A stretch of 60,124 nucleotides of DNA from an uncultured Prevotellaceae bacterium (GTDB lineage Bacteria > Bacteroidota > Bacteroidia > Bacteroidales > Muribaculaceae), in the NCBI GenBank assembly GCA_900318645.1, contig ONLH01000015.1, positions 1 through 60,124 on the forward strand. Reading direction: 5' to 3'. Shown piece after piece: positions 1-60,124 of the stretch. The position numbers and the translations under genes were made by a program. Every line of letters begins with the position of its first letter. Position 1 is the first letter of the stretch. Below the pieces are notes generated by a model. That model was not told the origin of the DNA. It saw only the letters and a list, made by a program, of their open reading frames with translations, and did not search any database.

Positions 1-1
1 C

Positions 2-694
2 TATCAGAGAGGTAATCCCTACTTGAAGCCCACCTACACCCACAGCCTGGTATTCAATGCCGCCTACCAGTGGATGAACCTGTCGCTGAACTACGCACGT
101 ATCAAGGACTCCGAGACGATGTCCACCGAGCCTTATCCCGGGTCAGAAGATCCGCTCATCAGCCTCGTGCATCCCATCAACAGCAAGGAGAGTTATAACC
201 GACTGACCGTCATCCCGTCGTTGAGACCCGTCTTTGGTTGCTGGCATCCCACTTGGACCTTCCTCGCTATCTTCCAGAACTACAAGACACCGACCGCCGA
301 TGGTTCCATCCTCACGCTGAACCACCCGTATCTGGGCTTGACATGGAACAACGACATCGAACTGCCGCACGCCTGGCGCCTGAATGCCATGGTGCAATGG
401 ACATCACGAGGTGACTACGACAACTTCCGAATCACCAAGAGCAGGTTCTATAGCGGCATCGGAGTGCAGAAAGATATCAGCTTGCAGCACCTTGGCTCAC
501 TGACTGTTGACGCGCGCTGCATGGACCTTCTCAACACCAGCAAGGCTAGGGCTACTATCTTCGGCCCTCGCGAGTTGACCACCAGCAATCCTGCCCGCCG
601 CACGTTTATGATCGACCTCACTTGGAAGTTCAACAGTGCAGGCAGCAAATACCGTGGCACCGGTGCCGGTGAGAAACAGAAGGCAAGAATGTAA
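2..694 (+). CDS. Outer-membrane beta-barrel / TonB-dependent receptor, C-terminal part (5' end outside window)
   Basis: Only the last 230 codons are present; the frame is open from base 2 and the start lies upstream of the window. The opening residues read YQRGNPYLKPTYTHSLV, the GNP-x-LKPE/T-type strand motif of the C-terminal barrel of TonB-dependent receptors and OMP_b-brl_3 proteins. The rest alternates aromatic and polar residues as in amphipathic strands (for example WMNLSLNYARI, FMIDLTWKFN), as expected in the outer membrane. The ending is unusual: after the last strand there is a basic, polar tail (GSKYRGTGAGEKQKARM) rather than a terminal aromatic residue. The substrate cannot be inferred without the plug domain. 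Confidence 0.8.
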   Translation, partial: YQRGNPYLKPTYTHSLVFNAAYQWMNLSLNYARIKDSETMSTEPYPGSEDPLISLVHPINSKESYNRLTVIPSLRPVFGCWHPTWTFLAIFQNYKTPTADGSILTLNHPYLGLTWNNDIELPHAWRLNAMVQWTSRGDYDNFRITKSRFYSGIGVQKDISLQHLGSLTVDARCMDLLNTSKARATIFGPRELTTSNPARRTFMIDLTWKFNSAGSKYRGTGAGEKQKARM

Positions 695-703
695 TAATCA
701 GCA

Positions 704-745
704 GTTAGGGTCGTTAAAGACTTTAAAGACCTTAACGACCCTAAC
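704..745. repeat. 42-bp palindrome made of 9-bp tandem units, after the receptor gene
   Basis: The arms GTTAGGGTCGTTAA (704-717) and TTAACGACCCTAAC (732-745) are perfect 14-bp inverted repeats around a 14-bp loop. The same bases also parse as four 9-bp units of the form G-(A/T)-C-N-N-T-A-A-N between 710 and 745. It sits 9 bp after the receptor stop and 22 bp before the GNAT start. There is no T-run, so it is not a textbook terminator. It resembles the shorter-period arrays elsewhere in the window. Confidence 0.7.
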
Positions 746-767
746 GCTACAATCAATAGAAAGAACA

Positions 768-1397
768 ATGACTATCAGATTAGAACGACCAAGTGATTAC
801 CGTGAGGTGGAGAACCTCACCCGCGAGGCCTTCTGGAACGTTTACCGTCCGGGCTGCACCGAACATTATGTGCTCAACCAGTACCGCAGCAATCCCGATT
901 TTGTACACGAGCTCGACTTGGTGATGGAGGAGGATGGCAAGATCATCGGCCACATCATGTTCTCGCGGGCTGAACTCGTCCTCGACGACGGCACGAGGGT
1001 GCCTTCATGGACCTTCGGACCCATCAGCATCCACCCCGACTATAAGCGTCAGGGCTATGGTCTCAAACTGCTGAACTATGCCTTGGAGAAAGCCCGTGAA
1101 CTGGGCATCGGCTTCCTGTGCATGGAGGGCAACATCGATTTCTACCGCCATGCGGGATTCGGCTTGGCCAGCAAGCTCGGCATCCATTATCATGCTGAGC
1201 CGCGCGATGCCGAGGTACCTTATTTCCTTGCCCAGGAGCTCATCCACGGCTGGCTGAAAAGAAATGGTGTCACCGAGGCCACCTACGGCCCTCCCAAGGG
1301 CTACTTTGTCGCTGATGAGAATCCCGACGCCTTTGAGGCCTACGAGGCGACCTTCCCCAAGAAGGTGAAACTTCGTTTGCCAGGACAACTGGTATAG
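768..1397 (+). CDS. GNAT family N-acetyltransferase
   Basis: A 209-residue protein. The frame is open further upstream (ATG at 636 inside the receptor gene), but the natural start is ATG 768 (MTIRLERPSDYREVENLTRE), just after the palindrome. The acetyl-CoA loop of GNAT motif A is clear in HPDYKRQGYGLKLLNYALE (R/Q-x-x-G-x-G), followed by the motif B-like LCMEGNIDFYRHAGF. The N-terminal R-P-S-D-Y-x-E-V helix is typical of the YhbS-like group. It transfers acetyl from acetyl-CoA to an amine; the acceptor is unknown. It lies 11 bp upstream of another predicted acetyltransferase and may be cotranscribed with it. Confidence 0.85.
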   Translation: MTIRLERPSDYREVENLTREAFWNVYRPGCTEHYVLNQYRSNPDFVHELDLVMEEDGKIIGHIMFSRAELVLDDGTRVPSWTFGPISIHPDYKRQGYGLKLLNYALEKARELGIGFLCMEGNIDFYRHAGFGLASKLGIHYHAEPRDAEVPYFLAQELIHGWLKRNGVTEATYGPPKGYFVADENPDAFEAYEATFPKKVKLRLPGQLV

Positions 1398-1408
1398 TAA
1401 TCAAGGAC

Positions 1409-2026
1409 ATGAAACAGGAAATCAACCCAAAGGATACGAATCGGGCGGTGGCATTCGAGTTGTGGATGAAATCACCCATGCCGATGGTAACGTTCACCAA
1501 GACCTTCGACGCGACTCGGCTGTATAAGGTAAGTCGGCGGCGCGGGCTCAAATTCAACATGCTCCTGTGCTGGTGTATTGGCAAAGCTGCATCAAAGATT
1601 GAGGAATTTTACATGTTGCCCCAGAACGGGAAACTGTACAAGTATGACCGCTTAGCCATCAATGTGATAGTGAATAACTGCAAAGGTGGCATTAACTCTT
1701 GCGACATTCCCTACACAGACAATTTGCAACAGTTTTGTCACGATTACCAGAAGCTGACTACAAAAGCAGCAAGTGAATGCCAGAGTACTTTTCTCGATGA
1801 CCATTTGGTTGTCGGCACATCTTCCATGATACAGACTGAACTGGACTGCATCGTCAACCAGTACACCGATCAGTTCTGCAATCCGATGGTGATGTGGGGC
1901 CGATACCGCAAGAAGTGGCTAAAAGTCTCCCTTCCCATTTCCTTCCAGTTCCATCATGCACAGATGGACGGTGGCCACGCCGCACGTTTTTTAGAAGAAC
2001 TACAAAAGGTCATAAAAACAATTTAG
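1409..2026 (+). CDS. CatA-like O-acetyltransferase
   Basis: A 205-residue protein, near the usual chloramphenicol acetyltransferase size of 210-220. The catalytic signature H-x-x-x-D-G is present near the C-terminus (FHHAQMDGGHAARFLEEL), and the N-terminal half shows the CAT fold pattern (FELWMKSPMPMVTFTKTFDA). Classic CAT enzymes form trimers that acetylate the 3-hydroxyl of chloramphenicol with acetyl-CoA. Many chromosomal Bacteroidales relatives have no proven resistance role, so the substrate is left open. The ATG at 1409 follows the GNAT stop by 11 bp, suggesting one transcript. Confidence 0.8.
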   Translation: MKQEINPKDTNRAVAFELWMKSPMPMVTFTKTFDATRLYKVSRRRGLKFNMLLCWCIGKAASKIEEFYMLPQNGKLYKYDRLAINVIVNNCKGGINSCDIPYTDNLQQFCHDYQKLTTKAASECQSTFLDDHLVVGTSSMIQTELDCIVNQYTDQFCNPMVMWGRYRKKWLKVSLPISFQFHHAQMDGGHAARFLEELQKVIKTI

Positions 2027-2041
2027 CAAATGCTCCAATTG

Positions 2042-2073
2042 TTTGGATAATTTAGCAACTGTCTATAATTTTG
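2042..2073 (+). promoter_or_regulatory. Bacteroidetes-type promoter for the zinc-ribbon/PNPOx gene
   Basis: TTTG at 2042-2045 and TAATTTTG at 2066-2073 are 20 bp apart, matching the Bacteroidetes -33/-7 consensus (TTTG and TAnnTTTG). The start codon follows 23 bp after the -7 box in an A-rich leader. Confidence 0.65.
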
Positions 2074-2096
2074 CTTAAGTAAACTAAAAAAAAAAT

Positions 2097-2819
2097 ATGG
2101 AACAGAAATTTTGTCAGAGCTGCGGAATGCCGCTCACCGAAGAACTGCTCGGCACCAATGCCGACGGTAGTAAGAACGAGGATTACTGCATCTATTGCTA
2201 TAAAGACGGTAAGTTTCTACAGGACTGCACGATGGACGAGATGATTGAACATTGTGCCCAGTTTGTGGACGAGGTCAACAAGGGCCTGCCGCAACCCATC
2301 ACAAGGGAGGAATACATTGGCCAGATGAAGATGTATTTCCCTCACTTGAAGCGCTGGCGCAAGGAGTTGACTATCAATGGAACTCCAGAGAATCCTGCAT
2401 TGGCTGGTGTTAAAGACCTGATTGCCAAGATGGCCGACACATTGCCCGTCACATTTATCTCCTCGGTGGACGGAGAGGGCTATCCCTGCACCAAGGCCAT
2501 GCTGTCGCCTCGAGTACGAGAAGGCATTAAGGTCTTTTACTTTACCACCAACACATTCTCCCTGCGTGTGGCACATTACAAGGCCAACTCCAAGGCATCC
2601 ATCTACTTCTGTGATGCCGAAGGGTTTAAAGGCATGATGCTGCGCGGCACCATGGAAGTGTTGACCGATGCCAAGAGCAAAGAGATGATTTGGCGAGACG
2701 GTGATACCGAATACTATCCCGGAGGCGTCACCGACCCCAACTATTGTGTGCTGAAGTTCACCGCTACCGACGGCCGCTTCTACAGCGACTACTATCCCCG
2801 CACCTTTGTAATCGAGTAA
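2097..2819 (+). CDS. Zinc-ribbon plus pyridoxamine 5'-phosphate oxidase-like (split-barrel flavin) protein
   Basis: A 240-residue two-domain protein. Residues 1-80 are a putative zinc ribbon with two Cys pairs (FCQSCGMPL and YCIYCYKDG) and an acidic helical segment, as in the zinc-ribbon 2 family. Residues 100-240 are a split barrel of the PNPOx/general stress protein 26 type (TFISSVDGEGYPCTKAML, then KASIYFCDAEGFKGMMLRG). Proteins of this fold usually bind FMN or F420 and reduce small molecules or handle heme; which applies here is not visible. It has its own promoter and converges with the transposase remnant, only 3 bp from its stop. Confidence 0.75.
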   Translation: MEQKFCQSCGMPLTEELLGTNADGSKNEDYCIYCYKDGKFLQDCTMDEMIEHCAQFVDEVNKGLPQPITREEYIGQMKMYFPHLKRWRKELTINGTPENPALAGVKDLIAKMADTLPVTFISSVDGEGYPCTKAMLSPRVREGIKVFYFTTNTFSLRVAHYKANSKASIYFCDAEGFKGMMLRGTMEVLTDAKSKEMIWRDGDTEYYPGGVTDPNYCVLKFTATDGRFYSDYYPRTFVIE

Positions 2820-2822
2820 CGG

Positions 2823-3260
2823 TTAGGCCTTAGCGCTGATGAGACGCACGAGGTCATTGAGTTGAAGGCACTGATCACGGTTGATGATCAGTGCCTCGTC
2901 GTGGTGTTCCCACAGGGCAAGGAATTCATTGACTTTCGCTTGAATTTCTGCTTCGGTGAAGCGGCGTGAACATAGCACTTGGCGTTTGACCGGTCGATTT
3001 AGCAAGAATCGGTTGCCGAGGGCCGAGATAGTTCTTCTAGCTACTGCCACATTGCGCTGGACACGGAACAAGTCGGGGTGCCCTCGCTTCATCAACAACC
3101 GAGTATTATCTTCAAGGTAGTGTAACCATTTTTCAAGTTTACCGGATCGCAGCAGCTTGTCATTATAGCCACGTGCAAAGGGCATGCCGTGTGTGCGATT
3201 CTCGCCACGGCGGTCTTTCTTGGGTTGTACCGTCTGTTGCGTTGACAACGCAACAGACGG
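2823..3260 (-). pseudogene. Remnant of a REP-associated (Y1/HUH-type) transposase, C-terminal part only
   Basis: On the minus strand the frame reads FARGYNDKLLRSGKLEKWLH, then a DNxRxLxxKRxxPxxF block, ALGNRFLLNRPVK and a CSR motif. This series (GYND-x-x-L, Y-x-x-DN-x-R-x-L, GN-x-x-LL-x-x-P, CSR) is what I know from the C-terminal half of REP-associated tyrosine transposases in Bacteroidetes. The N-terminal half, which would hold the HUH histidines and catalytic tyrosine, is absent; the reading frame runs back into the end of trkH with no credible start. It is best called a 5'-truncated pseudogene. The family call rests on remembered motifs, not a search. Confidence 0.5.
3230..3260. repeat. 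Perfect 14-bp hairpin between trkH and the transposase remnant
   Basis: CCGTCTGTTGCGTT (3230-3243) pairs fully with AACGCAACAGACGG (3247-3260) across a 3-base loop. It lies 12 bp beyond the trkH stop. There is no T-run on the trkH strand, so it may be a factor-assisted terminator, or a REP-like hairpin left by the adjacent transposase. Confidence 0.6.
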
Positions 3261-3271
3261 GAAGCATGGGT

Positions 3272-4753
3272 TTAGTCCTTTTTCCAGAAGGAACGGGTGA
3301 AGATGACCAGGACGGTAAATAGCTCTAGACGACCGACCATCATCTCGAAGGCAAGTACCCACTTGGCACCGGGATGCAGCGATACCCATGAACCGTTAGA
3401 TCCAGTCACACCGTAGCCGATGCCTACGTTGCTGATAGCTGACATTGAGGTGTACATTGCATCAAATACGGGAACGCCGTAGAAAGTGAGGTAAAGCGCA
3501 ACAATCATGATGATGCCCACATAGACAGTGAAGAAAGTGTTGACCTTGCTCACCACATGATTAGGAACCGGCTTGCCGTCAATGTGGACAGAACGTACCG
3601 AGTTGGTGTGCAGCACACGGTAGAACTCGTTGGCTGTGTGTTTCAACAGAACGATGAGGCGGTCCAACTTGGCACCACCCGAGGTGGAACCTGCCATGCC
3701 GCCAAAGAACATCATCACCATCAGGATGACGGTAACAAACTCACCGCTGTTCTCGTAGTCAAATGTAGAGAATCCCGTGGAAGTAATGGCCGACAGCGTG
3801 TCAAAGGCACCATAAATAATGCGGTCACTATGAGTATCGAGGAACCCCATATAAGCCATATATAAGAAGATGGCAACTGTCGTGATCAATGTCGTCATGC
3901 AATACCAGTGTAGGGTATTGTTGTGCTTGATGCGCTTGAAGTTGCCGCGCATGGTGGCCACAATAACCGAGAAACTGACACCGCCGATGAACATAAAGAT
4001 AATGACCACGATGAACACATAGCTTGACTGCCAATAGTCGAGACCTATATTCTTGGTCGAATAACCACCCGTAGAAGTCGTTGTCATCGCGTGGCACACA
4101 GCATCAAACCAGTCCATGGGGCCAAAATAGAGCAATGCCGTCAACAAAGCGGTTAGGCCGATATAGATGAGCCACAGGTCCTTAGCGGTCTGGCTCACAC
4201 GGGGACGCAGGCGCTCGTGGGTGATGCCCGTCACCTCGGCATTGAATAGGGCAATGCCGCCTTTCTGGTTCAGCATGGGGATAACGGCCAGCGTGAACAA
4301 GATGATTCCCATGCCACCGATCCACTGGGTCATGGCGCGCCAAAAGAGTACCCCATGAGGAATCTCCTCTACATAGCGGATAACACTTGATCCCGTAGTG
4401 GTAAAGCCCGCCATCGTCTCAAAGAAGGCATCGGTTACATTGTCAAACGTATTGGAAAACAGGTAGGGCAGCATGCCGAATACCGAGAAGAATACCCAAA
4501 TGATGGCAGTGAGCATCAGGCCTTCACGCTTGTGCATCGATGAGCTGTGAGGCTTAATGCCGAATGCCATGACAGCACCCGCACCGGCAGTGATTAGCGT
4601 GCTGTAGATGAAGGCACGCAAAGACGTGGGCTCATCGTATCCCCATGACACGGCAAGAGGCAAGAGCATGAAGGCTGCTTCGATGAGCAGTAGCCAGCCT
4701 TGCATTCTCAGAACGATGGCAAAATTGATATCTTGATTCTTGCGCCTGGGCAT
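3272..4753 (-). CDS. trkH: Trk-type potassium uptake membrane subunit
   Basis: A 493-residue inner-membrane channel subunit of the KtrB/TrkH superfamily. Four pore-loop repeats can be picked out by their T-T-x-G/S-T-x-G patterns (ETMAGFTTTGSSVI, CHAMTTTSTGGYST, DTLSAITSTGFSTF, TSMSAISNVGIGYG), separated by hydrophobic helices. The start MPRRKNQDINFAIVL is 8 bp after the stop of trkA, so the two are translated from one mRNA; TrkA gates TrkH by binding nucleotides. The length is normal for TrkH. Confidence 0.93.
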   Translation of the reverse strand: MPRRKNQDINFAIVLRMQGWLLLIEAAFMLLPLAVSWGYDEPTSLRAFIYSTLITAGAGAVMAFGIKPHSSSMHKREGLMLTAIIWVFFSVFGMLPYLFSNTFDNVTDAFFETMAGFTTTGSSVIRYVEEIPHGVLFWRAMTQWIGGMGIILFTLAVIPMLNQKGGIALFNAEVTGITHERLRPRVSQTAKDLWLIYIGLTALLTALLYFGPMDWFDAVCHAMTTTSTGGYSTKNIGLDYWQSSYVFIVVIIFMFIGGVSFSVIVATMRGNFKRIKHNNTLHWYCMTTLITTVAIFLYMAYMGFLDTHSDRIIYGAFDTLSAITSTGFSTFDYENSGEFVTVILMVMMFFGGMAGSTSGGAKLDRLIVLLKHTANEFYRVLHTNSVRSVHIDGKPVPNHVVSKVNTFFTVYVGIIMIVALYLTFYGVPVFDAMYTSMSAISNVGIGYGVTGSNGSWVSLHPGAKWVLAFEMMVGRLELFTVLVIFTRSFWKKD

Positions 4754-4761
4754 AGCTGAGA

Positions 4762-6093
4762 TTATGAGAAATATTTGTCAAGTTTGTGGATGGCACCTTG
4801 CAGACAGAAGACCACGACATGGTCGCCCGCCAGGATGCGTGTATTACCGTCAACAAGTTGTCCCTTGCCGTCACGCACGAGGCCAGCAATGGTGAAGTCG
4901 CGACTTAGCTTCAGGTCTTTGACATCGGATCTGGTCACGCGGTCTCCTTCTTGGACAATGACCTCGGCCACTTCGGCATCGGCAAGAGCGAGGCAACGGG
5001 CGTTGTCCTCGTCAGCATCAATCATGATTTGGTAGATGCGGCTCGATGCCAACAGTTTCTTATTGACGATGGTGCCGATGTTGAGTGCTTCGGCCTCAAA
5101 GATGAACTGGATGTCCTCGACTTGTGCAATAGTTTTGGGAACACCATTGGTCTTGGCAATCATGCAAGCCATCATGTTAACGGCGCTGTTCTCGCCCAGG
5201 GCGATGAAAGCATCATAATTGCTCACGCTTTCTTCCTCGCTCAACTCGGTGTCGCGGAAGTTGCCTTGCACGATCTTGCAGTTAGGATAGCGTTGTGACA
5301 GTTCATCACAGCGATTCAGGTCCTCCTCGATAATCTTGATGTCAACCGTCTTGCCCAGCCGTTTGATGAGTTGCTCGGCGATGTCGTTGCCGCCCACGAT
5401 TAGCACATTGTCAACGGGTGTTTGCACCTTACCGCAGGCATCGCGCACCTCATCGATGTGGTCGCGTGTAGTAGCTATATATATAATGTCATTCTCCAGC
5501 ACACGGTCGTCACCGCGAGGAATGATGATTTCGCGGTTGCGCTTGATGGCCGACACATGCAGGTAGTGGCTGATGTTAGACACGTCCTTGAGCATCTGGT
5601 TGACGATGCGTGCATTGTTGCGGATTTTCACGCCCACAACAATCAATTCACCATCGAACAGCTCAAACCAGTTTCTTGCCCAAGTGCGTTTCAAGGCACT
5701 GGCGATTTCCTTGGCGGCGAGCATTTCGGGGTAGATGAGGTGGTCTATACCCAGGTTGTTGATATGGTCGCGCCACTTGGGGTTGAAGAACTCGTCATTG
5801 TCAAGCCGGGCTACAGTCCTTTTGGCTCCTAGCTTTTTGGCCATAGAGCAAGCCAGGATGTTACGGGCCTCACTCTTGGTCACAGCGATGAACAGGTCAC
5901 ATGCACCAGCCTTGATGGCATTCAGGTCGTTGAAGGAGATGGCGCTTCCCTGATGGGTAAGCAGGTTGTAGTTCTCCAGGGGCTCGAGCTTCCTGTTCTC
6001 TACATCCATGACGATGATGTCCTGCTCCTCATTACTGAGCATCTTGGCCAGATGGGTCCCGACTTCTCCAGCGCCGGCAATAACGATTTTCAT
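4762..6093 (-). CDS. trkA: Trk potassium transporter regulatory subunit (two RCK units)
   Basis: A 443-residue cytoplasmic protein beginning MKIVIAGAGEVGTHLAKML, the G-x-G-x-x-G Rossmann motif for NAD(H)/ATP. A second Rossmann motif follows near residue 235 (VLIVGGNDIAEQLIKRL), so this is a full tandem RCK_N/RCK_C protein. It controls TrkH opening. It is third in the operon small membrane protein - dxs - trkA - trkH, with 44 bp to dxs and 8 bp to trkH. Confidence 0.94.
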   Translation of the reverse strand: MKIVIAGAGEVGTHLAKMLSNEEQDIIVMDVENRKLEPLENYNLLTHQGSAISFNDLNAIKAGACDLFIAVTKSEARNILACSMAKKLGAKRTVARLDNDEFFNPKWRDHINNLGIDHLIYPEMLAAKEIASALKRTWARNWFELFDGELIVVGVKIRNNARIVNQMLKDVSNISHYLHVSAIKRNREIIIPRGDDRVLENDIIYIATTRDHIDEVRDACGKVQTPVDNVLIVGGNDIAEQLIKRLGKTVDIKIIEEDLNRCDELSQRYPNCKIVQGNFRDTELSEEESVSNYDAFIALGENSAVNMMACMIAKTNGVPKTIAQVEDIQFIFEAEALNIGTIVNKKLLASSRIYQIMIDADEDNARCLALADAEVAEVIVQEGDRVTRSDVKDLKLSRDFTIAGLVRDGKGQLVDGNTRILAGDHVVVFCLQGAIHKLDKYFS

Positions 6094-6137
6094 TGTCTTT
6101 TTATTTGGTTATAGTCTTTTTTCTTCAGTCGTGCGGA

Positions 6138-8063
6138 TTAGGGCTTCGGTGCAGCCTCTAATTCCTCGTTGATGGCGGCTTCGAGCGACTGGGCATCCAT
6201 GCCGCAACGTTCATAGAGTTCGGCAACGGTGCCTTGGTGTACAAACTCGTCTTGCACGCCCAGCATCCTCAATCGGTTGGTCTTGTTGTGGCGTGTTAAC
6301 CATTCGGCGACGGCCGATCCCAGTCCGCCCACCACTGTACCATCCTCTATGGTAATCAGGCTATGGTAACGGGTGGAAGCTTCCTCCAGGATGTTCTCGT
6401 CGATGGGCTTGAGGTAGATCATGTCATAGTGTCCCACCTTGATACCGCGCTCAGCAAGACTGTTGACCACCTTGATGACCTCGTTGCCGATGTGACCGAT
6501 GCTGAGAACGGCAACGCCTTCGCCCTCGCTCATGCGTCGTCCGATCCCTACGGGCAAAGCCTGCATCTCGTTGTGCCAGTCGGCGATGACACCCTTGCCA
6601 CGCGGGTAACGGATAGCAAATGGTCCTATGCCGTCTTGTTGGGCTGTGAACATCAGGTTGCGCAGGTCATGCTCGTTCAACGGGGATGCCACAATCATGC
6701 CTGGAATGCAACGCAGGTAGGCCAGGTCAAACAGGCCGTGATGTGTCACACCGTCTTCGCCGACGATGCCGCCGCGGTCGATGCAGAAGGTGACTGGCAG
6801 CCCTTGGATGGCGACGTCGTGGATGATGGAGTCATATCCACGTTGCAGGAAGGTACTGTAGATGGCGCAATAGGGGTGCATGCCGTCCTTGGCGAGACCG
6901 CCAGCAAAGGTTACTGCGTGCCCCTCGCTGATGCCTACATCAAATGCACGCTCGGGCATTGCCTCCAGCAGCATCGACATTGAGGTGCCACTGGGCATCG
7001 CAGCCGTGATGCCGACAATTTTTTCATTCTTCTCGGCCAGTTCCACAAGCGTTTTTCCGAAGACGTCCTGATACTTGATGGGACCGCCTTTGCCGCCCTT
7101 GACACGTTCGCCTGTCTCCTCGTCAAATTTACCTGGTGCGTGCCAGGTGGCGGGGTCTGCTTCTGCAGGCGCGAAACCCTTACCCTTAACGGTACGCACA
7201 TGTACCAGTTTGGGGCCAGTCATGTCCTTGATTTCGCGGAACACCTTGACCAGGCGTTTCACGTCGTGACCGTCATACAGGCCGAAGTAACGGATATTCA
7301 AACCCTCAAAAATGTTCTGCTGGCCCGAAAATAGTGATTTCAACGCGTTGCTGAATCGCATGATCAATCCCTTGCGGTTGTCGTTGATGACATTGTGGCG
7401 GCGCAGGAACTGATAGGTCTTATAACGTAGTTTGTTATAGCGTCTAGACGTGTGCAGGTCGCTCATGTATCCACTCAGGGCACCCACATTGGCATCTATC
7501 GCCATATCGTTGTCGTTCAGTACAATGATTAGGTTGTTGGGGTTGGTGGCAGCATTGTTGATGCCCTCAAAGGCCAGACCGCCACTGATGCTTGCATCAC
7601 CGATGACAGCCACCACCTTACGCTCATGGTTGTGTTGCAGTTCAGCGGCAATAGCCATGCCCAACGCTGCCGAAATAGAGTTAGATGCATGGCCGGCTGT
7701 GAAGGTGTCATATTCACTCTCGGCGGGGTTAGGGAAACCGCTCAAGCCGTCAAGTTTACGGTTGTCATCAAACTGGTCGCGACGTCCTGTCAAAATCTTG
7801 TGGGCATAAGCCTGATGGCCGACATCCCACACCAATCGGTCGTCGGGTGTGTTGAATACGTAGTGCAAAGCCACCACAATCTCCACTGCACCCATGCTGG
7901 ATGCAAAGTGGCCCGGGTTGCTTGACAACTCGTGTATCATGTATTGTCGCAACTCATGGCATACCTGTGGCAGTTGGTCAACGCTGAGCTTTCTCAGGTC
8001 GGCGGGACTGTCGATTTGTGCCAGTAGTGGACAGTGTTCTTGTATATAAGGTTTTGTGGTCAT
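6138..8063 (-). CDS. dxs: 1-deoxy-D-xylulose-5-phosphate synthase
   Basis: A 641-residue thiamine-diphosphate enzyme that condenses pyruvate and glyceraldehyde 3-phosphate in the first step of the MEP isoprenoid pathway. The ThDP-binding stretch GDASISGGLAFEGINNA, the N-terminal SSNPGHFASSMGAVEI and the second-domain CIDRGGIVGEDGVTHHG are all present, and the length is normal. Its ATG is 3 bp beyond the stop of the upstream small gene, so the genes are tightly coupled. Confidence 0.96.
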   Translation of the reverse strand: MTTKPYIQEHCPLLAQIDSPADLRKLSVDQLPQVCHELRQYMIHELSSNPGHFASSMGAVEIVVALHYVFNTPDDRLVWDVGHQAYAHKILTGRRDQFDDNRKLDGLSGFPNPAESEYDTFTAGHASNSISAALGMAIAAELQHNHERKVVAVIGDASISGGLAFEGINNAATNPNNLIIVLNDNDMAIDANVGALSGYMSDLHTSRRYNKLRYKTYQFLRRHNVINDNRKGLIMRFSNALKSLFSGQQNIFEGLNIRYFGLYDGHDVKRLVKVFREIKDMTGPKLVHVRTVKGKGFAPAEADPATWHAPGKFDEETGERVKGGKGGPIKYQDVFGKTLVELAEKNEKIVGITAAMPSGTSMSMLLEAMPERAFDVGISEGHAVTFAGGLAKDGMHPYCAIYSTFLQRGYDSIIHDVAIQGLPVTFCIDRGGIVGEDGVTHHGLFDLAYLRCIPGMIVASPLNEHDLRNLMFTAQQDGIGPFAIRYPRGKGVIADWHNEMQALPVGIGRRMSEGEGVAVLSIGHIGNEVIKVVNSLAERGIKVGHYDMIYLKPIDENILEEASTRYHSLITIEDGTVVGGLGSAVAEWLTRHNKTNRLRMLGVQDEFVHQGTVAELYERCGMDAQSLEAAINEELEAAPKP

Positions 8064-8066
8064 GTA

Positions 8067-8243
8067 TCAGTCTTTTTTTCTCACATATTTTTTGTACAGT
8101 GGTACAAACACGATGATGCCAGACGCCACGATGGTGAAAATTACCATGAAGTCAATTTTTGCAGCTCTGGTGAGCAGCAGCCAGCACAGTCCTACCCATA
8201 ATAGCAGGATGCACACAAATCGGATTAAATTGCCTGTCGTCAT
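8067..8243 (-). CDS. Small two-helix membrane protein heading the dxs-trk operon
   Basis: I do not recognise the family. The ATG at 8243 gives 58 residues; a TTG at 8252 would add three. Two hydrophobic helices are visible (LIRFVCILLLWVGLCWLLL and VIFTIVASGIIVFVPL), followed by a basic tail KKYVRKKD, consistent with an inner-membrane protein whose C-terminus is cytoplasmic. It is 3 bp upstream of dxs and directly downstream of a good promoter, so it is probably the first cistron. It could affect Trk or isoprenoid enzymes, but nothing in the sequence shows that. Confidence 0.65.
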   Translation of the reverse strand: MTTGNLIRFVCILLLWVGLCWLLLTRAAKIDFMVIFTIVASGIIVFVPLYKKYVRKKD

Positions 8244-8275
8244 AGCATTCAATTCTTTGCGGTCTTTATAACCTG

Positions 8276-8283
8276 CAAAGATA
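8276..8283 (-). promoter_or_regulatory. -7 box for the small protein - dxs - trkA - trkH operon
   Basis: On the minus strand the box reads TATCTTTG followed by C, the Bacteroidetes TAnnTTTG consensus, 32 bp before the ATG at 8243. A clear -33 element was not assigned. Confidence 0.55.
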
Positions 8284-8346
8284 ATGATATTTTTCCTAAA
8301 CCACCATCATTTGTCAAGATTTTCGTTTGTCATAGAACAAAAAAAG

Positions 8347-8374
8347 GGCGGATGCCGTAATCGTGGCATCCGCC
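8347..8374 (-). terminator. Intrinsic terminator of the C10 protease gene
   Basis: GGCGGATGCC (8347-8356) and GGCATCCGCC (8365-8374) form a perfect 10-bp stem with an 8-base loop. Read on the minus strand the stem is followed at once by CCTTTTTTG. It lies 34 bp past the protease stop. Confidence 0.85.
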
Positions 8375-8407
8375 TATTCAAATGATAGTAAACTCAATGA
8401 TCAATAA

Positions 8408-9829
8408 TTACCATGTGCCGTTCAGCAGGTAGTTGATAAGAGCAGATACGTCACCAATCTTTACCTCACCACTCTGGTCACAGTCGGCTGCCTGCATATT
8501 GATAGCGGTATTGCTGCCGAGCAGGTAGTTAATCAGAGCTGTTACGTCAGCAATCTTCACTTCGCCGCTGTTGTCAACGTCGCCACGGATGAATCCGGGT
8601 TGAGGATCATCGGGAATAACATAGCCCTCATAGGGGTACATACCGATAATCATCTCATTACCACCGTTGCTGCCTTGGCTGAAGTCCCACACCTCTGAGT
8701 CACCATAAGGATGGAAGATAAGAGCATTAATTTCAAACCAACCGTTGAATTTACCGTAGAAACCCCAGTTCATGTGGAACTTACCATCGGCATCAACACC
8801 ATCAAGTACCCAAGCATGACCTTCATACATGTCATGGTAGGGAATCGGACGATTGGCCTCTAATTCGACACAGATAAGATCAATCCATTCCTCAATGGTA
8901 TACTTGGTGCCAAAATTTGCGTTGTAGTAGGACGGATCTTTGCCAATGAGCTGAGCCCCAGAGTTGAAGCCAAAGAGATAAAAAGCGTCACGCTGATCGT
9001 AAGTATAAGAACCAGTTTCTGTCTGGTTTGAATTACCATAGCGAGCCTTGCAAGCTTGTCCGCAATAGCGGGCCAGCTTGGAAACTTCACTAGCCTGTTC
9101 TTCAGTAAAGGTTCCAAGGTGAATCTCGCCAGTCTCGGGGTCAACGACGTGGTAGGCGTCAATCATCTTGCTATAGTCAATCGTGGTAGCGGGTAGATCG
9201 GACACCTGAATGCTCCAGCTAACACTGTAACCGGTCATAGCTGGCAACTCGGTTGGATATTTCCAGTAATACATGATTTGTGCCATGGCAAGGGGGCCAC
9301 AACCCACCGAGGTGCGTTTCGTGCCGTTCATGGGACACAAGCGGTTCAGGGGCTCACCTTGTCCCCAGGTGGTCTTCAATAGCGGTCCGACAGGGGCCGA
9401 GAGCTTAGGCGCCTTTGCGGGAGCGGTTTTACCCTTATATGCCTGTGCTGTTTCAATCTGGCCCTTGAGCATATCAAGGTAACCCTTCATATTGTCGGGC
9501 ATGTTCTTCATGTCAATGCTGCCGTTCTCACTGTAAGCAAGGATTTGCTTGGCGCGGTCGTCACCAGCGGCGATAACCCAGCCACCACCCTCGATGTTGA
9601 ACACATAGTAGGCGTTGCCTTCAACCTTAGAAGCCTCTGTGTAAATCAGCTTGATATCTGACACACTCGCGGGTGCCTTAAATGCGTTCTTTGCACCAAC
9701 ATGCTCGTTGATGAAGTTCTTGGCTGCCATGCGTGCGGCATTGGCATCAACGTTTCCTGCATTGGCATTAAAACCAAGCAAAGCGAGTGCTGCAATAGCA
9801 CCTGCTGAAAGTAATTTCTTCATTTTCAT
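8408..9829 (-). CDS. Secreted C10 (streptopain-like) cysteine protease with dockerin-like C-terminus
   Basis: A 473-residue protein starting MKMKKLLSAGAIAALALLGF, a Sec signal peptide ending near NANAG. Residues 25-120 resemble the inhibitory Spi propeptide. The catalytic Cys is residue 177 in TSVGCGPLAMAQIMYYW, and the His lies in YEGHAWVLDGVD about 170 residues later, followed by HMNWGFYGKFNGWFEIN. The last 60 residues are two dockerin-type repeats (GDVDNSGEVKIADVTALINY and CDQSGEVKIGDVSALINYLL) with calcium-loop Asp/Asn/Gly positions. The same module ends the endonuclease at 32248-34059. The longer open frame to 9886 would read over the -7 box, so the start at 9829 is preferred. It likely degrades extracellular or periplasmic protein. 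Confidence 0.88.
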   Translation of the reverse strand: MKMKKLLSAGAIAALALLGFNANAGNVDANAARMAAKNFINEHVGAKNAFKAPASVSDIKLIYTEASKVEGNAYYVFNIEGGGWVIAAGDDRAKQILAYSENGSIDMKNMPDNMKGYLDMLKGQIETAQAYKGKTAPAKAPKLSAPVGPLLKTTWGQGEPLNRLCPMNGTKRTSVGCGPLAMAQIMYYWKYPTELPAMTGYSVSWSIQVSDLPATTIDYSKMIDAYHVVDPETGEIHLGTFTEEQASEVSKLARYCGQACKARYGNSNQTETGSYTYDQRDAFYLFGFNSGAQLIGKDPSYYNANFGTKYTIEEWIDLICVELEANRPIPYHDMYEGHAWVLDGVDADGKFHMNWGFYGKFNGWFEINALIFHPYGDSEVWDFSQGSNGGNEMIIGMYPYEGYVIPDDPQPGFIRGDVDNSGEVKIADVTALINYLLGSNTAINMQAADCDQSGEVKIGDVSALINYLLNGTW

Positions 9830-9883
9830 TTGATTAAAGATATAAAAGTTTATAGTTAAAGGTAATAAGCATCTCTTTGAGCG

Positions 9884-9891
9884 CAAAAGTA
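9884..9891 (-). promoter_or_regulatory. -7 box of the C10 protease gene
   Basis: The minus strand reads TACTTTTG followed by C (TAnnTTTG), about 55 bp upstream of ATG 9829. This argues against the upstream start at 9886. Confidence 0.55.
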
Positions 9892-9971
9892 AGTAAAATT
9901 ATTCAATAAAAGCAAGTTTATAGAAAAAAAACATGAATTGCTATTGAAAATCAGAAGGAACTGTTGGACAA

Positions 9972-11642
9972 TCAAGTCTTTTTGAATCGCCAGATAGCAG
10001 CGGAATAAGCCCCGAGAGATAGGGGGAATATGCAATCTCCTTGTAGGGTAGTTTCAACATCCGTTGCAGTGAGCACTTCAGTGCATGTGTACACGCCTTG
10101 TGACATGTGGGCACAGTCAAGGGCATGTTGAGGAATGCGTATGGCGGTGGATACAGTCTGATTGCTGAAGTTGGCGACAATCAGCGCCATTTCTCCATCG
10201 CAGTGCCGCAAGTAGGCATACAGCCTCCTCGTGTCAAGTGTGTCCTGGTTGACGTACATCAGGTCGAAGAACTCACCTCGGGACAAGGTCTTCTCGCTGT
10301 TGCACAAGTGCAGAATCTTGCGATAAAGCGTGCGCAAACGGCGCTCGTCGCTCGTCGGTTTGCCTTGGTGCCAGCGGCGCAGGGTTGGGACACTCCAATA
10401 GTCAAAGATGGTGGTACGTCCGTCCTTACCGCTGTAGCCCTCGGCATCGTTAGCCGGCTCTCCCAATTCCTGCCCTGCATAGAGCATGAACGGACATCGT
10501 GACATCGTTGCGCTCACAACCAGTGCGGGCAACGCTTTCCATGGGTCGCCGCAGAATTGCCTCGAGGCGATGCGCTGCTCGTCATGGTTCTCAAGAAAGT
10601 TGAGCATGTGGTCACCGATGCCCTCTACCGTTTGCCAGCAGCGTGTCAGTTCGCTGGCCGACCAGCCGTCACACAGGATGCCACGCAGTGTGTCATAGAG
10701 CGTCACCTTGTCATAGAGGTAATCGAAGCCACCGTCAAAGATATGGCTGCGATAGAGGGAGACATCATAAATCTCGGCAATGAATACCAACGGTGGATAC
10801 TGGGCCTTGACTCGGGCAATCGCCCAGTGCCAGAAAGCCACTGGCACCATGTGCGCCATGTCACAGCGGAAACCATCAACCCCTTTCCCGGCCCAGAACA
10901 GGAGGATGTCAAGCATCTTTTTCCAGGTGGGTGGAGTGGGAGAGAAGTGGGTGCTGCCGTTCCACGGGTCAACGCCGTAGTTGAGTTTAACGGTTTCAAA
11001 CCAGTCGTCGCGGTTGGGTGAAGCGGTAAAACAGTCGTTGCCGGTAGCACGCGCGGGAAATTCGCGGTAGGCATCTTCTCCTTGACCTAAATCAACACCG
11101 ACAGGAGCAAATTCCTGCCCAGTGATATAGTAGAAGTTATTCTTCGGGTCAAAGAACATCATCGGGTTATCGCCCTCGCCCAGGTCTTGAGTGTCTGCAG
11201 GCTTGGCGTCGCTCTCATACTCGCGAGCCACGTGGTTAGGAACAAAATCGATGATGACCTTGAGGCCAGCACGATGGGTTCGCTCGACCAACGCCTCAAA
11301 CTCAGCCATACGGTTTTTCACTTTCACGGCAAAGTCGGGGCAGACGTCATAGTAGTCTCGAATGGCATAGGGGGATCCTGCCTTGCCTTTCACCACATGG
11401 GGATTGCAGGGCGTGATGCCGTAGCGGGAATAACTGGTGGCGGTAGCGTGCTCGATAATGCCGGTGTACCACACATGGGTCGCTCCCAACGATTTGATGG
11501 ACTTCAGACACTTTTCATCGATGTCGTTGAACTTGCCGACGCCATTTTGGCGGATACTGCCGTTAGGTGTGCAGTTTTCGCTGCAGTTAGTGAACCATCG
11601 CGGCATTAATTGGTAGATGATAGCCTTTTTCTTCTCTTTCAT
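9972..11642 (-). CDS. Alpha-amylase family glycosidase (GH13), cytoplasmic
   Basis: A 556-residue GH13 protein with the four conserved regions in order: VIIDFVPNHV (region I), GFRCDMAHM with the nucleophile Asp (II), VFIAEIYD with the acid/base Glu (III), and FLENHDEQRI with the third Asp (IV). No signal peptide is visible (MKEKKKAIIYQLMPRWF), so it should act on alpha-glucan or maltodextrin in the cytoplasm, in keeping with the glycogen synthase and phosphorylase genes 6-10 kb away. The exact linkage specificity cannot be read. The -7 box is only 4 bp from the ATG (see findings). Confidence 0.88.
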   Translation of the reverse strand: MKEKKKAIIYQLMPRWFTNCSENCTPNGSIRQNGVGKFNDIDEKCLKSIKSLGATHVWYTGIIEHATATSYSRYGITPCNPHVVKGKAGSPYAIRDYYDVCPDFAVKVKNRMAEFEALVERTHRAGLKVIIDFVPNHVAREYESDAKPADTQDLGEGDNPMMFFDPKNNFYYITGQEFAPVGVDLGQGEDAYREFPARATGNDCFTASPNRDDWFETVKLNYGVDPWNGSTHFSPTPPTWKKMLDILLFWAGKGVDGFRCDMAHMVPVAFWHWAIARVKAQYPPLVFIAEIYDVSLYRSHIFDGGFDYLYDKVTLYDTLRGILCDGWSASELTRCWQTVEGIGDHMLNFLENHDEQRIASRQFCGDPWKALPALVVSATMSRCPFMLYAGQELGEPANDAEGYSGKDGRTTIFDYWSVPTLRRWHQGKPTSDERRLRTLYRKILHLCNSEKTLSRGEFFDLMYVNQDTLDTRRLYAYLRHCDGEMALIVANFSNQTVSTAIRIPQHALDCAHMSQGVYTCTEVLTATDVETTLQGDCIFPLSLGAYSAAIWRFKKT

Positions 11643-11646
11643 GCTG

Positions 11647-11654
11647 CAAAGATA
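11647..11654 (-). promoter_or_regulatory. -7 box of the amylase gene, abutting its start codon
   Basis: The minus strand reads TATCTTTG followed by C; the box ends 4 bp before ATG 11642. Transcription from it would start at or next to the start codon, implying a leaderless or nearly leaderless mRNA. Confidence 0.5.
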
Positions 11655-11677
11655 GTGTATTTTTCCCTTTTTTGAAC

Positions 11678-11685
11678 TACCTTTG
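11678..11685 (+). promoter_or_regulatory. -7 box for the aldolase gene
   Basis: TACCTTTG fits TAnnTTTG. It is divergent from the amylase box, 23 bp away. The leader to ATG 11795 is about 100 nt and contains a heptad-repeat module. Confidence 0.45.
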
Positions 11686-11698
11686 CGCCATAATTGAT

Positions 11699-11778
11699 GC
11701 GAGCTGGCGCTCGCAGTTTAAAGTTTAATGTTTAGAGTTTAGAGAGGCCTGCGCTTTCTGACAACTGACAACTTATAA
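11699..11778 (+). repeat. GCTCGC/heptad repeat module in the aldolase leader
   Basis: GCGAGC (11699-11704), TGGC and GCTCGC (11709-11714) form a hairpin. Four 7-bp units follow at 11716-11743 (GTTTAAA, GTTTAAT, GTTTAGA, GTTTAGA), then GAGGCCTGCGC, then 7-bp units CTGACAA, CTGACAA, CTTATAA at 11758-11778. Confidence 0.85.
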
Positions 11779-11794
11779 ATCTTACATCAAAATT

Positions 11795-12829
11795 ATGATT
11801 TCATTTGAGAGCGATTACAATAACGGCTGCCATGAGGCTATCCTCAAGCGCTTAATGGAGACGAACGGCGAGCGTGCCACTGGCTATGGCCTTGACGATT
11901 ACTGCACCGCAGCTAAGGAGAAAATTCGCATGGCTTGTAATAAGCCCGAAGCCGATGTGTTCTTTCTTGTTGGCGGCACCCAGACCAATGCCACCGTCAT
12001 CGATGCGTTGCTAGACTCATATCAGGGTGTGCTGTCGGTCGAGACGGGACACATCAATGTCCATGAGTCAGGGGCTATCGAGTTTGGTGGTCACAAGGTG
12101 TTGGCTCTACCTTCCCACGACGGTAAGATGGATGCTGGTGAGTTGCGAGAATGGCTTGAAGCCTTCTACGATGATATTGCTTACGAGCACATGGTTTTCC
12201 CGGGCATGGTCTATATCACTTTTGCCACCGAGATGGGTACTATCTATACCTTCGAGGAGTTGCAGGCTATCAGCGACATTTGCAAGCGTTATAAGTTGCC
12301 GTTGTTTATTGATGGTGCTCGTCTGGGCTACGGACTGATGGCCGAGGGCTGCGACGTGACCTTGCCCCAGCTTGCCGACCTGTGCGACGTGTTCTATTTG
12401 GGTGGTACCAAGTGTGGTGCCTATTGCGGAGAGGCCGTCGTTTTCCCGCACCACAATGCTCCGGCCCACTTCTTTACCATCGTCAAGCAGCATGGCGCCT
12501 TGTTGGCAAAGGGTCGTCTGCTCGGCATCCAGTTCGACACACTGATGACCGACGGACTCTTCTTCAAGATTGCCCGTCACGCTGTAGAGCAGGCGATGAG
12601 ATTGCGTGCCGCTTTTATCAGCAAGGGCTATAAGATGTACTCCGACTCGCCCACCAATCAGCAGTTTGTTCTCTTGGACAAGGCGACGATAGCGCTTTTG
12701 GAGAAGGATTTTGTCTTTGAGCAGTGGTTCCCCGTCGGTGACCTGATGAATTGCCGTTTTGTCACCAGTTGGGCTACCCGTCTTGAGGATGTTGATGCCC
12801 TCATTGCCGCTTTGCCTAAACTCAGTTAA
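11795..12829 (+). CDS. Low-specificity threonine aldolase / beta-eliminating lyase family (PLP)
   Basis: A 344-residue fold-type I PLP enzyme. The start MISFESDYNNGCHEAILKRL, the FLVGGTQTNATVIDAL stretch, FIDGARLGYGLM (Asp and Arg binding the PLP pyridine and the substrate) and YLGGTKCGAYCGEAVV with the Schiff-base Lys match the threonine aldolase family, which cleaves L-threonine to glycine and acetaldehyde. The length is normal. Some relatives have other amino-acid substrates, so ltaE is not assigned firmly. Confidence 0.85.
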   Translation: MISFESDYNNGCHEAILKRLMETNGERATGYGLDDYCTAAKEKIRMACNKPEADVFFLVGGTQTNATVIDALLDSYQGVLSVETGHINVHESGAIEFGGHKVLALPSHDGKMDAGELREWLEAFYDDIAYEHMVFPGMVYITFATEMGTIYTFEELQAISDICKRYKLPLFIDGARLGYGLMAEGCDVTLPQLADLCDVFYLGGTKCGAYCGEAVVFPHHNAPAHFFTIVKQHGALLAKGRLLGIQFDTLMTDGLFFKIARHAVEQAMRLRAAFISKGYKMYSDSPTNQQFVLLDKATIALLEKDFVFEQWFPVGDLMNCRFVTSWATRLEDVDALIAALPKLS

Positions 12830-12871
12830 AGTATTTTTACCAGTAAAAACTATTAACTCATTTAAAGTTGG

Positions 12872-12958
12872 ATGAAATTGATGATTGCGGCTTTTGCAGT
12901 CGCGAGTTGCACTTGTGCAGCTTGGCCTTCGCTTGGCTTTATGACACCCCAACAGTGA
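12872..12958 (+). CDS. Possible 28-residue lipoprotein-like peptide
   Basis: ATG 12872 opens a 28-codon frame reading MKLMIAAFAVASCTCAAW and ending FMTPQQ. It has a charged start, a hydrophobic core and a lipobox-like V-A-S-C, then a very short mature part. It lies between the aldolase and a strong terminator at 12972, with no clear -7 box directly upstream. No family is known to me; it may be a chance frame. The remainder of the gap 12830-13214 holds the terminator and the tsaB promoter. Confidence 0.3.
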   Translation: MKLMIAAFAVASCTCAAWPSLGFMTPQQ

Positions 12959-12971
12959 TAGGTAACTGATT

Positions 12972-13019
12972 AATGGCGGGAACGGGATGTTAATACCCTG
13001 TTTACCCGCCATTTTTTTT
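12972..13019 (+). terminator. Strong intrinsic terminator downstream of the aldolase
   Basis: AATGGCGGG (12972-12980) pairs with CCCGCCATT (13005-13013); inside, ACGGG and CCCTG extend the stem. Eight T residues follow from 13012. It is 143 bp past the aldolase stop, which leaves room for the short frame at 12872-12958 in the same transcript. Confidence 0.85.
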
Positions 13020-13185
13020 GTCGCACAAGGTGTTGATGCCTTAGAAATTGCTCTGAATTACAGAGACTTAGTATTTTGTCAAAAAGTCATGAGTATTCCT
13101 ATTGGGTAGTATGGTAGAGAGGTCATTGGTGTTGTTACGGGGTGTTAAAGTTGTTTGACATAACAGCCATGTCAATAATTTTTTG

Positions 13186-13193
13186 TAACTTTG
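13186..13193 (+). promoter_or_regulatory. -7 box for tsaB
   Basis: TAACTTTG followed by C matches the consensus; ATG 13215 is 21 bp downstream. Confidence 0.6.
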
Positions 13194-13214
13194 CACGTTT
13201 TTTAGATAGAGAGA

Positions 13215-13910
13215 ATGGCGAATATCCTGAACATAGAGACTTCAACTGACGTGTGCTCGGTGGCATTGACCAGCGAGGGACAGGTGCTGGACCACCGTGA
13301 GAACTACGAGGGCCAGACCCATGCTACATTGTTGAGCCAGTATGTGAAGGAGATGCTGGACTATGCCCGTTCCCGCGAGATGAAACTCGATGCTATCGCC
13401 GTGAGCATCGGCCCAGGCTCTTACACGGGATTACGCATCGGCTTGAGCGAGGCCAAGGGGTTGGCTTTCGGCCTGGGTGTACCCCTCATTGGAATCAATA
13501 CCTTGAAATTGATGACAGTGAGCACGATGTTCAACCATTTTATAGAGGATGAAAAGGTGCTTTTTGTTCCGATGATTGACGCCCGTCGAATGGAGGTCTA
13601 TACAGCCGCCTACACATCAGCACTCCAAGCCGTTGTGGAGCCACAGGCGATGATTCTTGACGAACAGTCATTTGAAGCCCAGTTAAAGCAGGGTTACACT
13701 CTCGTGCTGATGGGCAATGGCAGTGACAAAGCTCGTCAGGTGCTTACCCATGAAGGCGTGCGCTTTATCGAGGGCATCAAACCAGTGGCTGTCGATATGC
13801 TGGCGCTTGCCGAGAAAGCTTACCGCGAGAATGATTTCATTGATGTCGCCTACAGCACGCCGCTCTATCTGAAAGAATTCCAGGCTACGAAGCCCAAGAG
13901 CCCCCTTTAA
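13215..13910 (+). CDS. tsaB: tRNA threonylcarbamoyladenosine biosynthesis protein
   Basis: A 231-residue inactive-paralogue member of the ASKHA/TsaD fold. The start ILNIETSTDVCSVALTSEGQ and the SIGPGSYTGLRIGLSEAKGL motif are diagnostic of TsaB (YeaZ). With TsaD and TsaE it helps form the t6A37 modification of ANN-decoding tRNAs. The length is normal. The gene has its own promoter, and its stop is followed directly by a repeat module. Confidence 0.92.
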   Translation: MANILNIETSTDVCSVALTSEGQVLDHRENYEGQTHATLLSQYVKEMLDYARSREMKLDAIAVSIGPGSYTGLRIGLSEAKGLAFGLGVPLIGINTLKLMTVSTMFNHFIEDEKVLFVPMIDARRMEVYTAAYTSALQAVVEPQAMILDEQSFEAQLKQGYTLVLMGNGSDKARQVLTHEGVRFIEGIKPVAVDMLALAEKAYRENDFIDVAYSTPLYLKEFQATKPKSPL

Positions 13911-13989
13911 TGCTCGCTGTGCTCGCAGTTTATAGTTTATAGTTTAGAGAGCATCTGCTTTCTGACAACTGAAGACTGACAATTGATAT
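13911..13989 (+). repeat. GCTCGC/heptad repeat module between tsaB and the DUF4290 gene
   Basis: The module begins at the base after the tsaB stop. Two GCTCGC hexamers (13912-13917, 13921-13926) are followed by 7-bp units GTTTATA, GTTTATA, GTTTAGA (13928-13948), then GAGCATCTGC, then CTGACAA, CTGAAGA, CTGACAA and TTGATAT in continuous 7-bp phase from 13962 to 13989. Confidence 0.88.
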
Positions 13990-14000
13990 TTAACACAGAT

Positions 14001-14597
14001 ATGCTGACATATAATTCAGATCTCAAAAAACTGGTGCTTCCCGAGTACGGGCGCAATATCCAACAGATGGTGGACTACTGCCTGACCATTGAGGACCGCG
14101 ATGAGCGCACCCACTGCGCTTACACCATTGTTCAGAACATGGCAAACATGTCACCTCAACAGCGTGCCGAGACTGACTACCAACACAAGTTGTGGGACCA
14201 CCTGATGATCATGAGCGGTTTCCAACTGGATGTGGATTTCCCCTTTGATGATATCATCAGGGAAGAGAACCTTGACACCAAGCCCGAGCCCATCAAGTAT
14301 GAGCTCCAGCCCATCCAGTTCCGCCACTACGGCAAGAACATTGAGCGCATGATCGCCCGTGCAGCTGAGTATCCTGAGGGTGAGGAACGCGATGCCCTGG
14401 TCATGCTGCTTGCCAATCACATGAAGAAGCTCATTTTCCAGATCAACAACGAGGATGTGGAAGATGCTAAGATCTTCAAGGACCTGGCCTATTATAGCCA
14501 AGGAGTGATTCGCCTAGACCCTGAAACTCACCATTTGCATGAGTATCAGGTAGTGAAACCTGCCCAACCGACAGGTAAGAAGAAAAAGAAGAAGTGA
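14001..14597 (+). CDS. DUF4290 family protein
   Basis: A 198-residue soluble protein of the Bacteroidetes-restricted DUF4290 family (start MLTYNSDLKKLVLPEYGRNI). A TTG at 13983 is in frame but lies inside the heptad array, so ATG 14001 is preferred. It is largely helical, and the C-terminus ends in a run of lysines (GKKKKKK). The function is unknown. It is followed by a double repeat module and rimM. Confidence 0.85.
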   Translation: MLTYNSDLKKLVLPEYGRNIQQMVDYCLTIEDRDERTHCAYTIVQNMANMSPQQRAETDYQHKLWDHLMIMSGFQLDVDFPFDDIIREENLDTKPEPIKYELQPIQFRHYGKNIERMIARAAEYPEGEERDALVMLLANHMKKLIFQINNEDVEDAKIFKDLAYYSQGVIRLDPETHHLHEYQVVKPAQPTGKKKKKK

Positions 14598-14603
14598 TTT
14601 TAT

Positions 14604-14742
14604 GCGAGCTGAGCTCGCAGTTTAGAGTTTATTATGCGAGCTGGCGCTCGCAGTTTAGAGTTTAATGTTTAGAGTTTAGAGAGCATCCGCATTCTGACAA
14701 CTAACGTCTAAAGTCTAAGGTCTAACGTCTAACAACTAAAAA
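14604..14742 (+). repeat. Duplicated GCTCGC/heptad module running up to the rimM start codon
   Basis: The first unit is the near-palindrome GCGAGCTGAGCTCGC (14604-14618) with GTTTAGA and GTTTATT. The second is GCGAGC-TGGC-GCTCGC (14636-14651) with GTTTAGA, GTTTAAT, GTTTAGA, GTTTAGA (14653-14680), then GAGCATCCGCATT, then seven further 7-bp units from 14694: CTGACAA, CTAACGT, CTAAAGT, CTAAGGT, CTAACGT, CTAACAA, CTAAAAA. The last unit ends at 14742, the base before the rimM ATG. Confidence 0.92.
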
Positions 14743-15279
14743 ATGATACAACGCGAGGAACTCATACTGATCGGACACTACAATAAGCCGCATGGCGTAG
14801 TCGGGGAAATCTCGGCAACTGTCGATGTGGACTTTGATGTATTGCAGTCCCTCTCGTGCCTGGTGAGCGAAATCGATGGTATCTATGTGCCGTTTTTTGT
14901 CAACGCATGCCGTCCCAAGACCACCGAGACCGTATTGCTCACGATTGATGGCATAGCCAACGAGCAGATGGCATCACGGCTTGTTAACCATGACATCTTT
15001 GCCCTAAAGAGAGATTTCAGTGATGCTAGTGAAGAGGCTGATGCCGACGGCTACCCCTTGGATTACTTCATCGGCTTTGAACTGCGTGACAGTGATGATT
15101 GCAGGGTGGGGGACATCATTGATGTTGACGAACAGACCGAGAACGCCATCTTCATTGTTGACCGCGATGGCACCGAGCTGATGGTGCCTGCCAATGATGA
15201 CCTGATTGTGGAATTTGACATAGATAAGCGACTGATGGTCATGGATATTCCCGAAGGACTCCTTGACTTGAATGACTAA
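14743..15279 (+). CDS. rimM: Ribosome maturation factor for the 30S subunit
   Basis: A 178-residue protein with the RimM N-terminal motif LILIGHYNKPHGVVGEISAT and a PRC-barrel C-terminal half (GFELRDSDDCRVGDIIDVDE, then VPANDDLIVEFDIDKRLMVM, ending PEGLLDLND). RimM binds ribosomal protein S19 and 16S rRNA during 30S assembly. The leader consists of heptad repeats with no Shine-Dalgarno sequence, as is usual in Bacteroidetes. Confidence 0.92.
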   Translation: MIQREELILIGHYNKPHGVVGEISATVDVDFDVLQSLSCLVSEIDGIYVPFFVNACRPKTTETVLLTIDGIANEQMASRLVNHDIFALKRDFSDASEEADADGYPLDYFIGFELRDSDDCRVGDIIDVDEQTENAIFIVDRDGTELMVPANDDLIVEFDIDKRLMVMDIPEGLLDLND

Positions 15280-15299
15280 ATAAATGCAGTAACTGAATC

Positions 15300-15941
15300 A
15301 TGCTACGTGCTACACATATCCGATTGACGATATTGGCCTTGCTTCTCATAGCCGGGCTGCAAACCATCAATGCTAAGGACGATTACGACATCTATGATCT
15401 CTCGCTTGACGAGAACCTTGTCTTGCCCGAGATCAAGAATGAAAAGCAAGCCGATAAAATCCAAGATTACCAACTTGATATGGCGGTTGCTTTTAAGAAA
15501 TCGAACTATGATGTGGAAATCATGCGTGACGATGAGGTCATTGTCATTACAATCCCTGCCAGTCAGCTATTTGACGCTAACGATACGGTGCTGAACCAGG
15601 TCGGTGAGGAGAGGCTGAAACCGTTCCTCAGGATGATAAAGAATCCAGGCTTCTACAAAATGCTACTGGTGATGCATAGTGACAATACCGGCAGCGAATC
15701 CTATACGCTCAACCTTACTCGCCAGCGGGTCAATGCCATCTTTGACTGGTTTGACGAGAATGGTAGCGTGGATTATGTGGTTCCCTATGCCCTGGGTGAT
15801 ACCGATCCCATAGTGGACAACAACTCGGTTGAGAACCGCAAGCGCAACCGTCGCCTGGAAATCTATCTTGTACCTGAAAAGACGATGATACAGCAGGCCA
15901 AGAAAGGCGTCATCAACATCAGCCACATCGCTAAGAATTAG
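15300..15941 (+). CDS. OmpA-family protein (periplasmic peptidoglycan-binding domain)
   Basis: A 213-residue protein. The N-terminus MLRATHIRLTILALLLIAGL is a signal peptide ending near INAKD; there is no lipobox Cys. After a short acidic linker, residues 75-200 are an OmpA-like domain, with FDANDTVLNQVGEERLKPFL, then the LTRQRVNAIFDWF helix and the NRKRNRRLEIYL terminal motif with the conserved Asn and Arg that hold diaminopimelate. There is no barrel domain, so it should be periplasmic. It is 20 bp downstream of rimM. Confidence 0.85.
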   Translation: MLRATHIRLTILALLLIAGLQTINAKDDYDIYDLSLDENLVLPEIKNEKQADKIQDYQLDMAVAFKKSNYDVEIMRDDEVIVITIPASQLFDANDTVLNQVGEERLKPFLRMIKNPGFYKMLLVMHSDNTGSESYTLNLTRQRVNAIFDWFDENGSVDYVVPYALGDTDPIVDNNSVENRKRNRRLEIYLVPEKTMIQQAKKGVINISHIAKN

Positions 15942-15992
15942 CTCTTTACTCAGTGGCAATCTGTGCTGTGGCTCATTAACGATAGAAAAATC

Positions 15993-16013
15993 AACAACTA
16001 ACAACTAAATAAT
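15993..16013 (+). repeat. Three-unit heptad array in the proS leader
   Basis: AACAACT, AACAACT and AAATAAT (15993-16013) end one base before the proS ATG at 16015. The units share the CTAACAA core seen before rimM. Confidence 0.7.
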
Positions 16014-16014
16014 A

Positions 16015-17496
16015 ATGGCAAAAGAATTAAAGGATTTAACGAAGAGAGCCGACAATTACTCTCAATGGTATAACGAACTGGTAGTGAAGGCCGACCTGGC
16101 CGAGCAATCGGCCGTACGCGGCTGTATGGTCATCAAGCCCTATGGCTACGCTATCTGGGAAAAGATGCAGCGCCAGCTGGACGACATGTTCAAGGCCACT
16201 GGCGTCCAGAACGCTTATTTCCCCCTGCTTATTCCCAAGTCATTCCTCAGCCGTGAAGCCGATCATGTTGAAGGCTTTGCCAAGGAATGTGCTGTGGTTA
16301 CCCATTATCGCCTGATGAACGATCCCGGCGGCAAGGGTGTCGTTGTCGATCCCTCGGCCCGTCTGGAGGAGGAACTGGTTATCCGTCCCACCAGCGAGAC
16401 CATCATCTGGAACACCTATCGCAACTGGATCAATAGCTATCGTGACCTGCCCCTGCTCATCAACCAGTGGGCTAATGTCTTCCGTTGGGAAATGCGTACG
16501 CGCATGTTCCTTCGCACTGCCGAGTTCCTCTGGCAAGAAGGTCATACCGCTCACGCCACCAAGGAGGAAGCCGAGGCTAAGGCTATTGAGATGCTGAACG
16601 TTTATGCCGAATTTGCCGAGAAATATATGGCTCTGCCTGTTATTAAGGGTATCAAGACCGCCAATGAGCGTTTTGCCGGTGCTCTTGAGACTTACACCAT
16701 CGAGGCGATGATGCAGGACGGTAAGGCTCTGCAGTCGGGAACTAGCCACTTCCTGGGCCAGAATTTCGCCAAGGCCTTTGATGTGAAGTTCATTGACAAG
16801 GAGAACAAGTTGCAGGATGTTTGGGCCACCTCGTGGGGCGTATCCACGCGCTTGATGGGTGCTCTCATCATGACCCATAGTGACGATAATGGCCTCGTAC
16901 TGCCTCCGCATCTGGCTCCCATCCAGGTGGTTATCGTTCCTGTCTATAAGACCAATGACCAGCTTGATGAAATCAACAAGGTCGTTGAACCCATTGTGGC
17001 TAATTTGCGTGGTATGGGCATTTCTGTCAAGTATGACAACGCCGATAACAAACGTCCGGGCTTCAAGTTTGCTGACTATGAACTGAAGGGCGTTCCTGTG
17101 CGTCTCGTGCTCGGTGCCCGCGACATTGAGGCCGGAACTGTAGAGGTAATGCGCCGCGACACGCTCGAGAAGAGCAGCGAGCAACTGGCCGGTATTGAGA
17201 ATCGCGTCAAGGAATTGCTTGAGGAGATCCAGCAGAATATCTACACCAAGGCTCTGAACCAGCGTGAGCGCATGACTTACAAGGTTGATACTTGGGACGA
17301 GTTTAAGGAGCAGATTGAGAAGGGTGGCTTCATCCTTGCTCACTGGGATGGAACCGGCGAGACCGAGGACAAAATCAAGGAAGAGACCAAGGCTACCATC
17401 CGCTGCATCCCTCTGGATGCTCCCGAGGAAGAGGGCAAGTGTATCTATAGCGGCAAGCCCAGCAAGCGTCGCGTCATTTTTGCCCGCAATTACTAA
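16015..17496 (+). CDS. proS: Prolyl-tRNA synthetase, short archaeal/eukaryotic-like type
   Basis: A 493-residue class II synthetase. Motif 2 is visible in [21 protein letters not shown] and the substrate-binding [16 protein letters not shown] is present; the lack of an internal editing insertion and the C-terminal zinc-type domain (IRCIPLDA to the terminal FARNY) mark the type 3, eukaryote-like ProRS common in Bacteroidetes. It charges tRNA-Pro. Codon use is strongly regular, as expected for a highly expressed gene. Confidence 0.95.
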
Positions 17497-17521
17497 AGAT
17501 TGTTGAGTAAACGATTGCATT

Positions 17522-17558
17522 GCCCGCCATCTTGTTGATTATCAGCGAGATGGTGGGC
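17522..17558 (+). terminator. Probable terminator of proS
   Basis: GCCCGCCATCT (17522-17532) and AGATGGTGGGC (17548-17558) form an 11-bp stem with one G-T pair and a 15-base loop. It is followed by GATTCTTGTC, a weak T tract. Confidence 0.6.
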
Positions 17559-17665
17559 GATTCTTGTCTCGTTGCGCTTTTCCTTAATGGGTTGACTAAT
17601 AGGCATTTGACATTATTTATAGTATAAAGTGTGTGTGATTTGGTGAAAAATTGAGGATTTTTTTG

Positions 17666-17673
17666 TACCTTTG
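17666..17673 (+). promoter_or_regulatory. -7 box for the glycogen synthase gene
   Basis: TACCTTTG (17666-17673), with TTTG at 17639-17642 as a possible -33. The open frame could begin at GTG 17673, but that codon overlaps the -7 box, which places the real start at ATG 17706. Confidence 0.6.
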
Positions 17674-17705
17674 TGCCCAAATTTTCAATATTTAACTATC
17701 AAGTT

Positions 17706-19385
17706 ATGTTGGACTTACTGTTTGAAACTAGTTGGGAGGTCTGTAACAAGGTGGGCGGTATTTATGCCGTGTTGTCCACCAAGGCCAAGACACTCCACAA
17801 ACGATATAAGGATAACCTGATATTTATCGGACCCGACCTGTGGACCGAAGATAACCCGTCCCCGACCTTTATCGAGACACGCACCCCGCTTGCCTCATGG
17901 TTGCGCCAGGCTCAGTTACCCGAAGGGATGCACGTGAGGCTAGGGCGCTGGGATATCCCTGGCAAGCCCATCGCTGTGCTTGTGACTTTCGGCTCGCTCT
18001 ACACCTACAAGAATGCCCTGTATTCCGAGATGTGGAGCAACTACCGTGTGGATTCGCTTCATGCCTATGGCGACTATGACGAGTCCTGCATGTTCTCCTA
18101 TGCTGCTGCTATTGTCATTGAGAGCATTGTCAAGTGGAAAAATGACTCCAAGTTGAGGGTGGTGGCCCACTTTGATGAGTGGACGACGGGAATGGGACTG
18201 CTTTATGTCAAGACCCATCTGCCGCAGGTAGCCACCGTCTTCACAACCCATGCCACAAGTATCGGCCGCAGCATCTGCGGTAACGGCAAACCACTGTATG
18301 ACTATATGCAAGGCTACAATGGCGATCAGATGGCAGTAGAGCTCAACATGCAGTCCAAGCACTCCCTCGAGAAGGCTGCAGCCCATGCCGCTGATTCATT
18401 CACGACTGTGAGCGATGTCACTGCTCGGGAGTGTCGCCAGCTATTGGAGCGTTATCCCATGGTAACGCCCAACGGCTTTGAACAGAACTATGTTCCCAAG
18501 GGCGCCATGTTCACCGCCAAGCGGAATGCCGCACGTCAGCAAATCATGAAAGTGGTGTCTTGTCTCACGGGACAACACTACGCCGATGATACACTGATCG
18601 TTGCCACCTCGGGCCGCCTTGAGATGCGCAACAAGGGCATCGACGTCTATCTGGATGCCGTCTCTTCGCTGCGTAATTCACTCAAATTTGTGTCGAGCAA
18701 GGAGCGCAAGGTGATTGCCTTGGTACTTGTGCCCGCCTGGATGAAGGCGCCTCGTGTTGACCTGATTGAGAACCTCCATGCCGACAGTCCTCATCGCCTG
18801 TTCGACCCGGTCATCACACATTACCTCCACAACCAGGACAGTGATCCCATCTATAACCGCATCAATGCTCTGGGTTTCCACAACGAGCCTCAAGACAAAG
18901 TGACCGTCATTGACGTGCCTTGCTACCTGAACGGTAACGATGGCATCTTCAACATGGCTTACTATGACCTGCTGCCTGGCCTTGATGCCGCTGTATTCCC
19001 GTCCTACTATGAGCCCTGGGGTTACACTCCGCTCGAGAGTGCTGCCTTTGGCGTTCCTACCATCACTACCGATCTGGCCGGCTTTGGCCAGTGGGTACTT
19101 GACCGCTTCGGTGATGACTCCGACCGATACGGCGTGAAGGTGCTCCACCGCACCGACAGCAACTACGACGAGACCTTCAGGGCTATCGCGATGAGCCTGA
19201 TGAACCTGTATGTGATGAGCGACAAGGACAACCGCGCTATCCGCAATGCCAACCGAACGACCAGCAAGGCCGCCTCGTGGGATAATTTCATCGCCAGCTA
19301 TGACGAGGCCTATAGCCATGCCATCGACAGGGCTGCTCAGCGCATGAAGAACAGAATAAAAGACAAAACTAACAAAACAACATAA
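17706..19385 (+). CDS. Glycogen synthase, eukaryotic-type (GT3)
   Basis: A 559-residue glycosyltransferase. The start MLDLLFETSWEVCNKVGGIY has the G-G-I-Y donor loop of GT3 enzymes. The middle reads TVFTTHATSIGRSICGNGK, then EKAAAHAADSFTTVSDVTA, and the C-terminal half has PSYYEPWGYTPLESAAFGVP with the catalytic E-x7-E-type block. These match yeast and animal glycogen synthase (GT3) rather than bacterial GlgA (GT5). It elongates alpha-1,4-glucan, probably from UDP-glucose. The phosphorylase gene begins 18 bp downstream, forming a synthesis/breakdown pair. Confidence 0.88.
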   Translation: MLDLLFETSWEVCNKVGGIYAVLSTKAKTLHKRYKDNLIFIGPDLWTEDNPSPTFIETRTPLASWLRQAQLPEGMHVRLGRWDIPGKPIAVLVTFGSLYTYKNALYSEMWSNYRVDSLHAYGDYDESCMFSYAAAIVIESIVKWKNDSKLRVVAHFDEWTTGMGLLYVKTHLPQVATVFTTHATSIGRSICGNGKPLYDYMQGYNGDQMAVELNMQSKHSLEKAAAHAADSFTTVSDVTARECRQLLERYPMVTPNGFEQNYVPKGAMFTAKRNAARQQIMKVVSCLTGQHYADDTLIVATSGRLEMRNKGIDVYLDAVSSLRNSLKFVSSKERKVIALVLVPAWMKAPRVDLIENLHADSPHRLFDPVITHYLHNQDSDPIYNRINALGFHNEPQDKVTVIDVPCYLNGNDGIFNMAYYDLLPGLDAAVFPSYYEPWGYTPLESAAFGVPTITTDLAGFGQWVLDRFGDDSDRYGVKVLHRTDSNYDETFRAIAMSLMNLYVMSDKDNRAIRNANRTTSKAASWDNFIASYDEAYSHAIDRAAQRMKNRIKDKTNKTT

Positions 19386-19403
19386 CTACTACAAAATCCA
19401 ATT

Positions 19404-21956
19404 ATGAAATTTAAAGTCAGCAACACCAATGATCCTCAATGGAGGAGCATTACTGTAAAGTCCGAACTGCCGGGCAAGCTCAACAAGCTCAATGAACTGT
19501 CACGCAACTTGTGGTGGGCATGGAATACCGAGGGTAAGACCTTGTTCCATGACCTGGACCGCGATACCTGGCGTGCTACCAGCGAGAACCCCGTGAAGAT
19601 GCTGCAGCGTCTGTCCAATGAGAAGATTGAAGCCATCCAGGCCGATTCCAAGATGATGGCACGCATCGATAGCACCTATGAACTCTACAAGGAATATATG
19701 AAGAAGCCCTTGCGCAGCGACCTGCCGTCGATTGCCTACTTCAGCATGGAGTACGGCCTGTGCAATGCCATCAAGATTTATTCGGGTGGCCTCGGCATCC
19801 TTGCCGGTGACTATGTGAAGGAAGCCAGCGACCGCTGTGTGAGGATGACCTCCGTGGGTTTCCTCTATCGCTACGGCTATTTCACTCAGACGCTCTCGAT
19901 GGATGGCCAGCAGATTGCCAACTACGAGGCGCAGAACTTCAACCAGCTGCCCATTGAGCCTGTGCTTGACGAGAACGGACAGCAGTTGGTGCATGAGGTG
20001 CCTTATCCCGGCCGCACTATCTATGCCAACGTGTGGAAGGCCAACGTGGGACGTGTTACCCTCTATCTGCTGGATACCGATTTGGATCTCAACAGCGAAT
20101 ATGACCGCGAGATCACCCACAAGCTCTATGGTGGCGACTGGGAGAACCGCATCAAGCAGGAATATATGCTGGGCATCGGTGGTGTGCTGCTGCTCAAGCG
20201 CCTGGGCATCAAGGCCGACATCTACCATTGCAACGAGGGCCACGCCGCGCTGCTCAACCTGCAGCGATTGGTGGACTGTGTTGAGGATGAGGGTTTGACC
20301 TTTAACGAGGCCCTGGAAGTGGTACGTGCCACTTCGCTCTATACCGTTCATACGCCTGTTCCTGCTGGCCACGACTACTTTGACGAGGAACTCTTCGGCA
20401 GGTACATGGGTGGATATCCCGAGCGCCTGGGCATCTCTTGGCAGGAACTCATGGACATGGGCCGCGAGAACCCTGGCAGCGACGAGCGTTTCTGCATGAG
20501 TACCTTCGCTCTGAACACTACCCAGGAGAGCAACGGTGTGAGCTGGCTCCATGGCGAGGTGAGCAAGAAGATGTTTGCTGGTCTGTGGAAGGGCTATGCC
20601 CCCGAGGAGTCTCACGTGGGTTATGTCACCAATGGCGTCCACATGCCCACCTGGGCAGCCAGTGAGTGGAAGGTCTTCTACCGCGACGTGCTGGGCGAGG
20701 ACTTCCTCGACCACCAGGAGCTGGAGTCGGCATGGGCACCCCTGATGAATGTCCCCGACGAAAAGATTTGGGAGATGCGCATGATGTTGAAGCAGAAGTT
20801 TATCCGCTTCGTTAAGCGTGACTTCAAGGAGAGTTGGCTCAAGAACCAGGGTGACCCCACGCGTATCGCCAACATCGTTGACAAGATCAACCCCGATGCA
20901 CTGCTCATCGGCTTCGCCCGCCGTTTCGCCACCTATAAGCGCGCCCACCTCATCTTCAACGATTTGGAGCGTCTCAAGAAGATCGTCAACGACGAGCGTT
21001 ACCCCGTCCAGTTCATTTTTGCTGGTAAGGCCCATCCTGCCGACGGTGCAGGCCAGGGACTGATCAAGCGCATCATCGAGATCAGCAAGATGCCGGAGTT
21101 CTTGGGTAAGATCATTTTCCTCGAGAACTACGACATGACGCTGTCCAAGCGCCTCATTACTGGTGTGGACGTATGGCTCAATACCCCGACTCGTCCCATG
21201 GAGGCTTCGGGTACATCGGGCGAGAAGGCCGAGATGAACGGCCTGCTCAACTTCTCGGTGCTCGACGGCTGGTGGTATGAGGGCTATCGTGAAGGCGCCG
21301 GTTGGGCATTGACCAGCAAGCGTACCTATACCGACCAGGCTCAGCAGGACCGTCTTGACTCGGCAACCATCTACTCCATGCTCGAGAACGAGATTATCCC
21401 TCTGTATTTTGCCAAGAACAGTAAGGGTTACTCTCCCGAGTGGATCCAGTACATCAAGAATTCGATGGTTCACATTGCACCCAACTACACCATGTCGCGC
21501 ATGATGAGAGACTATTTCCAGAAGTTCTACTGCCCGCAGGCTGAGCGTGCCCACAGTCTCATCAAGAACAAGTACGCCCTTGCCAAGCAGATCGTTGCTT
21601 GGAAGGAGAATGTGGCCAAGCATTGGGACGACGTGCAGCTCGTCGGCGAGATTATGGGTAACCGCGAAGCCATTTCGGCCGGTTCTGCCGACATCAACGT
21701 GACCATGCGCCTCGACACTGCAGGGCTGGGACGTGACGTGAAGCTCGAGCTCGTCGTTTATAAGGAGGAAGACGGCAAGACCGACTTCTATCGCAAGGCC
21801 CAGTTTGACGTCGTGGCCGAGGATGGCAACATCCTGACTTATAATTGCAAAGTTCCTTTCCGTGAGAACGGTGTCTTCCGCTATGCTTATCGCGCATTCC
21901 CCTGGAATGACCTGCTTCCCCACCGCCAGGACTTCGCCTATCTGAAGTGGTTCTGA
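19404..21956 (+). CDS. glgP: Alpha-glucan phosphorylase (GT35), DUF3417-containing type
   Basis: An 850-residue protein. The N-terminus ([20 protein letters not shown]) is the DUF3417 segment of the short alpha-glucan phosphorylase branch. The body has [35 protein letters not shown] and the PLP-lysine region [20 protein letters not shown]. It releases glucose 1-phosphate from glycogen or maltodextrin. The residue after TSG is Glu where many relatives have Met; the Lys itself is kept. It is cotranscribed with the synthase and ends at a terminator built from a repeat module. Confidence 0.92.
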
Positions 21957-21964
21957 TATCTTAT

Positions 21965-22018
21965 GCTCGCTGCGCTCGCAGTTTAGAGTTTAAAGTTTAA
22001 TGTTTAGAGAGGCATCCG
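21965..22018 (+). repeat. GCTCGC/heptad module after glgP
   Basis: GCTCGC hexamers at 21965-21970 and 21974-21979 are followed by GTTTAGA, GTTTAAA, GTTTAAT, GTTTAGA (21981-22008) and GAGGCATCCG. The end of the array forms the left arm of the glgP terminator. Confidence 0.88.
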
Positions 22019-22036
22019 CACACGGGGCCTCTCTAA
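22004..22036 (+). terminator. Intrinsic terminator of glgP formed from the repeat module
   Basis: TTAGAGAGGC (22004-22013) and GCCTCTCTAA (22027-22036) pair perfectly across 13 bases and are followed by TCTTTTTATC. From here to the tamB promoter (22037-22202) I see no gene, only the module-like GCGAGCATAGCGA near 22059. Confidence 0.75.
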
Positions 22037-22202
22037 TCTTTTTATCTAATCATGAATCAGCGAGCATAGCGATCTCTATGATACGACTTAGCGACTTGAC
22101 GGCTTTGCGTGAGATTATTTCAGGCGTGGTCGTGCGTGAGGTTAGTGACGGCCGTGTGTGTCGGAAAAAACGGAAAATTTCTTGTTGTTCATAAAAGTTT
22201 TG

Positions 22203-22210
22203 TATATTTG
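22203..22210 (+). promoter_or_regulatory. -7 box for tamB
   Basis: TATATTTG followed by C, 24 bp upstream of ATG 22235. It rules out the upstream in-frame start at 22109. Confidence 0.6.
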
Positions 22211-22234
22211 CAAGTTAAAACCGAAGCAGTCGAG

Positions 22235-25200
22235 ATGTTTGGCAAAAAGGGAAATATGTTCAGTAAGCTCGCCAAGTGGGCGTCGGCTGGCATTGTGGGC
22301 ATGATGGCAGCGCTGCCATTTGCCCTGTATATCCCTTGGGTGCAGAACAAAGTTGCCGATGCCGCTGCCGAGTATGCCAGCGAGAAGACGGGCATGGACA
22401 TCAGCGTGGGCGACGTGCGTGTGAGATTCCCGCTCGACGTCACTGCCACCGATGTGCAGGTCATTGACCAGAACGGTGACACGCTGTTCAAGGCCGACGA
22501 GGTGAAGGGTAACGTCAAGCCCGGCCCCCTGCTTGACAAGCAGGTCGAGGTCGATAACGCCTCGCTCAAGGGCGCCAAGAGCCAGATCAAGACCGATGAC
22601 GGCTCGATGGACCTGGACGTGGACCTGGACGATGCCAAAATCGACAAGGCCAAAGTTGACCTGAACAACAATAAAGTGGACGTGGGCAATGCCGCACTCA
22701 AGGGCGGCAAGGCCAAGATGAGCTATAAGCCTGAAAAGAAGAAACCCGAGCCCAAGAAGGAACCTAGCAAACCTTGGAAAGTCAATGCCGATAAGGTCAC
22801 TGCCGACGACGTGGACTTCAAGATGGACATGAAGCCCACCATCGATAAGCTGGACGCCAAGGTAGGCCACGCCGAGGCGAAGAACGTGAAGGTCGATACC
22901 GACAAGCAGACCGTCGATGTGGACGAGCTGAATGTCGATAAGGCCGATGTCAACTACGAGCACCCCAGCGAGAAGGACGCTAAGCAATACAGCAAGGACC
23001 ATCCCATGCCCAAGCAGGAGCCCAAGGCCGACGGCGAGGACAAGCCCTGGAAGGTCAAGGCGGGCAAGGTGCGTCTCAACGACAGCAAGGGCCGCTATGC
23101 CCAGACGGGCAAGAAACCCAATAAGCCCGGCACCACGCTCGACCCCGACAACATCGAGGTGAAGGACGTCAATGCCGCCGTCGATGACTTTGAGTATGAC
23201 GGCGAGAACCTGAAGGTGCCCGTCAAACACCTCAGCGGCAAGGAGCGCAGCGGCCTGGAAGTGATGGATGCCAGCGGCACTGTCAATAAGAACAAGAACG
23301 GCCTGGACCTCAACGATGTGAAGCTCAAGACCAAGGGTAGCGACATCAAGATGGATGCCCACGTTGACCAGGATATGCTTGACGGCAAGCCCAACGGCAA
23401 AGCCTCGATTGACACCGACAGCAAGGTGGACCTCAACGAGGTCGAGAAACTCGTTCCCGATGCCCGCAAGGCCCTGAAGGACATTCCCCATAACAAACCC
23501 GTCAAGATTAAGGCCAAAGCCCGTGGCAATGACAAGCGGGTTGACATCCACTCGCTGGATGCCGACGTGCCCGGCATTGGCCGCATCAAGGGTAAAGGCA
23601 CCATCTACAACCCCACCGATATGGACCGCATGAAGGCCGACCTCGACACCGAGGTGGACCTACGTGACCCTAGCGCCCTGAACAAGATGCTGGGTCTGGA
23701 CGGCGTGAAGCTGCCGCCCATGAAGATGAGCGGTAAGCTGGGCAAGGAAGGCTGCCGATGGGTAGCCCGCAACCTGCGTGTGACGACCGGTGGCGGCACG
23801 ATGCGCGGCGACGGCTATTATGACGTGTGCCGTGAGGACTATGACGTGGATGCCTCGTTCAACAAGTTCCCCGTTAAGTCCTTCCTGCCAGACTATGACG
23901 TCAAGGATCTCACCGCCAATGTCAAGGCCCGTGGCCATGGATTTGACTTCACCGACTGCGGCTCCACGTGGACCGAGGCGACTGTCAACCTTGCCAGCGT
24001 GCGTTATAACGGCAACCATTATAGAAACCTTAAGGCTAGCGGCAGGCTGCGTGGAGGCTATGCCGACGTCTACGCTGCGAGCGCGAACAAGGGTACCGAC
24101 CTGGATGTCAATGCCCATGGCACCATCTGTGATGACCATTACGTCTTCACTGCCGACGGCAATGTGCGCGATCTGGATCTCAACCGCATGGGATTGTATA
24201 ACGGCGAGTGCAACGGAAAGACCAAGTTCCACGCCAATGGCGATATCAACCTGCGCACCCAGGAGTGGGATGCCGACCTGACGCTCTCAGACCTTGACTG
24301 GCGTCTAGACAGCAACCTGCTCGTTGCCGATGAAGCCCGCGCCATGCTGCACAGCACGCCGTGGCAGACCTGCTTCCTGTTTGAGAACGAGGACAACTAT
24401 GCCCACCTCAATGCCCCCTGTGGCATGATGCCGTTGATTGAGGACTTCCAGAAGACCGCTGCCGAGTTCCAGCGCCAGTACAATGACCGCTGGATAGATG
24501 TTGAACGGTTGAAAGCCCCCATGCCCCACTTCGACTTTGACATGCACATGGGAGCCGACGGTATCGTTCAGCGTTACCTGCAGCAGAAGGAGATGGACTT
24601 CCGCCACGTCAGCTGCGAGATCAGCCGCGACACCAGCATTTATGTCAATGGGCGAGCCCTCGGCATCAGCATCGGCCAGACCAATATCGACACTGTCACC
24701 ATCCATGCCAACGAGCTGGACAACAAGTACCTTGCCTTCAATGCCCACATGGGGAACCGCCCCGGCACGTGGGACGAGTTTGCAACGGTAGACATCGAGG
24801 GAGGTATCAAGGGACCAGCCATCGACTTCATGCTGCATCAGCAGAACATCAATCAAGAGACAGGTTACCGCTTGGGCTGCAATGCCCGTCTGGCCGACGA
24901 TGAGATCAGGATGCGCCTGTTCGGCAAGGATCCCGTCATCGGCTACCGCCACTGGACCTTCAACGAAGACAATTACCTGAATGTGGATTACCGCACGCGC
25001 ATGATTGATGCCAACCTCCACTTGAAGAGTGACAGCAGCAGTGTGGAACTGTTGACAACACGTCTACCGGGCGACAGTACCGAGAATGTGCAGCTTGTCG
25101 TTGATAACCTACGCCTTGAGGAATGGACCCGCATAGTGCCCATGCTGGACAATACCAGCGGCACCATGAATGCTAACATCGATATCAACTGGGACGGAAC

Positions 25201-27166
25201 CAATGCTGACGGTGACGGTACGATCGATATCAAAGACTTTGTGTATAACGGAAAACCCGAGGGCGACGTGACATTGAACGCCGACTTTGACCTTGACCCG
25301 GCCACTGCAACGACGAGACTGACAGCCGACCTCATTCTTGACGGCAAGAATGCAGTGACTCTGCGCGGCTCCCTCAACGACGTCAACTCCGATTCACCGC
25401 TGAATATCGAAGCCGCCTTTAACCGCTTCCCGCTGGTACGCGCCAATGCCTTCATCCCCGGCAGCTACATCTGGCTCGAAGGCTATGCGCTGGGCAACAT
25501 GACTGTCAGCGGTTCGATGGATGACCCACATGTGAACGGCTATTTCATTGCCGATTCGGCCACAGTCGACCTGCCGCGCTACGGCAGTTCGCTGAAGTTT
25601 GCTTCCGACCGTGTGCCGATTGAGGACAATGTGATTACCTTCAACGACTACAGGCTCACGGGTTCTAACCGCAGTCCTGTTTACCTTAACGGTATTGTTG
25701 ACCTGCGGGATCTGGATAATATGGTCATTGACTTGAAGACCAATGGCCGCGAGGTCCAGTTCATGGACAGCAAGCAGGATGATGTGACGCAAATCTTCGG
25801 CAAGGGACTGGCCGACATCAATGCCACCGTCAAGAGCATAGGTAACATCATGAGCGTTCGAGCCGATGCTATCTTGCTCTCGGGCTCCAATATCACCTAC
25901 GTCATGAAGGACGATATCTCGCAGCTCTCGACCAAAGTTGATGAGAATATGGTGACCTTCACCGACTTCAACCATCCAGCAGCAGAGCAGACTATCCTCG
26001 TGACAGGAACGGGCAGTAGCGCGACCTGTATCCTCGTCAATCTGGATATTGAGCAGGGAGCCAAGATTAACGCCTACCTGTCAGATGACGGTCAGAATCG
26101 TGCCTCGATTGACGGTAGCGGCAGATTGAAGTATTTCCTTGACTTTGCCGGACGCGACAACCTCACGGGCGTTTATACCGTTTCCAGCGGAAACGTGCGC
26201 TACAAGCCGCCCTTGCTCTCACAGAAGGACTTTGACGTCAACAGCGGCAGCACGATCACGTGGAACGGAGAGATGCTCAACCCGCTGCTCAACCTGACGG
26301 GCACTGAGCGCATGAAGACCAGCGTCCAGGGTGAGAAAGACCCCGTGGAATTTATCATTGATGCCAAGGTGGGTGGCACGCTCAACAACATTGATTTGAG
26401 CTTTGACGTGAAATGCGAGGGCTCCCTGGCTGTGCAGAACGAGTTGCAGTCGATGACCGAGCAACAACGGTCCCACACGGCCATTAATCTCTTGCTCAAC
26501 AATACTTATATGGGCACCAATAGCGCTGGCATCTTTAACGGGACGATGGCTTCATCGGCACTGTTCTCGTTCCTGCAGTCCAAACTGAACGCTTGGGCTG
26601 CCCAGACGTTGCCCGGTATAGACCTCTCGTTCGGTATCAACCAGTATGAGGGGGGTAAAACCGGTACCAGGACCAGTTATAGTTACCGTCTTGCCAAGTC
26701 CTTGTTCAACGACCGCTTCAAGATTGTCGTGGGCGGTGAGTTCAGCCCCGATGCTGCCAACGAGGAAGGCGTTTCCGGCAGAGGAGACAACATTGCCAGC
26801 AATCTGTTTAATGACGTCTCGCTGGAGTATTACCTCAATGACGTCGGCAGCCGCTACTTGAAGTTGTTCCGCCACATGAATTACGGTACTGTCCTTGAGG
26901 ATAGGGTGGTCGAGACCGGTGTGGCCTACGTGCTCAAGCGCAAACTCACCAACCTCAAGAACCTGTTCACCTTCAAGCACTCGCGTGAATACCTGTTGAA
27001 AGATTCGCTTGAGAAAGCCCGCAAGGCTGAATTGAAGCTTCAAGAGAGTGCCATCGATGCCATGAGCCAAGAGGCGGAACAAACCTTTACTGTTCCCCTC
27101 GATAGCCAGGACATTGACAAACCAACAGTAACCCGCAAGAAAGATGAAGAGAGCCATGAAGATTAA
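22235..27166 (+). CDS. tamB: TamB/DUF490-type translocation and assembly protein
   Basis: About 1643 residues. A single N-terminal membrane helix (IVGMMAALPFALYIPW) anchors it in the inner membrane, and the long beta-helical body spans the periplasm. The C-terminal 350 residues carry the TamB domain (for example VQNELQSMTEQQRSHTAINL and the final VVETGVAYVLKRKL). Residues about 85-480 are unusually rich in Asp and Lys, with short alternating blocks such as MDLDVDLDDAKIDKAKVDLN and two copies of PWKV-N/K-A. TamB works with a TamA-type barrel in outer-membrane transport of lipids and/or proteins; its partner gene overlaps the 3' end by 23 bp. The frame at 22109 is rejected on promoter position. 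Confidence 0.9.
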   Translation: MFGKKGNMFSKLAKWASAGIVGMMAALPFALYIPWVQNKVADAAAEYASEKTGMDISVGDVRVRFPLDVTATDVQVIDQNGDTLFKADEVKGNVKPGPLLDKQVEVDNASLKGAKSQIKTDDGSMDLDVDLDDAKIDKAKVDLNNNKVDVGNAALKGGKAKMSYKPEKKKPEPKKEPSKPWKVNADKVTADDVDFKMDMKPTIDKLDAKVGHAEAKNVKVDTDKQTVDVDELNVDKADVNYEHPSEKDAKQYSKDHPMPKQEPKADGEDKPWKVKAGKVRLNDSKGRYAQTGKKPNKPGTTLDPDNIEVKDVNAAVDDFEYDGENLKVPVKHLSGKERSGLEVMDASGTVNKNKNGLDLNDVKLKTKGSDIKMDAHVDQDMLDGKPNGKASIDTDSKVDLNEVEKLVPDARKALKDIPHNKPVKIKAKARGNDKRVDIHSLDADVPGIGRIKGKGTIYNPTDMDRMKADLDTEVDLRDPSALNKMLGLDGVKLPPMKMSGKLGKEGCRWVARNLRVTTGGGTMRGDGYYDVCREDYDVDASFNKFPVKSFLPDYDVKDLTANVKARGHGFDFTDCGSTWTEATVNLASVRYNGNHYRNLKASGRLRGGYADVYAASANKGTDLDVNAHGTICDDHYVFTADGNVRDLDLNRMGLYNGECNGKTKFHANGDINLRTQEWDADLTLSDLDWRLDSNLLVADEARAMLHSTPWQTCFLFENEDNYAHLNAPCGMMPLIEDFQKTAAEFQRQYNDRWIDVERLKAPMPHFDFDMHMGADGIVQRYLQQKEMDFRHVSCEISRDTSIYVNGRALGISIGQTNIDTVTIHANELDNKYLAFNAHMGNRPGTWDEFATVDIEGGIKGPAIDFMLHQQNINQETGYRLGCNARLADDEIRMRLFGKDPVIGYRHWTFNEDNYLNVDYRTRMIDANLHLKSDSSSVELLTTRLPGDSTENVQLVVDNLRLEEWTRIVPMLDNTSGTMNANIDINWDGTNADGDGTIDIKDFVYNGKPEGDVTLNADFDLDPATATTRLTADLILDGKNAVTLRGSLNDVNSDSPLNIEAAFNRFPLVRANAFIPGSYIWLEGYALGNMTVSGSMDDPHVNGYFIADSATVDLPRYGSSLKFASDRVPIEDNVITFNDYRLTGSNRSPVYLNGIVDLRDLDNMVIDLKTNGREVQFMDSKQDDVTQIFGKGLADINATVKSIGNIMSVRADAILLSGSNITYVMKDDISQLSTKVDENMVTFTDFNHPAAEQTILVTGTGSSATCILVNLDIEQGAKINAYLSDDGQNRASIDGSGRLKYFLDFAGRDNLTGVYTVSSGNVRYKPPLLSQKDFDVNSGSTITWNGEMLNPLLNLTGTERMKTSVQGEKDPVEFIIDAKVGGTLNNIDLSFDVKCEGSLAVQNELQSMTEQQRSHTAINLLLNNTYMGTNSAGIFNGTMASSALFSFLQSKLNAWAAQTLPGIDLSFGINQYEGGKTGTRTSYSYRLAKSLFNDRFKIVVGGEFSPDAANEEGVSGRGDNIASNLFNDVSLEYYLNDVGSRYLKLFRHMNYGTVLEDRVVETGVAYVLKRKLTNLKNLFTFKHSREYLLKDSLEKARKAELKLQESAIDAMSQEAEQTFTVPLDSQDIDKPTVTRKKDEESHED

Positions 27167-29477
27167 GACCTGTATCGGCATCGTGCTGACGTTGGCAGTC
27201 ATGTTGCTGTCGGCCTCCTGCTCTACAACCAGTAAGTTGAAGGAGGGCGAAGTGCTCTACACGGGTGTTAAACACCTCAAGTATCACGAGGACAAAGTCA
27301 AGCTTGACGAGGGCGTGAAAGCCGATATCTTCACAGCCATCAATGTGAAGCCCAATAACCCGCTCTACTCGCCTTATTACCGCACGCCATTCCCCATCGG
27401 GCTGATGATCTATAACAACATCGATGAGGATGCTACGGGCTTTAAGGGGTGGCTGTATAAGCATTTCGCTGCCAGACCCGTGCTCATTAATCGGGTCAAT
27501 CCCAAAGCTCGTGTTGACATGATCAACACAATCTTGCACAACAATGGTTACTTCACTTCGTCGGCTAACTATGAGGTCCTACCGAGTGATAACCCCAAGA
27601 AAGCAAAGATTTCCTATGATGTGACGGTCAATCCCCCATATACTATCGGTAACATTGAGTATATCAACGAGCAGGACCAACTGATGCGGATGGTGGACTC
27701 GTTGGCCCGAGAGAACCGTTACCTGCAGACGGGAAGCCGTTACTGCTTGGACTCGCTGAGTGCCGTTCGCATCGACATTACCAATTTTGTCCGCAACCGC
27801 GGCTATTACTTCTTCAGGCCTGAATACATCCAGTATCTGGCCGACAGTGTCCAGGACAAGGGCATCATTCACCTGCGTCTGGTCGAAGCCAACGATATCC
27901 CTAACGTAGCCCGGATGCGTTATCGCACCCACGATATTGTGGCCACTGTTGTCAATGACGATGGAGTGGGAGAGCCTGACACCATCTATGATGACCGTTG
28001 CACGCTCATCAAGTATCAACCGGTCTATATCAAGGATAACGTGATTCCCAACAGCATCCGTGCCCGCAAGGGAAGACTCTTCAGGGTCAACAGCATCGAC
28101 CGCACTCAGGTTGCCTTGTCGCGCCTGGGAATCTTCAGCACGGTAGATATTCAGGTGAACCCGCTCGACAGCGTCACGCCCGATGGTGAAGGACTGCTTG
28201 ATTTGGCAATTTACTGTCAGCTTGACCAGCCCTGGGAGGTGACCTTTGAGATGCGTGGAAAGTCCAAGAGCAACAGCTACATCGGTCCCGGTGTGGAGAT
28301 CGGTGCTACCCACAAGAACGCTTTCGGGGCTGGCGAGAAGTTCTCGGTGGACCTTTTTGGTGACTATGAGTGGCAGACGGGTGGTAAAGGAGGCTTGAAG
28401 GGAACGGAGTTCAACTCCTATGAGTTCGGTATTGAGTCCAAGCTTGACCTGCCCCGTTTGCTGGCTCCCAAGTTCCTTTATCCCTCGAGGCGTTACACCA
28501 ATTGGACCCGCTTCTCTCTGAGTGCCGACCTGATGAACCGTCCCAACTACTTCAAGATGTCCCAGTTGTCGGTTGCCGCCGCTTGGGAATGGCATGCCAA
28601 CCGCTATTCCAGCCATGTGCTCACGCCCTTCAAGCTGACCTATAACCGCCTGTTGAGCACGAGTGAGAAATTCAATGAGGATATGGCCAAGAACCCCGCG
28701 TTGGAACAGAGTTTCAAGAGCGTTTTCATTCCCAAGATAGAATATACCTATACCTATGAACGCGACATCACGCCGATTGACCATATCACGCTCACGGCCA
28801 GCTTTGCCGAGGCGGGAAATATTGCTTCAGGCATCTGGGCAATGTGTGGTGCCAAGGGTTCCAAGGAATTGCTGGGTACGCCGTTCTCACAGTTTGTAAA
28901 AGGGCAGGGACAGGTCGTCTGGGCACGCCAGCTCGGCTCGGTATCTACCTTGGCGACCAGGGTATTTTTAGGCTTGGCGCATGCCTATGGCAACAGCAGC
29001 GAGTTACCTTACAGGGAACAGTTCTACGTCGGTGGTTCCAACTCGATTCGCGCCTTTGACGTACGTACGATCGGCCCTGGCAGCTACCATTTCATTCCCG
29101 ACCCCGAAGATACGACTGAGACTCGCCGTTACTACTATGATCAGACGGGTACGATGAAGTTTGAGGCCAATGTCGAGTACCGTTTCCCCATCTTGGGATA
29201 CTTCAAGGGTGCTGTCTTCCTGGATGCCGGCAACATCTGGCTTCTCAAGGAAGACGAGAATCGCCCTGGCGGCGTCTTCAAGTTCAAGAATTTCTTTAAA
29301 GAGCTGGCGTTGGGAACTGGTGTGGGTTTGCGTTTTGACATGTCGATGCTGGTCGTTCGCGCCGACTTGGGTATCGGCATCCATGCGCCATACGACACAG
29401 GCAAGTCGGGCTATTTCAACATCCCTAGTTTCAAGAAGGCTTTCGCTTTCCACCTCGCCATCGGATACCCCTTCTGA
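27144..29477 (+). CDS. tamL: TamA-type outer-membrane barrel, lipoprotein form (TamL)
   Basis: A 777-residue BamA/TamA superfamily protein. The N-terminus ends in a lipobox (LLSASC, then STTSKL), the mark of the Bacteroidetes TamL variant, which is lipid-anchored. POTRA-like repeats follow (VNPPYTIGNIEYINEQDQ and later stretches), then a 16-strand-type barrel with YVGGSNSIRAFDVRTIGPGS, matching the lid-lock/loop 6 V-R-x-F motif (here IRAF), and a final strand ending FAFHLAIGYPF. The ATG at 27144 lies inside tamB (23-bp overlap); a second ATG at 27156 is possible. The pair forms the inner-to-outer membrane bridge. Confidence 0.9.
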   Translation: MKRAMKIKTCIGIVLTLAVMLLSASCSTTSKLKEGEVLYTGVKHLKYHEDKVKLDEGVKADIFTAINVKPNNPLYSPYYRTPFPIGLMIYNNIDEDATGFKGWLYKHFAARPVLINRVNPKARVDMINTILHNNGYFTSSANYEVLPSDNPKKAKISYDVTVNPPYTIGNIEYINEQDQLMRMVDSLARENRYLQTGSRYCLDSLSAVRIDITNFVRNRGYYFFRPEYIQYLADSVQDKGIIHLRLVEANDIPNVARMRYRTHDIVATVVNDDGVGEPDTIYDDRCTLIKYQPVYIKDNVIPNSIRARKGRLFRVNSIDRTQVALSRLGIFSTVDIQVNPLDSVTPDGEGLLDLAIYCQLDQPWEVTFEMRGKSKSNSYIGPGVEIGATHKNAFGAGEKFSVDLFGDYEWQTGGKGGLKGTEFNSYEFGIESKLDLPRLLAPKFLYPSRRYTNWTRFSLSADLMNRPNYFKMSQLSVAAAWEWHANRYSSHVLTPFKLTYNRLLSTSEKFNEDMAKNPALEQSFKSVFIPKIEYTYTYERDITPIDHITLTASFAEAGNIASGIWAMCGAKGSKELLGTPFSQFVKGQGQVVWARQLGSVSTLATRVFLGLAHAYGNSSELPYREQFYVGGSNSIRAFDVRTIGPGSYHFIPDPEDTTETRRYYYDQTGTMKFEANVEYRFPILGYFKGAVFLDAGNIWLLKEDENRPGGVFKFKNFFKELALGTGVGLRFDMSMLVVRADLGIGIHAPYDTGKSGYFNIPSFKKAFAFHLAIGYPF

Positions 29478-29479
29478 AT

Positions 29480-29627
29480 GCTCGCTGGCGCTCGCAGTTT
29501 AGAGTTTAGAGTTTAGAGTTTAGAGAGGCATCCGCTTTGATGCTCGCTGACGCTCGCAGTTTAAAGTTTATGCTCGCGTTGCTCGCAGTTTAAAGTATAA
29601 AGTTTAGAGTTTAGAGAGGCATCCGCT
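29480..29627 (+). repeat. Triple GCTCGC/heptad module after tamL
   Basis: Three units follow the tamL stop. Unit 1 has GCTCGC at 29480 and 29490 and four GTTTAGA (29497-29524), then GAGGCATCCGC. Unit 2 has GCTCGC at 29542 and 29552 and is short (GTTTAAA plus GTTTA). Unit 3 has GCTCGC at 29572 and 29581, then GTTTAAA, GTATAAA, GTTTAGA, GTTTAGA (29588-29615) and GAGGCATCCGC. The gene-free gap 29478-29931 also holds the element at 29657 and the hairpin at 29862. Confidence 0.9.
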
Positions 29628-29656
29628 TCTGCTGTCTCCTACAAACGTTAACTGGT

Positions 29657-29828
29657 GCTGTGTCATCATTGCGACATGGTAATATAACCGTGCTATCGCA
29701 CGGGAAATTAAACAAAATTTGTATAAAAATTAAACAAAATATGTTTTTATTATAATTTTATTTATAATTTTGCTTAATTTCCCGCCCGCAGGGCGGTTAT
29801 AATTCTAGCCATTGAATGATGACGCAGC
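29657..29828. mobile_element. 172-bp non-coding MITE-like element, copy 1
   Basis: Terminal inverted repeats GCTGTGTCATCATT (29657-29670) and AATGATGACGCAGC (29815-29828) match at 13 of 14 positions. Inside are a hairpin CCGTGC-TATC-GCACGG (29688-29703), an AT-rich core (29704-29781) bounded by GAAATTAAACAAAATT and its near-complement, and a second hairpin CCGCCC-GCA-GGGCGG (29782-29796). There is no reading frame. The core recurs in inverted orientation at 41474-41553. Confidence 0.75.
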
Positions 29829-29861
29829 CCCCAGGGTCGCTTTTACCAGGTATCAATAGTA

Positions 29862-29900
29862 AGGAGTGAAGGATTGGCATTTGCCAATGGCTTCACTCCT
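29862..29900. terminator. Long hairpin downstream of clpC
   Basis: AGGAGTGAAG (29862-29871) pairs with CTTCACTCCT (29891-29900); inside, ATTGGCA (29873-29879) pairs with TGCCAAT (29882-29888), with a small bulge between. It lies 32 bp past the clpC stop but has no T-run on that strand, so an intrinsic terminator role is uncertain. Confidence 0.45.
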
Positions 29901-29931
29901 GATTAACGTAAGGCCACGTTTGGGTGTGGGC

Positions 29932-32091
29932 CTATGCTTCTGTGCCCTTGCGGATATGAGTCTCGATCTTGCCGTCCTTGGCGTCGATGACGATGGTGTC
30001 ACCGGGCTTGGCTTCCTCGCGCAGGAGCATTTCGCTCAACGGGTCCTCGATTTCGCTCTGGATGGCGCGCTTCAACGGGCGTGCACCATACTGGATGTCA
30101 AATCCGCGGTCAGCGACCAGGTTCTTGGCGGCATCGGTGATTTCCAGCTTCAGGCAGTTCTCCTCAACACGCTTGTAGAACGAGGCGAGCTCGATATCGA
30201 CAATCTTGAGGATGCAGTCGTGGTTCAGTGACCCGAAGGTGACGATGTCGTCCACACGGTTCAGGAACTCGGGCGAGAACTGGCGGTTCAACGCCTTGCG
30301 AATCACCGAGTCGCTGCGTTCCTTGGTCAGCTCCTGGGTATTGAATCCCACGCCGGCACCAAAGTCCTTCAGTTCCCTCGTGCCGATGTTGCTGGTCATG
30401 ATGATGATGGTGTTCTTGAAGTCCACCTTGCGGCCCAGACCGTCGGTCAGGTTACCCTCGTCAAGCACTTGCAGCAGCATGTTGAACACATCGGGATGGG
30501 CTTTCTCGATCTCGTCGAGCAGCACCACGCTGTAAGGGTGGCGGCGCACCTTCTCGGTCAGCTGGCCGCCCTCTTCATAGCCTACATAGCCCGGAGGCGC
30601 ACCCACAAGCCTGGAGACATTGAACTTCTCCATATATTCGCTCATATCGACGCGTATCAGCGCCTCGTCGCTGTTAAACAGGAACTGGGCGAGTTTCTTG
30701 GCTAGCAGCGTCTTGCCGACGCCCGTCGGGCCCAGGAACATGAACGAGCCGATGGGGCGCTTGGGGTCGCGCAGGCCCGCACGGTTGCGGCGGATGCTGC
30801 GGGCGATTTTCTCGATGGCCTCGTCCTGGCCGATGACCTGTTTCTTCAGCTCGTCGGTCATGCCCAGCAGGCGTATGCCCTCGCTCTGGGCGATGCGCTG
30901 GGCGGGCACACCGGTCATCATGGCAACGACCTCGGCGATGTGGCCTTCGTTGACCGTCACACGGCGGCTGTCCAGTTCGGCTTCCCATTTGTCCTTGGCT
31001 TCCTGCAGCTCGGCCTTGAGTTTTTCTTGCTGGTCACGGTAACCTGCTGCGCTTTCAAAGTTCTGGGCTTGTACCGCCTTGAACTTGTTCTCTTGGGCTT
31101 CGGCGATGCGCTGCTCCAGGTCTTCAATCTCCTTGGGGGTATCCACCTTGGTGATATGCACGCGCGATCCAGCCTCGTCCATGGCGTCGATGGCCTTGTC
31201 GGGGAAGAAGCGGTCGCTGATGTAGCGGTCGGTAAGGGTCACGCAGGCCTTGAGGGCCTCGTCGGTATAGTTCACGCCGTGGTGCTTCTCGTACATCGCC
31301 TTGATGTTGTGCAGGATTTCCAGCGTCTGTTCGGGCGTCGTGGGCTCGACCAGCACTTTCTGGAAACGACGTTCCAGGGCACCATCTTTCTCGATGCTCT
31401 TGCGGTACTCGTCAAGCGTGGTGGCGCCGATGCACTGGAACTCGCCGCGTGCCAGGGCGGGCTTCAACAGGTTGGCGGCATCCATCGAGCCGCTGGCGTT
31501 GCCGGCACCCACGATGTTGTGGATCTCGTCGATGAACATGATGACGTTCTTGTTCTGGCTCACCTCGTCGATGACGGCCTTGAGGCGTTCCTCAAACTGG
31601 CCACGGTACTTCGTGCCGGCCACGATGGCTGCCATGTCGAGCGAGATGATGCGTTTGTCGAGCAGTGTGCGCGCCACCTTGCGCTCCACGATGCGCTTGG
31701 CAAGTCCCTCGATGATGGCGCTCTTGCCGACGCCCGGCTCGCCAATCATCACGGGGTTGTTTTTCTTGCGGCGGCTCAGGATCTGTGCCAACCGCTCAAT
31801 TTCGGTCTCGCGGCCCACGACGGGGTCCAGGCGACCCTCGGCCGCCTCACGGGTGATGTCTTTGCCATATTTGTCAATGACGGGCGTGGCAGACGAGTTG
31901 TCACCTCGACTGACATTTCGTCGCTGTCTCGTCTCCCGATAGGAGGGATTGTCGCTGTCTCCGGGAGCGCCACCACCGGGCAGGTCATCTTCCTCGTCAT
32001 CCTCTTCGTCGGGGAAGTCGGCTCCCGCCACGGGCAGCGTAATGTCCTGTCTCCAATAGCTTTGCTGGAGTCGATGCTGATTGTGTATCAT
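29932..32091 (-). CDS. clpC: ClpC-type AAA+ unfoldase lacking the N-terminal Clp_N domain
   Basis: A 719-residue protein with two AAA+ modules: GEPGVGKS and [14 protein letters not shown] in D1, [16 protein letters not shown] and [15 protein letters not shown] in D2, plus a UVR-like coiled segment between them. Bacteroidetes ClpC is normally about 840 residues with a double Clp_N repeat in front. Here the ATG at 32091 is followed within 25 codons by the acidic linker ([17 protein letters not shown]), so the adaptor-binding N-domain is missing. The DNA upstream, 32092-32247, shows no coding trace. It probably still feeds ClpP, but substrate choice should differ. Confidence 0.88.
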
Positions 32092-32247
32092 GTTATATCT
32101 GTTTTTTCTTTGTTATCATTATCTATAATATCACTTCAAACAATCAGCAAGCATCATGCCAATTTAATCAACCACGAATTGCGCCAATTGAAACAAATAT
32201 AATTCGCATCAATCAGCGCAATTTGTAGTTTATACCAAGCGGATAAA

Positions 32248-34059
32248 TTATTTACTCAAGAGGATTTCGATTAGTGCAGTGACGTCGGCGATTGTTGTTT
32301 CTCCATCGCCATTCACGTCGCTGTTGCCCAGAATTACGGTGTTGTTGTCGAGCAGGTAGCTGATGAGTGCGGTCACGTCGCTGATGCTTACCTCGCCGTC
32401 ACCGTTCACGTCGCCGACGAGCGGCCCATCGCCATTGCCGGTGAGCGTCACGTGCTGGATGTTGGACCAGACGCTCTCGGTGCCGTCGGTATAGATGGCC
32501 TTGACAAAATACTCATAGATGCCACCTGCCAGCTCGTGCACCGTGTAGCAGGTGTCGGTGATGCCGCTGACGACTCGCCATGTGGCATCCCCTTCCTCGG
32601 CGATGGCTCGTCGCGGAGCCACTGCCGTGAGGTCACCATTATAGATGTCCACATGGTAGATGTAGAAGCGCTTGGCCGGCGCCGTCATGGCCAGCTTGAT
32701 GTTACCTGCCTCACAGCCCTTGAGCACTACGGTATAGTCGGTGGGCGTTGTGCTCAGCTCTACCGTCTCGCTGACGTCTCCACAAGAGACGATGACCGAG
32801 CTGCCGTCGCTGATGCCCTTGCCATTGACCCAACTGCTGGCATTGACTACCACCGTGACGGTGTTGTCAAGTTCCAAGCCGGGACTAGTGAGCCAGCCTG
32901 CTGCTGAGCCGGTGCCCACTTTCACGCCGTGATTGGCAGCCACAAAGACCTTGTATCCGCTCCAGCCCAGGTTGTCGGTGTAGTTATCTAGGTTGGGGCT
33001 GATGTCGGCGGTACCATCATCGTTGGACACTACCTTGGAGAAATCCTCGGTCATCAGCAGGGTCGCCAATTCTTCGCCAGGCGCCGCGATGCGGTTCACC
33101 TTGAGGGTATAGCTCGACAGGTTGTCCACTGCCGTCCAGTCGGCACGGAAGGCCGCGGGCTCCACTGCAGTGGTGTCAACCGCCAGCATGACAGGCACCT
33201 CTTTATCAAACGGATCAACGGGGGTTTCCTCACCCGTCCATGCCACATGCTGCTTGGTGCCCCAGATGTGCTCGGCCAGCTCGGGATGGTCAACAAAGGG
33301 GTTGCGGTTGCCCTGACGGCTATAGACCGAGTCGTTGCGGCTGATTTCCTTGTAGCTGACAGGGTCAGCGCGGTGCCACTCCATCAGCAGCTGCATCGAC
33401 CAGTCCGAGAACGCCTTGTAGTTGTTGCGGGCATAATCCAGCTGGTCACAGCCAGGCCAGTTGGCCACGTCGCTCTTGTAGCAGGTCACCATGTAGAAAT
33501 AGATGCGTGCAAAGTCGCCCTTGTACTCATCGTCGGGCTCAAACACGGTCGATGTGTAGCCGTTATAGGTACTCTTGCCCAGACGGCCCTTCATGCTCAC
33601 GCCCAGGGAGTCGTTCACATAGGTGCGTCCGCCGGCACACACGCCGTAAGGGTTGTTGCTACGGCGCTGGTTCACGTAGGCGTCGGTGGGAATGAGCATC
33701 GTCAGGTCGGTGAACATGGGATCCACCTCGCCGCCAAACCAGCTCTTGGGGAACGAGTGCTCACGGTTGAGTCCTTGACCCACATAGGTCGCATTGCCCA
33801 CATGGGTAGAGTAGTAATCATACTTGCAGGTGGAGTACATGTCGATGTAATAGCCGTCATCACCCGTGTCAGTGAAGTTGAAGGCCTTCCACATGTAATT
33901 ATAGGACAGCAGGGTGTGGGTGTAGATGATGCCCTCGAGCGAGGTCATCAACGCCTCGTCTTGTTTGCCTACGGCATTGGTGTAATAGCCGTTGGGGATG
34001 TCTGCCCAGGCTGTCATGCCTAACAACAGAACAGTTAAGAGTGTGGTAATCTGTTTCAT
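32248..34059 (-). CDS. Secreted endonuclease I family nuclease with dockerin-like C-terminus
   Basis: A 603-residue protein. The signal peptide is MKQITTLLTVLLLGMTAWA. The nuclease domain carries LNREHSFPKSWFGG with the catalytic His near residue 101, then DLTMLIPTDAYVNQRRSNNP, the beta-beta-alpha metal finger of the EndA/Vvn family, which cuts DNA (and often RNA). A middle region has fibronectin-like and choice-of-anchor-like beta segments. The last 65 residues are two dockerin-type repeats (GDVNGDGEVSISDVTALISY, DVNGDGETTIADVTALIEIL). The gene is 15 bp after the HD gene, so it may be cotranscribed with it. Likely role: extracellular nucleic-acid scavenging. Confidence 0.87.
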   Translation of the reverse strand: MKQITTLLTVLLLGMTAWADIPNGYYTNAVGKQDEALMTSLEGIIYTHTLLSYNYMWKAFNFTDTGDDGYYIDMYSTCKYDYYSTHVGNATYVGQGLNREHSFPKSWFGGEVDPMFTDLTMLIPTDAYVNQRRSNNPYGVCAGGRTYVNDSLGVSMKGRLGKSTYNGYTSTVFEPDDEYKGDFARIYFYMVTCYKSDVANWPGCDQLDYARNNYKAFSDWSMQLLMEWHRADPVSYKEISRNDSVYSRQGNRNPFVDHPELAEHIWGTKQHVAWTGEETPVDPFDKEVPVMLAVDTTAVEPAAFRADWTAVDNLSSYTLKVNRIAAPGEELATLLMTEDFSKVVSNDDGTADISPNLDNYTDNLGWSGYKVFVAANHGVKVGTGSAAGWLTSPGLELDNTVTVVVNASSWVNGKGISDGSSVIVSCGDVSETVELSTTPTDYTVVLKGCEAGNIKLAMTAPAKRFYIYHVDIYNGDLTAVAPRRAIAEEGDATWRVVSGITDTCYTVHELAGGIYEYFVKAIYTDGTESVWSNIQHVTLTGNGDGPLVGDVNGDGEVSISDVTALISYLLDNNTVILGNSDVNGDGETTIADVTALIEILLSK

Positions 34060-34074
34060 CGTAATTATATGGTT

Positions 34075-34704
34075 TTAAATGGTTAATTGATCATATATGG
34101 TGTCAAACAGGCGTCTGAAAGCCTGCTCATCGGCCAGCGTCTGGCGGAACTCCTCGAGTCGCTTGGCGTTGTCTCCCTGTGGAATCCACAGCTTGAGGTA
34201 ACCGCCGTAGTCATATTTCTCCCGCATGTGGTCCATCAGGCGACGATAGTGCCCCTCGCGGTCAAGGTCTGGCAGCTGCTTCATGCCGTACTGTAGCGCG
34301 CGGCGAACAATCGTCTCGCTGTCGATGATACGGTCGGCCTCGGCAACGATGCGGCCATAGATAGTGCGCGGCTCATGGCTGCTCGAGGCGCGATGATCCT
34401 CGGCGGCCTCGGCAATCGTGTTGATTTCCTCCTCGCTGAACCACTGGCGCAAACGCCCGTCCTCGCGCACGATGCGGGCGCTGTCGGTGTGGTGATGTTC
34501 CCGTCCGTTGATGAGTCCCAGGTCATGGTAGGCAGCTGCTATCAGCAGGAGGCAACGATCCACCTCGGGATAGTATTGCGACAGGCTCATCGCCTGGGAA
34601 ATGACGGTGAGGACATGGTCGCGATTGTGCCCGGCATCAAAACCGTCATAGCGCGGCACAATCTCACGTTCCACAAACTGCAATATCTCGTTATAATCCC
34701 TCAT
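34075..34704 (-). CDS. HD-domain phosphohydrolase
   Basis: A 209-residue cytoplasmic protein with the HD metal set in order: His in FDAGHNRDHV, His-Asp in AAAYHDLGLI, His in AEDHRA and Asp in VAEADRIID. It lacks a partner nucleotide-binding domain. Relatives hydrolyse nucleotides or cyclic nucleotides, but no substrate can be read. It lies between ribBA and the endonuclease gene on the same strand, with a heptad array filling the space to ribBA. Confidence 0.82.
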   Translation of the reverse strand: MRDYNEILQFVEREIVPRYDGFDAGHNRDHVLTVISQAMSLSQYYPEVDRCLLLIAAAYHDLGLINGREHHHTDSARIVREDGRLRQWFSEEEINTIAEAAEDHRASSSHEPRTIYGRIVAEADRIIDSETIVRRALQYGMKQLPDLDREGHYRRLMDHMREKYDYGGYLKLWIPQGDNAKRLEEFRQTLADEQAFRRLFDTIYDQLTI

Positions 34705-34716
34705 GCTGAATAAAAT

Positions 34717-34758
34717 AACTCCTCACTTCTAACTCCTCACTCCTCACTTCTAACTGAA
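34717..34758 (-). repeat. Six-unit heptad array filling the ribBA - HD gap
   Basis: On the plus strand the units are AACTCCT, CACTTCT, AACTCCT, CACTCCT, CACTTCT, AACTGAA, exactly 42 bp. The array abuts the ribBA stop codon (34759-34761). There is no GCTCGC module here. Confidence 0.88.
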
Positions 34759-35973
34759 TCAGTCCACCTTATGGAGGTCGTGGCCCATGCGGGTCTTCTT
34801 GGTGTGCATGTAGAACTCGTTGTAGCGGTTAGGAGTTACCTCGAGAGGCACATTCTCCACCACTTCGAGGCCATAACTCTCGAGTCCCACGCGCTTGACC
34901 GGGTTGTTGGTCATCAGGCGCATCTTGGTCACTCCCAGGATGCGCAGGATATTGGCGCCCACGCCATAATCCCGTTCATCGGGTTTGAAACCCAGATGCA
35001 CGTTGGCATCAACGGTATCATAGCCGTTCTCTTGGAGCTTATAGGCCTTGATTTTGTTCATCAGGCCGATGCCACGACCCTCCTGGTTCATATAGACCAG
35101 CACGCCCTTGCCTTCGTTCTCAATCATCTGCATTGCCATGTGGAGCTGCTCTCCACACTCGCATCGCATTGACCCGAAGATATCGCCCGTGGCACACGAC
35201 GAGTGGACACGCACCAGCAGTGGCTCGTTGGGACCCCATTCGCCCTTGATTAGGGCGATGTGCTCGCGACCGTTGTTGATTTGGCGGAAGGGAATGAGTT
35301 TGAAGTGGCCATACTGGGTGGGCAAGTCCACTTCGTCACCCACCTCAACGACCTTCTCGGTACGCAAGCGGTAGGCAATCAGGTCCTTGATGGTGATGAT
35401 GGGCATATTGAATTTCTCGGCCACCTTCATCAGCTGCGGCAGGCGGGCCATCGTTCCGTCAGGGTTGATGATCTCGATCAAGGCAGCGGCAGGGTAGAGC
35501 CCCGCAATGCGCATCAGGTCGATGGAGGCCTCGGTGTGTCCAGCGCGCTTGAGTACGCCTTTATCGACGGCCCTCAAGGGGTTGATGTGACCAGGGCGGC
35601 CGAAGTCCTGCGGCTTGCTGTTGGGGTTGGCCAGCGCGCGGATGGTCATTGCACGGTCATGCATCGATACGCCGGTGGTGCAACCGTCCAGCAGATCAAT
35701 GGTGACAGTGAACGGGGTACCCAACATCGAAGTGTTGTCATCGACTTGCATATTGAGTTCCAGTTCATGGCAGCGTTCGGCAGTAATCGGGGCACAGAGC
35801 ACACCGCGTCCCTCACGCAGCATGAAGTTGACTTTCTCCTCAGTGATTTTTTCGGCGGCGATGATGAAATCGCCCTCATTCTCGCGGTCTTCATCGTCAA
35901 CCACGATAACAAATTCGCCGCGTCGCAACTGCTCCACGGCCTCGTCAATGGTATTCAGTTTGATTTCGTCCAT
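34759..35973 (-). CDS. ribBA: 3,4-dihydroxy-2-butanone-4-phosphate synthase / GTP cyclohydrolase II
   Basis: A 404-residue bifunctional riboflavin enzyme. The N-terminal half is RibB ([20 protein letters not shown] acidic metal loop; [15 protein letters not shown]). The C-terminal half is RibA, with the zinc Cys set [18 protein letters not shown] and the GTP-binding [20 protein letters not shown]. It supplies both early precursors of lumazine. It follows the permease gene by 105 bp of heptad-bearing DNA. I see no FMN riboswitch motif upstream. Confidence 0.95.
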
Positions 35974-36030
35974 TTATATCTATGGTTTTTGTTTTTTTTA
36001 TTTTTTCCACACACGCGTGGATGCCATCCC

Positions 36031-36079
36031 TCTAGACCCTAAACTCTAAACATTAAACATTAAACATTAAACTGTTAAC
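36031..36079 (-). repeat. Seven-unit heptad array abutting the permease stop
   Basis: Plus-strand units are TCTAGAC, CCTAAAC, TCTAAAC, ATTAAAC, ATTAAAC, ATTAAAC, TGTTAAC. The last shares a base with the permease stop codon (36079-36081). Read with the gene the array is followed by GGATGGCATCC, close to the GAGGCATCCGC motif after the other arrays. The octamer TTTTCCAC occurs nearby at 36003. Confidence 0.85.
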
Positions 36080-38013
36080 TAATTGTACTCCATCTCGCGG
36101 TTATATTCACCGTTGAGGATGGCAACCAATTGGTCACAGGTCTTGATCGTGAGGCTGATGTCACGCTTCAGGTTCTTCTGGTGCCTCAAGCCCACAAGCC
36201 AAGCTGGCAGGCCGATGGGGAACAAGGCGGCGAATACCGTTCCGATCGTCTTGTTGCCGACAGGGCAATAAGTGAGCAGCTGACGGATGACGGGGAAATC
36301 CATCGCCTTGTTGAGAATCATCTGGTCACGGGAGTTGGAGAGGTAATCCACAACACGATCGACTTGCTCGGACAAGGCTTTGATGGCCGTTTTGTCATAA
36401 CCCTGTTGCCAATAGTCCATATATTGCTGGCGACCGGGATATTTGTCGAGGAATTGCTGGCACGCATCCTTGAGGGCTGTGATTTGGGCAACGGCCTCGT
36501 CGGCAACGACCTCATTGATAATGACTTCTTTGGCCTCCAGCTTGCGTGTCTGGTGCAGACCCGTGAAACGGCGCAGGAAGTTGAGCCAGGCATCGGGATT
36601 GAATACTGCCGAGTCGTTGACGGCTTTCTTGGTCAGGAAGATGCCCAACGGTAACAAAACGGCCGAACTGAGCCACATGCCTTGCCATACCTCCCAACGG
36701 CCGTCACGCGCCAGTTTATAGCCCATATTGTCAATAATATAGTAGATGATGAACAGGATTACCGACACCACGATGGGCATACCCAGTCCACCCTTGCGGA
36801 TGATGGCTCCCAGCGGGGCTCCGATAAAGAAGAAGATGAGGCAGGCCAGCGACAGGGTGAACTTCTTCATCAGCTCTATCTGGTGACGGCGGATGATGTA
36901 GTTGTCATCGTTGACGGAATAGCCTTGGAATTGGTAATCCTGCATGGCCGATGTCGTGCGCATCAATGCCTGATTGACAATCTGTTGCTGATCGCTGACG
37001 GGCAACTCTTTAATCAGCTTGTTGATGTCAACAGGCTTGTCGAGTTTGACTTCTTTGACTTTCTCGTAGGTCGGTTTGCCGTCCTTGTAGATGACACGCT
37101 GGGTCGGTACGCCACAGATGGGCTGAGAACGCATTTTAGACACAATGAGCGATGCCGCCGAATCGACTTTCAGCCTCATCGAGTCGATGCTTTGGCGCAA
37201 TTCGGAGATATCCTTGCCCACATACTGCGACTTCATTGTCTCGTCATCCATGCGGGTGAAATTGGCATCATAGGGAATCAGGATTTCCTTGTCGTGGAAC
37301 GATTCGCGGCGGTACAGTTCTCCACTCATGCCGCTCACGCCGCCTCCGCCTTTCATTTCCTCATACCACGATCCCTTGTAGAGCGTGAGCACCAGGTGCC
37401 GCTTGTCCTCGGTCATGCTCAGGCGTCCCGAGTCGGCAGCGACAATGCGGGGATACATCATGCCGTTGGAAACGTCATAGATGAGCATATTGTAAAGCAT
37501 GTCGCGTTCCTTGTCCTTGTGCTTGACGTAGATGTTATAGCCGGGAATCTGGCTATAGACAGTGCCCTCGGGAATATCTAGGGTGGGGGATGTCTGGCGC
37601 ATCGAGAACAGCAGGGTCCACATCTTGACCTGTGACTTGGGCAAAGCGTTGTTCATGAAGAAGAAGGCTCCGATGGCAACGAAAACCATCAGAATGGCGA
37701 TGGGTTTCATGATGGTCGTCAGCGAGATACCTGACGACTTGAGGGCGGTCAATTCCACGTGTTCACCCAGGTCGCCGAAGGTCATCAGTGCCGCCAACAG
37801 GATACTCAACGGTAGTGCCAACGGCAGCAGCGACAGGGCTGCATGGAAGAACAACTCGGCAATGAGGTCAATGCTCAGACCCTTGCCCACCAATTCGTCG
37901 ATATAACGCCACAGGAACTGCATGATGACGATAAACAGACAGATACAAAAAGTCATCAAGAACCGTGGCAGGAATCTTGATAACATGAATGTATATAGCC
38001 TCTTTATCTTCAT
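36079..38013 (-). CDS. LptF/LptG (YjgP/YjgQ) family permease with long C-terminal extension
   Basis: About 644 residues, from ATG 38013 (MKIKRLYTFMLSRFLPRFLM); the longer frame to 38046 overlaps the promoter. Three N-terminal helices, a periplasmic beta-rich segment (residues about 130-330) and three further helices (IGAPLGAIIRKGGLGMPIVV) match the LPS-export permease family. The last 180 residues are mostly helical and cytoplasmic (QQFLDKYPGRQQYMDYWQQG), a size common in Bacteroidetes single-gene versions. It would work with LptB in moving LPS from the inner membrane. Which of LptF or LptG it equals is not decided. Confidence 0.85.
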   Translation of the reverse strand: MKIKRLYTFMLSRFLPRFLMTFCICLFIVIMQFLWRYIDELVGKGLSIDLIAELFFHAALSLLPLALPLSILLAALMTFGDLGEHVELTALKSSGISLTTIMKPIAILMVFVAIGAFFFMNNALPKSQVKMWTLLFSMRQTSPTLDIPEGTVYSQIPGYNIYVKHKDKERDMLYNMLIYDVSNGMMYPRIVAADSGRLSMTEDKRHLVLTLYKGSWYEEMKGGGGVSGMSGELYRRESFHDKEILIPYDANFTRMDDETMKSQYVGKDISELRQSIDSMRLKVDSAASLIVSKMRSQPICGVPTQRVIYKDGKPTYEKVKEVKLDKPVDINKLIKELPVSDQQQIVNQALMRTTSAMQDYQFQGYSVNDDNYIIRRHQIELMKKFTLSLACLIFFFIGAPLGAIIRKGGLGMPIVVSVILFIIYYIIDNMGYKLARDGRWEVWQGMWLSSAVLLPLGIFLTKKAVNDSAVFNPDAWLNFLRRFTGLHQTRKLEAKEVIINEVVADEAVAQITALKDACQQFLDKYPGRQQYMDYWQQGYDKTAIKALSEQVDRVVDYLSNSRDQMILNKAMDFPVIRQLLTYCPVGNKTIGTVFAALFPIGLPAWLVGLRHQKNLKRDISLTIKTCDQLVAILNGEYNREMEYN

Positions 38014-38043
38014 GACTAGCCAGTATAAGGAAAATAACGGCTG

Positions 38044-38051
38044 CAAAAGTA
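38044..38051 (-). promoter_or_regulatory. -7 box for the LptF/G-type permease gene
   Basis: The minus strand reads TACTTTTG followed by C, 30 bp before ATG 38013. The box supports that start over the in-frame codon at 38046. Confidence 0.6.
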
Positions 38052-38165
38052 CAAAAAAACTCTCGCTAAGCCGCTATGCCATTAAGTTTTTTACAAGATG
38101 ACGCTTAATATCACCTTCCCTTCAAGGACTATCAGTGCCAGTCACGCCAAAACGAGCCCCCACAC

Positions 38166-38207
38166 TTCTAACTCCTAACTTCTAACTCCTAACTCCTAAC
38201 TCCTAAC
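38166..38207 (-). repeat. Six-unit heptad array overlapping the 3' end of the CYTH gene
   Basis: Plus-strand units are TTCTAAC, TCCTAAC, TTCTAAC, TCCTAAC, TCCTAAC, TCCTAAC, exactly 42 bp. The CYTH stop codon (38189-38191) lies inside the fourth unit, so the array encodes the final LGVRS and the stop. Confidence 0.92.
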
Positions 38208-38641
38208 TGAGCATTGTAGTATCGCGGGTCGCCCGTCACTTCCTCGCCCACGAATGGCGGCAGCTGGTAGCGGTAATCCTCGCTAGGCACTTCCAGTTCG
38301 GCAATGACAAGTCCCTGCAGGTCACCGTGGAACTCGTCCACTTCCCAGCAATTACCCTCATGCATGACAATATAGCGGGTCTTCTCAATCACTGGCGGCT
38401 CACACATGGTCATCATCTGCAAGGCGTCCTCCAGGGGCACTTCATATTCAAACTCGGGATGTGCCGCCGCTGAGCCTTTTCCCTTGATGGTGATAAATCC
38501 CTTGTCGTCCCGCACTCTCACGCGCACGACACGCTCGGGCACCCTCGACAGGAATCCCTGTTTGATTTCACTCGTCCCACAAGCCATCAGCCTGTAGCCC
38601 TCCCCCTTCACTAAATACTTATGTTCAATCTCAATTCCCAT
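38189..38641 (-). CDS. CYTH-domain (triphosphate tunnel) protein
   Basis: A 150-residue protein starting MGIEIEHKYLVKG, the E-x-E-x-K motif of the CYTH superfamily; further pairs of basic and acidic residues line the barrel (VRVRVRDDKGFITIKGKG, EFEYEVPLEDAL, IEKTRYIV, CWEVDEFHGDLQGLVIAELE). Members are inorganic triphosphatases, thiamine triphosphatases or adenylyl cyclases; bacterial stand-alone forms are usually triphosphatases. The last five residues are encoded by heptad repeat units, so the native C-terminus has probably been replaced. Confidence 0.88.
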   Translation of the reverse strand: MGIEIEHKYLVKGEGYRLMACGTSEIKQGFLSRVPERVVRVRVRDDKGFITIKGKGSAAAHPEFEYEVPLEDALQMMTMCEPPVIEKTRYIVMHEGNCWEVDEFHGDLQGLVIAELEVPSEDYRYQLPPFVGEEVTGDPRYYNAQLGVRS

Positions 38642-38726
38642 ATCAATTAAAACGTTTTCCAGATACTATTATTATAAATAAAGGTGATTTTAGGCTGTCG
38701 TGTACGCTTGACATTCAAAAAATATC

Positions 38727-38734
38727 TAATTTTG
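38727..38734 (+). promoter_or_regulatory. -7 box for the DUF5686 gene
   Basis: TAATTTTG, 20 bp before ATG 38755. The GTG at 38734 overlaps the box, and ATG 38743 would leave almost no leader, so 38755 is the preferred start. Confidence 0.55.
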
Positions 38735-38754
38735 TGGGGCAAATGAGGGATTTT

Positions 38755-41286
38755 ATGCGACATATCGTTTGTGTGGTGGTGCTTGTGCTGACCGTGGCTC
38801 TGGCGGCCGTGGGACAGCAGGTGGCGGTGACACAGATTACTGGATACGTCAGGGACTCGCTGTCGCGTGAGGGAGTTCCTTATGCGTCGATTGCGCTGGT
38901 GGGTACCAGCGAAGGGACGCTGGCGACCGTCAATGGCGGCTTCACTATCAACAGCCGCGCCTCGTTTAACAAGCTGCGTATCACGGCCATGGGCTATAGC
39001 ACCAAGGAGGTGGCCATCAAGCCGGGGCAGGGGAGTGTCATCGTCATCGACCTTGTACCGACGGGCGTTGAACTGAACGAGGTGGTCGTTCACAAGGGCA
39101 AGGAGAAGTATTCCAAGAAGAACAATCCTGCCGTTGAGATGATCAAGAAACTGCGTGCCCGGCGCGATGACAATGACCCGCGCCGTTTCCAGTACTACGG
39201 CTACACTCAGTATGAGCGCATGATGGTGGGATTTGGCGACCTTGACAACTTGATTAACACACCTGATGAGCAAAAATGGGTTGACGAGTATGCCGATACC
39301 TCGTTGCTCACAGGCAAACGCGTCCTGCCGTTCTCCATCAAGGAGACGGTGGCCCGCGACTACTACAGCCGTCAGCCTGAAGCTCACAAACAGGTCATCC
39401 TTGGCACCAAGAGTGCGGGCATCGATGAACACATCGACCAAGAGAATGTCAAGAAGATCCTGGACGACTTCATGGGTGAGATTGACATCTTCCAGAATGA
39501 CGTGACCTTGCTGAGCAACCGTTTTGTCAGCCCGTTGTCACGCATTGCTGTGGATTTCTATAAGTTCTATCTCAACGACACGGTGATGGTCGACGGCGAG
39601 CGGTGTGCTGTGTTGAGTTTTGTGCCGTTCACGCCTCAGACCTTCGGCTTCCTGGGGCGCCTCTATGTCTCTCTCGAGGATACTACGATGTTCATCAAGC
39701 GGGTGTCAATGGGTGTCCCTTACGACATCAACCTCAACTATGTGGAGCGCATGAGTATCGAGCAGGACTTTGATAGGGCCCTCAACGGGTCTCGTCTCAA
39801 GGTGCGTGACAATGTGGAGGTGAGCCTCAAATTGCTCTCCAGTCTTCCTGTCATGTTTGCCCGTCGTGAGACCAGTTACCGTGACCACAACTTCGAGCGG
39901 CCCGAGGGCGGTGTCTTCAACAATAAGGCTGAGCAGACTGTCGAGTCCAGTGCTGCCTTCATGCCCGATGAATTCTGGCAGGAATATCGCCCTGCTGGCG
40001 TGCGAACGACCACGACGACGATGAAAAACCTCATGCAGCGCCTGCGCGGCTCAAGGTGGTTCTATTGGGCCGAAAAAGTCGTGGTGATGTTGGTCAACGG
40101 CTATGTCCCGACGGCCAAGACGAGCAAGTTTGACTTAGGTCCCTTGAATACAGTCATCAGTGGCAACTCGCTGGAGGGTGTGCGCCTTCGCTTGGGAGGC
40201 ATGACCACTGTCAACCTGAGTCGGCATTGGTTCGCTCGGGGTTATGTGGCCTATGGCTTCCGTGACAAGAAGTTCAAGTATATGGGTTCGCTGGAATATT
40301 CTTTCGCGCCCAAGAAGGCCCTGGATCAGGAGTTTCCCATTCACAGCCTGCGCCTCACCCATCGCTATGACGTGGACAAGCTGGCGCAACACTATCTCTA
40401 TACCAACCAGGACAATGTCTTTCTAACCCTGAGGCGGCATAAGGACGTGAGAATGCAGTACCTGCGCACGACACGCCTGGAATACCGCCACGAGTGGTAT
40501 AACCATTTCTCTATAGCCCTAAGCATCGAGCACAACGTCCACGAAGCCACCCGTTATGTTCCCTTTATCACTGCTGACAGTGCGTTTCATCAGCGTTATT
40601 CACAGGCCGGCTTTACGGCGCAGCTGCGATTCGCACCGGGCGAAACCTTCTACCAAGCCCGTTCCTACCGCATCCCCATCAATATGGATGCCCCCATCAT
40701 CACGCTCACCCAGACCTATATGCCGAAGGAATTCCTTGGCAGTCGATATGAGATTAACAAGACCGAGCTGGCGTTGCAAAAGCGGTTCTGGTTCTCAGCC
40801 TTCGGCTACGCCGATGTGATCGTCAAGGGCGAGAAGGTGTGGAGTCGCGTCGCTTACCCCGATCTGCTGTTGCCCAACGTGAACTTGTCCTATACCGTTC
40901 AGCCCGAGAGCTATGCCCTGATGAAACCCATGGAGTTCATCAACGACCAGGCCTTGTCATGGGACTTGACCTACTGGGGCAATGGCGTACTGATGAACCG
41001 CTTGCCGTTGATCAAGAAGCTGCGCCTGCGCGAAGTGTTCACCCTGCGTGGCCTGTGGGGCAGCCTCAGCGACAAGAATAATCCTGCCCTAAACAACGAC
41101 CTGTACCTTTTCCCAGCCGATGTCCTCTGCCAACCGATGAACGGCAAGCCCTACATGGAGGCTGGCGTAGGTCTGGACAACATCCTCACCATCTTGCGTG
41201 TAGACTATGTTTGGCGCCTCAACTATCGCGACCACGCCGGCACCGACCGCCACGGCATCCGCGTCCAGCTCCACTTCAACTTCTAA
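38755..41286 (+). CDS. DUF5686 outer-membrane protein with N-terminal carboxypeptidase-regulatory-like domain
   Basis: About 843 residues. A signal peptide (MRHIVCVVVLVLTVALAAVG) is followed by a carboxypeptidase-D regulatory-like beta sandwich (ITGYVRDSLSREGVPYASIA to VELNEVVVHKGKEKY) as in SusC/RagA-type proteins. The rest is the DUF5686 domain with a C-terminal region of amphipathic strands, ending in RHGIRVQLHFNF with a terminal Phe typical of outer-membrane barrels. It is Bacteroidetes-specific and its function is unknown. ATG 38743 would add four residues. Confidence 0.85.
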   Translation: MRHIVCVVVLVLTVALAAVGQQVAVTQITGYVRDSLSREGVPYASIALVGTSEGTLATVNGGFTINSRASFNKLRITAMGYSTKEVAIKPGQGSVIVIDLVPTGVELNEVVVHKGKEKYSKKNNPAVEMIKKLRARRDDNDPRRFQYYGYTQYERMMVGFGDLDNLINTPDEQKWVDEYADTSLLTGKRVLPFSIKETVARDYYSRQPEAHKQVILGTKSAGIDEHIDQENVKKILDDFMGEIDIFQNDVTLLSNRFVSPLSRIAVDFYKFYLNDTVMVDGERCAVLSFVPFTPQTFGFLGRLYVSLEDTTMFIKRVSMGVPYDINLNYVERMSIEQDFDRALNGSRLKVRDNVEVSLKLLSSLPVMFARRETSYRDHNFERPEGGVFNNKAEQTVESSAAFMPDEFWQEYRPAGVRTTTTTMKNLMQRLRGSRWFYWAEKVVVMLVNGYVPTAKTSKFDLGPLNTVISGNSLEGVRLRLGGMTTVNLSRHWFARGYVAYGFRDKKFKYMGSLEYSFAPKKALDQEFPIHSLRLTHRYDVDKLAQHYLYTNQDNVFLTLRRHKDVRMQYLRTTRLEYRHEWYNHFSIALSIEHNVHEATRYVPFITADSAFHQRYSQAGFTAQLRFAPGETFYQARSYRIPINMDAPIITLTQTYMPKEFLGSRYEINKTELALQKRFWFSAFGYADVIVKGEKVWSRVAYPDLLLPNVNLSYTVQPESYALMKPMEFINDQALSWDLTYWGNGVLMNRLPLIKKLRLREVFTLRGLWGSLSDKNNPALNNDLYLFPADVLCQPMNGKPYMEAGVGLDNILTILRVDYVWRLNYRDHAGTDRHGIRVQLHFNF

Positions 41287-41302
41287 ACACGCTTGAGCGG
41301 TA

Positions 41303-41409
41303 TTTTCCACATTTTCCACCCTTTCCACTATATACGTGTCATTCCACAATTTTTCTACCCTGGAGTGGAAAACACACGCATGTGTGAACAGGGTGGAAAA
41401 TGTGGAAAA
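41303..41409. repeat. TTTTCCAC iteron-like cluster, downstream copy
   Basis: Three tandem 9-mers TTTTCCACA, TTTTCCACC, CTTTCCACT run from 41303 to 41329. The far end has GGTGGAAAA (41392-41400) and TGTGGAAAA (41401-41409), so 41303-41321 and 41391-41409 are a perfect 19-bp inverted repeat. Between them lie AGTGGAAAA and the small palindrome CACACGCATGTGTG (41373-41386). A related cluster lies at 43217-43332 in the same orientation. The gap 41287-41951 is gene-free and filled by repeats. Confidence 0.88.
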
Positions 41410-41428
41410 AGTCTCCTGATGTAGAGGG

Positions 41429-41598
41429 TGTGTCATATTTCGTCTCGCGATTTTTAATCGGCCTGACGGCCGAGAAATTAAACAAAATTATTAATAAAAT
41501 TAAAAATAAAAATCTATTTTGTTTAATTTTTATACAAATTTTTGCTTAATTTCTCGCGCGAAGCGCGACTCAATTTGCAACGATTGAATTATGACACA
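41429..41598. mobile_element. 170-bp non-coding MITE-like element, copy 2 (inverted core)
   Basis: Terminal repeats TGTGTCATA (41429-41437) and TATGACACA (41590-41598) are perfect. Hairpins TCGGCC-TGAC-GGCCGA (41458-41473) and TCGCGC-GAA-GCGCGA (41554-41568) flank an AT-rich core (41474-41553) which, reverse complemented, matches the core of copy 1 at 29704-29781. Hairpin positions are kept while their sequences differ. Confidence 0.75.
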
Positions 41599-41632
41599 GC
41601 CTCCAGGAGGCCATATTGTGTCGTACAGGCAA

Positions 41633-41708
41633 AGTGGAAGAAAAACGTGGAAAAACCGCACACATGTGGAATGGGTGGAAAATGTGGAAAAAGTCTCCTG
41701 ATGTAGAG
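41633..41708. repeat. Partial TTTTCCAC cluster with a 36-bp exact duplication
   Basis: Bases 41673-41708 are identical to 41391-41426 (36 of 36). The preceding 40 bp carry degenerate GTGGAA units (41633, 41647, 41666). The two copies bracket MITE-like copy 2 with about 250 bp between them. Confidence 0.85.
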
Positions 41709-41780
41709 ACGCAAAATCTTGCGTCTCCAGGGCTGGCATATTGTGTCGCCTGTCGGGAGACGCAAGATTTTGCGTCTCTA
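41704..41780. repeat. Pair of inverted 25-bp palindromic repeats
   Basis: 41704-41728 and 41756-41780 are perfect reverse complements over 25 bp. Each is itself palindromic around GAGACGCAA and TTGCGTCTC. This resembles short dispersed GAGACGCAA-type repeats known from several bacterial groups. Confidence 0.85.
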
Positions 41781-41869
41781 CAGATGGTATGAATTGATTA
41801 TCAACGTTTTATTTTCGTTGAACTCTCGTTAGATAAATAATAAAATATTATTTCTTGTGATAACATGCT

Positions 41870-41936
41870 GTTTTTCACTTTTCCACCGTTTTCACTTCAT
41901 ATATAGTAGAGTGAAAACGGTGGAAAAGTGAAAAAC
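41870..41936. repeat. 27-bp perfect palindrome at the end of the ATPase gene
   Basis: 41870-41896 pairs without mismatch to 41910-41936 around a 13-base AT-rich loop. Each arm contains one TTTTCCAC octamer and two T-rich TTTTCACT-like units. It starts 15 bp after the ATPase stop. No T-run follows on the minus strand, so it is not a classical terminator. Confidence 0.92.
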
Positions 41937-41951
41937 GGCTGATAGGTGTTT

Positions 41952-43019
41952 TTATAAAGTTTTAAGGGTAAAATAATTACCGTCGCTGCTCGTCAGCAAC
42001 CCTTGTTCCTTCCCGCTGTTGAACAATTGATAGGCTCGGGTCTTTCCAACGCCTAGTCTTCCCTGTATCAAGTTAAGCACATCGGCGCTTGTTAAGGGCC
42101 TGTCGTAACCCTCAAAGCAGTGAGCCAGCTTGGAATGCAGTTTGGCCTTGTCTTCCTGTTTTTTCTGTTCCAGTTGCAGTTGGCGGTCGGTAGCAGCATC
42201 CATGGGGATGGCATTGGCGTCGAGTTTGAAGCAGATGCCGTCGCAGGTGCGGTGGCGACTGTTACCGTGTTTTACTTCAAACACGCTGTCGTGCTTCTCG
42301 ACGTTAAACACGTCGCTGCATTTCTGATAAAGCAAGGTACCCAGGTGGCCCTTCATGTTCTTGTCCAAGATGCTCTTGTTCTGGTGCATGACCACGACGA
42401 TACAGCAATTGTACTCGTTGGCTATCGTCGCCAGTTTGTTGACAATAATCTGGCTTTCAATCACGTCGTTGTAGTTGTAGATCAGGTCGGCAATGCCATC
42501 AACGATGACTAGGTCAGGATGCTCGTGGGCGATAGCACGGTTGATGACCTCATAGCGGGAAGGCTCAGAGTTGTTGTACTTGTCGCTAGTAATGGGGGCT
42601 GACTGCAAGCACGCCACCCTATAGTCGTCGTGGCGGCTCAGGGGCGTCATCGCATCTATGGTACCTTGGACACGCTTAGTGTCGCTCTCGGACTGCTCAG
42701 TGTCAAAGAACAACGCCCGTCCTGAGTCCCTCAGGCTGCGGCAATTGGTGAAATGGTCGCTGCCCATGAAGATGGCAGTCAAGATGTCGCAGAAGAAGGT
42801 CTTGCCGTTCTTCCACTTGGCGCTCACGGCCACCAGGTTGCCCTTGGGCATCGTGGGAACACCGCCAATCTCAATGAGGTACTCAGGATCGGGATATTCA
42901 ACATTGCGATCGATGAAGTAAGGCTTCATGAAGCGGTTGTAATCCTCGTTTAATCTCTCCTCCGGGGAGAGTGCTGTTTCGCGATTAATCGCGTCAATAA
43001 TTTCATTAATGTGGTTCAT
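41952..43019 (-). CDS. RecA-fold RepA/AAA_25-like ATPase (replicative helicase type), solitary
   Basis: A 355-residue protein. Walker A is AKWKNGKT (residues 67-74), a form seen in plasmid and phage RepA-like hexameric helicases; the Walker B stretch is DLVIVDGIADLIYNY (Asp near 174), followed by VVVMHQNKS (210-216) as sensor-type motif. The last 50 residues look like a winged helix (LTSADVLNLIQGRLGVGKTR). Such proteins normally sit with primases and DNA-binding proteins on plasmids or integrated elements; here the gene is alone, with its own promoter and with TTTTCCAC clusters on both sides. It is not a chromosomal DnaB. ATP-dependent DNA unwinding or DNA binding at the clusters is inference. 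Confidence 0.75.
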   Translation of the reverse strand: MNHINEIIDAINRETALSPEERLNEDYNRFMKPYFIDRNVEYPDPEYLIEIGGVPTMPKGNLVAVSAKWKNGKTFFCDILTAIFMGSDHFTNCRSLRDSGRALFFDTEQSESDTKRVQGTIDAMTPLSRHDDYRVACLQSAPITSDKYNNSEPSRYEVINRAIAHEHPDLVIVDGIADLIYNYNDVIESQIIVNKLATIANEYNCCIVVVMHQNKSILDKNMKGHLGTLLYQKCSDVFNVEKHDSVFEVKHGNSRHRTCDGICFKLDANAIPMDAATDRQLQLEQKKQEDKAKLHSKLAHCFEGYDRPLTSADVLNLIQGRLGVGKTRAYQLFNSGKEQGLLTSSDGNYFTLKTL

Positions 43020-43110
43020 GGTATTACATTAGTTCTAAAAAATAAAAAAATGAATAAATTGGCGAGTCGCTAGTCATTGACTTAGGCTATAGACCATAGA
43101 CTTGCCGCTG

Positions 43111-43143
43111 CAAAGTTACAACACGATTCCCCCGAAATCCAAA
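43111..43143 (-). promoter_or_regulatory. Promoter of the RepA-like ATPase gene
   Basis: The minus strand reads TTTG (43140-43143), 21 bp, then TAACTTTG (43111-43118) followed by C. The leader to ATG 43019 is about 85 nt. Confidence 0.65.
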
Positions 43144-43216
43144 TTATTCCAGCGAAAAGTTTGTAAAATACCAATTATTTTACTTTAATTTACTAATAAA
43201 AATGGTATTTTCTCCA

Positions 43217-43332
43217 TTTTTCACTTTTTCCACCTTTTCCACTATATACGTGCCTTTCCACAAATTTTCCGCCCCGAAGTGGAAAACACGCGCACATGTG
43301 AACGGGGTGGAAAATGTGGAAACCGTGGAATT
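43217..43332. repeat. TTTTCCAC iteron-like cluster, upstream copy
   Basis: Units TTTTTCACT, TTTTCCACC (43226), TTTTCCACT (43235) and CTTTCCACA (43254), then AGTGGAAAA (43278), GGTGGAAAA (43306), TGTGGAAAC (43315) and CGTGGAATT (43324). It shares the order of units and the 17-mer TTTCCACTATATACGTG with the cluster at 41303. It lies beyond the ATPase promoter and before dnaE. The gene-free gap 43020-43493 holds only this, the ATPase promoter and the dnaE leader. Confidence 0.85.
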
Positions 43333-43493
43333 ACCGAATCACTTGGAGTTACTCATTGATTTGACATTATTGATGTTGTTAATAACTTTTTATTGCCGAT
43401 TGGAAAAAAAGGAGTAATTTTACAATCCCTAGTTTTTAGGCAAAAGTAATCTTATTCACAACGTTAAAACCTAACACTCAAAGAAAAAGAGCA

Positions 43494-46400
43494 ATGATAC
43501 CTTTTGTACACCTGCATGTACACTCACAATACTCCATTCTTGACGGTATGGCACCCGTCAAGGCTCTGGTCGATAAGGCGATAGCCGACGGTATGCGCGG
43601 CATGGCAATCACCGATCATGGCAATATGTATGGCATCAAGGAGTTTCATGACTACGTCGGCAAGCTCAATAAGAAGCGAGGCGATGATGAGAAGTTCAAA
43701 CCCATCTTCGGCTGCGAGGTCTATGTCGCCTGGCATGACCGCAACGACCGCAGTGACAAGCGCGATAACGGTAACCACCTGATCCTGCTTGCCAAGAATC
43801 TGCAAGGCTACAAGAACCTCATCAAGATTGTGTCCCACGCCTGGACCGAGGGATTCTATTTCCATCCCCGTACCGATCATAGCGAGCTCGAGAAATATCA
43901 CGAGGGCATCATCTGCTGCTCGGCATGTCTGGGTGGTGAGGTGCCACAACTCATCATGAGCGGCAAGATGAACCAGGCACGTGAGACCATCCAGTGGTTT
44001 AAAAGTGTGTTTGGTGATGACTATTATCTGGAACTGCAACGTCACAAGGCTACCGTGGCCCATGCCAACCACGATACCTACGAGAAGCAGTGCCTGGTCA
44101 ATGATGCTTTGATACAGTTCGCCCGCGAACTGGATATCAAGCTCATCTGCACCAACGATTCCCACTTCGTCAATGAGGAGGATGCTGATGCCCATGAACG
44201 CCTCATCTGTGTCTCGACCGGTCGCAAGCTCAATGATGAGAACGTGATGCTCTATAGCAAGCAGGAGTGGTTCAAGACCCAAGAGGAAATGAACGAGGTG
44301 TTTGCCGACATCCCCGAGGCGTTACAGAACACCAACGAAATCCTTGACAAGATAGAGATCTACAGCATTGACCATGCGCCTATTCTGCCTGATTTCCCCT
44401 TGCCCGACGGCTTTGACAACGAGGACGATTACCTGCGTTATCTGGTCTATGAGGGAGCCAAGGAACGTTGGCCCGACCTTGACGATGAACACCGCGAACG
44501 ACTTGACTTTGAATTGGAGACCATCAAGAACATGGGCTTTCCCGGTTACTTCCTGATTGTCCAGGATTACATCAAGATGGCCCCCAAGCTAGGCTGTTCC
44601 GTCGGCCCTGGCCGAGGCTCTGCTGCGGGGTCGGCAGTTGCCTATTGCCTGGGTATCACCAAGATTGACCCGATGAAGTATGACCTGCTGTTTGAGCGAT
44701 TCCTCAATCCTGACCGCATCTCGTTGCCCGATATCGACACCGACTTTGACGATGACGGTCGTGCCGCCGTGCTCAACTATGTGACTGAGAAATATGGTGC
44801 CGATAAGGTAGCCCATATCGTGACCTATGGCACCATGGCCGCCAAGAGTGCCATTAAGGACGTGGCACGTGTTGAGGATTTGTCAATCACCGAGAGTAAC
44901 CGTCTTGCCAAGTTCATTCCGTCTTCTCCCAATGAGATGCCCGAAGACAAGAACGGCAAGAAGCCCAAAATCACGGTTAAGAACTGCCTGGAGTGTTTTG
45001 ACAGCTTCCGAGCCGAATTGGACAACGAGGATCCCAGAGTGGGAGAGACTATCCGCTTTGCCGAGAAGCTCGAAGGCAGCATCCGCAGCACGGGTGTCCA
45101 TGCCTGTGGTGTTATCATCGGCCATGACCCCATCTCGGACTGGGTCCCCGTGAGCACCGCTACCGACAGTGACGGAGAACGCATTATAGTCACGCAGTAT
45201 GAGGGTGGTGTCATCGAGAGCACCGGCTTGATCAAGATGGACTTCCTGGGCCTGAAGAACCTCTCCATCATTAAGGAGGCGCTGGCCAACATCAAGCTGA
45301 ACCATGGCATTGACATCGATATTGAAAACATCCCTGTAGATGATGTCAAGACCTATGAGCTCTATTGTAAGGGCAAGACAGCAGGCACATTCCAGTTTGA
45401 ATCGGCAGGCATGCAGAAGTACCTCATCGAGTTGCATCCCACCTGCTTTGAGGACCTGATTGCCATGAATGCCCTCTATCGTCCAGGTCCCATGGATTAT
45501 ATCCCGCAGTTTATCAACCGCAAGCAGGGTAGGGAGCCCATCGAGTATGACATCCCATGCATGGAGAAATATCTGAAAGAGACTTACGGCATCACGGTCT
45601 ATCAAGAGCAAGTCATGTTGTTGTCCCGTCAGTTGGCAAACTTCACCCGTGGCCAGAGCGACACGCTGCGTAAAGCGATGGGAAAGAAGCAGATTGATAA
45701 GATGAACGAGCTGGAGGCCCTATTCTATGAGGGTGGCGAAAAGAACGGACACGACAAGAAGGTGCTGAACAAAATCTGGGAAGACTGGAAAAAGTTCGCT
45801 TCCTACGCCTTTAATAAGTCTCATGCCACCTGCTATAGCTGGGTCGCTTACCAGACCGCTTATCTCAAAGCCAACTATCCTAGCGAGTACATGGCCGCTG
45901 TCTTGAGCAGCAACCTTAATGATGTTGAAAAGTTGTCCAAGTATATGGACGAGTGCCGCTCCATGGGCATTGAGGTTCTTGGCCCCAATATCAACGAGAG
46001 TTATAAGAACTTCAGCGCCACAAAAGATGGACGCATCCGTTTTGGTCTTGCCGGCATCAAGGGCGTTGGCGGCGGTTGTGTGGATTCCATTGTCGAGGAA
46101 CGTGACAAGAACGGTGCCTATAAAGACATCTTTGACTTTGTTCAACGCATCGACCAGCGTGCTTGCAACCGCAAGGCGCTGGAATCAATGGCACTGGCTG
46201 GCGCATTCGACGACTTCAAGGAAATCAAGCGAGAGGACTTCTTTGAGTCAAATCCTCGTGGTGAGAGCTTCAGCGAAACGCTGATGCGATTCGGACAACG
46301 ATATCAGGCCAGTCAGCAGGAGATGCAGAATTCACTCTTTGGTGCCTTTGGCGCTATTGAGGTGGCCACTCCCGCCATTCCCAAAGCCGAACAATGGTCG

Positions 46401-47039
46401 CAACTGGAACGCCTCAACCGTGAGCGTGAGCTAGTGGGCATGTACTTGTCGGCCCATCCACTTGATCCTTATTATATGGAAGTCACCTACGGTTGTGACA
46501 CGCTGCTTGCCGAGGTGAATTCCCATAGCAACCAATTGGACCGTGAACTCACGATGGGCGGCCTCGTGGTGGATTTCCAGGAGCGCATGGGCCGAAAAGG
46601 CAACCAATTCGGCATCCTCAAGATTGAGGACTATTCGGGCTCGTTTGAGTTTATGCTTTTCGGCAACAAGTTTGTGGAATTCAGGAACTATGGAGTTCAA
46701 GGACTTGCCATCGTTGTGCGTGGAGCCTACGAACGTGGCTATGGCGATAATGTCCGCTTCAATGTCCACACCATCGACCTCCTTGAGAACCTCAAGGGCA
46801 AGATGGTAAACAATCTTGTCATTACACTCAAGGACAGTGACCTGAATAGTGTTGACTTCTTGAAACCCTATTTGGGAATTTCAGGCGATAACTGCTGTGA
46901 GCTTTACTTCCGCATGAAGGATGAAGCGAGCGGTAATTATGTCATGTTGCGTTCCAAGAAACCGATAGCTGTTGACAAACACTTGATGGAAAGCCTCAGA
47001 GAAGCAGACATCAAGTTCAAAGTCAATGCCCCGGTTTGA
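43494..47039 (+). CDS. dnaE: DNA polymerase III alpha subunit
   Basis: An 1181-residue replicative polymerase. The N-terminal PHP domain starts FVHLHVHSQYSILDGMAPVK; the polymerase active site PDIDTDFDDDGR is near residue 411 and GPGRGSAAGSAVAYCLGI lies just before it; the helix-hairpin-helix and OB-fold regions follow in the C-terminal third. There is no proofreading exonuclease domain, as expected for DnaE. The length is a little below many Bacteroidetes homologues, with all domains present. It is separated from the ATPase gene by the upstream TTTTCCAC cluster; trxA follows 115 bp downstream. Confidence 0.96.
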   Translation: MIPFVHLHVHSQYSILDGMAPVKALVDKAIADGMRGMAITDHGNMYGIKEFHDYVGKLNKKRGDDEKFKPIFGCEVYVAWHDRNDRSDKRDNGNHLILLAKNLQGYKNLIKIVSHAWTEGFYFHPRTDHSELEKYHEGIICCSACLGGEVPQLIMSGKMNQARETIQWFKSVFGDDYYLELQRHKATVAHANHDTYEKQCLVNDALIQFARELDIKLICTNDSHFVNEEDADAHERLICVSTGRKLNDENVMLYSKQEWFKTQEEMNEVFADIPEALQNTNEILDKIEIYSIDHAPILPDFPLPDGFDNEDDYLRYLVYEGAKERWPDLDDEHRERLDFELETIKNMGFPGYFLIVQDYIKMAPKLGCSVGPGRGSAAGSAVAYCLGITKIDPMKYDLLFERFLNPDRISLPDIDTDFDDDGRAAVLNYVTEKYGADKVAHIVTYGTMAAKSAIKDVARVEDLSITESNRLAKFIPSSPNEMPEDKNGKKPKITVKNCLECFDSFRAELDNEDPRVGETIRFAEKLEGSIRSTGVHACGVIIGHDPISDWVPVSTATDSDGERIIVTQYEGGVIESTGLIKMDFLGLKNLSIIKEALANIKLNHGIDIDIENIPVDDVKTYELYCKGKTAGTFQFESAGMQKYLIELHPTCFEDLIAMNALYRPGPMDYIPQFINRKQGREPIEYDIPCMEKYLKETYGITVYQEQVMLLSRQLANFTRGQSDTLRKAMGKKQIDKMNELEALFYEGGEKNGHDKKVLNKIWEDWKKFASYAFNKSHATCYSWVAYQTAYLKANYPSEYMAAVLSSNLNDVEKLSKYMDECRSMGIEVLGPNINESYKNFSATKDGRIRFGLAGIKGVGGGCVDSIVEERDKNGAYKDIFDFVQRIDQRACNRKALESMALAGAFDDFKEIKREDFFESNPRGESFSETLMRFGQRYQASQQEMQNSLFGAFGAIEVATPAIPKAEQWSQLERLNRERELVGMYLSAHPLDPYYMEVTYGCDTLLAEVNSHSNQLDRELTMGGLVVDFQERMGRKGNQFGILKIEDYSGSFEFMLFGNKFVEFRNYGVQGLAIVVRGAYERGYGDNVRFNVHTIDLLENLKGKMVNNLVITLKDSDLNSVDFLKPYLGISGDNCCELYFRMKDEASGNYVMLRSKKPIAVDKHLMESLREADIKFKVNAPV

Positions 47040-47153
47040 CGGTTTAGACGTTTTGGCACCATATTTGCTAATTGATTTTTCAGTGAAATAACTTACAACA
47101 AAATTAATAACTAAAGGCCGCGCCGTGGCGAGGCCAAACAACTTAAAAAAGCA

Positions 47154-47471
47154 ATGGCTACTGTAATTAACGACGCTAACTACAAGAGTTTACTGGAATC
47201 GGGCAAACCCGTTGTGATTGACTTTTGGGCTCCCTGGTGCGGTCCCTGCCGCAGCATTGCTCCCATCATCGAGGAATTGGCAACAGCCTACGAGGGCCGT
47301 GCCATCATAGGAAAGTATGATGTTGATGAGGGAGATGAGCTGGGTGTAGAATATGGCATCCGCAATATCCCGACCTTGTTGTTCTTTGACAAGGAAGGCA
47401 ATATGGTGGACAAGCATGTGGGCACAATTACCCGCGATGCATTAACTGCCAAGATTGACGCCCTGCTGTAA
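47154..47471 (+). CDS. trxA: Thioredoxin
   Basis: A 105-residue cytoplasmic thioredoxin with FWAPWCGPCRSIAPII (the W-C-G-P-C redox site) and the cis-proline region RNIPTLLFF. It reduces disulfides, with electrons from thioredoxin reductase. A short GC hairpin (GGCCGCGCC at 47116-47124 with GGCGAGGCC at 47127-47135, one mismatch) lies in its leader 18 bp before the ATG; its role is unknown. A strong terminator follows. Confidence 0.95.
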   Translation: MATVINDANYKSLLESGKPVVIDFWAPWCGPCRSIAPIIEELATAYEGRAIIGKYDVDEGDELGVEYGIRNIPTLLFFDKEGNMVDKHVGTITRDALTAKIDALL

Positions 47472-47490
47472 ATCACAATCATGGCAATCA

Positions 47491-47528
47491 CAAGAAACAG
47501 GCCCACGTGTCAGTGGGCCTGTTTCTTG
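47491..47528. terminator. Bidirectional hairpin between trxA and hydE
   Basis: CAAGAAACAGGCCCAC (47491-47506) and GTGGGCCTGTTTCTTG (47513-47528) are a perfect 16-bp inverted repeat with a 6-base loop. The convergent hydE stop begins 1 bp beyond. T-rich ends on both strands fit termination of both genes. Confidence 0.85.
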
Positions 47529-47529
47529 A

Positions 47530-48570
47530 TTATAGGTGAGGGGAATCGCCACGGGACCAGTCGATGTGGTAGCCTATGGTGGACAGGTCATCAGACAGTT
47601 GCTGGATGCCCTGAGCCGATTCGGCACCGAAGGATGCCTTATTGTCATAGAGGGCATACTTGCTGCGGTTGTCGGTGGGTGACAGATTGGGCATGACAAC
47701 ATTGGCACCCGCGAGGATGCCGCGCAATCTGCCATCGGGTGACAGCGTTGCCATGGCGGTTGTGCTGGGAATGAGTGCCTGGGGCAGAGCTAAACGCAGG
47801 ATAGCATACAGGCGAGCTGTCATATCTACACTTCCTGCCGGGAATCGGGCAAGAGGTGTATCATGCTGTGGAATGAATGGCCCGATGCCTATCATGTGAG
47901 GCTTGAAATCCGCCAGATACATGATGTCCTCAACAATGCTGTTAAGACTCTGGAATGGAGACCCCACCATGATACCTGCTCCTACTTGATATCCCAATTC
48001 CTTGAGCCAATCCAGGCATTGCAATCGATGCTGAATGGTCATGCCTTGCGGATGAAGTAAACGATATAACCGCTCGTTATGGGTCTCATGACGAAGCAGA
48101 TAGCGGTCGGCTCCAGCCTCACGCCACATGGCATAGGTCTCACGGGTGTGTTCGCCCAATGACAAGGTGATGGCATATTCAGGCCATCTGTGACGAATGT
48201 CTCGAATGAGATCGGCAATCCATGTTGAACGTTCCTCGCCCCACTCACCGCCTTGCAGCACAAAGGTGCGGAACCCAATCTTGAAACCTTGTTCACAACA
48301 GTCCAGAATCTGTTCCCGTGTGAGTGTGTAACGGGAAACATTGGAATTGCTGCAACGGATGCCGCAATACAGGCAATCGTTGCGGCACACATTGGTCAAC
48401 TCGATGAGACCACGCAAGAAGATGCCTTTGCCGAATTGTGCTTGTGCTACTTCACGCGCCTGAGTGAACAGGTATTCAGTGACTTGCGGGTCTCTCACAG
48501 TCAACAATGCCCGGTATTGGTCGGACATCAGTTTGTGCTCCTTCCGCAGTTGATCAATGAGATATTTCAT
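47530..48570 (-). CDS. hydE: [FeFe]-hydrogenase maturase, radical SAM
   Basis: A 346-residue protein from ATG 48570 (MKYLIDQLRKEHKLMSDQYR); the frame can be read from TTG 48588, but ATG is preferred. The radical SAM cluster motif is CRNDCLYC (Cys 62, 66, 69) in FLRGLIELTNVCRNDCLYCG, followed by RYTLTREQIL and FVLQGGEWGEE, characteristic of HydE. HydE acts with HydG and HydF in building the H-cluster, so the cell probably has an [FeFe] hydrogenase elsewhere. A biotin-synthase/PylB-like relative is the main alternative. Confidence 0.85.
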   Translation of the reverse strand: MKYLIDQLRKEHKLMSDQYRALLTVRDPQVTEYLFTQAREVAQAQFGKGIFLRGLIELTNVCRNDCLYCGIRCSNSNVSRYTLTREQILDCCEQGFKIGFRTFVLQGGEWGEERSTWIADLIRDIRHRWPEYAITLSLGEHTRETYAMWREAGADRYLLRHETHNERLYRLLHPQGMTIQHRLQCLDWLKELGYQVGAGIMVGSPFQSLNSIVEDIMYLADFKPHMIGIGPFIPQHDTPLARFPAGSVDMTARLYAILRLALPQALIPSTTAMATLSPDGRLRGILAGANVVMPNLSPTDNRSKYALYDNKASFGAESAQGIQQLSDDLSTIGYHIDWSRGDSPHL

Positions 48571-48599
48571 TCCAATTTTCTTACCCAAAAGCCTAAAGC

Positions 48600-51173
48600 C
48601 TAATTATCCAAATTATTGATGACTTTGTTGAACTGTTCGCCCAGTCCGATGGTGTAACCTTGTGAATAGAACATCACACGATTAAACGTATCGGCAAGAA
48701 TGAACAAGGGCAGCTGGGTCTCGTTCTTCAGTTTCATTTCTTGAACGATCTGGTGGCGGATACTGCCATCGGTGTCGATGCCATAAATGATGTTATTGGG
48801 CAAGGTGCCGTAGTTCTCCTGGCGATACTTCTGTGCTTCGGCCTCATTTTCAAACAGCAGTACCATCGGTCTTCCCCAACGATTAAACATACCACTCACC
48901 TTGGCAATGTCACGCATGGCATGATTGGTAGGCTCTTGGCCTACGCCCAAAATGCCGAGGATAAAGTATCCGCGCCCGGTCTGTGACAGGATGCTGACGT
49001 TGTCCCCAGCTACGGGTTTGAGTTCGTTATTGAGTAATTTGAATTTTGACTCGGAATTGAAATTTCCGATTACCGCTACGATATCATCACTCTGTCGCAT
49101 CGTCAAGTTGATGGTTGTGGTCTCGTCAGGATTGACCTTGAAAATGCGGTTGGATACGAGCACTTTGCCACTGGCAGCACGGGTGCCGCTGGTGAGCATA
49201 TAGGTGCCGGCATCGAGCGTCGTTCCGTTTTGGAAGGTATTACTCCACGAGGAACCGTCTTCCAGACCAGAATCACCCTCATCGTAGTTCAGTAGTTGTG
49301 TCGTGCCATCATCAAGGATGCGTGATAGCGTGAAGTGGTGATAATACTTCGGGTCATCAAGGACCGGGGTAGGGGTGTAGCGCAGTTTGAGTGTACCCGT
49401 CTGGGCATTCTGTTGATTAACGGCTTCAAAGTTCACATCTTGCCAGTTGCCGTTGTTGCGATACTGTACTTTTCCTGTGACTGGATCCATGCGAGCCTCG
49501 ATGTCGAGTGCACGTGCCAGGTCTACAAAGAAAATGTTGCGGCCACGTTCATCCGCTACGCGTGAACGCCAGACTCCCATCGGCGTTTGGGCAATGTGCA
49601 GGGCATTCTCCTCGGGGTGGAGAGCGATAATGTCCCGTACCCATGCCACGAGAGTGGATGGATCATGGCGGAAGCCGTCGGCTGTTGCTGCGTCAAAAGC
49701 ATCCTGCAAAGTCAGTTTAAACGGTGACGTAATCATTTCATATTCCACTCGTTGGGACAACTGATTGCTACGGGCATTAAAGGCATCCTCAAGAATCATC
49801 ATGGATACATCGCGCATGTCTTTGTCATTCAGCCCGGCCAGCACTCCAAGGGCACGTTCCATATCATGGCTATGGGCATTGACAAACTCGAGAATGGTTT
49901 CCCAGTTGCCGCGGGCTTTGACCAGATAGTCGGCAGCGGCAGGACATTGGGCTTGTGCTTTCTCGCGTGTCATGAACGTGGCTTCGTATGCTTTGCGGAT
50001 GCTGTCCTCGCTGGCAAAACGTTGCTTGTTCAGTGCAGCCATCTTTGGCGTCACTTTAGGTGAATAGGCCTTCTCCACAGGTGGAACGATGTCAAAGTTC
50101 TCGTAGGAGGGACTGCTCTTCAGGCTATTGTTTTTATTGAGGATGACATCCACATTCTTATCCTTGCCAAAGGACACCTTGCGGTATCCATACCAGCCGT
50201 CTTTGCTTGCCCAAACGAGCATGTCGCCCTTGCCGGCGGAGAGCGTAGCAGTTCCTTTATTGTCGGAATATTTGGTAGCAGCAGGGTAGAACTCGCCGTA
50301 GTTATAGATCCGGAATTCAACGCGTGCGTCCTTGACGGGATTACCGGTTTTGTCCAATACTTGCACTTGCGCCTTGGCCGTGGCAGCATAGTTGCTGATG
50401 AGGTTGATTTCAGTGAAATTGCGGGTGCGCGACATCACCTCTTCGGGACCATTGTAATCACCGAAGGCGCGAGTGTGTGTCAATAATGCCCTTGACGCCG
50501 GAGCGTTAAACCAGCCTAGATCCAGCACCGCCTCAGGCTCGCAAGCACCCATGAAGTGCCATTTGCCGTTGGCCCATGCCTCAACCCAAGCATGGTTGTC
50601 ATCGGTGTGTGCCCAGCGGGGAGTATAAACCTGACGGGCAGGAATGCCGATGGAACGCAAGGCGGCGACGGTGAATGTAGATTCTTCTCCACATCGTCCG
50701 ATGGCAGTTTTCAGGCATGCCAGTGGCGACAGGGTGCGCGAATCACTGGGCTGATAAGTCACATGCTCATGACACCAGTGGTTGACCTCAAGGATAGCCT
50801 CCTCCATGCTCATACCAGCCACACGTTCTTTCAGCTCCTTGAAGAATACGGGTCTTGACATGTCGAGAGCCTCATTGTTGACGCGCAATGGCAAGACGAA
50901 GTGCTTGAACAGCAGGTCAGGCACTGTTTTTCCCCACGGCATCTGTTCGCGGGCGGCAAAGGTGGCACGTACGTTCTCCAAATGGAATTCGACCGTATAG
51001 TCCGTCACATCGGCCAGCGGCATATAAGCATACAGGAAGTTTAATGCCTCCATTTCTTGGGCATTTACGTTGAGTCCGGTAACATCAGGTGTCCTTAGTT
51101 GATCAACAGGAGTTGCGATAGCACCACTTGCTAAAGCAAGTATAAGTGCAGATAATACTAATATTTTTTTCAT
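48600..51173 (-). CDS. Secreted transglutaminase-like domain protein
   Basis: An 857-residue protein with a signal peptide (MKKILVLSALILALASGAIA); an ATG 24 bp upstream (51197) is in frame but adds residues before the signal. The transglutaminase core has Cys 161 in TAIGRCGEESTFTVAALRSI, His 194 in TDDNHAWVEAWANGKW, and an acidic third residue in GACEPEAVLDLGWF. A beta-sandwich segment (GNPVKDARVEFRIYNYGEFY, resembling DUF4382/Ig repeats) and a long C-terminal part follow. It probably acts in the periplasm or on the surface as a peptidase or cross-linking enzyme. Its stop is 29 bp upstream of the hydE ATG. Confidence 0.8.
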   Translation of the reverse strand: MKKILVLSALILALASGAIATPVDQLRTPDVTGLNVNAQEMEALNFLYAYMPLADVTDYTVEFHLENVRATFAAREQMPWGKTVPDLLFKHFVLPLRVNNEALDMSRPVFFKELKERVAGMSMEEAILEVNHWCHEHVTYQPSDSRTLSPLACLKTAIGRCGEESTFTVAALRSIGIPARQVYTPRWAHTDDNHAWVEAWANGKWHFMGACEPEAVLDLGWFNAPASRALLTHTRAFGDYNGPEEVMSRTRNFTEINLISNYAATAKAQVQVLDKTGNPVKDARVEFRIYNYGEFYPAATKYSDNKGTATLSAGKGDMLVWASKDGWYGYRKVSFGKDKNVDVILNKNNSLKSSPSYENFDIVPPVEKAYSPKVTPKMAALNKQRFASEDSIRKAYEATFMTREKAQAQCPAAADYLVKARGNWETILEFVNAHSHDMERALGVLAGLNDKDMRDVSMMILEDAFNARSNQLSQRVEYEMITSPFKLTLQDAFDAATADGFRHDPSTLVAWVRDIIALHPEENALHIAQTPMGVWRSRVADERGRNIFFVDLARALDIEARMDPVTGKVQYRNNGNWQDVNFEAVNQQNAQTGTLKLRYTPTPVLDDPKYYHHFTLSRILDDGTTQLLNYDEGDSGLEDGSSWSNTFQNGTTLDAGTYMLTSGTRAASGKVLVSNRIFKVNPDETTTINLTMRQSDDIVAVIGNFNSESKFKLLNNELKPVAGDNVSILSQTGRGYFILGILGVGQEPTNHAMRDIAKVSGMFNRWGRPMVLLFENEAEAQKYRQENYGTLPNNIIYGIDTDGSIRHQIVQEMKLKNETQLPLFILADTFNRVMFYSQGYTIGLGEQFNKVINNLDN

Positions 51174-51276
51174 CTTGTGTTGATTGTAGATTTCCACTTA
51201 CAAAGGTAAAACAAAGTTTTCGGTTTGCAGCAATAGAATAACAAACTTAAATGATAAATGTGTAGAAAAAAATCAC

Positions 51277-51284
51277 TATCTTTG
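51277..51284 (+). promoter_or_regulatory. -7 box for lepA
   Basis: TATCTTTG followed by C; ATG 51322 is 37 bp downstream. Confidence 0.6.
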
Positions 51285-51321
51285 CACCCCAGAAACAAAA
51301 AACACGACATCACCTATCGGA

Positions 51322-53109
51322 ATGAAGACAATACGCAACTTCTGCATCGTGGCGCACATTGACCACGGCAAGAGTACATTAGCCGACCGCTTACTTGAGG
51401 TCACCAATACTGTCGCCGGCAAGGATATGCAGGCCCAGGTGCTCGATGATATGGACTTGGAGCGCGAGCGAGGTATCACCATCAAGAGCCATGCTATCCA
51501 GATGGATTACATGAAGGATGGCCAGAAATATACTCTTAATCTGATTGACACTCCGGGACATGTGGACTTCTCCTACGAGGTGTCGCGCTCGATTGCGGCC
51601 TGTGAGGGCGCTCTGCTGGTAGTGGATGCTACCCAGGGTGTGCAGGCCCAAACGATTTCCAACCTCTATATGGCTATTGACAACGGCCTGGAAATCATCC
51701 CAGTGATCAACAAGATTGATATGGATAGTGCTCACCCAGATGAGGTGGAGGACGAGATTGTTGAACTCTTGGGCTGTGACCCCGGTGACATCATCCGTTG
51801 CAGTGCCCGAACGGGTGAAGGCGTTCCCGCCATTCTTGATGCTATTGTTGACCGTATCCCAGCACCAGTGGGAGATCCAGAGGCTCCGCTTCAGGCGCTG
51901 ATCTTTGACTCGGTATTTAATTCGTTCCGAGGTATTATCGTCTATTTCAAGATATTGAACGGCTCTATTGCCAAGGGTGATTTTGTGAAATTCGTCAATA
52001 CCCAGAAGGAGTATAACATCGACGAGCTGGGTGTGTTGAAACTTCGCCAGCAGCCTTGCGATCGCTTGTCGGCAGGCAACGTGGGCTACATCATTTCGGG
52101 TATCAAGAATTCAACCGAAGTGAGGGTCGGTGACACCATTACCCATGTGCAGCGCCCCTGCGAGAAAGCCATTGAAGGCTTCCAGGAAGTAAAGCCGATG
52201 GTGTTTGCTGGAGTCTATCCCATCGATCCCGAGGATTTTGAGAACTTGCGTGCATCTCTAGAGAAACTTCAGCTCAATGATGCTGCCTTGACCTTCACCC
52301 CCGAGTCATCGGTTGCCTTGGGCTTTGGTTTCCGTTGCGGATTCTTGGGCCTGTTGCACATGGAGATTGTGCAGGAGCGCTTAAGCCGTGAGTTCAATAT
52401 GGAGGTGATCACCACGGTGCCTAACGTATCCTACAAGGTGTATGATAAAAAGGGTAACATGACCGAGGTGCACAATCCGGCTGGATTGCCTGACATCGCC
52501 ATCATCGAGCACATCGAGGAACCGTACATCCGTGCCTCAATTATTACTCAGAGCGAGTATATGGGCCCGATTATCACATTGTGCCTTTCAAAACGTGGTG
52601 AATTAGCCAAGCAAGAGTATATTTCGGGCAACCGCCTTGAATTGACCTTTGACATTCCCTTGGGCGAGATTGTCATCGACTTCTATGACAAGCTGAAGAG
52701 CATCAGCAAGGGCTATGCCTCATTTGACTATTATATTAACGGCTACCGTGAGTCCAAGCTGATAAAACTGGATATTCTCCTGAATGGCCAGCCTGTGGAC
52801 GCGCTCAGCACACTGACTCATGTGGACAATGCCGTATCGTTGGGACGTCGCATGTGCGAGAAGCTCAAGGAACTGATTCCGCGTCAGCAGTATGATATTG
52901 CCATCCAAGCAGCCATCGGAGCCAAAATTGTGGCTCGCGAAACGGTGAAGCAGGTGCGCAAGGACGTGACGGCCAAGTGTTATGGCGGTGACGTGAGCCG
53001 TAAGCGCAAACTGCTCGAGAAACAGAAAGCCGGTAAGAAGCGCATGAAGCAGATTGGTACCGTGCAAGTGCCTCAGAAGGCATTTCTTGCCGTGCTTAAA
53101 CTCGATTAA
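51322..53109 (+). CDS. lepA: Elongation factor 4 (back-translocating GTPase)
   Basis: A 595-residue translational GTPase. G1 is [15 protein letters not shown]3 is [13 protein letters not shown]4 is [10 protein letters not shown]; the EF4-specific C-terminal domain ends with [20 protein letters not shown]. LepA acts on stalled or stressed ribosomes and in 30S biogenesis. The length is typical. The next gene starts 24 bp downstream with GTG. Confidence 0.97.
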
Positions 53110-53133
53110 TGACCTTATTATTGCAGGGAACTT

Positions 53134-55218
53134 GTGGCCAACGACGAACTGCAGAATATTGACCTTAACAATCCTGAATTCCAGGATGCTTGGGATGTGT
53201 TGCAACACACCCACCGTTCGGTGTTCCTTACAGGAAAGGCAGGAACGGGAAAGAGCACTTTCCTGAAATACATCCGAGATAATACCAAGAAGAAAACCGT
53301 GGTGCTGGCCCCCACGGGCATTGCTGCTGTCAACGTGGGTGGACAGACGATGCATTCTTTCTTTAAGATTCCGTTCAAACCCATGGTGCCCGATGACCCT
53401 GACTATGCCAATCCGGCACGCATGCGCAAGATGTTGCGGTACACCAAGGAGAAAGTCAAACTTATTCAGCAGTTGGAACTCATTATCATCGATGAGATCT
53501 CTATGGTACGTGCCGACATCATTGACTTTGTGGACCGGGTGTTACGTGTCTATTCAGGCAATATGCGCGAACCCTTTGGAGGCAAACAATTGCTGTTTGT
53601 GGGTGACATCTTCCAACTGGAGCCGGTGGTCACTCATGACACGCGGGATATCCTGCGGCGGTACTACAGGAACTTTTTCTTTTTCAATGCTCGTGCTTTT
53701 GAACAGATCAATCTGGTTCCTATAGAGTTGCGTAAAATTTACCGCCAGAGCGATAATGATTTTATTGCCCTGCTTGATCGTGTGCGTATCAATCGTGCAA
53801 CTGCACCCGATATGACTCAGCTCAACCGGCGTTGCAACCCTGATTATCAGGAGGTAAATGGTGAATTTGCCATCACTCTGGCCACTCGTCGTGATACGGT
53901 GGACTCTATCAACGATGAGCACATGAAAGCATTAAAGACACCAGAATATATATATGAAGGTGTCATTGAAGGCGATTTCCCGGAGAACAGTCTGCCAACA
54001 GCTTATCGTCTGGCATTGAAAGAAGGTGCGCAGGTCATCTTTATCCGAAATGACAAACAAGGTAGATGGTGCAACGGTACCATTGGCAGGGTGACTCGAT
54101 TAAGTGATCAGTCGGTCTATGTGGCGCTTGAAGACGGTGCCGAGATGCAGGTGGAATGGGAAGTGTGGGAAAACATGCAGTACACCTATAATGAAAAGGA
54201 AAAGAAGGTGGAAGAGAAAGTGCTAGGCTCCTTCTCTCAGATACCCATCAAGCCTGCATGGGCATTGACGGTTCATCGCAGCCAGGGACTCACATTCAAC
54301 CGTGTGGTTATTGACTTTGCAGGCGGTGCGTTCACGGGAGGACAGACTTATGTAGCACTTTCACGATGCACGTCTCTGGAAGGGATTACTTTGCTTAAAC
54401 CGCTGAGCGAGAGGGATATCATTGTCAATCCCGCAGTAGTGGAATTCAGCCGTCTATTCAATAATCGCCAGCTCATTAACGAGGCGATGGAGCAAGAGCG
54501 GGCCAATCAGCTGTATCGACGCGCTATCCATGCTTTTGATCATCATGAGTTTGAGGATTGTGTGAACTACTTCGCTGAGGCGATGAGAATTAAGGACCAA
54601 TTGCAGAACGAAGCAGTAAAGCGACTGATTTCCAAGAAATTAAATATATTTAAGAGCCAACTTCGACAGATTGAACGCTTGAAGCAAGTCATTGATAGTC
54701 AGAAGAAAATGTTGCATAGCTTGGCTCTTGAGTACGCTGCAATGGGTGACCAGGCATTGGCCCTTGACGACAGTGGGGTAGTGGGAGAGGGTGGAGTGCC
54801 CTATGGAAAACCTCTTGACGATATTGCAATCCGCTCAGCTCTAGCTAATTATAATAAAGCGTTGAAGATCATGCCGGAGTGTATCGAGGCAATGATCGGT
54901 AAAGCAAGACTGTTAATGACGTTGGACCAGTTGGAGAGTGCTGAGGAAGAATTGAATAATGCCCTCAAACAGGATAAGGACTGTTATCCTGCTCACATGA
55001 CGATGGCCGAATTGATGGAACGGCAGCGCGATATACCTGAGGCCATCAAGTCATATAAGAAAGCGGCAAAGGCAGACAAAAAGAGACCTGAGCCTCATGA
55101 GCATCTTCAAAGTATCTATGAAAAAATCGGTCTGGATGATTTGGCCGATGATGAACAGGAAATTGCAGAGCGTTTACGCAAGAACCTCTATAAAAGTTCT
55201 AAAAAGAAAAAGAAATAA
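53134..55218 (+). CDS. Pif1/RecD-like DNA helicase with C-terminal TPR domain
   Basis: A 694-residue protein. The only plausible start is GTG 53134; a stop lies 24 bp upstream in frame, and no ATG precedes Walker A. Walker A is LTGKAGTGKSTFLKYI (near residue 33) and Walker B is LIIIDEISMVRADI (near 117); the C-terminal helicase motifs ALTVHRSQGLTFNRVVIDFA and TYVALSRCTSLEGI are those of Pif1/RecD SF1B helicases. From about residue 545 there are TPR-like helices (ALANYNKALKIMPECIEAMI, SAEEELNNALKQDKDCYPAH), ending in a Lys-rich tail. The fusion is known in Bacteroidetes; partners of the TPRs are unknown. Confidence 0.88.
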   Translation: MANDELQNIDLNNPEFQDAWDVLQHTHRSVFLTGKAGTGKSTFLKYIRDNTKKKTVVLAPTGIAAVNVGGQTMHSFFKIPFKPMVPDDPDYANPARMRKMLRYTKEKVKLIQQLELIIIDEISMVRADIIDFVDRVLRVYSGNMREPFGGKQLLFVGDIFQLEPVVTHDTRDILRRYYRNFFFFNARAFEQINLVPIELRKIYRQSDNDFIALLDRVRINRATAPDMTQLNRRCNPDYQEVNGEFAITLATRRDTVDSINDEHMKALKTPEYIYEGVIEGDFPENSLPTAYRLALKEGAQVIFIRNDKQGRWCNGTIGRVTRLSDQSVYVALEDGAEMQVEWEVWENMQYTYNEKEKKVEEKVLGSFSQIPIKPAWALTVHRSQGLTFNRVVIDFAGGAFTGGQTYVALSRCTSLEGITLLKPLSERDIIVNPAVVEFSRLFNNRQLINEAMEQERANQLYRRAIHAFDHHEFEDCVNYFAEAMRIKDQLQNEAVKRLISKKLNIFKSQLRQIERLKQVIDSQKKMLHSLALEYAAMGDQALALDDSGVVGEGGVPYGKPLDDIAIRSALANYNKALKIMPECIEAMIGKARLLMTLDQLESAEEELNNALKQDKDCYPAHMTMAELMERQRDIPEAIKSYKKAAKADKKRPEPHEHLQSIYEKIGLDDLADDEQEIAERLRKNLYKSSKKKKK

Positions 55219-56161
55219 GCTCCTCAATGTTTCTTCTTGATGCAAGACCTCCTTTATTTATGGGGGATGAGTAAGGCTTGTTTTACCGATATTGTATTTT
55301 ACATAATATCAATATTTATTTAAATCAGGACATGAACCCGGTGTAACTGGATTTATGAGATATGTGGATAATACTGGCTGGTATTACGTGAAATATAGGT
55401 GGAAAATGGCGACGTATTTCTGATGGATGGCTGGAACGATGCGGAATAGCAAATTCTCATCGAGTTGAGTTTCCAAAAAATTGAGGATAACTCTATTGTT
55501 TAAAAGCATGTAGGCTTTGTTTTGATGCCATGAAAAAATTAAACTAGAAAAACAAATTCGCATTAAAAATTTTCAGGTTTAACTTCTAGATCGTATTCAA
55601 ACAGATTGTACTCAAGGAACGATAATAATCAAACCAGCACCGAGGATGGCTTTATCTCTTGAATTGATAGATTACTAGATACGTGGTTGTGTACGCTAAA
55701 TGTTGATTACAAATAATTTTAATGTTTGATTTTAAAGTAAAAATTAAAGTAAATAATGGGTTCTGACCATCGCAATCTGCTTTTTTATATCGTAATTGAG
55801 TTGATTTAGGCATATTATATATTGTTTTATGATAATAATAGAATAATTTCAGAAAGTAAATACTTGAAATTTAAGTTTTTAAATTGATATAATTAAAGTA
55901 ATTATCAAATACGTTTATTGCTAAAATCCACCATATTGTGCTGTTTTTTTCGAGTTTTCTTGTGGCAATCAGAGGCACAGTAAGGAATTTCATGATAATA
56001 TTTGATAATAAAACGCTAAAATACAATATATTAGTATTATATATATAAACTAATTATTTATATTATTGTTTTTTATAAGTACACTACCCTATTTCTTACT
56101 ATAATTGTCTGTTTTTTGACAAATAATGGAATTGCTACCACATAATTAATTAGAATTTTAG
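55219..56161. other. Gene-free AT-rich kilobase
   Basis: About 940 bp without a credible gene on either strand. The base composition is clearly richer in A and T than the flanking genes, particularly from 55730 to 56160. Short open stretches occur (for example a 21-codon run from about 55355) but are broken by stops. I found no tRNA-like fold, no heptad array and no TTTTCCAC cluster. It may be decayed foreign DNA or a large regulatory region. Confidence 0.6.
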
Positions 56162-56169
56162 TAATTTTG
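56162..56169 (+). promoter_or_regulatory. -7 box for the ABC exporter operon
   Basis: TAATTTTG overlaps the in-frame TTG at 56167, which therefore cannot be the start; ATG 56197 lies 28 bp downstream. Confidence 0.55.
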
Positions 56170-56196
56170 TTGATTAAACAATTCAGGAGATTCGCA

Positions 56197-57963
56197 ATGC
56201 TAAAAACACTACTCAAACAAGTCAAGCAGTACAAAACGGCGTCATTGCTGACACCTGTTTTCATTATGCTTGAGGTCGTGCTTGACGTACTTATACCGTT
56301 TGTTACAGCCAAACTCATCGACAATGGTATCAGTGCCGGTCACATGCCCAGTGTCTATAAGTACGGCTTAATTATGCTTGTCATGGCTTTTCTAAGCATG
56401 ATGGCAGCGATAATGGCTGGCCGATATGCTTCCTACGCATCGTCAGGCTTTGCCTGCAATCTGCGCGATGCCATGTACAAGAACATTCAACGCTTCGCCT
56501 TCAGCGATATTGACAAGTACAGCACTTCGGGCTTGGTAACCCGAATGACGACCGATGTAACCAACTTGCAGAATGCCTATCAGCAGATTATCCGCACTTC
56601 TGTTCGAGCCCCTTTCAATCTGTTGTCCAGCATCGTAATGTGTTTTGTCATCAGTCCGCAACTGAGCCTGATTTTCATCATTGCCAGCGTGGTACTAGGT
56701 GTGATATTAGCTTTGATCATCAGCAAGGTGTCAAAAATGTTTGCCCTGGTTTTCAAGCAGTATGATGTGTTGAACGGCGTCGTTCAGGAGAACGTTTCTG
56801 GCATACGTGTAGTAAAGGCTTTTGTGCGTGAGGATCATGAGAATGCCAAGTTTTGGAAAGCCGCCAAGCATCTCTATGACCTCAATGTCAAGGCCGAGAG
56901 TCTGATGGCACTTAACCGCCCGTTGATGAATATGGTGGTTTATGGGTGCATCATCGCCATCTCGTGGTTTGGTGCCCAATTCATTGTCGCTGGCAACCTC
57001 ACTACGGGCCAGCTGACATCGTTGTTTACCTATGTGATGACCATCTTGATGTCGCTGATGATGTTGAGCATGATTTTTGTAACCATTACTCAAAGTCTTG
57101 CTAGCGGACAACGTGTTGCTCAGGTAATTAACGAAATTCCTGATATTGTAAATCCCGAGGATGCCATCACCGAGATTCCTGACGGTTCCATTGATTTCAA
57201 CCACGTCTTTTTCGCCTATAAGGGTGGCAGTGGTGAATATGCGCTTAACGACATTGACCTGCACATTGCTAGTGGTGAATCCATTGGTGTGATAGGTGGT
57301 ACGGGTAGCGGTAAATCGTCATTGATTAATCTGGTGAGCCGTCTTTACGATGCTTCCAAGGGCGAAGTGCTTATCGGAGGCAACAATGTGAACACCTATG
57401 ACCTAGAGACGCTGCGTAATAATGTTTCAGTAGTCTTGCAGAAGAATGTCCTGTTTACGGGAACTATCCTTGACAACCTGCGTTGGGGCGACGAGCATGC
57501 CACGCTCGAACAATGTCGTCAAGCTTGTAAAACCGCTTGCGCCGATGAGTTCATCATGGAGATGCCCGACGGCTACGAGACCCGCATTGAACAAGGCGGA
57601 GCCAATGTCTCTGGTGGCCAAAAACAACGCCTATGTATCGCACGGGCACTATTGAAGAAGCCCAAGGTGATGGTGCTGGATGATAGCACCAGCGCCTGTG
57701 ACAACACGACTGACGCCCGCATCCGTGCTGCCTTGCGTGACGATCTTCCAGCAATGACCAAAATCATTATTGCTCAGCGCATCAGCAGTATTAAGGATTG
57801 TGACCGCATCCTCGTGCTGGATAATGGCAAGATGGTAGGCTTTGATACTCACAATAACTTGCTCAAGACTTGTACGATCTATCAGGAAATCTGTGCCATC
57901 CAGGAAGCGGCCGGTGGCGACTTTGACAAACCCCAAGACAACAGAAAGGAGGCCCAATCATGA
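56197..57963 (+). CDS. ABC exporter half-transporter with degenerate nucleotide site
   Basis: A 588-residue protein of type IV exporter architecture: six membrane helices, then the ATPase. Walker A is GGTGSGKSSLINLVSRLYD (near 368), the signature is NVSGGQKQRLCIARALL (near 470), and Walker B is VMVLDDSTSACD, where the catalytic Glu is replaced by Asp. One such non-catalytic site is the hallmark of heterodimeric exporters such as TM287/288. Its stop overlaps the start of the second subunit (ATGA at 57960-57963). The substrate is probably a drug or lipid and is not predictable. Confidence 0.9.
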   Translation: MLKTLLKQVKQYKTASLLTPVFIMLEVVLDVLIPFVTAKLIDNGISAGHMPSVYKYGLIMLVMAFLSMMAAIMAGRYASYASSGFACNLRDAMYKNIQRFAFSDIDKYSTSGLVTRMTTDVTNLQNAYQQIIRTSVRAPFNLLSSIVMCFVISPQLSLIFIIASVVLGVILALIISKVSKMFALVFKQYDVLNGVVQENVSGIRVVKAFVREDHENAKFWKAAKHLYDLNVKAESLMALNRPLMNMVVYGCIIAISWFGAQFIVAGNLTTGQLTSLFTYVMTILMSLMMLSMIFVTITQSLASGQRVAQVINEIPDIVNPEDAITEIPDGSIDFNHVFFAYKGGSGEYALNDIDLHIASGESIGVIGGTGSGKSSLINLVSRLYDASKGEVLIGGNNVNTYDLETLRNNVSVVLQKNVLFTGTILDNLRWGDEHATLEQCRQACKTACADEFIMEMPDGYETRIEQGGANVSGGQKQRLCIARALLKKPKVMVLDDSTSACDNTTDARIRAALRDDLPAMTKIIIAQRISSIKDCDRILVLDNGKMVGFDTHNNLLKTCTIYQEICAIQEAAGGDFDKPQDNRKEAQS

Positions 57964-59879
57964 GAATGCCAGGAGCACCCGGAGGAGGACCCGGACGACA
58001 TGTGGTAGAAGATACCACTGGTGTGAACAAGCGCAGCACCCTGTGGCGCCTGTTTAAGATTGTGATGAAGAACTATAAGTTCTCTTTCCTAGCAGTGGCC
58101 GTGTGTATTGTAGTGACGGCATGTACTACCCTCGCCTCTACCCTATTCACCCGCACCCTCATCGATGATTACATTACACCGATGGTTGGCCAGGCGCATC
58201 CTGATTATGGCCCATTGGCCGAGACATTGGTCAAACTGGGCATCATTCTTGCTTTTGGTGCCTTGTGTTCCTATCTGCACAGCCGCCTGATGATCAACGT
58301 GACCCAGGGTACGATGCTCAAGTTACGCAAGAGCATGTTTGAGCACATGCAGTCGTTGCCCATCAAGTACTTCGACACTCATGCCCACGGCAGCGTGATG
58401 TCTAACTATACCAATGATGTGGATACCCTGCGCCAGATGATTTCCAACAGTCTGCCCCAAGCGTTTAACTCGCTGATTACCTTGGGTATTACCTTCGCCA
58501 GCATGATAGTGATGAGTGTGCCAATGACCATTCTGTCGATTGTCATGGCCCTCATTATGGCCTGGTCCACGACTTACCTGGGCAAACGTTCCCGCAAGCA
58601 TTTCCGTGTTCAACAGCAGAAGTTGGCCGAGGTGAATGGTTTCATTGAAGAGATGATGACAGGCCAGAAGGTTGTCAAGGTCTTCTGCCACGAGGAAAAG
58701 GCCATTGAGCAGTTTGAAACCATCAACGAGGAGCTGCGCAGCAATACCTACGACGCTAACCGCATCAGCAATATCGTCATGCCCGTCAATGGCAACCTGG
58801 GGCACTTGAGCTATGTGCTCATGGGCGTGCTGGGAGCATGGCTCATCCTCAATGGTCACACTGGAATGACATTGGGTACACTGGTGGCGTTCCTCACGTT
58901 GAACAAGAGCTTTGCCCGACCCATTGCCAGCATCAGCCAGGAAATCAACAGCGTGCTGAATGCCTCGGTAGGTGCCGACCGCATTTTTAAGTTGCTGGAT
59001 GAGCAACCTGAGGCCGATGCCGGTCAGGTCAAACTGGTCAATGCCAAGCGCGGAGAAGACGGCCTGTTGCATCCCTGCAACCACCACACGGGAATTTGGG
59101 CTTGGAAGATTCCTCTGGAAGGTGGTAAATTGCGCTATGTCAAGGTATCAGGTGGAGTCAAATTCAACACTGTGGATTTCGGCTACAATGAGGAAAAACA
59201 GGTGCTTTTCGATATTGACATCGATGCGATGCCCGACCAGAAGATCGCCTTTGTCGGCGGTACAGGTGCAGGTAAGACAACGATTACCAACCTGATTAAC
59301 CGCTTCTATGACATACAGGACGGCAAAATCCTGCTTGATGGTATCAACGTTAACGATATCAGAAAGCGTGACCTTCGTCATGGCTTGGGCATGGTCTTGC
59401 AGGAGACCCATTTGTTTACGGGCACCGTACTGGATAACATCCGTTATGGACGACTTGAGGCTTCTGACCAGGAATGCATTGAGGCCGCCAAGCTGGTCAA
59501 TGCCGATGGTTTTATCCGCCGCTTGAGTGACGGCTATCACACTGTGCTCAATGCCGACGGCGGCAACCTCAGTCAAGGTGAGCGGCAGTTGCTTGCCATT
59601 GCTCGTGCAGCAGTAGCTGATCCACCCATGCTCATTCTCGACGAGGCAACCAGCAGCATTGACACTCGCACCGAGACCCTCGTGCAACGAGGTATGGACT
59701 CCCTGATGAAGGGCCGCACGACGTTTGTCATTGCCCACCGCCTCTCGACCGTCCGCAACAGCGACTGTATCATCGTCCTGGAACGCGGCCGTATCATCGA
59801 ACGAGGCACCCACGATGAACTTCTCGCCGCCAAGGGCAAGTACTATCAACTCTATACCGGCGGCGAAATCACCAGTTAA
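57960..59879 (+). CDS. ABC exporter half-transporter, catalytic partner
   Basis: A 639-residue partner subunit. It has a Gly/Pro-rich N-terminus (MRMPGAPGGGPGRHVVEDTT), six membrane helices, and an ATPase with Walker A GGTGAGKTTITNLINRFYD (near 432), signature NLSQGERQLLAIARA (near 537) and Walker B LILDEATSSIDTRTE with the canonical Glu. An insert of about 45 residues between the membrane and ATPase parts (QVKLVNAKRGEDGLLHPCNH, then HTGIWAWKIPLEGG) carries Cys and His residues; similar inserts occur in Bacteroidales and clostridial relatives. Translation is coupled to the first gene through the 4-bp overlap. A terminator follows. Confidence 0.92.
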   Translation: MRMPGAPGGGPGRHVVEDTTGVNKRSTLWRLFKIVMKNYKFSFLAVAVCIVVTACTTLASTLFTRTLIDDYITPMVGQAHPDYGPLAETLVKLGIILAFGALCSYLHSRLMINVTQGTMLKLRKSMFEHMQSLPIKYFDTHAHGSVMSNYTNDVDTLRQMISNSLPQAFNSLITLGITFASMIVMSVPMTILSIVMALIMAWSTTYLGKRSRKHFRVQQQKLAEVNGFIEEMMTGQKVVKVFCHEEKAIEQFETINEELRSNTYDANRISNIVMPVNGNLGHLSYVLMGVLGAWLILNGHTGMTLGTLVAFLTLNKSFARPIASISQEINSVLNASVGADRIFKLLDEQPEADAGQVKLVNAKRGEDGLLHPCNHHTGIWAWKIPLEGGKLRYVKVSGGVKFNTVDFGYNEEKQVLFDIDIDAMPDQKIAFVGGTGAGKTTITNLINRFYDIQDGKILLDGINVNDIRKRDLRHGLGMVLQETHLFTGTVLDNIRYGRLEASDQECIEAAKLVNADGFIRRLSDGYHTVLNADGGNLSQGERQLLAIARAAVADPPMLILDEATSSIDTRTETLVQRGMDSLMKGRTTFVIAHRLSTVRNSDCIIVLERGRIIERGTHDELLAAKGKYYQLYTGGEITS

Positions 59880-59903
59880 ATGTCGTCAGAAATTCACATT
59901 AAC

Positions 59904-59936
59904 CCGCCCGTCCCCACCCACGGGCGGTTGTTTTTT
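59904..59936 (+). terminator. Intrinsic terminator of the ABC exporter operon
   Basis: CCGCCCGT (59904-59911) pairs with ACGGGCGG (59920-59927) across 8 bases and is followed by TTGTTTTTTA. Confidence 0.88.
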
Positions 59937-59992
59937 ACAAAAAAACCACTTTAGGGGTTTAAAAAATCGGTTTCTGTGTGTATATAGAGTGT

Positions 59993-60124
59993 ATGACAAG
60001 CAGAGAAAGACATATCGAACGGCTATTCAGGCAACATTACAGTGCGATGCATCGGCTGGCTTACCTGCTGTTGCACGACGATGACGACAGTAAGGACGTT
60101 GTGCACGACGTCTTTGCCAAGTTG
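59993..60124 (+). CDS. ECF-type RNA polymerase sigma factor, N-terminal fragment (3' end outside window)
   Basis: ATG 59993 opens 44 codons to the edge of the window. They read MTSRERHIERLFRQHYSAMH, then RLAYLLLHDDDDSKDVVHDV and FAKL. The pattern F-x-x-x-Y-x-x-x-x-R-x-A-x-x-L-L-x-D-x-x-x-x-x-D-x-V-x-D-V-F is sigma region 2 of ECF factors. In Bacteroidales such genes often pair with an anti-sigma factor and a SusC/SusD locus downstream, which cannot be seen here. No heptads or clear -7 box precede it. Confidence 0.75.
   Translation, partial: MTSRERHIERLFRQHYSAMHRLAYLLLHDDDDSKDVVHDVFAKL

Follow-up and report, generated by a model that had tools for sequence, protein, structure and literature searches.

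A single ATPase gene stands between two clusters of short repeats next to dnaE, and the question is whether this island is a replication module, a mobile element or a regulator of its neighbour, all of which had been proposed by a sequence-only reading. The island lies in the window, by which we mean the whole stretch of 60,124 nt that was analysed. We find that it is real, evolutionarily mobile and under selection. To our preferred explanation we give about an even chance: the island would be a reduced, still relocating replication module of the iteron type, with a helicase that itself recognises the repeats.

Repeat clusters and hairpins of the island

The unit TTTTCCAC or its complement was found 17 times in the window, and 14 of these copies, the number counted by the sequence-only reading, fell inside 41303-43332. 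Dinucleotide-preserving shuffles (n=100) contained 2.1 copies on average and 8 at most. First-order Markov copies of the whole window (n=300) never had more than 3 units in any 2,030 bp; with only the 1,142 intergenic bases that separate the ATPase gene from its neighbours as the source (n=2,000), the maximum was 2. The clustering of TTTTCCAC in the island is beyond chance. An array of short units far above chance and adjoining a replication gene, as expected of an iteron-type arrangement, is thus present. The two main clusters (about 41302-41408 and 43216-43322) indeed have the same orientation and unit order, as had been read, with an 87% match over 107 nt and a common 17-mer starting at 41322 and 43236. 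A recount in the island also gave the three units reading TTTTCCACA.

Cluster palindromy, a partial third copy and a hairpin behind the ATPase stop codon came in addition to the earlier description. Each cluster is an imperfect palindrome, with plus-strand units on the left arm and minus-strand units on the right; adjacent units are spaced 9 bp, and the arms are inverted relative to each other. Hairpin H (30 nt, 97% complementary) scored 27, versus at most 8 in 20 shuffles. Three of the five long hairpins of the 60-kb window (arms of at least 16, loop below 40) are located in the island. The partial third cluster, in which the repeated copy itself spans 41647-41708, looks like a duplication around an inserted MITE-like repeat, which probably lies outside the original module. 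Repeats of this kind with GTGTGTCATA ends were also seen in L012 (5070-5250), L029 (5083-5235) and L092; in L012 and L029, where hairpin H is absent, the repeat occupies the place expected for the hairpin behind the ATPase. The promoter of the ATPase gene was assigned as probable from what we take to be the Bacteroidetes promoter consensus. The pair of REP-like palindromes is probably a separate repeat that landed in the island. This pair and a counterpart near 73000 of contig C71 of the own genome (L008) read TGTAGAGACGC...GCGTCTC with a GTAG end, and a GTAG end is described as a tag of RAYT-linked REPs in excerpts of PMC3733652. All features are listed in Table 1.

Table 1. Location of the island's features and flanking genes in the window, and of the domains in the ATPase protein.
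Feature	Position	Strand	Description
Flanking gene, DUF5686/CarboxypepD_reg_2 protein	38734..41286	+	ORF, Pfam
Downstream cluster C (viewed from the ATPase)	41302..41409	-	palindromic array of TTTTCCAC-type units, CACATGTG/ACGTATATAG core
MITE-like insert	41424..41603		ends GAGGGTGTGTCATA / TATGACACAGCCTC
Partial third cluster	about 41635..41708	-	last stretch GTGGAAAATGTGGAAAAAGTCTCCTGATGTAGAG common with 41393-41426
Pair of REP-like palindromes	41702..41782		TGTAGAGACGCAAAATCTTGCGTCTCC plus its inverse
Hairpin H	41867..41939	-	built from TTTTCCAC-type unit, ATATAT loop, directly behind ATPase stop codon
RepA-like ATPase gene	41952..43019	-	355 aa, intact ORF
Candidate ATPase promoter	43111..43143	-	TTGG... 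and TAACTTTG; from sequence
Upstream cluster C	about 43217..43332	-	between ATPase promoter and dnaE
Flanking gene dnaE	43494..47039	+	ORF, Pfam
ATPase, RecA-fold core	residues about 33-290		predicted structure
ATPase, helix and winged-helix domain	residues about 276-355		predicted structure

The ATPase has a RepA-like core and a predicted winged helix

The ATPase matched Pfam AAA_25 (E 5e-13). Its AlphaFold2 model, built with 22 relatives in the alignment, had a mean pLDDT of 84.8 and a pTM of 0.74. RSF1010 RepA ranked first by Foldseek and by VIA-align, the latter covering mainly residues 33-279, and RadA and DnaB were close behind. The RecA-fold, RepA-like label that had been given to the protein is therefore good but not exclusive, as judged from the model. 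A sequence search of the PDB returned one chance match only (E 0.14). The predicted structure thus has a RecA-type core closest to RepA/DnaB, as expected of a RepA/DnaB-type (SF4) helicase, and the conserved catalytic motifs of that class also appear to be present: K73-T74, E108, D174 and H212-Q213, which we take to be these motifs, were invariant across 23 proteins (the window and 22 of the 28 loci described below; L020, L027, L030, L032, L033 and L035 were omitted).

The last 80 residues, modelled alone from 14 sequences, formed three helices and a two-strand wing (pLDDT 84.8). Foldseek matched this model to winged-helix regulators, FtsK gamma and the MCM C-terminus, all weakly (best E 0.003, none at or below 0.001), which tentatively points to a winged helix. 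The dN/dS of the ATPase was 0.16-0.25 versus six relatives, and the reading frame was intact in all 7 members of the TTTTCCAC group, indicating purifying selection on the gene.

Relatives of the ATPase and their gene contexts

A scan of 84,980 species genomes yielded 28 ATPase loci, and every one of them came from a MAG titled Prevotellaceae, Muribaculaceae or Bacteroidales. Within the genus (37 genomes), 12 strong copies (E 1e-160 or better) were spread over 8 genomes, with up to three in one genome, and among 393 genomes drawn across the order E 1e-60 was reached only by the own genome. The ATPase island is so far restricted to one genus. More distant homologues (27-31%) were found on Bacteroidales plasmids, between HTH genes and a toprim gene. 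From viral contigs, 29 stretches fit the search patterns and none was a relative of the ATPase, and none of the 15 phage and 18 plasmid records matched exceeded 60% identity to it; a viral origin of the island was rejected on these grounds.

No recognised partner adjoined the ATPase at 11 loci (L009-L014, L018-L020, L023, L029). DUF6371 lay behind the ATPase in 7 of the 28 loci, alone in L030 and with a terminase-like gene in front in the 6 others (L015, L017, L021, L022, L024, L034). These six carry a four-gene unit of terminase-like large subunit, ATPase, wHTH protein and DUF6371. The terminase-like gene of L022 had a PHROG match of 1.7e-15, the wHTH protein had a BLAST match in 5 of the 6, and no capsid gene was recognised within the stretches examined; the unit is possibly a phage satellite. 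In two of the fuller versions (L022, L030) a region of hairpins and arrays separates the ATPase gene from the wHTH gene, which DUF6371 follows, and this region is where an origin would be expected. At 10 loci the neighbour was RAYT-like (L016, L025-L028, L031-L033, L035, L036; a fragment in L026). In the nine of these other than L016 the RAYT-like gene and the ATPase stand next to each other, with type I restriction (hsdM/hsdS) genes close by in most. Pfam gave no match at E 0.01 for the terminase-like, wHTH and RAYT-like neighbours; PHROGs helped for the terminase-like neighbour and NCBIfam for the RAYT-like one.

The island itself contains no transposase, integrase, primase or wHTH partner. 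That no partner is present, as had been stated, holds for the window and, for the one candidate DUF6371, genome-wide, a search of the own genome having given no match. No integrase or relaxase ORF was found between DUF5686 and dnaE, as an integrative mobilisable element would have. No PADLOC family matched at E 0.01, and the reading as a known defence gene was dropped. Rfam gave 15 matches up to E 0.5, all under gathering scores, and an RNA element was rejected with the best of them, MIR5304 on the hairpin, at 41.6 of 75 bits. Among the papers listed by literature searches, none dealt with such a helicase-between-repeats element.

The clusters are conserved together with the gene

TTTCCAC clusters were found in 6 of the 28 loci, namely those with the highest identity to the window (72-91%), among them its sisters L009 and L010 at 90-91%. 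The expectation that clusters travel with the ATPase held in part: these six relatives have them on both sides of the gene, weakly in one, and in distant paralogues the repeats are built of other units or are absent from one side of the gene. In L011 each side carries just two units, mostly of the TTTTCCGC variant. When 12 clusters were aligned, two from each of 6 genomes, 54 columns were invariant. The upstream and downstream flanks of the TTTTCCAC group (7 loci) shared a mean of 46 9-mers, compared with 6.7 with other groups; L009 shared 11, not clearly above the between-group maximum, as the 650-bp flank does not reach its far cluster. For most other loci the test was negative, and outside the TTTTCCAC group L023 alone was clearly above the between-group maximum. 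The proposal that each paralogue has its own unit on either side of the gene failed in this test, and the two-sided pattern was seen only in the TTTTCCAC group.

The island occupies different sites in related genomes

In the window the island neighbours the DUF5686 gene and dnaE. In five of the six close relatives (L009, L010, L012, L013, L029) the next gene downstream is dxr; the upstream gene encodes an S41/tricorn-type protease in L009-L013 and is a different gene in L029. Because the neighbours differ (dnaE or dxr), the suggestion that the ATPase regulates dnaE was dropped. As a whole, the interpretation given by the sequence-only reading is supported in part. Empty sites, which the sequence-only reading had proposed to look for, do exist, with the stop of the DUF5686 gene followed by the dnaE leader. 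Of the 50 genomes with a dnaE match, 30 were read (29 without the own genome), and in 8 of these 29 other loci DUF5686 was directly upstream; none had the ATPase. Among the genomes of the six close relatives, DUF5686 adjoins dnaE with no island in three (L124, L126, L129). L124, the dnaE locus of the genome that holds L010, is 89% identical to the window and is the nearest dnaE DNA among those read. In this nearest genome the island is present at dxr and absent from dnaE; in the own genome it stands at dnaE, with a short cluster remnant at dxr. Each of the two sites is thus occupied in some relatives and empty in others, as generally required of a mobile element, and the pattern at dnaE and dxr is reciprocal. 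Therefore, as far as comparison of the loci indicates, the island changes its place in the course of evolution and has no fixed tie to dnaE.

At the own dxr site, homology to L010 is lost after TGTAGAG on the left side and starts again at AAAGGGTGGAAA on the right side. The left arm of a cluster sits between these breaks, and the L010 homology breaks inside the cluster. Half a cluster was also found before dxr in G024, and a further cluster remnant upstream of an HhH-GPD (mutY-like) gene in the own genome. The compared sites, where the spacers are too diverged, revealed neither base-exact ends nor a target duplication.

The repeat type goes with the C-terminal domain

The hairpins and arrays of the paralogues are made of the units TTTCTCAT (L019), TTTCTACT (L026), TTTCGTCCATTTCATCC (L030), TTCGTCTA (L014, L018, L020), TTTTTATCC (L023) and GAACGAACGAATGAAC (L025 and kin). 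The proteins of 16 paralogues outside the TTTTCCAC group were 68% identical to the window in the core and 21% in the C-terminus. Downstream repeat similarity correlated with C-terminal identity when the core was held fixed (partial r 0.44-0.50, permutation p 0.0005-0.002) and not with core identity when the C-terminus was held fixed (partial r -0.09 to 0.03); the analysis was run on 21 or 16 proteins, with L009 and L036 dropped as near-duplicates. Moreover, L019 and L022, whose cores are 98% identical, have one common 878-bp block (95.9% identical) that stops at the start of the C-terminal domain; past this point the gene end and the repeats both differ. These results indicate that the repeat type goes with the C-terminal domain rather than with the core. 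The main caveat is linkage: the domain lies right next to the downstream repeats, and their joint inheritance might by itself produce the correlation. L014 and L018 are a misfit, with C-termini 72% alike and unlike downstream DNA (cosine 0.04); the arrays are upstream there.

A hairpin above the best of 20 shuffles was present in 19 of 23 regions, several of them picked by eye (L031, L024, L015 and L016 did not exceed). A second, conserved hairpin (TTGTGTCA-TCGCAAGTTT-TGACACAA and sequences close to it) occurs in 17 of the 29 ATPase loci, 13 times behind the gene and 4 times before it, and it is intact at none of the 7 TTTTCCAC-group loci. At up to 2 mismatches it was found 7 times in 5 of the 37 genomes: once beside the G021 ATPase, once inside a gene, by chance, and five times in gene-less hairpin-array modules (own C72, G006, two in G007, G009). 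The RepA-like ATPase family is wholly absent from G006, G007 and G009. Separately, two tandem gene-less cluster-hairpin modules with TTTTTCTCA-like units lie beside a TTTTCCAC remnant in the own genome (C71:73101; L008 1300-2000).

A proposed replication module and the alternatives to it

We propose that the gene product is an SF4/RepA-type hexameric helicase, whose C-terminal winged helix would recognise the 8-9-bp unit of the flanking clusters and of the hairpin behind the gene. What is left of an origin would be this hairpin together with the AT-rich spacer and the downstream cluster. By analogy with the initiator and helicase of iteron plasmids, the helicase would dock on its own repeats and load on melted DNA. 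The family also occurs as a larger set of helicase, wHTH protein and primase-like DUF6371 protein, with the array between the helicase and wHTH genes; the window copy would have kept only the helicase and the arrays. The 2-kb island stands at differing chromosomal sites of related genomes, where cluster scars are left, and recombination between the two same-orientation clusters could yield a circle with one cluster.

The locus could instead be left over from a larger integrated helicase-wHTH-primase element in decay, with the arrays as its old origin, nothing replicating or moving now, and the dxr-dnaE shift reflecting separate old full insertions that then lost their other genes. Fuller versions do exist, some of them at these two sites: a terminase-type one stands between DUF5686 and dnaE in L034, and an ATPase-DUF6371 version stands behind the S41 gene in L030. 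The cluster scars at dxr agree with this, and the erosion of the second hairpin in the TTTTCCAC group, together with the missing H in L012 and L029, fits decay as well as reduction. However, the frames are intact in 7 of 7 members with the dN/dS given above, and the cluster columns are conserved. Under decay, the solitary form would also have had to arise by reduction independently at each of the two sites, although L009 and L010 are sisters of the window. We consider this explanation unlikely.

The RAYT-like genes suggest another source of movement: a transposon moved in trans by an HUH (Y1) transposase, as in REPtrons or TIRtrons, with the palindromic clusters as ends cut by a RAYT-like protein elsewhere in the genome and the ATPase as an accessory helicase. 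The 10 adjoining genes matched NCBIfam REP_Tyr_transpos below the cut-off of that model (E 1e-10 to 4e-11). RAYT-like genes are also present at 5 places in the own genome, and four of these have an open frame of 335-387 aa. Excerpts of PMC3733652 describe RAYT-like genes enclosed by long terminal inverted repeats. None of the 7 TTTTCCAC loci has an adjoining RAYT, however, and the one fragment in the window (188 aa, 2826-3389) is 39 kb away. Nine of the 10 RAYT neighbours are one family beside type I restriction genes and may be one inherited arrangement, and the two clusters are direct repeats of each other. We rate transposition in trans as rather improbable.

Autoregulation, in which the winged helix would act from the upstream cluster as a repressor of its own promoter and, by chance, of neighbouring genes, draws on the position of that cluster about 70-190 bp before the probable ATPase promoter, and on the downstream cluster shortly before dxr at that site. 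The RecA-type helicase fold, the differing neighbours and the clusters behind the gene make it very unlikely as a full explanation, and it could coexist with the replication module. Least credible of all is a guard against competing replicons, in which a kept helicase-initiator soaks up or blocks same-repeat elements as in plasmid incompatibility: three repeat types do occur with three paralogues in one genome (G036: L014, L017, L019), but no defence family matched.

If the replication-module reading is right, the island would show how small relocating replication units can get. In iteron plasmids the initiator that reads the repeats is separate from the helicase that opens the DNA; a helicase carrying its own reader, with reader and code switching together as in L019/L022, would make the origin code decipherable by comparison and by simple domain swaps. 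There is a slim chance that these elements form a new minimal class of mobile replicon, with one hexameric helicase gene, an exchangeable winged-helix reader and arrays in a private code, reader and code changing together so that elements coexist like compatible plasmids, and with the gene-less modules (own C72, G006, G007, G009) as non-autonomous passengers. If the island is only a remnant, it documents the decay of such units at chromosomal hot spots like dnaE and dxr.

Comparison with known systems

The closest structural counterpart is RSF1010 RepA, the IncQ hexameric replicative helicase (PDB 1g8y, 1nlf, 1olo), the top fold match of the model. The two proteins are 14% identical, and the window ATPase has, in addition, the predicted C-terminal winged helix. 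In RSF1010 a separate RepC serves the iterons; the island, in contrast, is chromosomal, with no RepC or RepB homologue at the locus. In gene order, Bacteroidales mobilisable elements (Int-HTH-HTH-AAA ATPase-toprim-MobC-relaxase, e.g. NZ_OY725959.1) have an AAA_25 ATPase and then a toprim gene, comparable to ATPase-wHTH-DUF6371 in some paralogues. Their helicase is 27-31% identical to the ATPase over 57-76% of the protein, in the core only, and they have an integrase and a relaxase, whereas the island has neither. REPtrons and TIRtrons, RAYT genes flanked by palindromes, resemble the island in having one gene between palindromic repeats, and RAYT-like genes also adjoin some ATPase paralogues. 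However, the flanked gene of the island is an AAA_25 helicase and no HUH tyrosine transposase, and its repeats are arrays of an 8-9-bp unit. Finally, FtsK is a hexameric motor whose gamma winged helix reads the 8-bp KOPS. The ATPase likewise joins a motor to a predicted C-terminal winged helix, to whose model FtsK gamma matches at E 0.04-0.1; the motor families differ, and the likeness appears to be one of working only.
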